Shown here one piece after another: positions 1-33,182 of a DNA stretch of 33,182 nucleotides (within the stretch, counting starts at the first letter, position 1; each line of letters opens with the position of its first letter). The stretch covers positions 16,547 to 49,728 of the forward strand of contig JAKVBT010000016.1 of assembly GCA_022446905.1 (NCBI GenBank), in the 5' to 3' direction. Position numbers and translations under genes: made by a program. The notes below the pieces were generated by a model, which was not told the origin of the DNA, searched no databases, and saw only the letters and a list, made by a program, of their open reading frames with translations. The stretch is from Phycisphaerales bacterium (GTDB taxonomy: Bacteria; Planctomycetota; Phycisphaerae; Phycisphaerales; SM1A02).

Positions 1-1260
1 CGCGAAGATGTTATTGCCCGGGCACGTGATGGCATTGAGCGGTTTGGCAGCGGCGATATTGATGAGTCTGTTTTTGCATCGCTTGCGGATCGGTTGCAGT
101 ATGTCGTGGGCGATTACGCTGATGTTGAGAGCTTTCGCCGCCTGCGTTCTGCGCTCGGAGAGGCAAAGCACCCACTGCACTACCTCGCAGTTCCACCAAG
201 CACATTCGCGATGGTGGTTGGTCACTTGCGTGATGGTGGTTGCGCCGACGGCGGTTCAGTGGTGGTTGAAAAGCCGTTTGGTCGCGACTTGGAATCTGCC
301 CAGTCGCTGAATGCAGCATTGCAGGATGTTTTTCCCGAGGACCGGATTTACCGCATCGATCACTATCTCGGTAAGGAAGCGCTCTTGAACTTGACGTATT
401 TCCGATTCGGGAATCGCTTTCTTGAGCCAGTCTGGTCGCGCGAGCATGTGCGTTGTGTACAGATCACCATGGCGGAGGACTTTGGGGTCGATGGCCGTGG
501 GGCTTTTTATGACGAAGCTGGAGCGCTTCGAGATGTACTTCAAAATCACATGCTGCAAATGATCTCTTTGTTAGCTATGGATCCACCTTCGGATGCAAGT
601 GATGAGGCGCTGCGAGATGCCAAAGTCAGAGTCTTGCGCTCCATGCGGCCACTGGAGTCCAATGCCATTGTTCGTGGGCAATATCAAGGGTACCTTGACG
701 AAGATGGCGTCAAAGCGGGGTCAGACACCGAGACCTATGTGGCGGCGAGGTTTTTTATCGATTCGTGGCGCTGGGCTGGTGTCCCATTCATCGTTCGAGT
801 CGGGAAGCGCATGCCTGTAACGGCGACGGAGGTGCTCGTTGACCTCAGGCATCCACCACAAGAATTGTTTGAAGACACGACGACTTCTGAGCGCAACTAC
901 TTTAGGTTTCAATTCAAGCCCTTTACGACAATCAGTATTGGCGCTCGGGCAAAGAAACCTGGCGATGCAATGATTGGCGAACAGATTGAGATGATTGCTT
1001 TGCATCAAGAGCCAGATGAGATGACGGCCTATGAGCGTTTAATTGAAGATGCGATTGTGGGTCAGACAGGCTTGTTTGCTCGAGTCGACGAAGTCGAGGC
1101 AGCCTGGAAGATCGTCGGTCCGGCAATAGCTCAGCCCACCCCCCTGGTTCAATACGAGCCGGGAAGTTGGGGGCCCTCGACAGCGGATCGGCTCACGGGT
1201 GATTTAGAGCGGTGGCACAATCCACTGACGCCAGTAAAGCCAATTCAGGTAGTGCGATGA
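1..1260 (+). CDS. zwf: Glucose-6-phosphate dehydrogenase, 5' end missing
   Basis: This enzyme oxidises glucose-6-phosphate to 6-phosphogluconolactone with NADP+, the first step of the oxidative pentose phosphate pathway in the cytoplasm. The frame is open from base 1, so the gene begins before the window. 419 residues are visible, and by comparison with family motif spacing about 60 N-terminal residues (the nucleotide-binding glycine loop) are missing. The substrate-binding motif RIDHYLGKE is at visible residues 118-126. The catalytic-base His of the NHMLQM segment is at about visible residue 183, the spacing known for the family. An EKPFG motif precedes them. The first ATG at 94 is internal and should not be taken as the start. 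The stop codon overlaps the start of the next gene (ATGA at 1257-1260), which carries out the next step of the pathway. The family assignment is secure. Confidence 0.96.
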   Translation, partial: REDVIARARDGIERFGSGDIDESVFASLADRLQYVVGDYADVESFRRLRSALGEAKHPLHYLAVPPSTFAMVVGHLRDGGCADGGSVVVEKPFGRDLESAQSLNAALQDVFPEDRIYRIDHYLGKEALLNLTYFRFGNRFLEPVWSREHVRCVQITMAEDFGVDGRGAFYDEAGALRDVLQNHMLQMISLLAMDPPSDASDEALRDAKVRVLRSMRPLESNAIVRGQYQGYLDEDGVKAGSDTETYVAARFFIDSWRWAGVPFIVRVGKRMPVTATEVLVDLRHPPQELFEDTTTSERNYFRFQFKPFTTISIGARAKKPGDAMIGEQIEMIALHQEPDEMTAYERLIEDAIVGQTGLFARVDEVEAAWKIVGPAIAQPTPLVQYEPGSWGPSTADRLTGDLERWHNPLTPVKPIQVVR

Positions 1261-1976
1261 TCGATGGCGTCAGCATCATGCCGTGTGGACTGACCTTGAA
1301 GCGTGTTGCAAAGGCCTCAGATATTGCAATCGCTGGGGCCCAGTGGCTGGCTGACACGATTGACCGGATAGTGACGTTGCGTGGTCGTTGCGTCTTGGCA
1401 GTCAGTGGTGGTCGGTCGCCTTGGCCCATGTTTGAACGGCTGGTCCAGACTTCTGGTGTGCCGTGGGAGCATGTGCATGTCATTCAGGTTGATGAGCGTG
1501 CCGCGCCAGATGGACACCAAGATCGAAATTGGACCTCGGCTGAGCGGGTGTTTAGCAGTGTGTTATCAGCGGAACATCTGCACCCCATGCCGGTCACCAG
1601 CGATGACCTAGTTGAGGTTGCAGAGGTCTATGCGCGGCTGATTGATCAACTATGTGATGGGGAAATTGACATTGTGCATTTGGGACTTGGCCCAGATGGA
1701 CATACAGCCTCACTTTTTCCAGATGATCCGATTCTTGATGTCGTAGATCGGTCCATCGCTTGGACCACGCATGAACATATGGGCCGCCTTCGTATGAGTA
1801 TGACCTTCCCCACATTGGCACGTGCAAGAAACCTCCTGTGGCAGATTGGTGGCGCTGACAAGCACACGATGCTGACTCGACTGCTTGAAGGAGATGCCAG
1901 CATTCCGGCAGGTCGTGTGCGTCGTGATCGTGCAATCATCCTTGCCGATGCTGAAGCGATTGGTGAACAGGTGTGA
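1257..1976 (+). CDS. pgl: 6-phosphogluconolactonase
   Basis: This enzyme hydrolyses 6-phosphogluconolactone to 6-phosphogluconate, directly after the upstream zwf product. It is about 239 residues long, normal for the DevB-type family. The sugar-phosphate-isomerase-like fold shows its usual motifs: an N-terminal LAVSGGRSP phosphate loop and a central LGLGPDGHTASLFPDDP segment that carries catalytic residues in this family. The frame also has an ATG at 1212, but ATG 1257 overlaps the zwf stop as ATGA and gives the expected length, so I chose it; translation is probably coupled to zwf. The SD upstream is weak, which fits re-initiation. The next gene starts 7 bases after the stop. Confidence 0.93.
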   Translation: MIDGVSIMPCGLTLKRVAKASDIAIAGAQWLADTIDRIVTLRGRCVLAVSGGRSPWPMFERLVQTSGVPWEHVHVIQVDERAAPDGHQDRNWTSAERVFSSVLSAEHLHPMPVTSDDLVEVAEVYARLIDQLCDGEIDIVHLGLGPDGHTASLFPDDPILDVVDRSIAWTTHEHMGRLRMSMTFPTLARARNLLWQIGGADKHTMLTRLLEGDASIPAGRVRRDRAIILADAEAIGEQV

Positions 1977-1983
1977 GTTGATC

Positions 1984-3843
1984 ATGTCGCTTCGCAACAA
2001 GTTGGTCGTGTTGGTTCTGATCCCGCTTGCGCTGATCTTTGCAACGGTGATCATTATTCAATACCGATCTATGAGGACCTTGGCGATGACTGAAGCCAAG
2101 GGGCACACCCTATTATTGACACAGGCGACTGCGGGCGCCATTGAAGCAGATTTGGCGCGAATTGTTCACGTAACGCACACCGGCGCCGCTGCGTTGGAGT
2201 CTGCGCCGGAACTGAGTGGAGATCGCGTCTGGACGTTGTTGGCGCGTCTAGTTGAACAGGTTCCACTGGTCGACGGGGCTTCGATTGCCTATACGCCTGA
2301 GGCCGTCATTCCGGGCATGCCTGCCGCGCCCTATGTCTGGAATGCCAATGGCACCATTCGCCAAGAAGATCTTGCTGAGGCCTATGACTACACCATTAAA
2401 AACTGGTTTACGGAAGCAGTCGATGGCAACGCAGGTTGGACGGATCCTTATGAGGGCCCAGTTTTTGGTGGCCTACTAGTGTCCTATTCGGTGCCGGTGA
2501 TTCGAAACGACCGCGTCGAAGCAGTGATTTCCGTGGATATTCCGTTGCTTCCTCTGCAATCCAGACTCAAGGTCGGCGAGTTCTCCAATACATCTGGTTT
2601 TTTGGTTGGTTCAGGGGACCGATTCATTTCCAACCCAGATCCAAAATTGATCATGCAGCCCGTGACAACGCATGATGGACCAGCCATGTTGGCGGAGGCG
2701 CCACCCGGCACACTGATTCAGATGGATGATTGGCCAAATCAACAGCCACACATCGTTGCTTTTGAACCCATTCCAACTGCGGATTGGATGTTCGCCGCAG
2801 CCATCGAAGAGTCTCAAGTGCTTGGTCCAGTGCGTGCGCAACTGACATGGAATGTGTCAATGCTTGTGGCTGGTGGTCTGCTTGTGACATGCATTGTGTT
2901 GTTGACTGGCCTGCGACTCACTCGTGATTTACGCATGCTTGCTCTTGGCGTCTCAAAAGTGTCTGGCGGTGACCTTGCAGCCAGCATCGATCCCATGCGT
3001 CGCCATGACGAACTTGGAAAGTTGGCATTGGACTTCAATCGTATGACCAAGCAACTTGGGCGGACGGTTGACCGTGTGGCAAGTGAGCAGGCGGCGCGGC
3101 GGGCGATGGAGCGCGAGTTGGATGTGGCCCGTGAGATTCAGGAGGAGATGCTTCCCCATGAGTATCCCATGTTGGCAGATCATCCCGACGTTGATCTTCA
3201 TGCAGTGAATCATCCTGCTCGATACGTGGCTGGCGATTTCTTCGATTACTGGGTTCGAGATGAGGTACTGACTATCGTGCTGGCTGATGTGGCTGGTTCT
3301 GGAATGCCAGCAGCTTTAGTCATGGTTCGAGCGATGACGTTGCTCCGTCAGTTTGACGATCCTGCCAGTGCATTGACCGCAGTGGTGTCGAGAACCAACG
3401 AAGCTTTGTGCAACGACAATGAGCGGCAGCTTTTTGTAACAGGTGTCATTGTCCGCATTAATCTGGCGACTTGGTCTTATCAATTGGTCTCCGCTGGTCA
3501 CTTGCCGGCACTGCTTGGGGATGGCGAGGGGGAAGTCAAGCAAGAGGGCGATTCCACAGGGCCACTTTTAGGGGTCATTCCCGCTGCTACTTGGGAAGCC
3601 CGCCAGGGCGTTCTGGCGCCAGGGCACTGGTTAGCCCTCTATACCGATGGCATTACCGAGGCGACGGATGTCGCTGGCGAGGAACTTGGAGTAGGCCGAC
3701 TCGCTGAAGCCTTGGCAGAGCTTGGTTCTGTAGAGTCTGAAGTGCTTTCAGAACAGGCGCTTAGCGCTGCCACGATGTGGCATGGTGGCCCAGTCAATGA
3801 CGATTTAAGCGCGATGGTGCTCCGCAGGCCCAAATCTGCTTGA
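1984..3843 (+). CDS. Membrane sensor with HAMP domain and SpoIIE/RsbU-type PP2C phosphatase
   Basis: A 619-residue predicted signalling protein. Residues about 5-30 form a transmembrane helix. An extracytoplasmic region of about 260 residues follows, resembling dCache/PDC sensors (it contains GGLLVSYSVPVI and VISVDIPL strands). A second helix lies near residue 300, then a HAMP-like segment, a short coiled coil (ELDVAREIQEEMLP) and a SpoIIE-type PP2C domain. The phosphatase metal-site motifs are present: GDFFDYW (Asp at about 418), LADVAGSGMPAALVM, LYTDGITEA and a terminal DDLSAMVL. Such proteins usually dephosphorylate an anti-sigma-factor antagonist (RsbV/SpoIIAA type); no such partner is visible here. 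The frame opens at 1885, but ATG 1984 lies just after the pgl stop and directly precedes the membrane helix. The 7-base gap suggests co-transcription with zwf-pgl. The sensed ligand is unknown. Confidence 0.88.
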   Translation: MSLRNKLVVLVLIPLALIFATVIIIQYRSMRTLAMTEAKGHTLLLTQATAGAIEADLARIVHVTHTGAAALESAPELSGDRVWTLLARLVEQVPLVDGASIAYTPEAVIPGMPAAPYVWNANGTIRQEDLAEAYDYTIKNWFTEAVDGNAGWTDPYEGPVFGGLLVSYSVPVIRNDRVEAVISVDIPLLPLQSRLKVGEFSNTSGFLVGSGDRFISNPDPKLIMQPVTTHDGPAMLAEAPPGTLIQMDDWPNQQPHIVAFEPIPTADWMFAAAIEESQVLGPVRAQLTWNVSMLVAGGLLVTCIVLLTGLRLTRDLRMLALGVSKVSGGDLAASIDPMRRHDELGKLALDFNRMTKQLGRTVDRVASEQAARRAMERELDVAREIQEEMLPHEYPMLADHPDVDLHAVNHPARYVAGDFFDYWVRDEVLTIVLADVAGSGMPAALVMVRAMTLLRQFDDPASALTAVVSRTNEALCNDNERQLFVTGVIVRINLATWSYQLVSAGHLPALLGDGEGEVKQEGDSTGPLLGVIPAATWEARQGVLAPGHWLALYTDGITEATDVAGEELGVGRLAEALAELGSVESEVLSEQALSAATMWHGGPVNDDLSAMVLRRPKSA

Positions 3844-3895
3844 ACGATTAAGAAGCCAGATCCCAAGAAAGCGGTGCTGCGAGTATGTTGTATCG

Positions 3896-3923
3896 CTTGT
3901 TTGGAAGATCTTCAAACCGCAAG
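3896..3923 (+). promoter_or_regulatory. Imperfect inverted repeat just before the SD of the secreted His-tail gene
   Basis: CTTG at 3896 pairs with CAAG at 3920-3923. Inside them a TTTG/AAA pair flanks the perfect palindrome GAAGATCTTC at about 3904-3913. The repeat ends exactly where the SD AGGAGGG (3924-3930) begins. In RNA it could fold next to the ribosome binding site; in DNA it could be an operator. No regulator is known, so the role is inference only. Confidence 0.3.
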
Positions 3924-3935
3924 AGGAGGGAACTC

Positions 3936-5840
3936 ATGCGATTGGCCCCATCTGTATTGGTATCTGCGTGCTTGCTCGGCGCAGCCAATGGACTGCATGC
4001 GTCCACCGACGCGATTGTGCTTTATTCAGCTGGTATTGACGGCATTTTGAATGATGCCAAGGATGCTGGCTTCCATCAGGCATTGGTGCGTATGGAGGAG
4101 CACGAAATGAGTCTGCCGCCAGGTATTTCGCGGCGTGAAAGATTCGAATTTCAGACCATGGTGAAACTGCTTCTCAGTGAGTTGGATGTTCGTGTTGCGG
4201 TACGCCCCAACGCGCCACCTCATGAAAATCCATTCACGTTGACCATTCGCTCACATGGAAACGAGGGCGCTTCACCACAGTCCTTGATTTCAGCCGCTCA
4301 TCAAGTAGCTGAGTACGCGCGGGTGCCTGCTGGCGTTCCAGATGCTCAGCACCCTGGTTTCCTCCGATACAACGATAATGATCCTGACCCACTAACTTGG
4401 ATTGGTCTTGAGAAATCCAATGGTGTTGAGCAGGCGGTCCTATCGGTTGGAGCACCTCCAGAGGAATCATCTCTCGATTGGTCAGCATGTGGGCTTCCTT
4501 ATGGAACAAAGGTCATCGGGGGCATGCTTATTGACTTCAATGAACTGCAGCCTCTCTTGGGCATGGCGATGATGGCTCAGCCGCAGGCCGGCGATCTTTT
4601 GAAGGCATGGGGCCTCATGGGGCCAGATGCACTTCGTATTCAAATGGCCATGGGACGGGATGGGGAACTCATGCATCTCGGAGGGCGCGTTTCCAATTGG
4701 ACGAAGCACTTTGGGCAGTACGTCGTTGATGGTGGTGTGCGCTCATCAGATATTGACCGTATTCCGATGGATGCTGTGGCTGCTCAGGTCACACGTGTCA
4801 ACATTCGGGCACTGCTCAACTCACTGATTGGTATTGGCGATTCAATGATGCCGCCTTTAGGTCGCGGACCAGATGGAAAGTCAGTCAAAGCATCAGAAAT
4901 GGCGAGTGAGCAGATCAAAATGATGCTTGGTGTTAATCCAAAGACTGAGTTGATCGACTATCTCGGCGACGCTGTGGCTTTTTACCGCTCTCCATCAACA
5001 GGTGGCGGTGGTCTGATGAGCATGGTGATGTTGGTCGAAGCATCAAACCCTGATGGTTTGGCCACATCGATTGGACTGCTTGCGGCCCGAGCGAATTCGA
5101 TGATGATGTCGATGACTGAGGGCTATGTAGCGATGTCTACCTGGACGCATCCAGATTGCGGCGAGGTTATTTCGCTGACCTTTCCTGGACTGCCGGTTCC
5201 TGTCGAAGTCTCGATGGCTGTCAAAGAAAACTGGTTAGTGGCGACACTTACGCCGCAGGCCATGATCGCCGCATGTCGTCAGTTTGATGCCCGGAGTTCT
5301 CTGCGCCAAGCCAGAAGTTTCCGCCAGAGTATCGGCATGGATGGCATTGGCGCAATGCAGATCAACTACTCGGATACGCCAGCTCAAATGGCTGATGGAT
5401 ACGGTTATATGGTTGGTCTTGCATCAGCCATCTCCAACTACAGTCGACCTAAAAATGGGCACACGCATTCTGCGGATTTAGTGGTTCCCACATTCGGAGA
5501 TCTTGCTGATGATGCCCATCCATGTGCACTATTGGTCTCTGTAGATGGCGATGATGTTGTGTATCAAGGGACCGCTGATCCAAGCATCAATGTGCTTATG
5601 ACCGGCATGATGGCGAACATAGATTCCAACTTGTTGTTGCCGATGAGCGCTGGTGTGGTGATGCCGGCAATTATGGAAGCTAGAAGCGCAGCGATGAGAG
5701 CACGCGAGATAAGTGATCGTCGGGCTCGCGAGGCTCATGATGGGCAAGTGCAGCACGGACACGATCATCATGACAAGCATGAACATATAGAACACTCGCA
5801 CGTGGATCATCCACATGCTAAAGAGGGAGAGGAACAATGA
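3936..5840 (+). CDS. Secreted protein of unknown function with a His-rich C-terminal tail
   Basis: I do not recognise this 634-residue protein. It has a Sec signal peptide (MRLAPSVLVSACLLG, likely cleaved after LHA near residue 23) and no other clear membrane helix, so it is probably periplasmic or exported. The long central part is mixed alpha/beta, rich in Met and Gly, with no catalytic motif I can name. The last 35 or so residues are packed with His, Asp and Glu (HGHDHHDKHEH and similar), which suggests metal binding, perhaps zinc, nickel or copper. The start at 3936 is set by a strong SD, AGGAGGG at 3924-3930; the frame extends to 3885 but the extra residues are basic and would spoil the signal peptide. 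Its stop overlaps the lemA start (ATGA at 5837), so it is translated together with LemA and probably works with it. Confidence 0.8.
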   Translation: MRLAPSVLVSACLLGAANGLHASTDAIVLYSAGIDGILNDAKDAGFHQALVRMEEHEMSLPPGISRRERFEFQTMVKLLLSELDVRVAVRPNAPPHENPFTLTIRSHGNEGASPQSLISAAHQVAEYARVPAGVPDAQHPGFLRYNDNDPDPLTWIGLEKSNGVEQAVLSVGAPPEESSLDWSACGLPYGTKVIGGMLIDFNELQPLLGMAMMAQPQAGDLLKAWGLMGPDALRIQMAMGRDGELMHLGGRVSNWTKHFGQYVVDGGVRSSDIDRIPMDAVAAQVTRVNIRALLNSLIGIGDSMMPPLGRGPDGKSVKASEMASEQIKMMLGVNPKTELIDYLGDAVAFYRSPSTGGGGLMSMVMLVEASNPDGLATSIGLLAARANSMMMSMTEGYVAMSTWTHPDCGEVISLTFPGLPVPVEVSMAVKENWLVATLTPQAMIAACRQFDARSSLRQARSFRQSIGMDGIGAMQINYSDTPAQMADGYGYMVGLASAISNYSRPKNGHTHSADLVVPTFGDLADDAHPCALLVSVDGDDVVYQGTADPSINVLMTGMMANIDSNLLLPMSAGVVMPAIMEARSAAMRAREISDRRAREAHDGQVQHGHDHHDKHEHIEHSHVDHPHAKEGEEQ

Positions 5841-6460
5841 TGATGGACTTGATGTTGGCACTGAGTGCCGCAGCGATTTTACTAATCGTGATTGGTGGTG
5901 TTGCGCTAGTGCTGATCGTATTGGTGATCAGCATCTACAACTCGCTTGTCGCCCTTCGGAATCGGGTAAAAAACGGCTGGGCACAGATTGATGTACAGCT
6001 TAAGCGTCGGTACGACCTGATTCCCAATCTTGTCGAAACCGCCAAGGGCTATATGAAGCATGAGGCATCAACGCTTGAGGCTGTGACGAATGCCCGTAAT
6101 CAGGCGATGTCTGCTGCGCAGGCAGTTGCATCGAACCCCACCGATGGAGGTGCGGTGAAGTCACTCGGTGGTGCTGAAAGTGCCCTTCGCGGTGCACTCG
6201 GCAATCTGACAGTCGCAATGGAGGCTTACCCCGATCTCAAGGCTAGCGCCAATATGATGCAGGTGCAAGAAGAGCTTACGACGACGGAGAACAAGGTGGC
6301 TTTTTCGCGCCAGGCTTATAACGATGGTGTGATGGTCTACAACACAAAGCGTGAGAGCTTTCCATCAAACATCATCGCGGGCATGTTTAACTTCTCTGAA
6401 GCATCTATGTTTGAGATCGAAGATGCTGCGGCCAAAGAGGCGCCAAAGGTTGAGTTCTGA
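5837..6460 (+). CDS. lemA: LemA family membrane protein
   Basis: A 207-residue LemA protein. One transmembrane helix spans about residues 8-36, followed by the family hallmark running from IYNSLVALRNRV through the NGWAQIDVQLKRR and YDLIPNLVETAKGYMKHE segments, then a coiled-coil helical domain. The helix places the C-terminal domain on one side of the inner membrane. The biochemical role of LemA is not established; in many bacteria it sits next to an HtpX/M48-type membrane protease, as here. The start is fixed by the ATGA overlap with the upstream secreted protein, with GGGAGAGGA acting as SD inside that gene's end. Length is typical of the family. The protease gene begins 38 bases downstream. 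Confidence 0.93.
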   Translation: MMMDLMLALSAAAILLIVIGGVALVLIVLVISIYNSLVALRNRVKNGWAQIDVQLKRRYDLIPNLVETAKGYMKHEASTLEAVTNARNQAMSAAQAVASNPTDGGAVKSLGGAESALRGALGNLTVAMEAYPDLKASANMMQVQEELTTTENKVAFSRQAYNDGVMVYNTKRESFPSNIIAGMFNFSEASMFEIEDAAAKEAPKVEF

Positions 6461-6498
6461 TTTCCTGAATCTTTCTGACAGCAAGATCGGATTCTTTT

Positions 6499-8505
6499 GT
6501 GAACTTCTTTGAGGCTCAGGACAAAGCTCATCGGAAGACAGGGCTATTGGTTTGGCTCTTAGTTGGCGGTCTCGCATCGATGACCGTTGGCATGTATGCC
6601 ATTTTGATGTTGGTAGTGCATGTGCTTGGTGCTTATGACCAGATCAGGGCACAGCGTGCGACAGAGCGGGGCGAGTCATTTCGTGAAACGCGTTTTCAGG
6701 AATGGGCCGACCAGGAATCTTTGGTCTTATGGGATCTAGATGTCTTCCTGCTTGCATTTGGTCTCATGCTTGTGCTTGTTGGTGGAGGGTTTCTCTATCG
6801 CTACTTGCAACTCCGTGCTGGTGGGGAAGCTGTTGCAGAGATGATGGGGGGGAAGCGCATCGAACCGGACACTTCCAACGCGCATGAACAGCGTGCGCTC
6901 AATGTGGTCGAGGAGATGGCGATTGCTTCTGGTGTTCCGGTTCCGCCGGTGTACGAGATTCCCTCCGATGCAATCAATGCCTTTGCGGCGGGTCATACTG
7001 TGGATCAGGCAGCAATTGGTTTGACACGTGGAACCATCATGCTGCCGCGTGATGAGTTGCAGGGCATCGTAGCGCACGAATTCAGCCACATTTTCAACGG
7101 AGACATGCGATTGAATCTGCGTTTGATCGCAGTCATTAATGGCGTCATGGTCTTGGGCATTGCGGGTCTACTCTTGGCGAGAACAGTCGCTTACGGCATG
7201 CTCTTTGGCGGTGGTGGGCGAAGTAGTAATGACAAGGGCAATGGTGCGGCAATTGCCATTGGTTTGATGGTCGTCGGCTGGCTGATTGCTGCCATTGGCT
7301 TTATGGGCACGCTTGTGGCGCGGTTGATTCAGGCGGCGGTGTCGCGTCAGCGGGAGTTCCTTGCTGATGCTAGTGCCGTGCAATTCACGCGCAATCCAGA
7401 TGGGATTGCAGGAGCGCTTGCCCGTATTCAGACTAAGCCCCAAAGAACACGCATTTCTGGAGAGGCCAGTCAATTTAACCACATGTTCTTTTCTCAGGCG
7501 GTGCCGGCTATGTTTGCGACACATCCCCCATTGGATGCTCGTATTGACCGGATCACAGGTGGGCAGCCCGTGCATGTACGAGATGTGAGTGTTTCTACAG
7601 AGCAACCTGCTGCGGAGGGGAGTTCCGCCAGCCGGGAATTTCATCCTCTGGTTGCTGGAGCTGTGGCAATCGGTCGAGTTCAACAAGCGATTGCATCGGC
7701 CGGAGATCTCGATGCTATTTCGATGGACTGGACTCGGCGTGTGTTGAATGCAATCCCTCAATCACTTCGTGATGCGGCTCACTCGCCTCAGTGTGTGCGT
7801 GCATTGATTGCTGCAATGCTCATTGAAGATGAGGGTACAGATGATGCCGAAGCAACAGGGTCCCAGCTGGCAGCTGTCGAGCAGCTCTTGCCCGCGGAGG
7901 AGGTTGCCCGAGTGGCGCAACTTCGTCCACTACTTGCATCTTTGGAGACATCCTGCCGTGTGCCGCTTCTAGACATGACCAGTCCAGCTGTGCATGCGCT
8001 TTCAGACACTCAATCACAAGATCTGACGAAGTTGGTTGATGCTCTCGTCTCAGCTGATCGCAAGATCAGCCGCTTCGAATGGGTGGTTGCCATGTTGGTT
8101 GATGCGATGATCGATCGATCTGGTGGGGCGCAACATCAAGCAAGCGCAACCATCAGATCAATGCATTCTTCCATTGTCTCGCTGTTGTCAATTGTGGCCA
8201 TCACCGGATCTGCAGATCAGGTTTCTGCCATAGGTTCATTGCAAGCGGGCTGTAGTGCGATTGAGGTACCCGCGCCCCAGTCCATATCCAGCGTTTCATT
8301 GAAGCAGCTAGCTTCAGTGGTTCATGATCTTCGTACGCTTCGTTTCAATGAACGAAAGCGGCTGCTCGCAGCAGTTGTTGCCGTGGTGGATCATGATGGG
8401 AAAACTACATTGGCAGAAGCTGAGATGGTCCGGGCCGTGTCAGAAGTGATGGCCGTGCCGATGCCTCCAGTTGCTCCGGATGAGGCTGTCGCGGAGTCTG
8501 GCTGA
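6499..8505 (+). CDS. M48 (HtpX/Ste24-like) membrane zinc metalloprotease with C-terminal TerB-like domain
   Basis: A 668-residue membrane protease, about twice the length of classical HtpX. Helices lie near residues 15-45 and 75-100. The zinc motif HEFSH is at residues 193-197 in a cytoplasmic-facing segment, two more helices follow (about 212-240 and 250-280), and the third-ligand region is REFLADASAVQF. This is the HtpX plan and predicts membrane protein quality control. The extra 300 residues hold helical repeats ending in segments such as LVSADRKISRFEWVV and VVAVVDHDGKTTLAEAE. These look like TerB-type domains, where acidic residues bind divalent metal; that call is by pattern only. The start is GTG 6499 with a poor SD; the next in-frame ATG would cut into the first helix. 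It follows lemA by 38 bases and probably shares its mRNA. Confidence 0.88.
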   Translation: MNFFEAQDKAHRKTGLLVWLLVGGLASMTVGMYAILMLVVHVLGAYDQIRAQRATERGESFRETRFQEWADQESLVLWDLDVFLLAFGLMLVLVGGGFLYRYLQLRAGGEAVAEMMGGKRIEPDTSNAHEQRALNVVEEMAIASGVPVPPVYEIPSDAINAFAAGHTVDQAAIGLTRGTIMLPRDELQGIVAHEFSHIFNGDMRLNLRLIAVINGVMVLGIAGLLLARTVAYGMLFGGGGRSSNDKGNGAAIAIGLMVVGWLIAAIGFMGTLVARLIQAAVSRQREFLADASAVQFTRNPDGIAGALARIQTKPQRTRISGEASQFNHMFFSQAVPAMFATHPPLDARIDRITGGQPVHVRDVSVSTEQPAAEGSSASREFHPLVAGAVAIGRVQQAIASAGDLDAISMDWTRRVLNAIPQSLRDAAHSPQCVRALIAAMLIEDEGTDDAEATGSQLAAVEQLLPAEEVARVAQLRPLLASLETSCRVPLLDMTSPAVHALSDTQSQDLTKLVDALVSADRKISRFEWVVAMLVDAMIDRSGGAQHQASATIRSMHSSIVSLLSIVAITGSADQVSAIGSLQAGCSAIEVPAPQSISSVSLKQLASVVHDLRTLRFNERKRLLAAVVAVVDHDGKTTLAEAEMVRAVSEVMAVPMPPVAPDEAVAESG

Positions 8506-8509
8506 TCCG

Positions 8510-9652
8510 TTAAGTCGTTGCCCAATCAAGTCCGAGGTGCAGTCCTGTGCCAAGATCTTCCTGCCCGTCTTGGGTGACGACCACCATGTCCTCAAGTCGG
8601 AGACCGCCAACTGCGGGCCCGTAAAGACCTGGTTCAATTGTGATGACGTCTCCAGCAACCAGCGGTGGGCCGCCAATATCGAGCAGTGGGGGTTCATGCA
8701 CCGCGAGCCCGACGCCATGTCCGGTGCCATGCACCATGGCGATGCGATCGGGGAGTGCATCATCCTCAGGTAGTCCAAGATGAAATCCGTGGGCCATGAT
8801 GCGTTCGGTGGTGGCCTGATGCACCACCTCACCAGTCACCCCGGCGCGTGTGGCCGATTCTCCGGCCAATTTTGCCTCAGACACAGCGTCATACATGGAT
8901 TGCACTAGCGGCGGTATGTCACCGTGGACAACGGTTCGGGTGCAGTCACCGTTGTAACGCGTTGATTTGCATCGGGGAAAGACATCGATGATGACTGGCT
9001 CACCAGTGCGCAGTGCGCTAGCGCCATGATGATGACAATCAGCCCCTTCGGAGCCACCTGCGACAATGCTCATTGGATTGTCGTACCCTCGAGTGAGTAG
9101 GTGTGTATCGATCAGAGCGCGTACGCGGTCAGATGTCAGTGTTCCGCCATCAAGTTGTAGTACACCAGCAGCATCAGGTGAGGCATTGGCGATGGTTTCA
9201 CAAGCCATTGCAATTGCCGCTTGGGTTTCAGCCTGAGCGGAGCGAAGTGCATCAAGCTCCTCTGCATCTTTGGAACGTCGCTGAGCGACGCCAAGATCGT
9301 GGTCATATTCAATTGATATGCCACCTTTTTGGAGGGCGTCAATAAAGGACAGTGCGAGTGTGCGGTCGGATCTGACTGTTGAGATTTCATGTTGCCGCAA
9401 TGCTTCAGCAACGGATTGGGCGACGGCGGTTTCACGGTCACCAGAGAGACCCTCATTGGGCGTGAAATCAGCAGGACATGCAATTTGGTCAGCGCGGGCG
9501 TGGGCTTTAGCTCGGTCCATTTCAATGTCACGAATGATGAGTAGCCGAGTTCCATCCATGTCAATCAGTGCAGCAGGATCTCCAGCACTGAAGCGAATCG
9601 CATGAAAGAGGGTGTCGTTATTCGATGGGATTCCAGCAATCAATACAGTCAT
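8510..9652 (-). CDS. M24 family metallopeptidase (Xaa-Pro aminopeptidase-like)
   Basis: A 380-residue cytoplasmic peptidase of the pita-bread fold (methionine aminopeptidase/prolidase/Xaa-Pro aminopeptidase superfamily). The N-terminal 150 residues are the creatinase-like non-catalytic domain. The C-terminal domain carries the five metal ligands: Asp223 (VIIDVFP), Asp236 (GDCTRT), His in VHGTGHGVGL, Glu in TIEPGLY and Glu in LRLEDM. It should cleave an N-terminal residue before proline, or process a dipeptide; substrate cannot be read from the sequence. The frame stays open to 9757, but that extension would run through the 12-bp hairpin at 9720-9747, so ATG 9652 is preferred. No good SD precedes it (AGAGG lies only one base away), which leaves some doubt. 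The 3' end lies 4 bases from the convergent M48 gene. Confidence 0.9.
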   Translation of the reverse strand: MTVLIAGIPSNNDTLFHAIRFSAGDPAALIDMDGTRLLIIRDIEMDRAKAHARADQIACPADFTPNEGLSGDRETAVAQSVAEALRQHEISTVRSDRTLALSFIDALQKGGISIEYDHDLGVAQRRSKDAEELDALRSAQAETQAAIAMACETIANASPDAAGVLQLDGGTLTSDRVRALIDTHLLTRGYDNPMSIVAGGSEGADCHHHGASALRTGEPVIIDVFPRCKSTRYNGDCTRTVVHGDIPPLVQSMYDAVSEAKLAGESATRAGVTGEVVHQATTERIMAHGFHLGLPEDDALPDRIAMVHGTGHGVGLAVHEPPLLDIGGPPLVAGDVITIEPGLYGPAVGGLRLEDMVVVTQDGQEDLGTGLHLGLDWATT

Positions 9653-9719
9653 GCCTCTACGGTAGCGAGAGAGATGCCAACTTGACACCGGAAGTTCATT
9701 GTTCTTCTGCTGCGCATGA

Positions 9720-9747
9720 CAGCAGGCTCGCCGAAGCGAGCCTGCTG
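9720..9747 (-). terminator. 12-bp perfect hairpin with UUCG loop after the zinc protease gene
   Basis: CAGCAGGCTCGC at 9720-9731 pairs perfectly with 9736-9747. Read on the minus strand the loop is TTCG, a very stable tetraloop in RNA. It lies about 38 bases past the stop of the minus-strand zinc protease gene and before the M24 gene. There is no T-run after it on that strand, so it is either a non-canonical terminator or a 3'-end stabiliser. Confidence 0.6.
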
Positions 9748-9784
9748 TGGTATCCACCGTCAGGAGACGGGTTTGATCAAAGAG

Positions 9785-12700
9785 CTATTCTCCGGTGGGT
9801 TGACCGAGGAATGGGAACATTGAACCTCCGCCACCAGCAGAAATGTCATCGGTGTTGTAGAGGTACTGAGCGTTCAGTGAGCGATCAATCAGTGAACTTG
9901 CTTCGGCAAGGTGGGCTCTTGAATAGGGGTCAAGATCCGCTCCTTTGCGTCGCATCGCACTGTCAATCGTCGCCTTGAGTTCACGAAGTTGCATGCGGCT
10001 GAGATTCGACACCGGTGCGGTGTAGAAGCCACTACCAGCGGGCATGCTCAGGTCGATGAGTCGCTTGAGGTGCTCACGTTGAGCATTGCGGCGGAGACTC
10101 GTGATGTAAGGGTTGCGTGCCGAGTACGAACCTTCTGGCCCACCATCGAGTTCCGTCCAGACGGAGTCGCGAACGATGGTGAGTACTTCTGGCACAGAGA
10201 GCACATCCTCACCTTCTATGGCCCTAAACTCGTTGTCATAGACTCGATTAAGGGTCTGAGGATTCAGGATGCCATTCATCGCCATAGCCTGGATGGCTGC
10301 AATACGATCGTGGATCGGATACGTCTCATCGGTGTAGATGCTCCTCATGCCGCCATCGTCCCACCACTTGTCGACACTCATACGACGCAGCAACTCAGGT
10401 GACAGACCATAGGCCTCGTCGAGCATCGTGTTTTCGAGCACGATCTGCATGGCACGTCGCTGCTGATCCGCTTCGATTGGAGCGATTGGATCATGATCAC
10501 CTTCATCGCCCTTCTTGTAGCGATTCACATAGCTACCACCAATCCAGTTCGCAGCCACGTTGACTGCACCGAGTTGCTTGTTGAGCAACATGTCATACGC
10601 CTTGCGGGCTTCAGCCCAGCTTTCCCCTTCTTCAACCATCTCTTCAAGAATCTGTTCACGCAGGTGTTTGGCCAGGCCAATTTGCGAATCACAGTAGTTG
10701 AGTGGATTAGCGCCGTTGTCGAATCGACGGGCACGGGGATCAGGCCCCCATGTGTCCTCGTCAGTCGCGTAGACCAACATAGGGTCAGTGGCTCGAGCGA
10801 GCACCTTCTCAGGATGTCTGGCGGTATAGCCATACTCAATGGCCCAGTAGTCGTAGGGGCCAAGTGTCATCAGGGTCCAAGCACCTTGTGTCTCACCAAG
10901 TTGGTAGTTGATGTTGATGGGGAGGTAGTCCATCACCGATCCCGAACTCGCACCCGTAAATGAATCATCATTGACTTCGGCCAGGGTGTAGATCGTGCTT
11001 CCCTTGAAGTTGTGACGTAGGCCGAGGGTATGGCCGACTTCGTGCATAACAACTTCCATCAACAGCGGGCCGATGAATTCCTCAGGGACACCGTCGAGAT
11101 ACTGCTTGTCATCTTTGGTCGATGCGCTGTTCTTGGAGCTCTTGGGTGTTGAGTCCTTGCGATTGGCACCGTCATCATTCGATGCCACATCATCGTCATC
11201 AGACTGGCCATCCTCGTTTTTGACAAGATCATCCTCATCGATGTCCGCATCGCCACTGTCGTCGGAGTCTTGATCAGAAGCACTGCGTGCAGCTGTGAGC
11301 GTCATGCTCATGCTTCCTTCTGTCATCGTTCCGGCCATCTGGCCCTCATCAATAGTGAGCACCAATGGTGGGCCGCCACCGCTGTCTTCATCAGCGGGAT
11401 TGAGTGTGAGGCGATTGTCGTTTGGCTCCCAAGATCCCACCAATTCGACCGTGCCAAACATGCCCATTTCAGCAGAACCTGCGACTTCGTTTTGCTTGTT
11501 CATGGACAGTTCAAGTGTGATGTCCATGGAATGCGCACTGCCGTCCGGTCCAGTCATTTCAATTGAACCATGCCAAATGCCAGAGACTGGATCATTGGGT
11601 CCAGCCCATGCTTCGCCGGGGGCGTCGAGGTTCATGATCAACTCAGGATTGAGTCGAATCATGGCGACTTCCATCGCCTTGCAAGCAGCGTGGCGGCAAT
11701 TGCCATTGACCTGCGAGACGCGCCCAATCAGGCCGTCGTACTGTTCGTCTCCGATGAGATCGGTGTGGGAGGTTGGGGTTGCAAAGCCAGGAATCATGCC
11801 TGCGGCACGGAGTGCAGCTTCGCGCTTGACCTGACTGAGGAGTTCGGATCGTTCAGCACGATCGGCTAAGAGCACTTTGGGGTGCCAGTCGGGTCGTTCT
11901 GAAAGCCAGGTCAGTGCTTCTGGGCCCCAGCCTTCCAACGCGGTCTCGGGAACGAGATCCTTCCAAGTACGCGACCATCCGTTGATGAAGCCTTCATCCA
12001 TCACGATGTCGGCATCGAGAATCTGTCCAGTCTTGGGGTGCACACGGCTCGGCCCAATGGCGAAGCCCATATCTGCGTTGGTCCAGAGGAAGAAGTTGTA
12101 GCGAGCGTCTTCAGGGTCCTTCTCCATGTGCGCGCCGGTATCAGCGTCCTGTTGGTAGACCTCGATGGCGTTCACAATGCCAACGTTCTCGAATGCTTTA
12201 TTCCACTCCAGAATGCCGTCGCGCACCCAGCGGCGATACCGCACTGGGGTGGTGTGTTCGACATAGAAGACGATGGGCTCCTTTGGAGGGCTCATCTTGA
12301 GTTTTGGATCTGCCTTCTGGATATTCCACCGATTGATATAGCGAATCCACGGATCTTCCTTGGAGGCATCACCGATGTCGCGGTGCGCGGTTGTGAAGTA
12401 CCCAACCCGTTCGTCAGCCACTCGTGGCTTATAACCCGTGTTTTCGGGAATCTCAGCGATGGAGTAGGCCACTGTGGCGAGACGCCCATTTCGCAGTGGC
12501 ATCCCAAAAGCCAGTTCAATGTTGTTCGGGAAGGCCTTGGCTTTTTCGATCGTGGCCAAACGTGTGTTGGCACCAGAGGTGGCACCACCGAAGAACTTGG
12601 TGGACTGTTTGACCAAAAGATCGGTCATATCGATGACGGGTCCACCACCTGGGCCAATCGTTCGGATCGGAACATCGAGGATGACCTGATCGGTGAACAC

Positions 12701-13144
12701 ACGCTTGGTACCAGCCTTGGATTGCTTATCGCCAGTTGATCGTACGGCATAGTTGGGCTGAATCAGTGCCAGTCGCTTGCCGAAGCGCTTCCAATGGGCG
12801 TACATATCTCCTGCCTGAACACCAGCTTGTGGGATGCCACCGGCGATTGTGTAGGCAAAGAAGATGTTTTGGTTCGCAAAGTTCCTCGGGAGTTCCGCCA
12901 TTACGTCACCAGTCTTGTGGTTGACATACAGCGTGTACATGCCCGGTTTACCGTCGACGGTCGAGATGACCTTCTTGTAGGTGTCTTTTACGACCGTGTC
13001 GAACTTAGGGAAATCAGAGGTATCGCCGCGAGTGGCAGCGACTCTGGTATCGATGGTGGTCGTGGGATCGATCGCGTCTGTTCCAAGCGCGATCGCGGCG
13101 ACTCCCAAGCCGCCAATTGCGGCGAGTGTCAATGGCATACGCAT
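9785..13144 (-). CDS. Large secreted zinc metalloprotease, DUF5117/DUF4953 type, with inserted beta domain
   Basis: A 1119-residue exported protease. A signal peptide covers about residues 1-24 (MRMPLTLAAIGGLG). The DUF5118/DUF5117-like N-terminal half follows, then the zinc site HEVGHTLGLRH with its first His at residue 701 (the HExxHxxGxxH metzincin signature). The C-terminal DUF4953-like region is several hundred residues long. Odd feature: between the cysteine-containing segment that normally leads to the zinc helix and the helix itself there is extra sequence. Residues about 513-620 look like a beta-rich domain (GIWHGSIEM, TVELVGSW, SMSMTLTAA), and about 621-680 are a low-complexity Asp/Ser/Lys linker. 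The start is ATG 13144 with SD AGGAGA at 13151-13156; the frame extends to 13198 but that start has no better support and lengthens the signal peptide. Substrate is unknown; the family is common in planctomycetes and Bacteroidetes. Confidence 0.88.
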   Translation of the reverse strand: MRMPLTLAAIGGLGVAAIALGTDAIDPTTTIDTRVAATRGDTSDFPKFDTVVKDTYKKVISTVDGKPGMYTLYVNHKTGDVMAELPRNFANQNIFFAYTIAGGIPQAGVQAGDMYAHWKRFGKRLALIQPNYAVRSTGDKQSKAGTKRVFTDQVILDVPIRTIGPGGGPVIDMTDLLVKQSTKFFGGATSGANTRLATIEKAKAFPNNIELAFGMPLRNGRLATVAYSIAEIPENTGYKPRVADERVGYFTTAHRDIGDASKEDPWIRYINRWNIQKADPKLKMSPPKEPIVFYVEHTTPVRYRRWVRDGILEWNKAFENVGIVNAIEVYQQDADTGAHMEKDPEDARYNFFLWTNADMGFAIGPSRVHPKTGQILDADIVMDEGFINGWSRTWKDLVPETALEGWGPEALTWLSERPDWHPKVLLADRAERSELLSQVKREAALRAAGMIPGFATPTSHTDLIGDEQYDGLIGRVSQVNGNCRHAACKAMEVAMIRLNPELIMNLDAPGEAWAGPNDPVSGIWHGSIEMTGPDGSAHSMDITLELSMNKQNEVAGSAEMGMFGTVELVGSWEPNDNRLTLNPADEDSGGGPPLVLTIDEGQMAGTMTEGSMSMTLTAARSASDQDSDDSGDADIDEDDLVKNEDGQSDDDDVASNDDGANRKDSTPKSSKNSASTKDDKQYLDGVPEEFIGPLLMEVVMHEVGHTLGLRHNFKGSTIYTLAEVNDDSFTGASSGSVMDYLPININYQLGETQGAWTLMTLGPYDYWAIEYGYTARHPEKVLARATDPMLVYATDEDTWGPDPRARRFDNGANPLNYCDSQIGLAKHLREQILEEMVEEGESWAEARKAYDMLLNKQLGAVNVAANWIGGSYVNRYKKGDEGDHDPIAPIEADQQRRAMQIVLENTMLDEAYGLSPELLRRMSVDKWWDDGGMRSIYTDETYPIHDRIAAIQAMAMNGILNPQTLNRVYDNEFRAIEGEDVLSVPEVLTIVRDSVWTELDGGPEGSYSARNPYITSLRRNAQREHLKRLIDLSMPAGSGFYTAPVSNLSRMQLRELKATIDSAMRRKGADLDPYSRAHLAEASSLIDRSLNAQYLYNTDDISAGGGGSMFPFLGQPTGE

Positions 13145-13272
13145 GTTGTGTCTCCTGAACACTGGTGGATAGTTCCGCCCTTTGATGGACAGGGCCAATC
13201 CTACCCTCCAAACGGTGGGCGGAGTGGCTGTTTAGACCCCTACGGCCCCAATCTAGTGGATGTTCGAACCGG

Positions 13273-14610
13273 CTAGGTGGAGATGATCTGCTCTTCAGTG
13301 GGGTCCCAGCGGAGGACCTGATCGTCTTTCCATGCGTCTACGGCCATTTTGATGGCCACCATGGTCGAGCATCCCAGTTCCACGTTGCAGGCCAAGGGAT
13401 GTCCAAGGCGGATGGCATCGAGGAAATTCTGCATGTGGTTTCGCCTCGCATCGGCGGCTAGGCGGGCCTTGGCTTGCCCAGGCTTAATTTTTGGCGCATT
13501 GCCTTGATCGGGACCACCATCGGGGCCGAATTGGTCGCTGTTGGCGGCGCGAAATGCCTCCCACCAAACTGACTGTTCAGTCAACTCGATGCTATCGCCG
13601 TCGGGTCGCAGGGTTGCATATTGACCTCGAATGGAGGTCGGCCATGTATCGTCATTCGTCATGACACTGGAAAGCACCACCGTGTGTTCGCTGGGATAAT
13701 CGACCATCATGAAGAATGTGTCGGGAATATCCCGCTCATCCTTTTCGAGATAGCGTCCGCCGCTTGCAACGACTCGCTTGGGATAGGCGCCATTCAATCC
13801 TTCGATCGCTAGGAGGAGCGGGGCCAGCCGGTGATACAGGAGATCCGTTGCTAGGCCACCGTTGTAGGCCAGGTACTTACGGAATCGGAAGAAGTGATCT
13901 TCATTCCAGTTGATGCGTGGAGCGAGGCCATGTTCATGGCCGAGCCAGCGGTCCCACCAGACGTATCCGTCGGCACCACGGTCTTGATTGGGTCCAGCAT
14001 CTGCATCAATCGGCCAGTTGAATTGACCACCCCGTGAGTTGCGGCAGTAGGCGCCTTGGCTCCAGACTGGTTTCCCGATACGACCTTCAGCGATGGCGCG
14101 CCGTGCTGCCCAGATACGTCCATCACTGGTGCCTTGCGGACCCACTTGCAGGGTCCGCCCCGTCCGCCGAACGGCATCTCGGCAGGCCAGAGCTTGGTCA
14201 ATCGTGTGCGACAGAGGCTTTTCGCAGTAGACATCTTTTCCTGCCTCCATGGCTTCGATCGCGATCTTGGTGTGCCAATGGTCTGGTGTGGCGATTAGGA
14301 CTGCATCAATGTCCGGGTCATCTAGTACTCGTTCATACTCCATAGTCGCGTGCGACTCGTTGAGTGAGGCCAGTTTGGCTGCGTGGTTAAGCCGTCTTCG
14401 ATAGACATCGCAGACACGGCCGACTGAGATGTTCTCGGTATCAGCACTATTGACCAAGTGTTGAAGATGGCCAGTGCCCATGCCGCCGGTTCCTATGACA
14501 GCGATGTTCAGCCGGTCATTTGCCCCAAGTACACGCGTCCAGGACGAGGCGGTCGCAAACAGGGGGGTGACAGCAGCGGTCTTGATGATGGTGCGGCGGC
14601 TTAGGCTCAT
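13273..14610 (-). CDS. Tat-exported Gfo/Idh/MocA family oxidoreductase
   Basis: A 445-residue NAD(P)-dependent oxidoreductase of the Gfo/Idh/MocA family, which typically acts on sugars, inositol or sugar acids. It opens with a twin-arginine-like signal (SRRTIIK, then a hydrophobic stretch), suggesting export already folded with its cofactor, as in many planctomycete paralogues. The Rossmann motif is AVIGTGGMGTGHLQHL at about residues 36-51, and the family EKPLSHT motif (Lys as catalytic/cofactor residue) follows near residue 135. The C-terminal half is the family's beta-sheet dimerisation and substrate domain. A good SD, AAGGAG at 14617-14622, fixes the start at 14610. The stop is 128 bases from the start of the zinc protease gene, so the two may share an mRNA or the gap may hold a promoter. 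Substrate cannot be assigned. Confidence 0.88.
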   Translation of the reverse strand: MSLSRRTIIKTAAVTPLFATASSWTRVLGANDRLNIAVIGTGGMGTGHLQHLVNSADTENISVGRVCDVYRRRLNHAAKLASLNESHATMEYERVLDDPDIDAVLIATPDHWHTKIAIEAMEAGKDVYCEKPLSHTIDQALACRDAVRRTGRTLQVGPQGTSDGRIWAARRAIAEGRIGKPVWSQGAYCRNSRGGQFNWPIDADAGPNQDRGADGYVWWDRWLGHEHGLAPRINWNEDHFFRFRKYLAYNGGLATDLLYHRLAPLLLAIEGLNGAYPKRVVASGGRYLEKDERDIPDTFFMMVDYPSEHTVVLSSVMTNDDTWPTSIRGQYATLRPDGDSIELTEQSVWWEAFRAANSDQFGPDGGPDQGNAPKIKPGQAKARLAADARRNHMQNFLDAIRLGHPLACNVELGCSTMVAIKMAVDAWKDDQVLRWDPTEEQIIST

Positions 14611-14688
14611 GACATGCTCCTTGTGTCGGGCTGATGCCAGACTACCGCCAAGTTGGCTAGGTCGTTTGTGATCTAGAGTCGTTTGCCG

Positions 14689-15432
14689 CTAACGCCAACG
14701 CACGCCCATTTGCTCGAAGAAGTCTTTGAGGTGAGCACGCTTTGGCACCTCAAAGAAACGCTCCATCTGGCCGCACCAGGTGCGACCGCTAGCCCCGCGA
14801 TTGAGGTAGTACTCCCGCATCAGGTCGTCATAGGCATCACACTGAGCAAGAACTACATCATCTGATACGACACCGTTTTCATGCATGATGGTGTCTACGG
14901 GGAAGCGTGGTCGTGGCCAGGGTTCTTCGGCCGCGCGCCCGACGGTCATGCCGAATAGTGGCGAGACGTCTGTTGGCAGGCTCAAGATCTTCTGCACTGC
15001 ACTGAGGTTATTTCGTATGCCCCCGATGTAGCAGGTGCCCCACCCGAGCGATTCAAAGGCAAGTGCCATGTTTTGTGCAAACAGCGATGCATCAATCACA
15101 CTTAAAAGAAATGATTCAACATTCTGTTCACACGGAACGCCGCACCGATCTGCGAGCAGGCGATGCCGTCGCATGTCGGCGCAAATGACAAAAAAAGCAC
15201 CACAGTCTCGAACTTTGTCTTGTCCGCCGCTGATTTCGATCATTGCAGTTCGGATCTCTATATCAGTCACGTGCACCAGCGAATAGGTCTGGATATTGCT
15301 GCTTGTCGCTGCTTTCTGTCCTGCGGCCACTGCTTGCTCAATGTCTGCTGCCGGCACGATTTCGTCGGTATAGGAACGGATGGAACGATGCTCCAGCATT
15401 TGTGCAATCACGGTCTTTTCAGTGGTCTTCAT
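14689..15432 (-). CDS. Nitroreductase family protein, NfsA/FRP-like
   Basis: A 247-residue FMN-dependent nitroreductase-fold enzyme, a cytoplasmic NADPH oxidoreductase acting on flavin, quinone, azo or nitro compounds. The N-terminal motif EHRSIRSYTDE binds FMN phosphate in this family. SSNIQTYSLVHV, LAFESLGWGTCYIGGIRNN and LFGMTVGRAAE follow at the positions typical of the NfsA/flavin reductase P branch, including the C-terminal region after residue 190 that contacts the partner subunit. The frame is open to 15537, but ATG 15432 starts directly at the conserved domain, and the extension would overlap the divergent beta-helix gene's upstream region. The SD is weak. It stands alone, 78 bases before the Gfo/Idh gene in the same direction. 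The physiological substrate is unknown. Confidence 0.88.
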   Translation of the reverse strand: MKTTEKTVIAQMLEHRSIRSYTDEIVPAADIEQAVAAGQKAATSSNIQTYSLVHVTDIEIRTAMIEISGGQDKVRDCGAFFVICADMRRHRLLADRCGVPCEQNVESFLLSVIDASLFAQNMALAFESLGWGTCYIGGIRNNLSAVQKILSLPTDVSPLFGMTVGRAAEEPWPRPRFPVDTIMHENGVVSDDVVLAQCDAYDDLMREYYLNRGASGRTWCGQMERFFEVPKRAHLKDFFEQMGVRWR

Positions 15433-15573
15433 CAGCAGTGTTCCAGAGGTATGAGTTTGAGGGGTTGAATTTTGGGAACCACAACGGACGTGAGCCGTAG
15501 CGGAAGTAAGGTGGAAAGCCTTCGGGGAGGGGGCCATTTCAAATGTGCTTCAATCGTTGAGGAGACGGTCGAG
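15433..15573. promoter_or_regulatory. Divergent promoter region between nitroreductase and beta-helix genes
   Basis: These 141 bases separate two divergent start codons, so they must hold promoters for both genes unless either is read from elsewhere. I could not pick out convincing -35/-10 pairs. The plus-strand SD GAGGAGA at 15558-15564 serves the beta-helix gene. Confidence 0.4.
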
Positions 15574-16887
15574 ATGAATACATTACTTGGAAACGCTATT
15601 TGGGCGATGTCTTTGATGGGTGTGGTTGGACTCAGCGACGCAGACATTGTGGTCGACGCATCTGGCGATGGTGACTATCTCACGATTCAAGAAGCCATTG
15701 ATGCCGCATCTGAGGGTGAGATTATTCAAGTTCGGTCAGGTGTGTATACGGGAGCAGGGGAGTTCATTGCAGTGTGTGAAGACAAATTACTGAGCATCAT
15801 TGGCGCTGGTGCTGAGCAGACCATCATTGATGGGGAGGGTGAGCGAGCAGGGTTCTCGTTTTCGAGCACGAATTCTGGCGATTTAACAAGCTTGATCGAA
15901 GGAGTAACAGTTCGAAACTGCGTACAGCAGTCGGGCATGGGCGGTGGGCTTCGCATCATTGGCCCAATGGTCGTTCGATCATGCACATTTGAAGACAATG
16001 GAACCTTTGATCTTCGAGCTGGCGCGATAAGTGTTGGTAGTGGGACGTTGATCGAATCATGTACGTTTCGCAACAACATTGGCATTTCAAGTGGAGCGGT
16101 GTATGCAAGGAATGCCACAATTCGAGATTGCACCTTTGAAGCGAATCAAGCGGACTACACCGGCGGGGCTATTTGGTCCAGTGGATTCTCGCCGCCTGGT
16201 CCGATGACTGTTGAAAACTGCATCTTTCGATTGAACACTGCTGGTACGGATGGCGGCGCTGTTCGTGTGTGCTGTGGAGCGTCGATGCAGATGACAGGCT
16301 GCACTTTTGAATTTAACTCATGCGAGAGTACGGGCGGCGCGGTCTACTTCCAGTCAGACGCATCTCTTGGATGCGCGATCAGCGATACTTTGATCAAAAA
16401 CTGCAATGCCGATGATTCTGGTGGCGGAGTTTATTCAGGCATTGAAATTCAGTTAGATGGCCTGGACGTTTCTTTCTGTGATGCACCACTTGGGGCAGCT
16501 CTTCACATTAATGTTCCTTATGCCAGTACACCATCAGCATTATCCAACACGAATGTTTGGAAGTGCGGCTCAAACATAGATGGCGTTGTCTATGTTGAGT
16601 ATGACGACGATGTCCTTTCGGGTTTGGTTGTTTCCGATTCTGTCTTCTGTGCCAATTCCATCGAAGACATCACTGGGGCATGGAGCGATGGGGGTGGAAA
16701 CGAATGGACAGGCCCCGAGTGCCCGTGGGAGTGTGATGCAGATCTCAATGGCGACTTTGTTGTAGACGTCGATGATGTTTTGCTTGTCATTGCGCGTTAT
16801 GGGTCAACTGGCGCTGACCCAAATGGTGACGGTGTTGTAGATGTCAACGACATTCTGCTTGTGATCGATCAGTGGGGGCCATGTTGA
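15574..16887 (+). CDS. Secreted right-handed beta-helix protein with C-terminal dockerin-like repeats
   Basis: A 437-residue exported protein. A signal peptide covers about residues 1-23 (ending LSDA). The body reads as a pectate-lyase-like parallel beta-helix: it begins DYLTIQEAIDAASEGEIIQV and continues with repeated turns such as NCIFRLNTAGTDGGAV and GCTFEFNSCESTGGAV, each with a Cys/Phe pair and a GGAV-type corner. Such proteins often bind or cleave polysaccharide, but I see no clear catalytic residues. The last 50 residues carry two calcium-loop repeats, DLNGDFVVDVDDVLLVIARY and DPNGDGVVDVNDILLVIDQW. This is a dockerin type I-like module, typical as a C-terminal tag on secreted Phycisphaerae proteins. 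ATG 15574 has SD GAGGAGA 9-10 bases upstream and begins the signal peptide; the frame extends to 15472. Confidence 0.85.
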   Translation: MNTLLGNAIWAMSLMGVVGLSDADIVVDASGDGDYLTIQEAIDAASEGEIIQVRSGVYTGAGEFIAVCEDKLLSIIGAGAEQTIIDGEGERAGFSFSSTNSGDLTSLIEGVTVRNCVQQSGMGGGLRIIGPMVVRSCTFEDNGTFDLRAGAISVGSGTLIESCTFRNNIGISSGAVYARNATIRDCTFEANQADYTGGAIWSSGFSPPGPMTVENCIFRLNTAGTDGGAVRVCCGASMQMTGCTFEFNSCESTGGAVYFQSDASLGCAISDTLIKNCNADDSGGGVYSGIEIQLDGLDVSFCDAPLGAALHINVPYASTPSALSNTNVWKCGSNIDGVVYVEYDDDVLSGLVVSDSVFCANSIEDITGAWSDGGGNEWTGPECPWECDADLNGDFVVDVDDVLLVIARYGSTGADPNGDGVVDVNDILLVIDQWGPC

Positions 16888-16924
16888 TTCTGATCACTGG
16901 CGAATCAAGCGAGAAACGCACTGA

Positions 16925-17989
16925 TTAAGAGCCGATCAGCTGGGCGTACAGTGCACGTGCTGTTGCGAGATCATCTGCGCCAACGAGGGCCCGTCCATCT
17001 GCAAATACTGTGAGGCGTGTGCCATCTGGGCAGTCCAGCCGAAGTGCGTGTTGGTCTTGAGCGACGTGGCCATGGGCCTGCCATCGAGTTGCGAGTTTCT
17101 CTAAATTGACCATCCCAGGGCGAGCCGGCCGGATCTGCACCGTGCTGCGACCACACAGTATCTCGGTGTGCGCCTGCCGTTTGCCCTCCAGCCATTCGAA
17201 CTGCCGGCCGCTGCAACACGGGCAATCGTCGCGTGGACGGTCGGCCGTGACTCGCCTCGCCAGTCCATGCCAAGGATCAATGGAGTGGAGGCTGCGGTCG
17301 ATGCCACTGGTCCCCGCGCAGATCAAGCGCATTGTCAGGGAGGCTTGGTGTGCAGTGACCGCCGCGACGGTGGGGCCGAGCACGCCGGCGGTGTCGCATG
17401 TCGGGAGGGTTCCAGATGGTGGGGGTTCTGGAAACAGGCAGCGGAGGCACGGTCCAGCTTCAGATGCAGGCCATGAGATCCTCCCATCTTGCCCCGAATG
17501 CTGCGGGAGTAAGGCTGTCACCAGGCCCTCTGTGCCAACTGCGCCTGCATAGACATAGGGAAGGCCGCGATGCACGGCAACATCGTTGAGTAGGTATCGC
17601 CCCTCAAGGTTGTCCAACCCGTCTACGAGGACATCAATGTCATTGGTCAGTTGAAGTGCAATGTCATGGCGAAAGTCATCTACGACAGGTTCGACATTCA
17701 TCGTCGGGTTGATCGCTTTCAGACGAGCCGCAGCAGCGATAGCTTTTGGCCTCGCATGGTCCGCATCTTCTTGATCAAAGAGAACCTGCCGCTGCAGATT
17801 GGTTGGCTCGACTACATCACGGTCAATTAGTCGCAGATGACCAACGCCAGCTCTTGTGAGCAGGTCAGAGACTCCACATCCAAGCGCTCCACATCCAATG
17901 ACCAGCACTCGAGCTTCGGCAAGGCGGGCTTGGCCCTCGGCACCAATTTCCGGGAGCAGCATTTGGCGGTGATAGCGGTCGTTACTCAT
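16925..17989 (-). CDS. ThiF/MoeB/HesA-type adenylyltransferase (E1-like)
   Basis: A 354-residue E1-like enzyme that adenylates the C-terminal Gly-Gly of a sulfur-carrier protein (ThiS or MoaD type). Motifs in order: the N-terminal RYHRQMLLPEIGAEGQ, the ATP loop VLVIGCGALGCGV, the DRDVVEPTNLQRQVLF segment with the Arg finger, DGLDNLEGRYLLND, a zinc half-site CLRC, the conserved Cys in PTCDTAGVLGP, and the second zinc half-site CPCC. After about residue 265 a C-terminal domain of 90 residues replaces the rhodanese domain seen in some relatives; I do not recognise it. A thiC gene lies about 9 kb away on the other strand, so a thiamine role is possible, but no thiS, thiG or moaD is next to it, and MoeB function is equally possible. 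The upstream rpsG-rpsL pair points the same way. Confidence 0.87.
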   Translation of the reverse strand: MSNDRYHRQMLLPEIGAEGQARLAEARVLVIGCGALGCGVSDLLTRAGVGHLRLIDRDVVEPTNLQRQVLFDQEDADHARPKAIAAAARLKAINPTMNVEPVVDDFRHDIALQLTNDIDVLVDGLDNLEGRYLLNDVAVHRGLPYVYAGAVGTEGLVTALLPQHSGQDGRISWPASEAGPCLRCLFPEPPPSGTLPTCDTAGVLGPTVAAVTAHQASLTMRLICAGTSGIDRSLHSIDPWHGLARRVTADRPRDDCPCCSGRQFEWLEGKRQAHTEILCGRSTVQIRPARPGMVNLEKLATRWQAHGHVAQDQHALRLDCPDGTRLTVFADGRALVGADDLATARALYAQLIGS

Positions 17990-18004
17990 GAGCGAACGAT
18001 GCTA

Positions 18005-18035
18005 CAGCGAGCAGCGATGAATTCGCTGCTCGCTG
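18005..18035 (-). terminator. 13-bp perfect hairpin after rpsG
   Basis: CAGCGAGCAGCGA at 18005-18017 pairs perfectly with 18023-18035 around a 5-base loop. It begins about 41 bases past the rpsG stop on the minus strand, ahead of the ThiF-like gene. No T-run follows on either strand. It resembles the hairpin at 9720-9747 in being long, GC-rich and without a U-tract. Confidence 0.6.
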
Positions 18036-18075
18036 AGAAATTCTGGATTGAGAGCTGCTAACCGAGCCTGCAGAA

Positions 18076-18570
18076 TCACCATGCGAAGTGGCTAAAGGCC
18101 TTATTGGCTTCAGCCATGCGGTGTGTCTGCTCACGCACAGTGCAGGCCTTACCTTCGCCATTGGCGGCGTCATAAAGCTCACGCGCAAGTCGGTCAGCCA
18201 TGGGCTTGCCCTTGTCACCACGCACCGCAGTAATGATCCAACGGAATGCAAGGCTCTGTCGGCGTCGCTGGGTCACCGGCATTGGGACCTGATAGTTGGC
18301 ACCGCCAACACGCTTGGATCGCACTTCAACATTAGGCTTGACGTTTTCAATCGCCTTTCGGAAGGCATCAATCGCCTTGTCAGGCATGCTTTCCCGCTTA
18401 TCCTTGTCGATCCGCTTTTGCATCTTGTCAAGTGCGTCATAGACGACGCGCTGCGCTACAGCTTTCTTGCCGTCCACCATGACGCAATTAATGAATTTCG
18501 CGAGCACCTTGTCCCCGTGACGGGGATCAGGCTTGAGTTGTTGCTCTGAGTAGGTAATACGTCCGGCCAT
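18076..18570 (-). CDS. rpsG: 30S ribosomal protein S7
   Basis: Primary rRNA-binding protein that nucleates assembly of the 30S head and lies near the E site. It is 164 residues, slightly longer than the usual 156. The N-terminal DPRHGDKVLAKFINCVM segment, the QRVVYDAL helix, the FRKAIENVKPNVEVRSKRVGG core and the YQVPMPVTQRRRQSLAFRW arm are all characteristic. The start at 18570 has a near-perfect SD (AAAGGAGG at 18577-18584); the frame runs to 18591 but that start has no SD. It is the second gene of an rpsL-rpsG operon. The fusA and tuf genes that often follow in the str operon are absent here; a hairpin and the ThiF-like gene follow instead. Confidence 0.96.
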   Translation of the reverse strand: MAGRITYSEQQLKPDPRHGDKVLAKFINCVMVDGKKAVAQRVVYDALDKMQKRIDKDKRESMPDKAIDAFRKAIENVKPNVEVRSKRVGGANYQVPMPVTQRRRQSLAFRWIITAVRGDKGKPMADRLARELYDAANGEGKACTVREQTHRMAEANKAFSHFAW

Positions 18571-18686
18571 GTTCGGCCTCCTTTGGCTCATCTACCCAAC
18601 ATTGTGGGTCTTGTGTTCACCGTGGACGGGTGCGTCACACGATTACTTGCCAGCACCAGAGAAGTGGTGCATCGATTATCTGTGGG

Positions 18687-19061
18687 CTACTTCTTGCCGC
18701 GCTTAGTTCCGTACTTGGAGCGGCCCTTTGCCCGTCCATCAACACCAAGCGTGTCGAGGCTGCCACGAACAACGTGGTATCGAACACCAGGAAGATCCCG
18801 CACTCGGCCACCACGCACAAGCACAATCGAGTGCTCCTGTAGGTTGTGACCTTCGCCACCGATGTAGGCGCTGATCTCCTTGCCGTTGGACAAACGAACA
18901 CGAGCGACCTTTCGAAGCGCAGAGTTGGGCTTCTTGGGTGTCACGGTTCGGACCTGTAGGCACACACCTCGCTTTTGAGGGCAGGCGTCTAGGTCACGGA
19001 CCTTCGACTTTGCCTTTGGACTTCGGCGGGGCTTGCGAACCAGTTGGTTGATCGTGGGCAT
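18687..19061 (-). CDS. rpsL: 30S ribosomal protein S12
   Basis: Decoding-centre protein of the 30S subunit. At 124 residues it has the standard length. It starts [12 protein letters not shown] and carries [17 protein letters not shown] (the loop contacting the A site and the usual site of streptomycin-resistance changes; the Lys pair is wild type) and [17 protein letters not shown], which includes the Asp commonly methylthiolated by RimO. The start at 19061 has GGAG 5 bases upstream; the longer frame to 19082 adds only unrelated residues. The intergenic gap of 116 bases to rpsG is long for this pair, but no other gene is visible in it. A candidate promoter lies at 19098-19125. Confidence 0.97.
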
Positions 19062-19097
19062 AGGAACTCCAGAACACGCCACAATGGCGAGCCGAGC

Positions 19098-19125
19098 AGT
19101 GTATCAGGACTGCCGTCTTAGGCAA
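19098..19125 (-). promoter_or_regulatory. Candidate sigma-70-type promoter for rpsL-rpsG
   Basis: On the minus strand TTGCCT (19120-19125) is followed after 16 bases by TACACT (19098-19103), with an extended -10 TGA directly upstream of it. Each box matches 4 of 6 consensus bases. Transcription would start near 19091, giving a leader of about 30 bases before the rpsL ATG. Found by eye only. Confidence 0.45.
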
Positions 19126-19267
19126 AGCAAAGGCATGCCCAAGGGCCAAGAGGGGGGCTTCAAGCAAGGCGGCATCAGCGAGTTGGCGATTGTTGGCCCT
19201 TAGCAGTAACGCAGCAGATATCGGACCTTCTCTGGCCTCAATGGGTCTTGGAACCCACGCGGAGAGT

Positions 19268-19276
19268 TGTGGATAA
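19268..19276 (-). promoter_or_regulatory. DnaA box, exact consensus
   Basis: The minus strand reads TTATCCACA, the perfect DnaA-binding consensus, upstream of the rnhA-purSL-purQ genes. A weaker 7-of-9 copy follows at 19279-19287 in the same orientation. Confidence 0.5.
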
Positions 19277-19335
19277 GTCGTGGATGAGAAGGCCACATCC
19301 GAAAACATGTTCGATTTCACACCCACCGGCCAAGG

Positions 19336-19344
19336 TTTTCCACA
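19336..19344 (+). promoter_or_regulatory. DnaA box-like site (TTTTCCACA)
   Basis: One mismatch from TTATCCACA, in inverted orientation to the site at 19268 and about 60 bases from it, some 80 bases before the chosen rnhA start. Confidence 0.4.
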
Positions 19345-19423
19345 AGGCTCACTCTGAGGTCAATCTGAATAGACTGCTATGGAGCGATCAGCTACAGATG
19401 GCTCGATCAGCCCCAGTGCGAGG

Positions 19424-19888
19424 ATGGGTAACCCCTTGTTCCAATTCGAATTGCATAGTGACGGGGCTTGTTTGGGGAACCCGGGGCCGGGTGGATGGGC
19501 CTGCATCGTGCGGAACCAAGACGGTGGCGAACAGGTGCTGGTTGGCGGCGCTACTTCGACGACGAACAATCGCATGGAATTGACTGCGGTTCTTGAAGGC
19601 CTGCGCTCATTGCCCGAAGGCGCGCATGCGCAACTACATGCCGATAGTCAATACGTCCTGAATGGACTAACTGAGTGGCTGGATAATTGGAAGCAGCGTG
19701 GATGGCGCACCAGTGGTCGCAAGCCAGTCAAGAACATCGACCTTTGGAAGGCGCTGGATCAAGAACGTGCGCGACTGCACATTGAATGTACATGGGTTGA
19801 AGGTCATGCTGGACACCCAGAGAACGAACGTTGTGACATGCTCGCCAAACAGCAGGCTGAGATGTATCAGGAGGATCTTCAGGCATGA
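19424..19888 (+). CDS. rnhA: Ribonuclease HI
   Basis: Endonuclease that cuts the RNA strand of RNA-DNA hybrids (R-loops, Okazaki primers). The catalytic carboxylates of the family are visible: Asp in HSDGACLGNPGPGGWA, Glu in NNRMELTAV, Asp in LHADSQYVLNGL, and the C-terminal segment EGHAGHPENERCDMLA with the flexible His and last Asp. The basic handle region (NWKQRGWRTSGRKPVKN) is present. From ATG 19424 the protein is 154 residues, matching E. coli RNase HI; the frame opens at 19379, and neither start has a good SD, so the true start is uncertain. Its stop overlaps the purSL start (ATGA 19885-19888), so the replication/repair enzyme and purine synthesis genes share an mRNA. Confidence 0.93.
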   Translation: MGNPLFQFELHSDGACLGNPGPGGWACIVRNQDGGEQVLVGGATSTTNNRMELTAVLEGLRSLPEGAHAQLHADSQYVLNGLTEWLDNWKQRGWRTSGRKPVKNIDLWKALDQERARLHIECTWVEGHAGHPENERCDMLAKQQAEMYQEDLQA

Positions 19889-22797
19889 CCGTGCACCGCA
19901 TCGAAGTTCGGCCTTCTTTGCACGCTGGGGATCCGGCAGGTCAGTCGGCGCTCGAGGCGATACACGCTATGCCGGGTGGTCAGCAACTGCGCGGCATTGC
20001 GACTGCAGCGGTGTATCTCATTGAGGCAGATCTCGATGTGAAGCAAGTGGAGCACATCGGACACACGCTGTTGGCACACCCTGTTAGCGATGAGTTGGTG
20101 ATTGGGGCGTCTCCTATTCGGTCGACCTCAGTGATTGAAGTGCACCCGTTGCCCGGGGTCATGGACCCGGATGCCGACTCCATCGAGGCGGCGATTGAGC
20201 GCCTGCTTGGCATTGAGGTGCAGGTCCGGACCGGAAGACGGTACGACCTCGATGGAGTTGATGCGACAGTTGGCCGAGAACTGGCCTCCAAGTGTCTGGC
20301 AAACCCTCTGATTCATGATGTCCATATCGGCCCAGCGCATCCCGAGTCGTTTCCAATCGGTCATGCGCACGATATGTCCAGCAATGAAGTGCCGCTCTGT
20401 GATCTCAAAGATGATGCGCTGCTCCGATTGAGTCGAGAAGGGCACCTTTTCCTCAGTCTCGATGAAATGCATGCGTTGCAAGATCACTTCCGGGCACTGG
20501 GACGTGAGCCACGTGACATCGAATTGGAAACACTTGCACAAACGTGGTCAGAGCACTGTGTTCACAAGACACTCAAAGCCACCGTTGACTATGCAGGCGA
20601 ATTGCCTGGGGGTGGTATTCCGTCAGCATCGATGATCGAGGATGGGACGCTCCGTATACCGAATTTACTGAAGTGCACGGTTGCAGCAGCGACGCATCAA
20701 TTGATGGAGGAAGGATTAGACCAATGGTGCCTTTCTGTCTTTGTTGATAATGCCGGCATCGTGGGCTTCGATGAAGACACCGCCGTGTGTTTCAAGGTGG
20801 AGACCCACAACCACCCCTCTGCCTTAGAACCTTATGGTGGTGCAGCAACGGGGATTGGTGGATGTATTCGCGACGTCATCGGTACTGGTTTGGCGGCACG
20901 CCCAATTGCGGCAACAGATGTCTTCTGTGTCGGATCCCAGACCATGGAACACATCCCAGACGGCTGCTTGCATCCACGACGCATTCTGCATCGCGTCGTT
21001 GAGGGTGTTCGGGACTATGGCAACAGAATGGGTATCCCAACACTTGATGGAACGGTCTGGTTTGATAACCGCTACGTCGGCAATCCACTGGTGTTCTGTG
21101 GGTGTGTTGGGGTGATGCCTAGAGATTTGGTCAGCGGCGCACCACGCGCTGGTGACCGGATTATCGCGATGGGCGGGCGTACTGGACGCGATGGTGTGCA
21201 TGGCGCCACGTTCTCTTCTGCGGAGTTGACTGATACACACGCCGATGAGTTTTCGCACGCAGTTCAGATTGGCAACGCCATTACGGAGAAGAAGGTGCTC
21301 GACGCCATCATGGCGGCCCGAGATCATGCATCCGGATGCTTGTTTACGGCGATCACCGACTGTGGTGCTGGAGGATTCAGTAGTGCTGTAGGTGAGATGG
21401 GTGAAGAACTTGGTGCTGTAGTCAATTTGGAACAGGCACCACTGAAGTACACGGGCCTGACGCCGACTGAAATCTGGATTAGTGAAGCACAGGAACGCAT
21501 GGTGCTTGCTGTGTCTGCAGATCGATTGGAGGCGTTGGCCTCTATTTGCGAGGAACATGAAGTTGAGTGGTGCGATCTGGGTGAATTTGGGACACCACAG
21601 CGGGAGTTGATTCTTCGTTACGGCGGGTCGGAACTTGGGCGATTGTCCATGCAGTTCATGCACGAAGGATTGCCGGACCGCGTGCGGCAAGCGTCTTGGA
21701 ATCCCACGGACGTCGAGGTTCCTGCAGAAGTATGTGAGAGCGACTTGTCGCAGATGCTTCACGCATTGATGTCTCATCCCAATATTGCATCAAAGAGATC
21801 AATCATTCGGCAGTACGACCACGAAGTGCAGGGGCGTACCATGATCAAGCCGCTTGTTGGACCAGACGGCGAAGGGCCTAGCGATGCGGCGGTCATTACG
21901 CCGGTTCGTGGAAGTACGCGGGGTTTGGCTATTGGATCTGGTCTTGCAACTGGTTTGGCTGCCGACCCCTACGACATGGTTCTTGCAGCAATCGATGAGT
22001 GCGTTCGCAATCTCGTGTGTGTAGGTGCTGATCCTGAGCAGATCGCCATTCTTGACAATTATTGCTGGCCTGGCTGTGAGGATGAAGAACGCATGGGTGA
22101 GTTGGTGCGTGCATCGGCGGCCTGTCTCCATGGAGGTTTGGCCTATCGGACTCCCTTTATCAGTGGGAAGGATTCGCTCAACAACCAATTCACGACCGAA
22201 GCGGGAGAGACCATTCGGATTCCACCAACCATGCTTATCAGTGGGTTTGGAATTGTCTCCGATGTCCGCCAATGTGTCACTATGGACGCGAAGGCCCCAG
22301 ACAACCTGTTGGTGCTCGTGGGCGAAACGACTGACTGCATCGGTGGGAGTCATCTGCTCTTGATGAGTCAGGCGGCGCCTGGATCTCGCATGTTGCCAAG
22401 AACGGATCTCAAGGCCGGACCGGCTAATGCGCGAGTGGTCGCGGGACTGATTGCCGAGGGGTTGGTTCGCAGTGCGCATGATCCAAGTGAGGGTGGCGTG
22501 CTTGTCGCCGCTGCGGAGATGGCGTGTGCCGGCGGACTTGGTGTTGCACTGGACCCACAAGCGGTGCAGGGCAACCTTGACTCGCTGAGCGTGGCTTGCT
22601 TTGCAGAGACGCCCTCACGCTATCTACTTGAGGTGACAGAATCGAATCTGAAGCACATCATCGATCGTCTTGGAGAAACACCCTGCTCAGTGATAGGCCG
22701 CTTTACCGCCGACCCAGTCATGACAGCGGGTGATCGTCTGGACTTGCAGATTGAAACGTTGCAGCAAGCGTGGCTGACTGGGATGGAATGCTCATGA
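19885..22797 (+). CDS. purL: Phosphoribosylformylglycinamidine synthase, PurS-PurS-PurL fusion
   Basis: The synthetase subunit that converts FGAR plus glutamine-derived ammonia and ATP to FGAM, step four of de novo purine synthesis. At 970 residues it is longer than a stand-alone small PurL (about 720-750). Residues 1-75 and about 80-150 look like two tandem PurS-like units, each with a beta strand, a long helix (QSALEAIHAM; DSIEAAIERLLG) and a second strand-helix; PurS normally bridges PurL and PurQ. The PurL part follows: TWSEHCVHKT with catalytic His near residue 224, then FKVETHNHPSALEPYGGAAT, GGRTGRDGVHGATF, the second ATP-binding half with SGKDSLNNQF, and LVRSAHDPSEGGVLVAAAE. It overlaps rnhA upstream and purQ downstream by ATGA, so the complex is likely made in fixed ratio. 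Confidence 0.95.
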   Translation: MTVHRIEVRPSLHAGDPAGQSALEAIHAMPGGQQLRGIATAAVYLIEADLDVKQVEHIGHTLLAHPVSDELVIGASPIRSTSVIEVHPLPGVMDPDADSIEAAIERLLGIEVQVRTGRRYDLDGVDATVGRELASKCLANPLIHDVHIGPAHPESFPIGHAHDMSSNEVPLCDLKDDALLRLSREGHLFLSLDEMHALQDHFRALGREPRDIELETLAQTWSEHCVHKTLKATVDYAGELPGGGIPSASMIEDGTLRIPNLLKCTVAAATHQLMEEGLDQWCLSVFVDNAGIVGFDEDTAVCFKVETHNHPSALEPYGGAATGIGGCIRDVIGTGLAARPIAATDVFCVGSQTMEHIPDGCLHPRRILHRVVEGVRDYGNRMGIPTLDGTVWFDNRYVGNPLVFCGCVGVMPRDLVSGAPRAGDRIIAMGGRTGRDGVHGATFSSAELTDTHADEFSHAVQIGNAITEKKVLDAIMAARDHASGCLFTAITDCGAGGFSSAVGEMGEELGAVVNLEQAPLKYTGLTPTEIWISEAQERMVLAVSADRLEALASICEEHEVEWCDLGEFGTPQRELILRYGGSELGRLSMQFMHEGLPDRVRQASWNPTDVEVPAEVCESDLSQMLHALMSHPNIASKRSIIRQYDHEVQGRTMIKPLVGPDGEGPSDAAVITPVRGSTRGLAIGSGLATGLAADPYDMVLAAIDECVRNLVCVGADPEQIAILDNYCWPGCEDEERMGELVRASAACLHGGLAYRTPFISGKDSLNNQFTTEAGETIRIPPTMLISGFGIVSDVRQCVTMDAKAPDNLLVLVGETTDCIGGSHLLLMSQAAPGSRMLPRTDLKAGPANARVVAGLIAEGLVRSAHDPSEGGVLVAAAEMACAGGLGVALDPQAVQGNLDSLSVACFAETPSRYLLEVTESNLKHIIDRLGETPCSVIGRFTADPVMTAGDRLDLQIETLQQAWLTGMECS

Positions 22798-23630
22798 CCA
22801 CTGCGACCATGGACACATTGGAATACGCTGCGGACATGGCTGACCGACCTCGAGCACTGATCATGACTGCTGCAGGGATCAACTGCGACCATGAGTTGGC
22901 CGAGGCATTTGCGTTGGCTGGCGCTACCCCTGAGTTCATTCACTTGACGACGCTGATGAGCACGCCGGATTTGATTGATCAGTTTGACTTGGTTGGTCTC
23001 CCGGGGGGCTTTTCCTATGGCGACGCTATTGCTGCAGGGCGTATTGCGGCGGCACTAGTATCGAGTTCATTGATAGATCGTTTGCGGGCTGCAATTGATC
23101 GGGGCGTACCAATGATTGCACCATGCAACGGGTTTCAGATTGCTGTGCAGGCAGGTCTTCTTCCTGGGCCACGGGCCGGCGCTGGTGCGCGCACAGAGGC
23201 AGCGCTTTTGGAAAACGACTGCGGACGATTTATTGATCGGTGGGTCCGCGTCGAGTATCCCGCTTCACGTTGTGTCTGGACTCAGGGCATTACAGCGGAC
23301 GATGAAGCCATGTTGCTTCCGGTGGCCCATGGAGAGGGTCGTTTCTATGGAGAAACCGATCTTTTGAAGTGGCTGTGGTCCGAATCATGTGTGGCTGTTC
23401 AATATCAGAGTGATGATGATCCAAATGGTTCAGTCGATCACATCGCTGGAATTTGTGACCACAGTGGTTTGGTGCTTGGCCTGATGCCTCATCCGGAGCG
23501 GTACTTGCATTGGACACAGCATCCGTTCTGGACCCGAATCAAGCCACGATCTGAATCAACGCCTGGCCTACAGATGTTCCAATCGGCAGTGACGCACGTG
23601 CTGAAGATGCGAGCAGGTACGCAGGCCTAG
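22794..23630 (+). CDS. purQ: Phosphoribosylformylglycinamidine synthase, glutaminase subunit PurQ
   Basis: Class I glutamine amidotransferase that supplies ammonia to PurL. It is 278 residues. The start of the domain (RALIMTAAGINCDHELAEAF), the oxyanion GLPGGFSYGDAIAAGRIAA strand, the nucleophile Cys in IAPCNGFQIAVQAGLLPG and the His/Glu of the triad in LMPHPERYLHW are all present. An N-terminal 20 residues before the domain (through MADRPRAL) are extra. The start at 22794 overlaps the purL stop by ATGA; the frame extends to 22770, which would lengthen the overlap to 28 bases without an SD. The next gene begins 33 bases downstream. Confidence 0.95.
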   Translation: MTTATMDTLEYAADMADRPRALIMTAAGINCDHELAEAFALAGATPEFIHLTTLMSTPDLIDQFDLVGLPGGFSYGDAIAAGRIAAALVSSSLIDRLRAAIDRGVPMIAPCNGFQIAVQAGLLPGPRAGAGARTEAALLENDCGRFIDRWVRVEYPASRCVWTQGITADDEAMLLPVAHGEGRFYGETDLLKWLWSESCVAVQYQSDDDPNGSVDHIAGICDHSGLVLGLMPHPERYLHWTQHPFWTRIKPRSESTPGLQMFQSAVTHVLKMRAGTQA

Positions 23631-23663
23631 TTCATTTTGCCCACCTTCTATGGGGGAGTGTCT

Positions 23664-24860
23664 GTGCCTCCAATCGACCCGTTCTTTCTGACGCCTTCCG
23701 AGCCCCCATCCCCTGGAAATCGGACCTGTTCCAATTGCGGCTACGACTGTCGTGGTATTGGGCTGGCCCGTCCTTGTCCGGAGTGCGGTCATGAAGAAAC
23801 TCCGGCGGAAGCACCACTTGCCGTTGATGCGCAAGAGTCATCTGGGCGAGCTCCAAGAGGTATCCATCCTGGTGGGTTGACCTGTCCTCGCTGTGGGACC
23901 TCAACACAGGGCCTGCCGATTGGCGCACTTTGTGCTGCGTGCGCTAAGGAGACCCCAGGTCGATCACAGCAGGTATCGCACGATGATGGATCTGTCCCGT
24001 GTGTGGTCTGTGGCTACGATCGGCGTGCGACTCCAGCCGCGATGGTCTGTCCTGAATGCGGCGCAGTCCCTGAGGCGGCAGTGGCATCGCAGTCCGTGCC
24101 AGGCGCAGTGTCTTCCCCGCTCTCAACACGCAGTGCACGCTCATTGACATCAAACAGGCTTCCTCCACAGGTGGCCATGTCATGGATGTTCCGCACCGGC
24201 ACATCACTAGCGCTGGCTGCAACTTTGGGGCTGATTGCAGTCGGTGTACTCTCGATGACTGGTGTACTTGCGGAAGACTCCGATTACCGGGAGGTACTGT
24301 TGCTGGTGGCGCTTGCAGGTGCGTTCAGCGTCTGGCTTGTGACACCATCAACGCTTGATGTCGGGTTCAAGGGCTGGTTGGTGGCACGGTGGGCAGTTCG
24401 GCTCCTTACCCCGTGTTGGGTGGCTGGACTCTGGCTGTGGGATGTGTCTGGTCCAGTCTGGCAGCCGTGGACACTAGTTTTGGAACTGCTTGGCTTGATC
24501 GGCTTAATCGTGACCATGTTCGTGTATGAGACGATCTCGGTTGAACTGGAGTTGCGTGCGACGGCTCGTCGATTTGCAACCACAGGCTGGCTCTGGATGC
24601 CAGCAGCATTGTTGGCCTGGTTAGGTCCATTCCCTGAACGTACGCTGGTTCTTCCAGACAGTCCGGTCGGCATGATCGGGGCCATCTTTGTATTGATCGT
24701 TATTGGTCCCTGGTTCTGGATGCTGGGGCGAACTGCCAGATCACTGCAGGACATTCGGCGACTACGATCATGGACACGCCGTCACCATCGCGAAGCTGAA
24801 GCGCGGGTGGAAGCCCGTCGTGAACGCTTGGAACAAGCATCGGAACAACAACGCCCTTGA
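23664..24860 (+). CDS. Membrane protein with three N-terminal zinc ribbons
   Basis: A 398-residue protein of unknown function. Residues about 15-140 hold three zinc-ribbon units, each with two CxxC pairs: CSNCGYDC with CPECG, CPRCG with CAACA, and CVVCGYD with CPECGA. The first and third carry the GYD signature common in planctomycete membrane proteins. About six hydrophobic helices follow (for example LALAATLGLIAVGVL, VLLLVALAGAFSVWLV, LVLELLGLIGLIVTMFVY, AIFVLIVIGPWFWML), then a charged C-terminal helix rich in Arg and Glu. GTG 23664 is preferred over the upstream TTG 23637 because GGGGGAG lies 5-6 bases before it. It follows purQ by 33 bases, so it may be in the purine operon, but nothing ties its function to purines. 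Confidence 0.75.
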   Translation: MPPIDPFFLTPSEPPSPGNRTCSNCGYDCRGIGLARPCPECGHEETPAEAPLAVDAQESSGRAPRGIHPGGLTCPRCGTSTQGLPIGALCAACAKETPGRSQQVSHDDGSVPCVVCGYDRRATPAAMVCPECGAVPEAAVASQSVPGAVSSPLSTRSARSLTSNRLPPQVAMSWMFRTGTSLALAATLGLIAVGVLSMTGVLAEDSDYREVLLLVALAGAFSVWLVTPSTLDVGFKGWLVARWAVRLLTPCWVAGLWLWDVSGPVWQPWTLVLELLGLIGLIVTMFVYETISVELELRATARRFATTGWLWMPAALLAWLGPFPERTLVLPDSPVGMIGAIFVLIVIGPWFWMLGRTARSLQDIRRLRSWTRRHHREAEARVEARRERLEQASEQQRP

Positions 24861-24918
24861 GGTACCATGCCCCCTCGGTGATCTGTGAGCTTCTTTTGAA
24901 TTGCGAAAGGAACACGGT

Positions 24919-25950
24919 ATGAGTCAGAACACCCTTCGATGTGGCGTGATCGGTGTTGGCCGAATGGGGCGTCATCATGCCCGTGTGTATGCGCAGATGC
25001 CGGATGCCGAGTTGATCGGTGTAGTTGATCGCGACCTCGGTCGAGCCAACGACATTGTTGAGGAGTGGGGAGGCGCCGCATGGGATTCGATCGACGAGAT
25101 TATCAAAGCTGGAGTGGACGCGGTTACGATCGCAACACCCACTACGCATCACCGCGAGGCTGCCGAGCAATTACTCGAGGCCGGTGTTGCGTGTTTGATC
25201 GAGAAGCCCTTGGCGCCCAATGCTGATGATGCAGCCGCAATTGCGGAGGCAGCGGAGCGGGCAGGCGTTGCATTGCAAGTCGGCCATGTCGTTCGGTACG
25301 ACCCAGTGATGCAAGCGATCAAGTCACTTGGCGAGATTCACCCACGCCATCTTGAATTGCACCGAATTAGTCCGATGACGTTTCGAAGTGTTGATGTTGG
25401 TGTTGTGCTCGACATGATGATCCACGATCTGGATCTATTGACCATGTTGGTTGGCATGGCTCCAGACTCCGTTGCGGCATCATCTGTGGCGGTCTTGGGT
25501 GAGGCTGAAGACGTTTGCAACGTCCGCATGACCTACACGCTTGATGAGGCGGGCCGTGAGTGTGTTGCAAACTTGACGGCTTCTCGTTTGGCAATGAAGA
25601 CCGAACGGACACTGAGGATCATTAGTGAAGACATGTATGTTTCTGCAGACTTTGTGAATCGAAAGGTCAAGGTTGTACGCAAGTCATCCAACGCGGATCA
25701 GATTTCGGAGTTGCGTGATCGACTTGCCAGTGGTGAAGATTTAAGCAGTCTGAACTACCTCGATGTGATTGATTTCGAGGATTTGGAAGTGGACGACCGT
25801 GAGCCACTGCGTTTGCAGGCTGAAGACTTTCTTTCTGCAGTCCGCAACAGAACTCGTCCACAAATTGATGCTGAGGCAGGTTCTTTGGCCGTTCAGGTTG
25901 CCGAGCGAATCATCGAATCTGCTCGTGGCGGACAGTTGAGCCTGACTTGA
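24919..25950 (+). CDS. Gfo/Idh/MocA family oxidoreductase (cytoplasmic)
   Basis: A 343-residue NAD(P)-dependent dehydrogenase. The N-terminal Rossmann motif is CGVIGVGRMGRHHARVYA, followed by the acidic end of beta-2 (GVVDRDL). TIATPTTHHREAAEQLLEAG and the catalytic Lys motif LIEKPLAPN follow near residue 100. The C-terminal domain contains DMMIHDLDLLTMLVG, a His-containing motif of the family branch that includes UDP-sugar and inositol dehydrogenases. There is no signal peptide, unlike the minus-strand paralogue at 13273-14610. ATG 24919 has SD GAAAGGAA 6-7 bases upstream; the frame extends to TTG 24901, which has none. rlmE starts one base after the stop. A UDP-GlcNAc-3-dehydrogenase-like role is possible, but no partner glycosyl genes are nearby, so substrate is left open. 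Confidence 0.88.
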   Translation: MSQNTLRCGVIGVGRMGRHHARVYAQMPDAELIGVVDRDLGRANDIVEEWGGAAWDSIDEIIKAGVDAVTIATPTTHHREAAEQLLEAGVACLIEKPLAPNADDAAAIAEAAERAGVALQVGHVVRYDPVMQAIKSLGEIHPRHLELHRISPMTFRSVDVGVVLDMMIHDLDLLTMLVGMAPDSVAASSVAVLGEAEDVCNVRMTYTLDEAGRECVANLTASRLAMKTERTLRIISEDMYVSADFVNRKVKVVRKSSNADQISELRDRLASGEDLSSLNYLDVIDFEDLEVDDREPLRLQAEDFLSAVRNRTRPQIDAEAGSLAVQVAERIIESARGGQLSLT

Positions 25951-25951
25951 G

Positions 25952-26611
25952 ATGGCTGGTCAACGGGAGATTCATGACCACTGGTCACGCGAAGCGGGGC
26001 GCAAGGGCTATCGATCCCGGGCCGCATTTAAGTTGATACAGATCGACGATCGCAAACACATTTTTCGCCGCGGAGACCGTGTGCTTGATTTGGGCTGTGC
26101 CCCAGGCTCCTGGTTGCAGGTGATTTCTCAGCGTGTTGGACCCGGTGGTGCGGGCTGGGGGATCGACCTGCAGCCGATACAGGCAGGACTGCCTGACAAC
26201 GTGACCGCACTTCAGGGCGATGCCCAGGCCCCCGTGGATGCAGGGGTTCCTCAAGATCTGGTGTTTGATGTCATCACCTCCGACATGATGCCGAATACAA
26301 CCGGAAGCCGCGATACAGATCACTTTCGCAGCCTCGGGGTCTGTCAGCTGGCGTTCGATTTGTGTCCTGCCTGGCTGCGGCCAGGTGGTCATTTGGTCAT
26401 GAAGATCCTCGAAGGGTCAGCGATGCCTCAACTGCTGGCCGATGTCCGTGACCGCTTTGACAAGGCCCGCCCATTCAAGCCAGAAGCCTCACGTCGGGAA
26501 AGCACCGAGATCTTCATCATTGGACAGGGGTATCAGGGGGCAAGAGAGGGCGAGCTGCGAGCGGGACCATCGACAGCCGGGGGGCCGCCGCCAGTGCCAG
26601 AAGGCTGGTGA
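25952..26611 (+). CDS. rlmE: 23S rRNA 2'-O-methyltransferase RlmE (FtsJ)
   Basis: SAM-dependent enzyme that methylates the ribose of a U in the peptidyl-transferase A-loop of 23S rRNA (U2552 in E. coli). It is 219 residues. The SAM-binding motif is VLDLGCAPGSW, and the catalytic K-D-K-E set falls at Lys27 (RAAFKL), Asp111 (SDMMPNTTG), Lys151 (LVMKILEG) and Glu186 (STEIFIIG). The spacings of 84, 40 and 35 match the E. coli enzyme (86, 40, 35). The N-terminus lacks a few residues of E. coli FtsJ, and a Gly/Pro-rich tail of about 25 residues is added. The start lies one base after the oxidoreductase stop, so translation is probably coupled. Confidence 0.94.
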   Translation: MAGQREIHDHWSREAGRKGYRSRAAFKLIQIDDRKHIFRRGDRVLDLGCAPGSWLQVISQRVGPGGAGWGIDLQPIQAGLPDNVTALQGDAQAPVDAGVPQDLVFDVITSDMMPNTTGSRDTDHFRSLGVCQLAFDLCPAWLRPGGHLVMKILEGSAMPQLLADVRDRFDKARPFKPEASRRESTEIFIIGQGYQGAREGELRAGPSTAGGPPPVPEGW

Positions 26612-26660
26612 ATCATGGTCTTGGTCTCCAAGCACTCCGTGTGCCCTGTTACCCTGATCC

Positions 26661-26740
26661 AGCCTCGGGGCGCTATGCCGGTGCACAGCTGAGACGAACC
26701 CGAAGAACCTGATCCAGCTCGTACTGGCGGAGGGAAGGCC
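26661..26740 (+). promoter_or_regulatory. TPP riboswitch (THI element)
   Basis: The conserved core elements appear in order: CTCGGGGCGC, the pyrimidine-sensing CAGCTGAGA, ACCCGAAGAACCTGATCC (pyrophosphate side), and ACTGGCGGAGGGAAGG. The closing stem P1 pairs GCCT at 26662-26665 with AGGC at 26736-26739, directly before the thiC ATG at 26741. The likely SD, GGAGGG at 26729-26734, lies inside the aptamer's 3' part. This layout implies control of translation start: thiamine pyrophosphate binding would bury the SD and stop ThiC synthesis. No separate terminator stem is visible. Confidence 0.95.
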
Positions 26741-28645
26741 ATGAATGATCGATGGGGCGTTGACGCCCACAACTCCGACATCAACCTGACAGCGGCAGAT
26801 GCGGCTGTGTATCGCACGGCATTGCCCACGCATGGGGCTGATGATCCATCAACTGGCAAGTCGGGAACCACGCCGGGCAGTTTTGCGTTGGCGCCAGATA
26901 TTGGTGGTCCCTTGATGTACGCCAGTCCAGATACGCCCGGGATGCCGCCGCCGAGCGATCGCACTGCATGGGACTTTCTTCCCGAGGGTTGGACGATTGT
27001 TGATCATCCTGAAGGCTGCCGCGGTCATGGATTGGGAGATCGCCACATCGTGGCAGTGCCACCTGGTCCATTTGAGCCAGTCACTCAACTTGAGCATGCG
27101 CGACTTGGCATGGTGACTTCTGCCATGCGCCGTGTTGCTGAGCGTGAACCTCATCTGACCCCCGAGCAGGTTCGCGACGAGGTGGCTGCAGGCCGCATGG
27201 TTATTCCCGCCAATCGACATCACCTGGCAGGAGAACTGGATCCCATGTGCATTGGTCGGGCCAGTTTGACCAAGGTCAACGCGAATATGGGCGCATCACC
27301 CGTGTCCAGTGGTACTGATGAGGAACTTGAGAAACTTGAGTGGGCAGTGCGATGGGGCGCAGACACAGTTATGGATCTGTCAACAGGTGGCGATCTTGAT
27401 GCATGCCGTCAGGCCATCATCGGACACTCCACTGTTCCGATTGGGACTGTGCCTATCTACTCGATGATCATTGGTCGTAAGTTGGAAGATCTGGATCGCC
27501 AGACCATTCTTGAAAGCATTGAGCATCAGGCTGTGCAAGGTGTGGACTACATGACTGTGCATGCTGGCTTGCGACGAGCCCATGTTCCGATGGTGCGTGA
27601 TCGACTCATCGGCATCGTGTCACGAGGGGGGTCCTTGCTGGCGAAGTGGATGATCCTGCACCAGGCCGAGAATCCGATGTATGAGGCGTGGGATGAGATT
27701 TGTCAGATTCTTCGTAAGCACGACGTCACATTCAGTATTGGTGATGGTTTGCGTCCTGGTGGACTTGCGGATGCAACTGATCAGGCACAACTTGGCGAAT
27801 TGGAGACCATCGGCGAGTTAACTGAACGCGCATGGCGACATGGTGTACAGGTGATGGTCGAAGGCCCAGGCCATGTGCCTTTTGATCAGATTGAGTTCAA
27901 CATGAAACTACAGCGTAGACGCTGTCATGGTGCGCCCTTCTACGTTCTGGGGCCGCTGGTAACGGACATGTTCCCAGGGTATGACCACATTACCTCCTGC
28001 ATCGGCGCCACCTCAGCGGCTTGGCATGGTGCAGCCATGTTGTGCTATGTCACGCCGAAGGAGCATTTGGGTCTACCAAAGAAGGACGATGTCAAGCAGG
28101 GATGTGTGGCGTATCGCATCGCTGCACATGCTGCGGATGTCGCACTTGGCATTCCAGGCACACGTGATCGGGACGACGATTTAACCAGAGCTCGTGCTGC
28201 CCTGAATTGGAAGAAGCATTTTGACCTCTCCTTTGATCCAGATCTTGCCCGTGCCATGCATGACGAAGATCTCGATGTCGATACGGATTTCTGCGCCATG
28301 TGCGGTCATGACTGGTGTTCAGTTCGCATCAGTAAGGAAATTCAGGAGTTTGCCTCTGGCAAAGAGGCTGACTTTGCATGGGATAAGCCTGAGATCAGCG
28401 AGGCTTTAACTGAGGACCAACGCCAGATTCTGGAGCAGCGAGGTGTTCTTGATCCCAAGGAGATTCACCGCCTTGCGGCGAAGACCCGCCAGCGAGTTGG
28501 TGCGGAGCAGGGTCAGGCGGCCTGTCACAGTGAAGTCAGTGACGAACGAGATGCACAGGAAGTGCATCAGCAGGCGGGCCTTGCAACGGTACAACTGAAC
28601 ATGCGTGAAGTCACGGGTGTTCCAGACCATGACTCCCTAGTGTAG
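26741..28645 (+). CDS. thiC: Phosphomethylpyrimidine synthase ThiC
   Basis: Radical SAM enzyme that rearranges aminoimidazole ribotide into hydroxymethylpyrimidine phosphate for thiamine. It is 634 residues. The chain includes NANMGASPVSSGTDEELEK, WGADTVMDLSTGGDL, EGPGHVPFDQIEFNMK and LGPLVTDMFPGYDHITSCIG, all core family blocks, and the 4Fe-4S site CxxCxxxxC at Cys518, Cys521 and Cys526 near the C-terminus. About 75 further residues follow with SEVSDERDAQEVHQQAG, an extra tail past the usual end. The N-terminal domain is shorter than in E. coli. The riboswitch just upstream links expression to thiamine pyrophosphate. Other thi genes are not adjacent; the ThiF-like gene at 16925-17989 is the only other candidate here. 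Confidence 0.96.
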   Translation: MNDRWGVDAHNSDINLTAADAAVYRTALPTHGADDPSTGKSGTTPGSFALAPDIGGPLMYASPDTPGMPPPSDRTAWDFLPEGWTIVDHPEGCRGHGLGDRHIVAVPPGPFEPVTQLEHARLGMVTSAMRRVAEREPHLTPEQVRDEVAAGRMVIPANRHHLAGELDPMCIGRASLTKVNANMGASPVSSGTDEELEKLEWAVRWGADTVMDLSTGGDLDACRQAIIGHSTVPIGTVPIYSMIIGRKLEDLDRQTILESIEHQAVQGVDYMTVHAGLRRAHVPMVRDRLIGIVSRGGSLLAKWMILHQAENPMYEAWDEICQILRKHDVTFSIGDGLRPGGLADATDQAQLGELETIGELTERAWRHGVQVMVEGPGHVPFDQIEFNMKLQRRRCHGAPFYVLGPLVTDMFPGYDHITSCIGATSAAWHGAAMLCYVTPKEHLGLPKKDDVKQGCVAYRIAAHAADVALGIPGTRDRDDDLTRARAALNWKKHFDLSFDPDLARAMHDEDLDVDTDFCAMCGHDWCSVRISKEIQEFASGKEADFAWDKPEISEALTEDQRQILEQRGVLDPKEIHRLAAKTRQRVGAEQGQAACHSEVSDERDAQEVHQQAGLATVQLNMREVTGVPDHDSLV

Positions 28646-28656
28646 GATCGGTGTGC

Positions 28657-29091
28657 ATGGACACAGCGATGGAGCAAAGGAGATCTGGTGGGTGGCATCT
28701 TCCGGTTCGCTATCCCACGCTCTATCTCTGGCTAGTCTTCCTATCGTCGCTGGACATCATTCTGACTCGGGTGATTCTGTTTTTTGGTGGGATAGAAGTC
28801 AATCCAATCGCTGACCTGATCATCCGAGAGTTTGGTGTCCCAGGCATGACTGTGTTTAAGTTCGTCATTGTTGCATTTGTCATCGTTGTCTCTGAATACG
28901 TTGGCTCACGCCGACGCCTTACTGGCCGCAATCTGGCCTTGGCAGCTGTGCTGATCAACTGTGTGCCTGTGTCTTGGTCGAGCATGCTGCTCGCCAATGT
29001 CGCATACGAAGGTCACCTGCTTGAACATGAGGTGTATCCAGAGGGTCGATATCAGGATGATGATGCCATGGATGGCTTCATCGGCAGATAG
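28657..29091 (+). CDS. Small three-helix membrane protein (DUF5658-like)
   Basis: A 144-residue protein of unknown function. Three hydrophobic helices are visible: YLWLVFLSSLDIILTRVILF, MTVFKFVIVAFVIVVSEYVG and LALAAVLINCVPVSWSSMLL. Between the first two lies GGIEVNPIADLI, an N-P motif after a G-x-E that I associate with the DUF5658 family of small integral membrane proteins; this is pattern recognition only. The C-terminus is acidic and cytoplasmic-looking. ATG 28657 is chosen; the frame opens at GTG 28651, and ATG 28669 is also possible. It lies 11 bases after thiC and 31 bases before ndh, so it may be in the same transcript. An inner-membrane scaffold for the flavoprotein next door is conceivable but unsupported. 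Confidence 0.7.
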   Translation: MDTAMEQRRSGGWHLPVRYPTLYLWLVFLSSLDIILTRVILFFGGIEVNPIADLIIREFGVPGMTVFKFVIVAFVIVVSEYVGSRRRLTGRNLALAAVLINCVPVSWSSMLLANVAYEGHLLEHEVYPEGRYQDDDAMDGFIGR

Positions 29092-29110
29092 GATGCCACT
29101 GAGTCTGGTG

Positions 29111-29117
29111 GAGGAGA
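29111..29117 (+). promoter_or_regulatory. Shine-Dalgarno that decides a TTG start
   Basis: GAGGAGA lies 5 bases before TTG 29123. It makes that TTG the best start of the NDH-2-like gene, in preference to the ATG at 29093, which has no SD. Confidence 0.7.
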
Positions 29118-29122
29118 CTGTA

Positions 29123-30469
29123 TTGTCACGACGCAAGCGAATTGTGGTGCTCGGAGGCGGCTTTGGTGGCTCCTACCTCGCCAAGGAACTATCGCGGCGC
29201 AAGTACGGCCTTGATGTCGATGTCGTCATCATCGATCGGAACAACTATTTCATCTTTTATCCGCTTCTGATTGAGGCTGGGTGCGGATCGATTGAGCCAA
29301 GACACTGCACGGTTCCGATTCGCGAATTCTCGCCGAAGGCAGATTTGTTAATGGCTGAGATTGTCGGCCTTGATACCACCGCTTCTGAGGTGTCGTATCA
29401 GTTGATTGGTGATGATCAGACTAGGCAGTTGTCGTATGACCATTTGATTGTTGCGCTCGGTAGTGTGACCCGCATTCTTCCTGATCACATAGTGTCCGGC
29501 GTGCGAGAACATGCCTTCTTCATGAAACACATGTCCGACGCAGTTGCGATACGGGATCGTGCAGTTGAACTTCTTGAACTCGCCAATGCCATTGATGACG
29601 TAGAAGAGCGACGACGATTGCTCCACTTTGTCATCGTCGGAGGCAACGTGACGGGCATCGAGGTGATTGGCGAGTTGGAAGTCTTTGTGCGCGATGCCTC
29701 CGCCTACTACCACAACATCAGCGACGATGACATCACGTTCTCAATTTACGACCTCAGTCCCCGACTGCTTGCGGTACTTCCTGAAAAGTTGTCTGTGTGG
29801 GGCACTAAGAAATTGCGAGAGCGTGGCATTCGAATTCATACCGGCAAGTCGATTAAGGAAGTGCATGCCGATCATGTCATTGACAGCGATGACCAAAAAA
29901 TTGGGTGTAGGACTGTCATCTGGACAGCCGGTATTGCCCCGCCGCCAATTCTCAAGGAACTCGATGGCCTGCCGCTCAATAAATTCGGCGGACTTGATTG
30001 TCAGTCTGACTATCGAGCGGTTGGAACAGAAAACATTTGGGGGCTAGGCGATTGTGCTTCAGTTCCCGGTCCTGATGGCAAGCCCATGCCGCCGCTGGCG
30101 CAGATTGCCATTCGGCAAGCGCCTCAAGTAGCAGCGAACATTGCGGCGGTTGAGCAAAGCCGGCCTACAAAGCCCGGACATGTGGCCCTGCAGGGCATAC
30201 TTGTTCCACTGGGGCGGCATCGCGGTGTTGCCAGTCTCAAGGGCATCAGAGTGCATGGTTTCTTGGCCTGGTTTATGTGGCGATGCATCTACCTACTGAA
30301 GACTCCCAGATTTGGACGGCGCATGGCGGTATTGACCGACTGGGTGCTGAACGCGCTGTATCGAAAGGATTATGTGCAACTCGGCATGCGTCCTGAGGCG
30401 CATCGCGATATGTGCTCGAGCCATTCCGAGGGCGACGAAACGACTAATCAAGATTCAGGCGAATCTTGA
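29123..30469 (+). CDS. NADH:quinone oxidoreductase-like flavoprotein (NDH-2 family)
   Basis: A 448-residue FAD-dependent pyridine nucleotide-disulphide oxidoreductase most like type II NADH dehydrogenase, which passes electrons from NADH to quinone at the inner face of the membrane without pumping protons. The FAD loop is VVLGGGFGGSYLAKEL at residues 8-23. The NADH-binding loop near residue 172 is VIVGGNVTGIE, where the middle glycine of the usual GxGxxG is an asparagine. The FAD-binding ENIWGLGDCASVPGP follows near residue 300. The C-terminal part (GFLAWFMWRCIYLL) is the amphipathic/hydrophobic anchor typical of NDH-2. TTG 29123 with SD GAGGAGA is preferred; upstream in-frame ATGs exist back to 28961 inside the previous gene. 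Its 3' end overlaps the convergent crotonase gene by 22 bases. Confidence 0.87.
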   Translation: MSRRKRIVVLGGGFGGSYLAKELSRRKYGLDVDVVIIDRNNYFIFYPLLIEAGCGSIEPRHCTVPIREFSPKADLLMAEIVGLDTTASEVSYQLIGDDQTRQLSYDHLIVALGSVTRILPDHIVSGVREHAFFMKHMSDAVAIRDRAVELLELANAIDDVEERRRLLHFVIVGGNVTGIEVIGELEVFVRDASAYYHNISDDDITFSIYDLSPRLLAVLPEKLSVWGTKKLRERGIRIHTGKSIKEVHADHVIDSDDQKIGCRTVIWTAGIAPPPILKELDGLPLNKFGGLDCQSDYRAVGTENIWGLGDCASVPGPDGKPMPPLAQIAIRQAPQVAANIAAVEQSRPTKPGHVALQGILVPLGRHRGVASLKGIRVHGFLAWFMWRCIYLLKTPRFGRRMAVLTDWVLNALYRKDYVQLGMRPEAHRDMCSSHSEGDETTNQDSGES

Positions 30470-31155
30470 GCACGTATACGCAGTCCGCGTGAGCCTTCTA
30501 CAGGTCCATCAAAGCGTTCATCATCCCATGACCCATCGAGCGTATTGAGCCATTGTTTAGTGACGTGTGCCGCGTGCTGGCCACGCTGCAGAAGTGGATC
30601 GATGATCTGGGAAATGTCGTCGTTGGCATCCAGTAAGTGATGAACGACTCCGTGGGATGCAAGTGATTCAGCGCTGTGTAATCGTCCATTCATCACCATG
30701 GTGCGAGCGAGCCCATCAGCTGCTGGAATCAACACTGGAAGGGTCACGGCTGGAGAGATGCCGAGGGCGTGTACCGGATAGCCCAATCGTGCACCGCGCC
30801 GAGCGATCACCACATCTGCGGACATTGCCAATGCACAGCCACCGGCTACGGCTGCTCCTTGTACGTCGACCACGACAGTGGCAGAACAGCGTCGCAGTGC
30901 ACGGCAGGCTTGAGACAGCGCTGCAATCAGGACATCAACACTGTCGGGGGCTTGTCGCATGAGATGAACATCGAAACCAGCACAGAAGGTGCAGCCACTT
31001 CCCTGAAGCAGGAGTACAGAGGCATCATTGGCTTCGCAGGCGACCTCCGTAATGCAATCAATCATGGCTGGATCAAGTGCATTGCGGCGTTCTGGCGCTT
31101 GCAGTGTGATCTGCACAAAATTTTGTGTTCGCTCAATCTTGATTAACGAGGTCAT
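30448..31155 (-). CDS. Crotonase (enoyl-CoA hydratase/isomerase) family protein lacking both catalytic Glu
   Basis: A 235-residue crotonase-fold protein. The CoA and oxyanion-hole region is recognisable (ERRNALDPAMI, GCTFCAGFDVHLM, VQGAAVAGGCALAMSADVVIA). In canonical hydratases the active site uses two Glu: one in GGCELA and one in the PE of the following strand (FGQPEI). Here these positions read GGCALA and LGYPVH, so both are replaced. Hydratase activity is therefore unlikely; the fold could serve as an isomerase, hydrolase, decarboxylase or non-catalytic subunit. ATG 31155 overlaps the transporter stop by ATGA, with GGTGGTGA as SD; the frame extends to 31170. Coupling to a short-chain fatty acid transporter suggests a CoA-linked substrate. 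Confidence 0.87.
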   Translation of the reverse strand: MTSLIKIERTQNFVQITLQAPERRNALDPAMIDCITEVACEANDASVLLLQGSGCTFCAGFDVHLMRQAPDSVDVLIAALSQACRALRRCSATVVVDVQGAAVAGGCALAMSADVVIARRGARLGYPVHALGISPAVTLPVLIPAADGLARTMVMNGRLHSAESLASHGVVHHLLDANDDISQIIDPLLQRGQHAAHVTKQWLNTLDGSWDDERFDGPVEGSRGLRIRAQDSPES

Positions 31156-32552
31156 GTCACCACCAGACAAAAGATCAACCAGATAGTGGCAGCCACCATA
31201 ACGACGGCGGTGTACCCAACTATGTCACGCGCCCGTACACCGGTTACAGCCAACAGGGGCAGTGCCCAGAAGGGTTGCAGCATGTTTGTGAGTTGATCTC
31301 CCCATGCCACACACATGGTCAATCGACCAGGAGCAACACCAGCATCCATTGCGGCCTGCAATGCAATAGGCCCTTGCACTGCCCATTGGCCGCCACCGCT
31401 GGGCACCATGAGATTGACCACGCCCGCGGAGACCATGGTCCAAATTCCCAGTGTGCCAGGTTCAGCCAGTGACAGCAGATTGTCGGTCATTGTCATGACC
31501 AGCCCGGAGGCCACCATCAGGCCCATGATGCCTGCGTACAGCGGAAATTGCACGATGATCCCGGCGCATCCAGCAGCCGCTCGCGCAGCACTGCGCATCA
31601 AGGTCTGTGGACTGTCGTGAAGAATGGCTGCTGCCCCGAGCAAGTACATGATGACTTCATCAAGGCCGAGCCGGTCGATGCCCAGAATCCATGTGCCGCG
31701 TACAGCAGCTGCGAGAAGACAGATGCCTAAGAGGAGCGTGACCCACCGTGTGTGATTCAGAATATCTGCGAATGTCGAGTCATCACGCTGGGGCAGTGTG
31801 CCGTCCTCGGGAGCATCAGTCAGGAAGCAATCGATGTTCTGAATTTTGATTCGATCAGTATCTCGTGGACACATGACGATCAACATCAGTGGAATCAAGA
31901 CCAGCAGTCCGCCTGTGCCAAGGAGGTTGAGAGGAGAGAAGATGGTTTCCGATAGCGGGATCGATTGAATCTGACTGAGCGTTTGCTCAGGAAGCACACG
32001 CGCCGCCCCTAATTTGGTCGTCATGGCAAGTGGGGCCGTCCCTGAAAAACCACCGTGCCACACCAGGAGGCCCATGTAGCCCGCTGCAGCGAGCAGGGGG
32101 TAGTGCGCCTTGATGCCGCGTCGGTGCAGGCTGCGGCCAGTTTCGCGGGCAAGCACTGCGCCGCCAATGAGCCCCAAGCCCCAGTTGAGCAGTCCTAGGA
32201 GAGCTGCAACAAGACCAATCATGGCCGCCGCCGCAGGGGCAGTGCGTGGCCATGAAGCGATGCGCTGCAAGGCCCACCGGATAGGTCTGGAATCTGCCAA
32301 CACATACCCGCCCAGCAAAATGAGGCACATTTGCATTGCGAAGCCAAGCAACTTCCACAGCCCCTTGTCGCTACGCCAAGTGTCCAGCAGTGTCATTGCA
32401 CGCTGAGTCAAACTGTCATCAGAGGCGGGGTACGTCCCCCAGATGAGTGCAGCGACAAAGACGAAAGCTGTCAACAGCATTGCGATGACCAGTGGATCAG
32501 GGACCACTCGTCGAAAAGTCTTGGCGATGATGTCACCGAGTTGGCGGATCAT
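31152..32552 (-). CDS. AtoE-like short-chain fatty acid transporter
   Basis: A 466-residue polytopic inner-membrane carrier of the AtoE/short-chain fatty acid uptake family (acetoacetate, butyrate type). About 11-12 hydrophobic helices are visible. Family segments include the N-terminal RRVVPDPLVIAMLLT, LLGFAMQMCLILLGGYVLA, WGLGLIGGAVLARE, YPLLAAAGYMGLLVWHGGFS with its GTAPLAM continuation, MVPSGGGQWAVQGPI and WGDQLTNMLQPFWALPLL. The frame stays open to ATG 32603, but that codon sits inside the stem of the intrinsic terminator at 32600-32630, so ATG 32552 is preferred; no clear SD precedes it. The ATGA overlap with the crotonase gene makes a two-gene operon for uptake and CoA-level handling of short acyl compounds. 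Confidence 0.88.
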   Translation of the reverse strand: MIRQLGDIIAKTFRRVVPDPLVIAMLLTAFVFVAALIWGTYPASDDSLTQRAMTLLDTWRSDKGLWKLLGFAMQMCLILLGGYVLADSRPIRWALQRIASWPRTAPAAAAMIGLVAALLGLLNWGLGLIGGAVLARETGRSLHRRGIKAHYPLLAAAGYMGLLVWHGGFSGTAPLAMTTKLGAARVLPEQTLSQIQSIPLSETIFSPLNLLGTGGLLVLIPLMLIVMCPRDTDRIKIQNIDCFLTDAPEDGTLPQRDDSTFADILNHTRWVTLLLGICLLAAAVRGTWILGIDRLGLDEVIMYLLGAAAILHDSPQTLMRSAARAAAGCAGIIVQFPLYAGIMGLMVASGLVMTMTDNLLSLAEPGTLGIWTMVSAGVVNLMVPSGGGQWAVQGPIALQAAMDAGVAPGRLTMCVAWGDQLTNMLQPFWALPLLAVTGVRARDIVGYTAVVMVAATIWLIFCLVVT

Positions 32553-32590
32553 GGCGCCGCAGCGTAGCAGAGGCTCAAGGAATGACTTGA

Positions 32591-32630
32591 TATAAAAAGG
32601 CACCCCTTGCTGTCGAGCAGCAAGGGGTGC
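32591..32630 (-). terminator. Strong intrinsic terminator
   Basis: GCACCCCTTGCTG at 32600-32612 pairs with 32618-32630 (13 perfect pairs, 5-base loop). On the minus strand the stem is followed by CCTTTTTATA, a clear U-run. It lies about 34 bases past the stop of the minus-strand gene at the right edge and separates it from the transporter gene, whose start is only 39 bases further on. Confidence 0.88.
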
Positions 32631-32663
32631 GAACGGGCGACCTGCCCGGTAAGGAGAGGATGT

Positions 32664-33182
32664 TTAGTCCGTGTGCCAATGTCCAGTCATGCGGTCAAAG
32701 ATCACGGATCGAGTTGCAGGGGCTGCCTCATGGGATGGATTAGCAATGCCGATGTCGAGGAAGCCTGGCCAGCATTCTGTCTCTACGGTTCGAAGCAGCA
32801 AGCCCCCTTGTCGTATCAGCAGTGATGCAAGACCTGCTTCTGGAGGTTTGATCAGTCCAACAGGGCAGCGCAGCGCTTCGGCGGCATGATGTTGCAAAAC
32901 TGCTGAGGCCATAGCAGGGGGAACTTCAGGATCACGGGTGCTGATGCGTACGTAATGAGAATGCACCTTAAACGCACTGTGCCCTCGAATATCACAATCA
33001 AGCAGTTCATCCTCAACACTCGCAGCTGTAGCAAAAGCATTGGTATCTCTTGTCTCAACAGGACCGTCAATAGCGACGAGCCAGCGCGGGTTGTGTTGCA
33101 GCAGTATGTTTGGAGTGGCCGGCCCAGTGAATGCGCACTGTCGATCTGAAGTCCACACCAGGTTGGAGCGGCGGCATACGAG
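32664..33182 (-). CDS. Protein of unknown function, 5' part outside the window
   Basis: The frame is open from the right edge, so the gene starts beyond the window; at least 172 residues are visible. An internal GTG at 33158 could start a shorter protein but has no SD. I recognise no family. The visible part has no membrane helix or signal peptide. It contains RWLVAIDGPVETRDTNAF, a His-rich stretch (FKVHSHYVRIS, then LQHHAAEA) and a hydrophobic strand ASLLIRQGGLLLRTVETE. The end (VIFDRMTGHWHTD) reads like a soluble domain. The terminator at 32591-32630 ends its transcript. Confidence 0.65.
   Translation of the reverse strand, partial: LVCRRSNLVWTSDRQCAFTGPATPNILLQHNPRWLVAIDGPVETRDTNAFATAASVEDELLDCDIRGHSAFKVHSHYVRISTRDPEVPPAMASAVLQHHAAEALRCPVGLIKPPEAGLASLLIRQGGLLLRTVETECWPGFLDIGIANPSHEAAPATRSVIFDRMTGHWHTD

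Follow-up and report, generated by a model that had tools for sequence, protein, structure and literature searches.

Does the exported-looking protein encoded directly upstream of a LemA protein and an M48 peptidase define a new envelope system, or is it an extra gene beside an otherwise ordinary protease pair? The question is raised by a plus-strand run of genes in the stretch of DNA that we analyzed (33,182 nucleotides; here termed the window), in which the sequence-only reading had recognized a tight three-gene unit. Open reading frames and Pfam matches place all three genes where they had been claimed: P1, encoding the exported-looking protein (634 aa; 3936..5840), lemA (207 aa; 5837..6460; Pfam LemA E value of 3.1e-58), and a gene for an M48 membrane metalloprotease with a TerB-like C-terminal region (668 aa; 6499..8505; Peptidase_M48 E value of 1.8e-24). 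The tight linkage of the three holds, but the codirectional run is longer and further includes zwf, coding for glucose-6-phosphate dehydrogenase (94..1260; matching G6PD_C and, from profile position 75, G6PD_N, its N terminus being truncated at the window start), pgl, coding for a protein of the 6-phosphogluconolactonase family (1212..1976; PF01182, E value of 2.6e-47; its real start probably lies within the ORF), and a gene for a SpoIIE-type phosphatase with a PDC/Cache sensor and a HAMP domain (1978..3843; identified by Pfam and synteny). On the minus strand, a gene for an M24 metallopeptidase (8510..9757; Pfam M24, 1.1e-39) converges on the M48 gene; from ORF reading, an M24-resembling ORF also flanks the comparable locus of a second genus, g48. 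The overlap of P1 and lemA is likewise real, but the proposed ATGA start of LemA at the P1 stop is one of three candidates, as lemA opens with three tandem ATGs at 5837, 5840, and 5843; judging by spacing, an AGAGGA motif ending at 5833 would suit the second or third ATG better. In five of six loci from the same genus (g1), lemA could start at an ATG that overlaps the P1 stop codon, and the intergenic gap measures 43 bp in the congener G001 and 66 bp in g48.

The two downstream genes belong to recognizable families. LemA scores 196.3 bits against a Pfam cutoff of 26.2, and the protease scores 87 bits against 20.3. An alignment of 32 M48 sequences locates an HEFSH zinc motif in the latter (residues 193 to 197; 7075..7089, plus strand), with H193, E194, H197, and E286 invariant throughout; we take E286 to be the downstream glutamate zinc ligand. 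Like HtpX, it is an HExxH membrane protease, and HtpX models are its sole NCBIfam matches; it scores below all eight listed equivalog cutoffs (best, 179.4 bits versus 355). The HtpX structure 3cqb aligns with it with a Z score of 10.0 over 99 residues, and it differs from HtpX by its LemA neighbor and an extra tail of about 300 residues. Within this tail, a TerB-like domain (residues 550 to 659; 8146..8475, plus strand) with invariant D633 and E640 was delineated by VIA-align against 2h5n, presumably a TerB-like structure (Z score of 7.8, 109 of 124 residues, 3.8 Å), a similarity that may reflect just a common helical arrangement. The window protein falls below the TerB cutoff (PF05099; E value of 0.25, 12.1 bits versus 24.4), though 23 of its 32 homologs match TerB at an E value of ≤1 (best, 9.6e-6), which supports the earlier description of the tail as TerB-like.

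A tailed M48 gene directly follows lemA in 33 of the 35 near-complete cases counted across the order Phycisphaerales. The same gene arrangement occurs on the Mycobacterium branderi plasmid pJCM12687 (WP_083134649.1 and WP_083134639.1), where LemA directly precedes an M48 protease with a long C-terminal region that is 33.5% identical to the window protease over 78% of its length; unlike in the window, no P1, SpoIIE, zwf, or pgl is annotated alongside. The pairing proposed earlier is thus borne out, and LemA with a tailed M48 is an old, known, and widespread pair. A further M48 protease, BepA, is described in passages of two papers as a periplasmic enzyme, in this respect unlike the window membrane protease, that operates in envelope upkeep through BepA-LptD outer membrane quality control (PMC7950410, PMC8423444). 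In the comparison with BepA-LptD, 6ait aligns with the window protease with a Z score of 10.7 over 176 residues. We know of no LemA or P1-like partner of BepA. A literature search found no paper combining LemA, HtpX, and M48 and none on DUF3352, and LemA is absent among the matches listed in the survey of the M48 and envelope literature.

P1 had been called unrecognized, which stands insofar as a profile scan with the protein itself retrieved no Pfam or NCBIfam family, including DUF3352 and the pilin-like families; it can nonetheless be identified through its relatives, which rule out an orphan secreted protein. Among 44 aligned relatives, DUF3352 is detected in 12 (E value of ≤0.01) and DUF1559 in 11. 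Five full-length relatives (L108, L109, L112, L116, and L119) exceed the curated DUF3352 cutoff (PF11832; e.g., L108 at 48.1 bits versus 26.8), whereas P1 scores no match. Judged by these sequence relatives, P1 is a divergent DUF3352 relative. The helix of its DUF1559/T2SSG relatives (PF07596 and PF08334) aligns at about P1 residues 575 to 606; the pilin-like ends are internal here, near the C terminus, and P1 retains the helix region only, together with a His/Asp/Glu-rich tail. Foldseek searches with the P1 model recovered no solved structure at an E value of ≤0.001, and the top VIA-align rows, TP0453 (3k8j; Z score of 8.2, 188 residues, 5.8 Å) followed by TiME, TM1622, DcrB, RseB, and Apa (Z scores of 4.5 to 5.7), lie near noise level; by neither method was a solved structure clearly matched. 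The best rows all fall within residues ~270 to 550, and several presumably share a Mog1p/PsbP-like fold, which we regard as a lead only. The P1 profile gave two weak matches to PDB sequences, one of them a type IV pilin (E value of 0.23, profile positions 577 to 632). An internal duplication was considered but is not proposed: the two profile halves align with an E value of 0.018, versus 0.29 to 0.70 for three column shuffles, at a probability of only 1.2%.

The P1 polypeptide begins with a signal-peptide-like N terminus (residues 1 to 22; 3936..4001, plus strand), and a hydropathy peak at residues 3 to 21 together with disorder of residues 1 to 20 in the model supports the earlier view that the protein looks exported, as it probably is. 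A VSAC motif at residues 9 to 12 has what we take to be a lipobox-like appearance; a lipoprotein was nevertheless discarded, as four aligned congeners have no cysteine there. An α/β body is followed by a hydrophobic segment (about residues 562 to 580; 5619..5675, plus strand) that aligns with the pilin-like helix of the relatives and may be a membrane anchor; its mean hydropathy is 1.36 (1.61 to 1.92 in four congeners), lower than that of a segment within the folded body of the window protein (1.51). By composition, the tail spans residues 600 to 634 (5733..5837, plus strand), with residues 612 to 634 below a pLDDT of 50 and 11 histidines in the final 35 residues. Of the distinct stop-to-stop ORFs at least 300 residues long in 131 sequences (689 in total; noncoding frames counted, the masked congener G007 excluded), only 3 end with at least that many, indicating that such a tail is rare. 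The tail is variable inside the genus, the histidine share after residue 582 being 21% in the window, 14% in G003, 9% in G006, and 8% in G008, and the P1 of G001 ends pilin-like without it. It also recurs in another family: the P1 homolog of G258 (L104) has a tail with 27% histidine, at a locus with lipopolysaccharide genes and no lemA match. An unrelated ORF in L025 has 12 histidines in its final 35 residues. We propose that a disordered tail has recently taken the place of the pilin-like end that the relatives carry.

P1 lies directly 5′ of lemA in six of the seven M48-holding members of g1, preceded there by the SpoIIE-type gene. The linkage recurs in g48, where that gene is missing from the locus, and it is therefore more than a one-genome accident. 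The expectation that P1 would be conserved before lemA-M48 across many genera failed, the linkage being confined to these two: among 46 genomes outside the genus with both genes, a count limited by fragmented assemblies, 45 have them apart, the exception being g48, and no P1 was found by profile in any of the 20 lemA-M48 loci checked (that of the congener G005 and 19 from other genera). The P1 tree broadly tracks families, and we propose that P1 was inherited within Phycisphaerales. In this tree, however, g1 groups with the unlinked G015/L128 to the exclusion of g48 (91/88), which counts against the favored reading below by making the order of events uncertain.

Elsewhere, P1 keeps different company. 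A heptosyltransferase gene divergently adjoins it in 18 of 23 loci of other genera, confirmed by Pfam in six of these (the count includes six f4 loci, five of them from one genus), and its neighbors by Pfam comprise heptosyltransferase, Maf, LpxK, and PfkB/CTP_transf (HldE-like) domains, on which a motif-based ATP synthase reading was dropped. This neighborhood points to the outer envelope; being divergent, the adjacency may be passive synteny. The GT9-Maf-LpxK-HldE cluster occurs without a strong adjoining P1 in G000, G005, G008, and G015, and weak P1 profile matches (E values of 7e-5 to 9e-4) lie some kilobases off the cluster in G005, G008, G015, and G180.

We favor, at a probability of roughly 0.62, an ordinary envelope protease pair to which a relocated envelope protein has been added as an extra gene. 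LemA and the HtpX-like M48 zinc protease would most likely form an envelope quality control protease with its membrane partner. P1, which borders lipopolysaccharide genes in most of the related genera examined, would have come to lie before lemA at the zwf-pgl locus in the g1 and g48 lineage, with a probable loss in the one species that lacks it there, and would most likely serve outer envelope upkeep, coexpressed in the window lineage with the protease pair. P1-lemA-M48 thus looks like a local arrangement in two genera rather than a general new system, and one built on a secreted metal-binding protein, as first suggested, is not supported: the homologs are mostly unlinked, largely the outcome that the sequence-only reading had named as refuting, the locus of G005 is P1-less, and the tail is inconstant. 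Counting against the favored reading, the five of six stop/start overlaps and the persistence in two genera exceed what passive neighborhood needs.

The same overlaps, along with the span of two genera, speak for P1 as a dedicated LemA-M48 partner (substrate adaptor, sensor, or inhibitor), whose periplasmic body would read the state of the envelope while helix and tail signal to the protease; an Arg-rich stretch after the hydrophobic segment of the window protein would, by the positive-inside rule, favor a cytoplasmic tail. We consider this unlikely, given the pairs without P1, the P1-like genes away from lemA, and the far lower conservation of P1 than of LemA within the genus (44 to 53% versus 78 to 86% identity to the window). 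Somewhat more doubtful still is that P1 is an undescribed Phycisphaerales factor or sensor for assembling the outer membrane or lipopolysaccharide, one whose gene ancestrally ran divergently from the heptosyltransferase-Maf-LpxK-HldE cluster and in one lineage came to stand with LemA-M48-TerB, forming an envelope quality control module that would work like BepA-LptD but be unrelated to it. We give little credence to P1 standing by chance in the zwf-pgl-SpoIIE-P1-lemA-M48 run with no common function or regulation: six codirectional genes of mixed functions and the fluidity indicated by the g48 and G005 loci suit it, but the frame overlap favors a single transcript and envelope genes lie near P1 in both of its main settings. 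A metal-sensing role, in which the tail would control the zinc protease by binding zinc or a similar metal, is very improbable, for although the rarity of the tail and the zinc dependence of the M48 family would suit such a sensor, a tail weak or absent in G001, G008, and G006 (if His-rich in G003), present on the G258 homolog away from lemA, and paralleled in the unrelated L025 ORF is too variable and too recurrent elsewhere for metal sensing to stand as the main reading.

Frame overlap and a histidine-rich tail are accordingly no ground for inferring a metal-sensing system. LemA-M48 pairs are common, yet among the matches listed in the literature they are hardly studied as a pair, and the congeners with and without P1, together with a P1 family bordering lipopolysaccharide genes, offer a concrete lead to the function of an uncharacterized planctomycete envelope family.

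The three plus-strand open reading frames proposed from sequence alone were all found in the window, which sits on contig C8 of a genome of 2.58 Mb in 79 contigs: an exported-looking protein of 634 residues, here termed P1 (3936-5840), LemA (5837-6460), and a membrane M48 metalloprotease with a TerB-like tail (6499-8505). Pfam confirms LemA and M48, and the description of the protease and its place beside LemA is correct; P1 has no match in Pfam or NCBIfam. The plus-strand run is longer than this trio, consisting of zwf, pgl, a PDC/Cache-HAMP-SpoIIE phosphatase (1978-3843) immediately 5' of P1, and then P1, lemA, and M48, followed by a convergent M24 peptidase. In the loci of the window's genus, g1, that reach that far, the phosphatase directly precedes P1 (or lemA in genome G005), and it could be a sensor of the gene run. 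The minus strand encodes, at 9785-13198, a protein of 1137 residues that combines DUF5117 and DUF4953 met-zincin domains with a Ser/Asp-rich insert. Against the magnetosome MamQ model, for which the cut-off is 250 bits, the window LemA reaches 82.3 bits.

The LemA-M48 pair is old and common. In 61 genomes of the order, sampled at the own, genus, family, and order levels, M48 of any kind is present in 57 and LemA in 52 (E ≤ 1e-5). Adjacency was counted in the 35 genomes whose M48 match reaches the end of the tail, leaving aside G006, G009, G023, and G036 (split or partial matches) and keeping G007, where the match is in two pieces flanking masked DNA. M48 lies immediately 3' of lemA in 33 of them, the exceptions being G045 (a gap of 1.5 kb) and G014 (no lemA listed on the contig of M48). 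In a phylum sample, M48 was matched in 57 of 119 genomes at 1e-10; 8 of these matches, with the M48 protein alone compared, are outside the class and nearly full length, including the tail. The pair of LemA and tailed M48 is also present in Mycobacterium branderi. Across 32 aligned sequences, H193, E194, H197, and E286 of M48 are invariant, as are D633 and E640 of the tail. The structure model (mean pLDDT, 84.9) is similar to Ste24, BepA, and HtpX in its protease part and to 2h5n (Z, 7.8) at residues 550-659; Pfam TerB is matched at E ≤ 1 in 23 of the 32 homologues.

Of the 298 genomes of the class, 259 yielded a P1-like protein with a profile of 18 sequences (E ≤ 0.001); many of the matches lie near 1e-5 and may stem from the pilin-like end alone. 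Distant relatives whose alignments cover most of the profile pass the curated cut-off for DUF3352 and carry a DUF1559-like helix near residues 575-622; among 44 aligned relatives, DUF3352 was detected in 12, DUF1559 in 11, and T2SSG in 1 (E ≤ 0.01). A tree of 29 P1 proteins broadly tracks families, 7 of its 26 inner branches being left open. The P1 model is confident (mean pLDDT, 88.6; pTM, 0.84), with residues 612-634 disordered. The His share after residue 582 is 21% in the window P1, 14% in G003, 9% in G006, and 8% in G008; G007 is His-rich as far as the masked DNA, G001 has a pilin-like domain in place of the His tail, and the tail of the G258 homologue is 27% His. With a composition that varies in this way among P1 proteins, the tail cannot be what defines the family's function. 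The G258 homologue, in locus L104, ends in a His/Asp-rich tail with 11 His among the last 35 residues of the protein, and no lemA match was found in that locus; the L103 homologue has a purely acidic tail. Locus L025 encodes a 305-aa plus-strand, membrane-protein-like product unrelated to P1, with 12 His in its C-terminal 35 residues.

The sequence-only reading had joined P1, LemA, and M48 in a possible metal-sensing or envelope quality-control system; the observed arrangement stands, while the system mostly does not. Among the genomes sampled outside g1, a P1-lemA link was found only in genome G180, of genus g48. P1 matches occur in 22 of the 61 genomes at E ≤ 0.01, the final ones being weak; seven relatives carrying P1 have a name, all of them metagenome assemblies with the label Phycisphaerales, Phycisphaerae, or Planctomycetota. 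Within g1, M48 is present in seven of nine genomes and P1 in six of those seven. P1 precedes lemA in five (G000, G001, G003, G007, and G008), and in G006 the contig stops just past P1, after a lemA-like start. In G005 (91% complete), lemA and M48 follow SpoIIE with P1 absent between, and no P1 was found elsewhere in that genome at E ≤ 0.01. None of M48, LemA, and P1 was found in G002 (83% complete) and G004 (87%). The G180 order is zwf-pgl-P1-lemA-M48, with SpoIIE absent. Outside g1, we sampled 70 genomes, those whose listed matches were strongest among the 259 matched by the profile. LemA was detected at 1e-10 in 46 of them, and among the listed P1 places P1 is near lemA only in G180 (445 bp between matches); in G299 the two share a contig 1.2 Mb apart, and in the remaining genomes they are on separate contigs. 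This count is a lower bound, since many assemblies are fragmented, at most three candidates were scored per genome, and some P1 relatives are distant. The P1 profile had no match in the lemA-M48 loci (5-19.5 kb each) of G005 and 19 genomes of other genera.

A comparison of neighbourhoods gave an unexpected result: elsewhere, P1 often adjoins lipopolysaccharide genes. We considered all 23 available loci outside g1 and g48 (L023-L035, L128, and L131-L139) with surroundings and a P1 better than 1e-100 against the profile; scores of L023-L035 are inflated because these sequences helped build it, and when the window P1 is the sole query their values lie between 3e-90 and 3e-13. With GT9 queries taken from two of the loci (L025 and L031), a divergent GT9 heptosyltransferase was found adjoining P1 in 18 of 23 (L024, L025, L027-L029, L031-L034, and L131-L139), with at most 370 bases between aligned parts. 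These span families f1, f2, f3, and f4, five being from a single genus. Maf, LpxK, and an HldE-type gene are then present in 11 of the 23, and Pfam confirms GT9 and LpxK in L024, L025, L027, L031, L032, and L033. No GT9 lies beside P1 in L023 (a 4.2-kb contig, hardly informative), L026, L030, L035, and L128. Among 13 weaker relatives (L036, L037, and L140-L150), a heptosyltransferase was found in none and an HldE-type gene in just one, at a distance of 3.9 kb in L036. The GT9-Maf-LpxK-HldE cluster occurs without a strong P1 alongside in G000, G005, G008, and G015; in G180, only Maf and LpxK of these genes were detected. In G005, G008, G015, and G180, the profile gives only weak matches (7e-5 to 9e-4), some kilobases off. 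Weak matches in about this range, in other ORFs some kilobases from GT9/Maf/LpxK, are recorded at L166 (4192-5250), L167 (2548-3477), L168 (15266-15786), and L169 (3305-4450), and in L131, L134, and L137. These are perhaps pilin-type proteins sharing only the C-terminal helix. The simplest reading is that P1 moved from a lipopolysaccharide locus to the lemA locus in the g1/g48 lineage, a direction that we infer.

Most likely, the M48 protease and LemA would act in turnover of membrane or envelope proteins, and P1 would be an envelope protein coexpressed with them in this lineage. Export of P1 is predicted from its signal-like N terminus. Its hydrophobic segment, with a mean hydropathy of 1.36 in the window P1 and of 1.61-1.92 in those of four congeners, is only suggestive of membrane anchoring; a segment crossing the membrane would place the tail in the cytoplasm, at odds with the secreted tail first envisaged. 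Any contact between P1 and the protease is hypothetical. A Flavobacterium sppA mutant has raised expression of genes including lemA and a TPM-domain gene (PMC13236525), and in Rhodopirellula nine of 74 DUF1559 genes rose during the initial hour of cold and salt shock (PMC2754498). Among the open-licence papers listed for LemA with HtpX/M48, TerB/TPM, DUF3352, and DUF1559, none on a P1-LemA-M48 unit appeared. The remaining interest lies in a divergent DUF3352-type protein that is gained, absent, and apparently relocated between lipopolysaccharide and protease loci.
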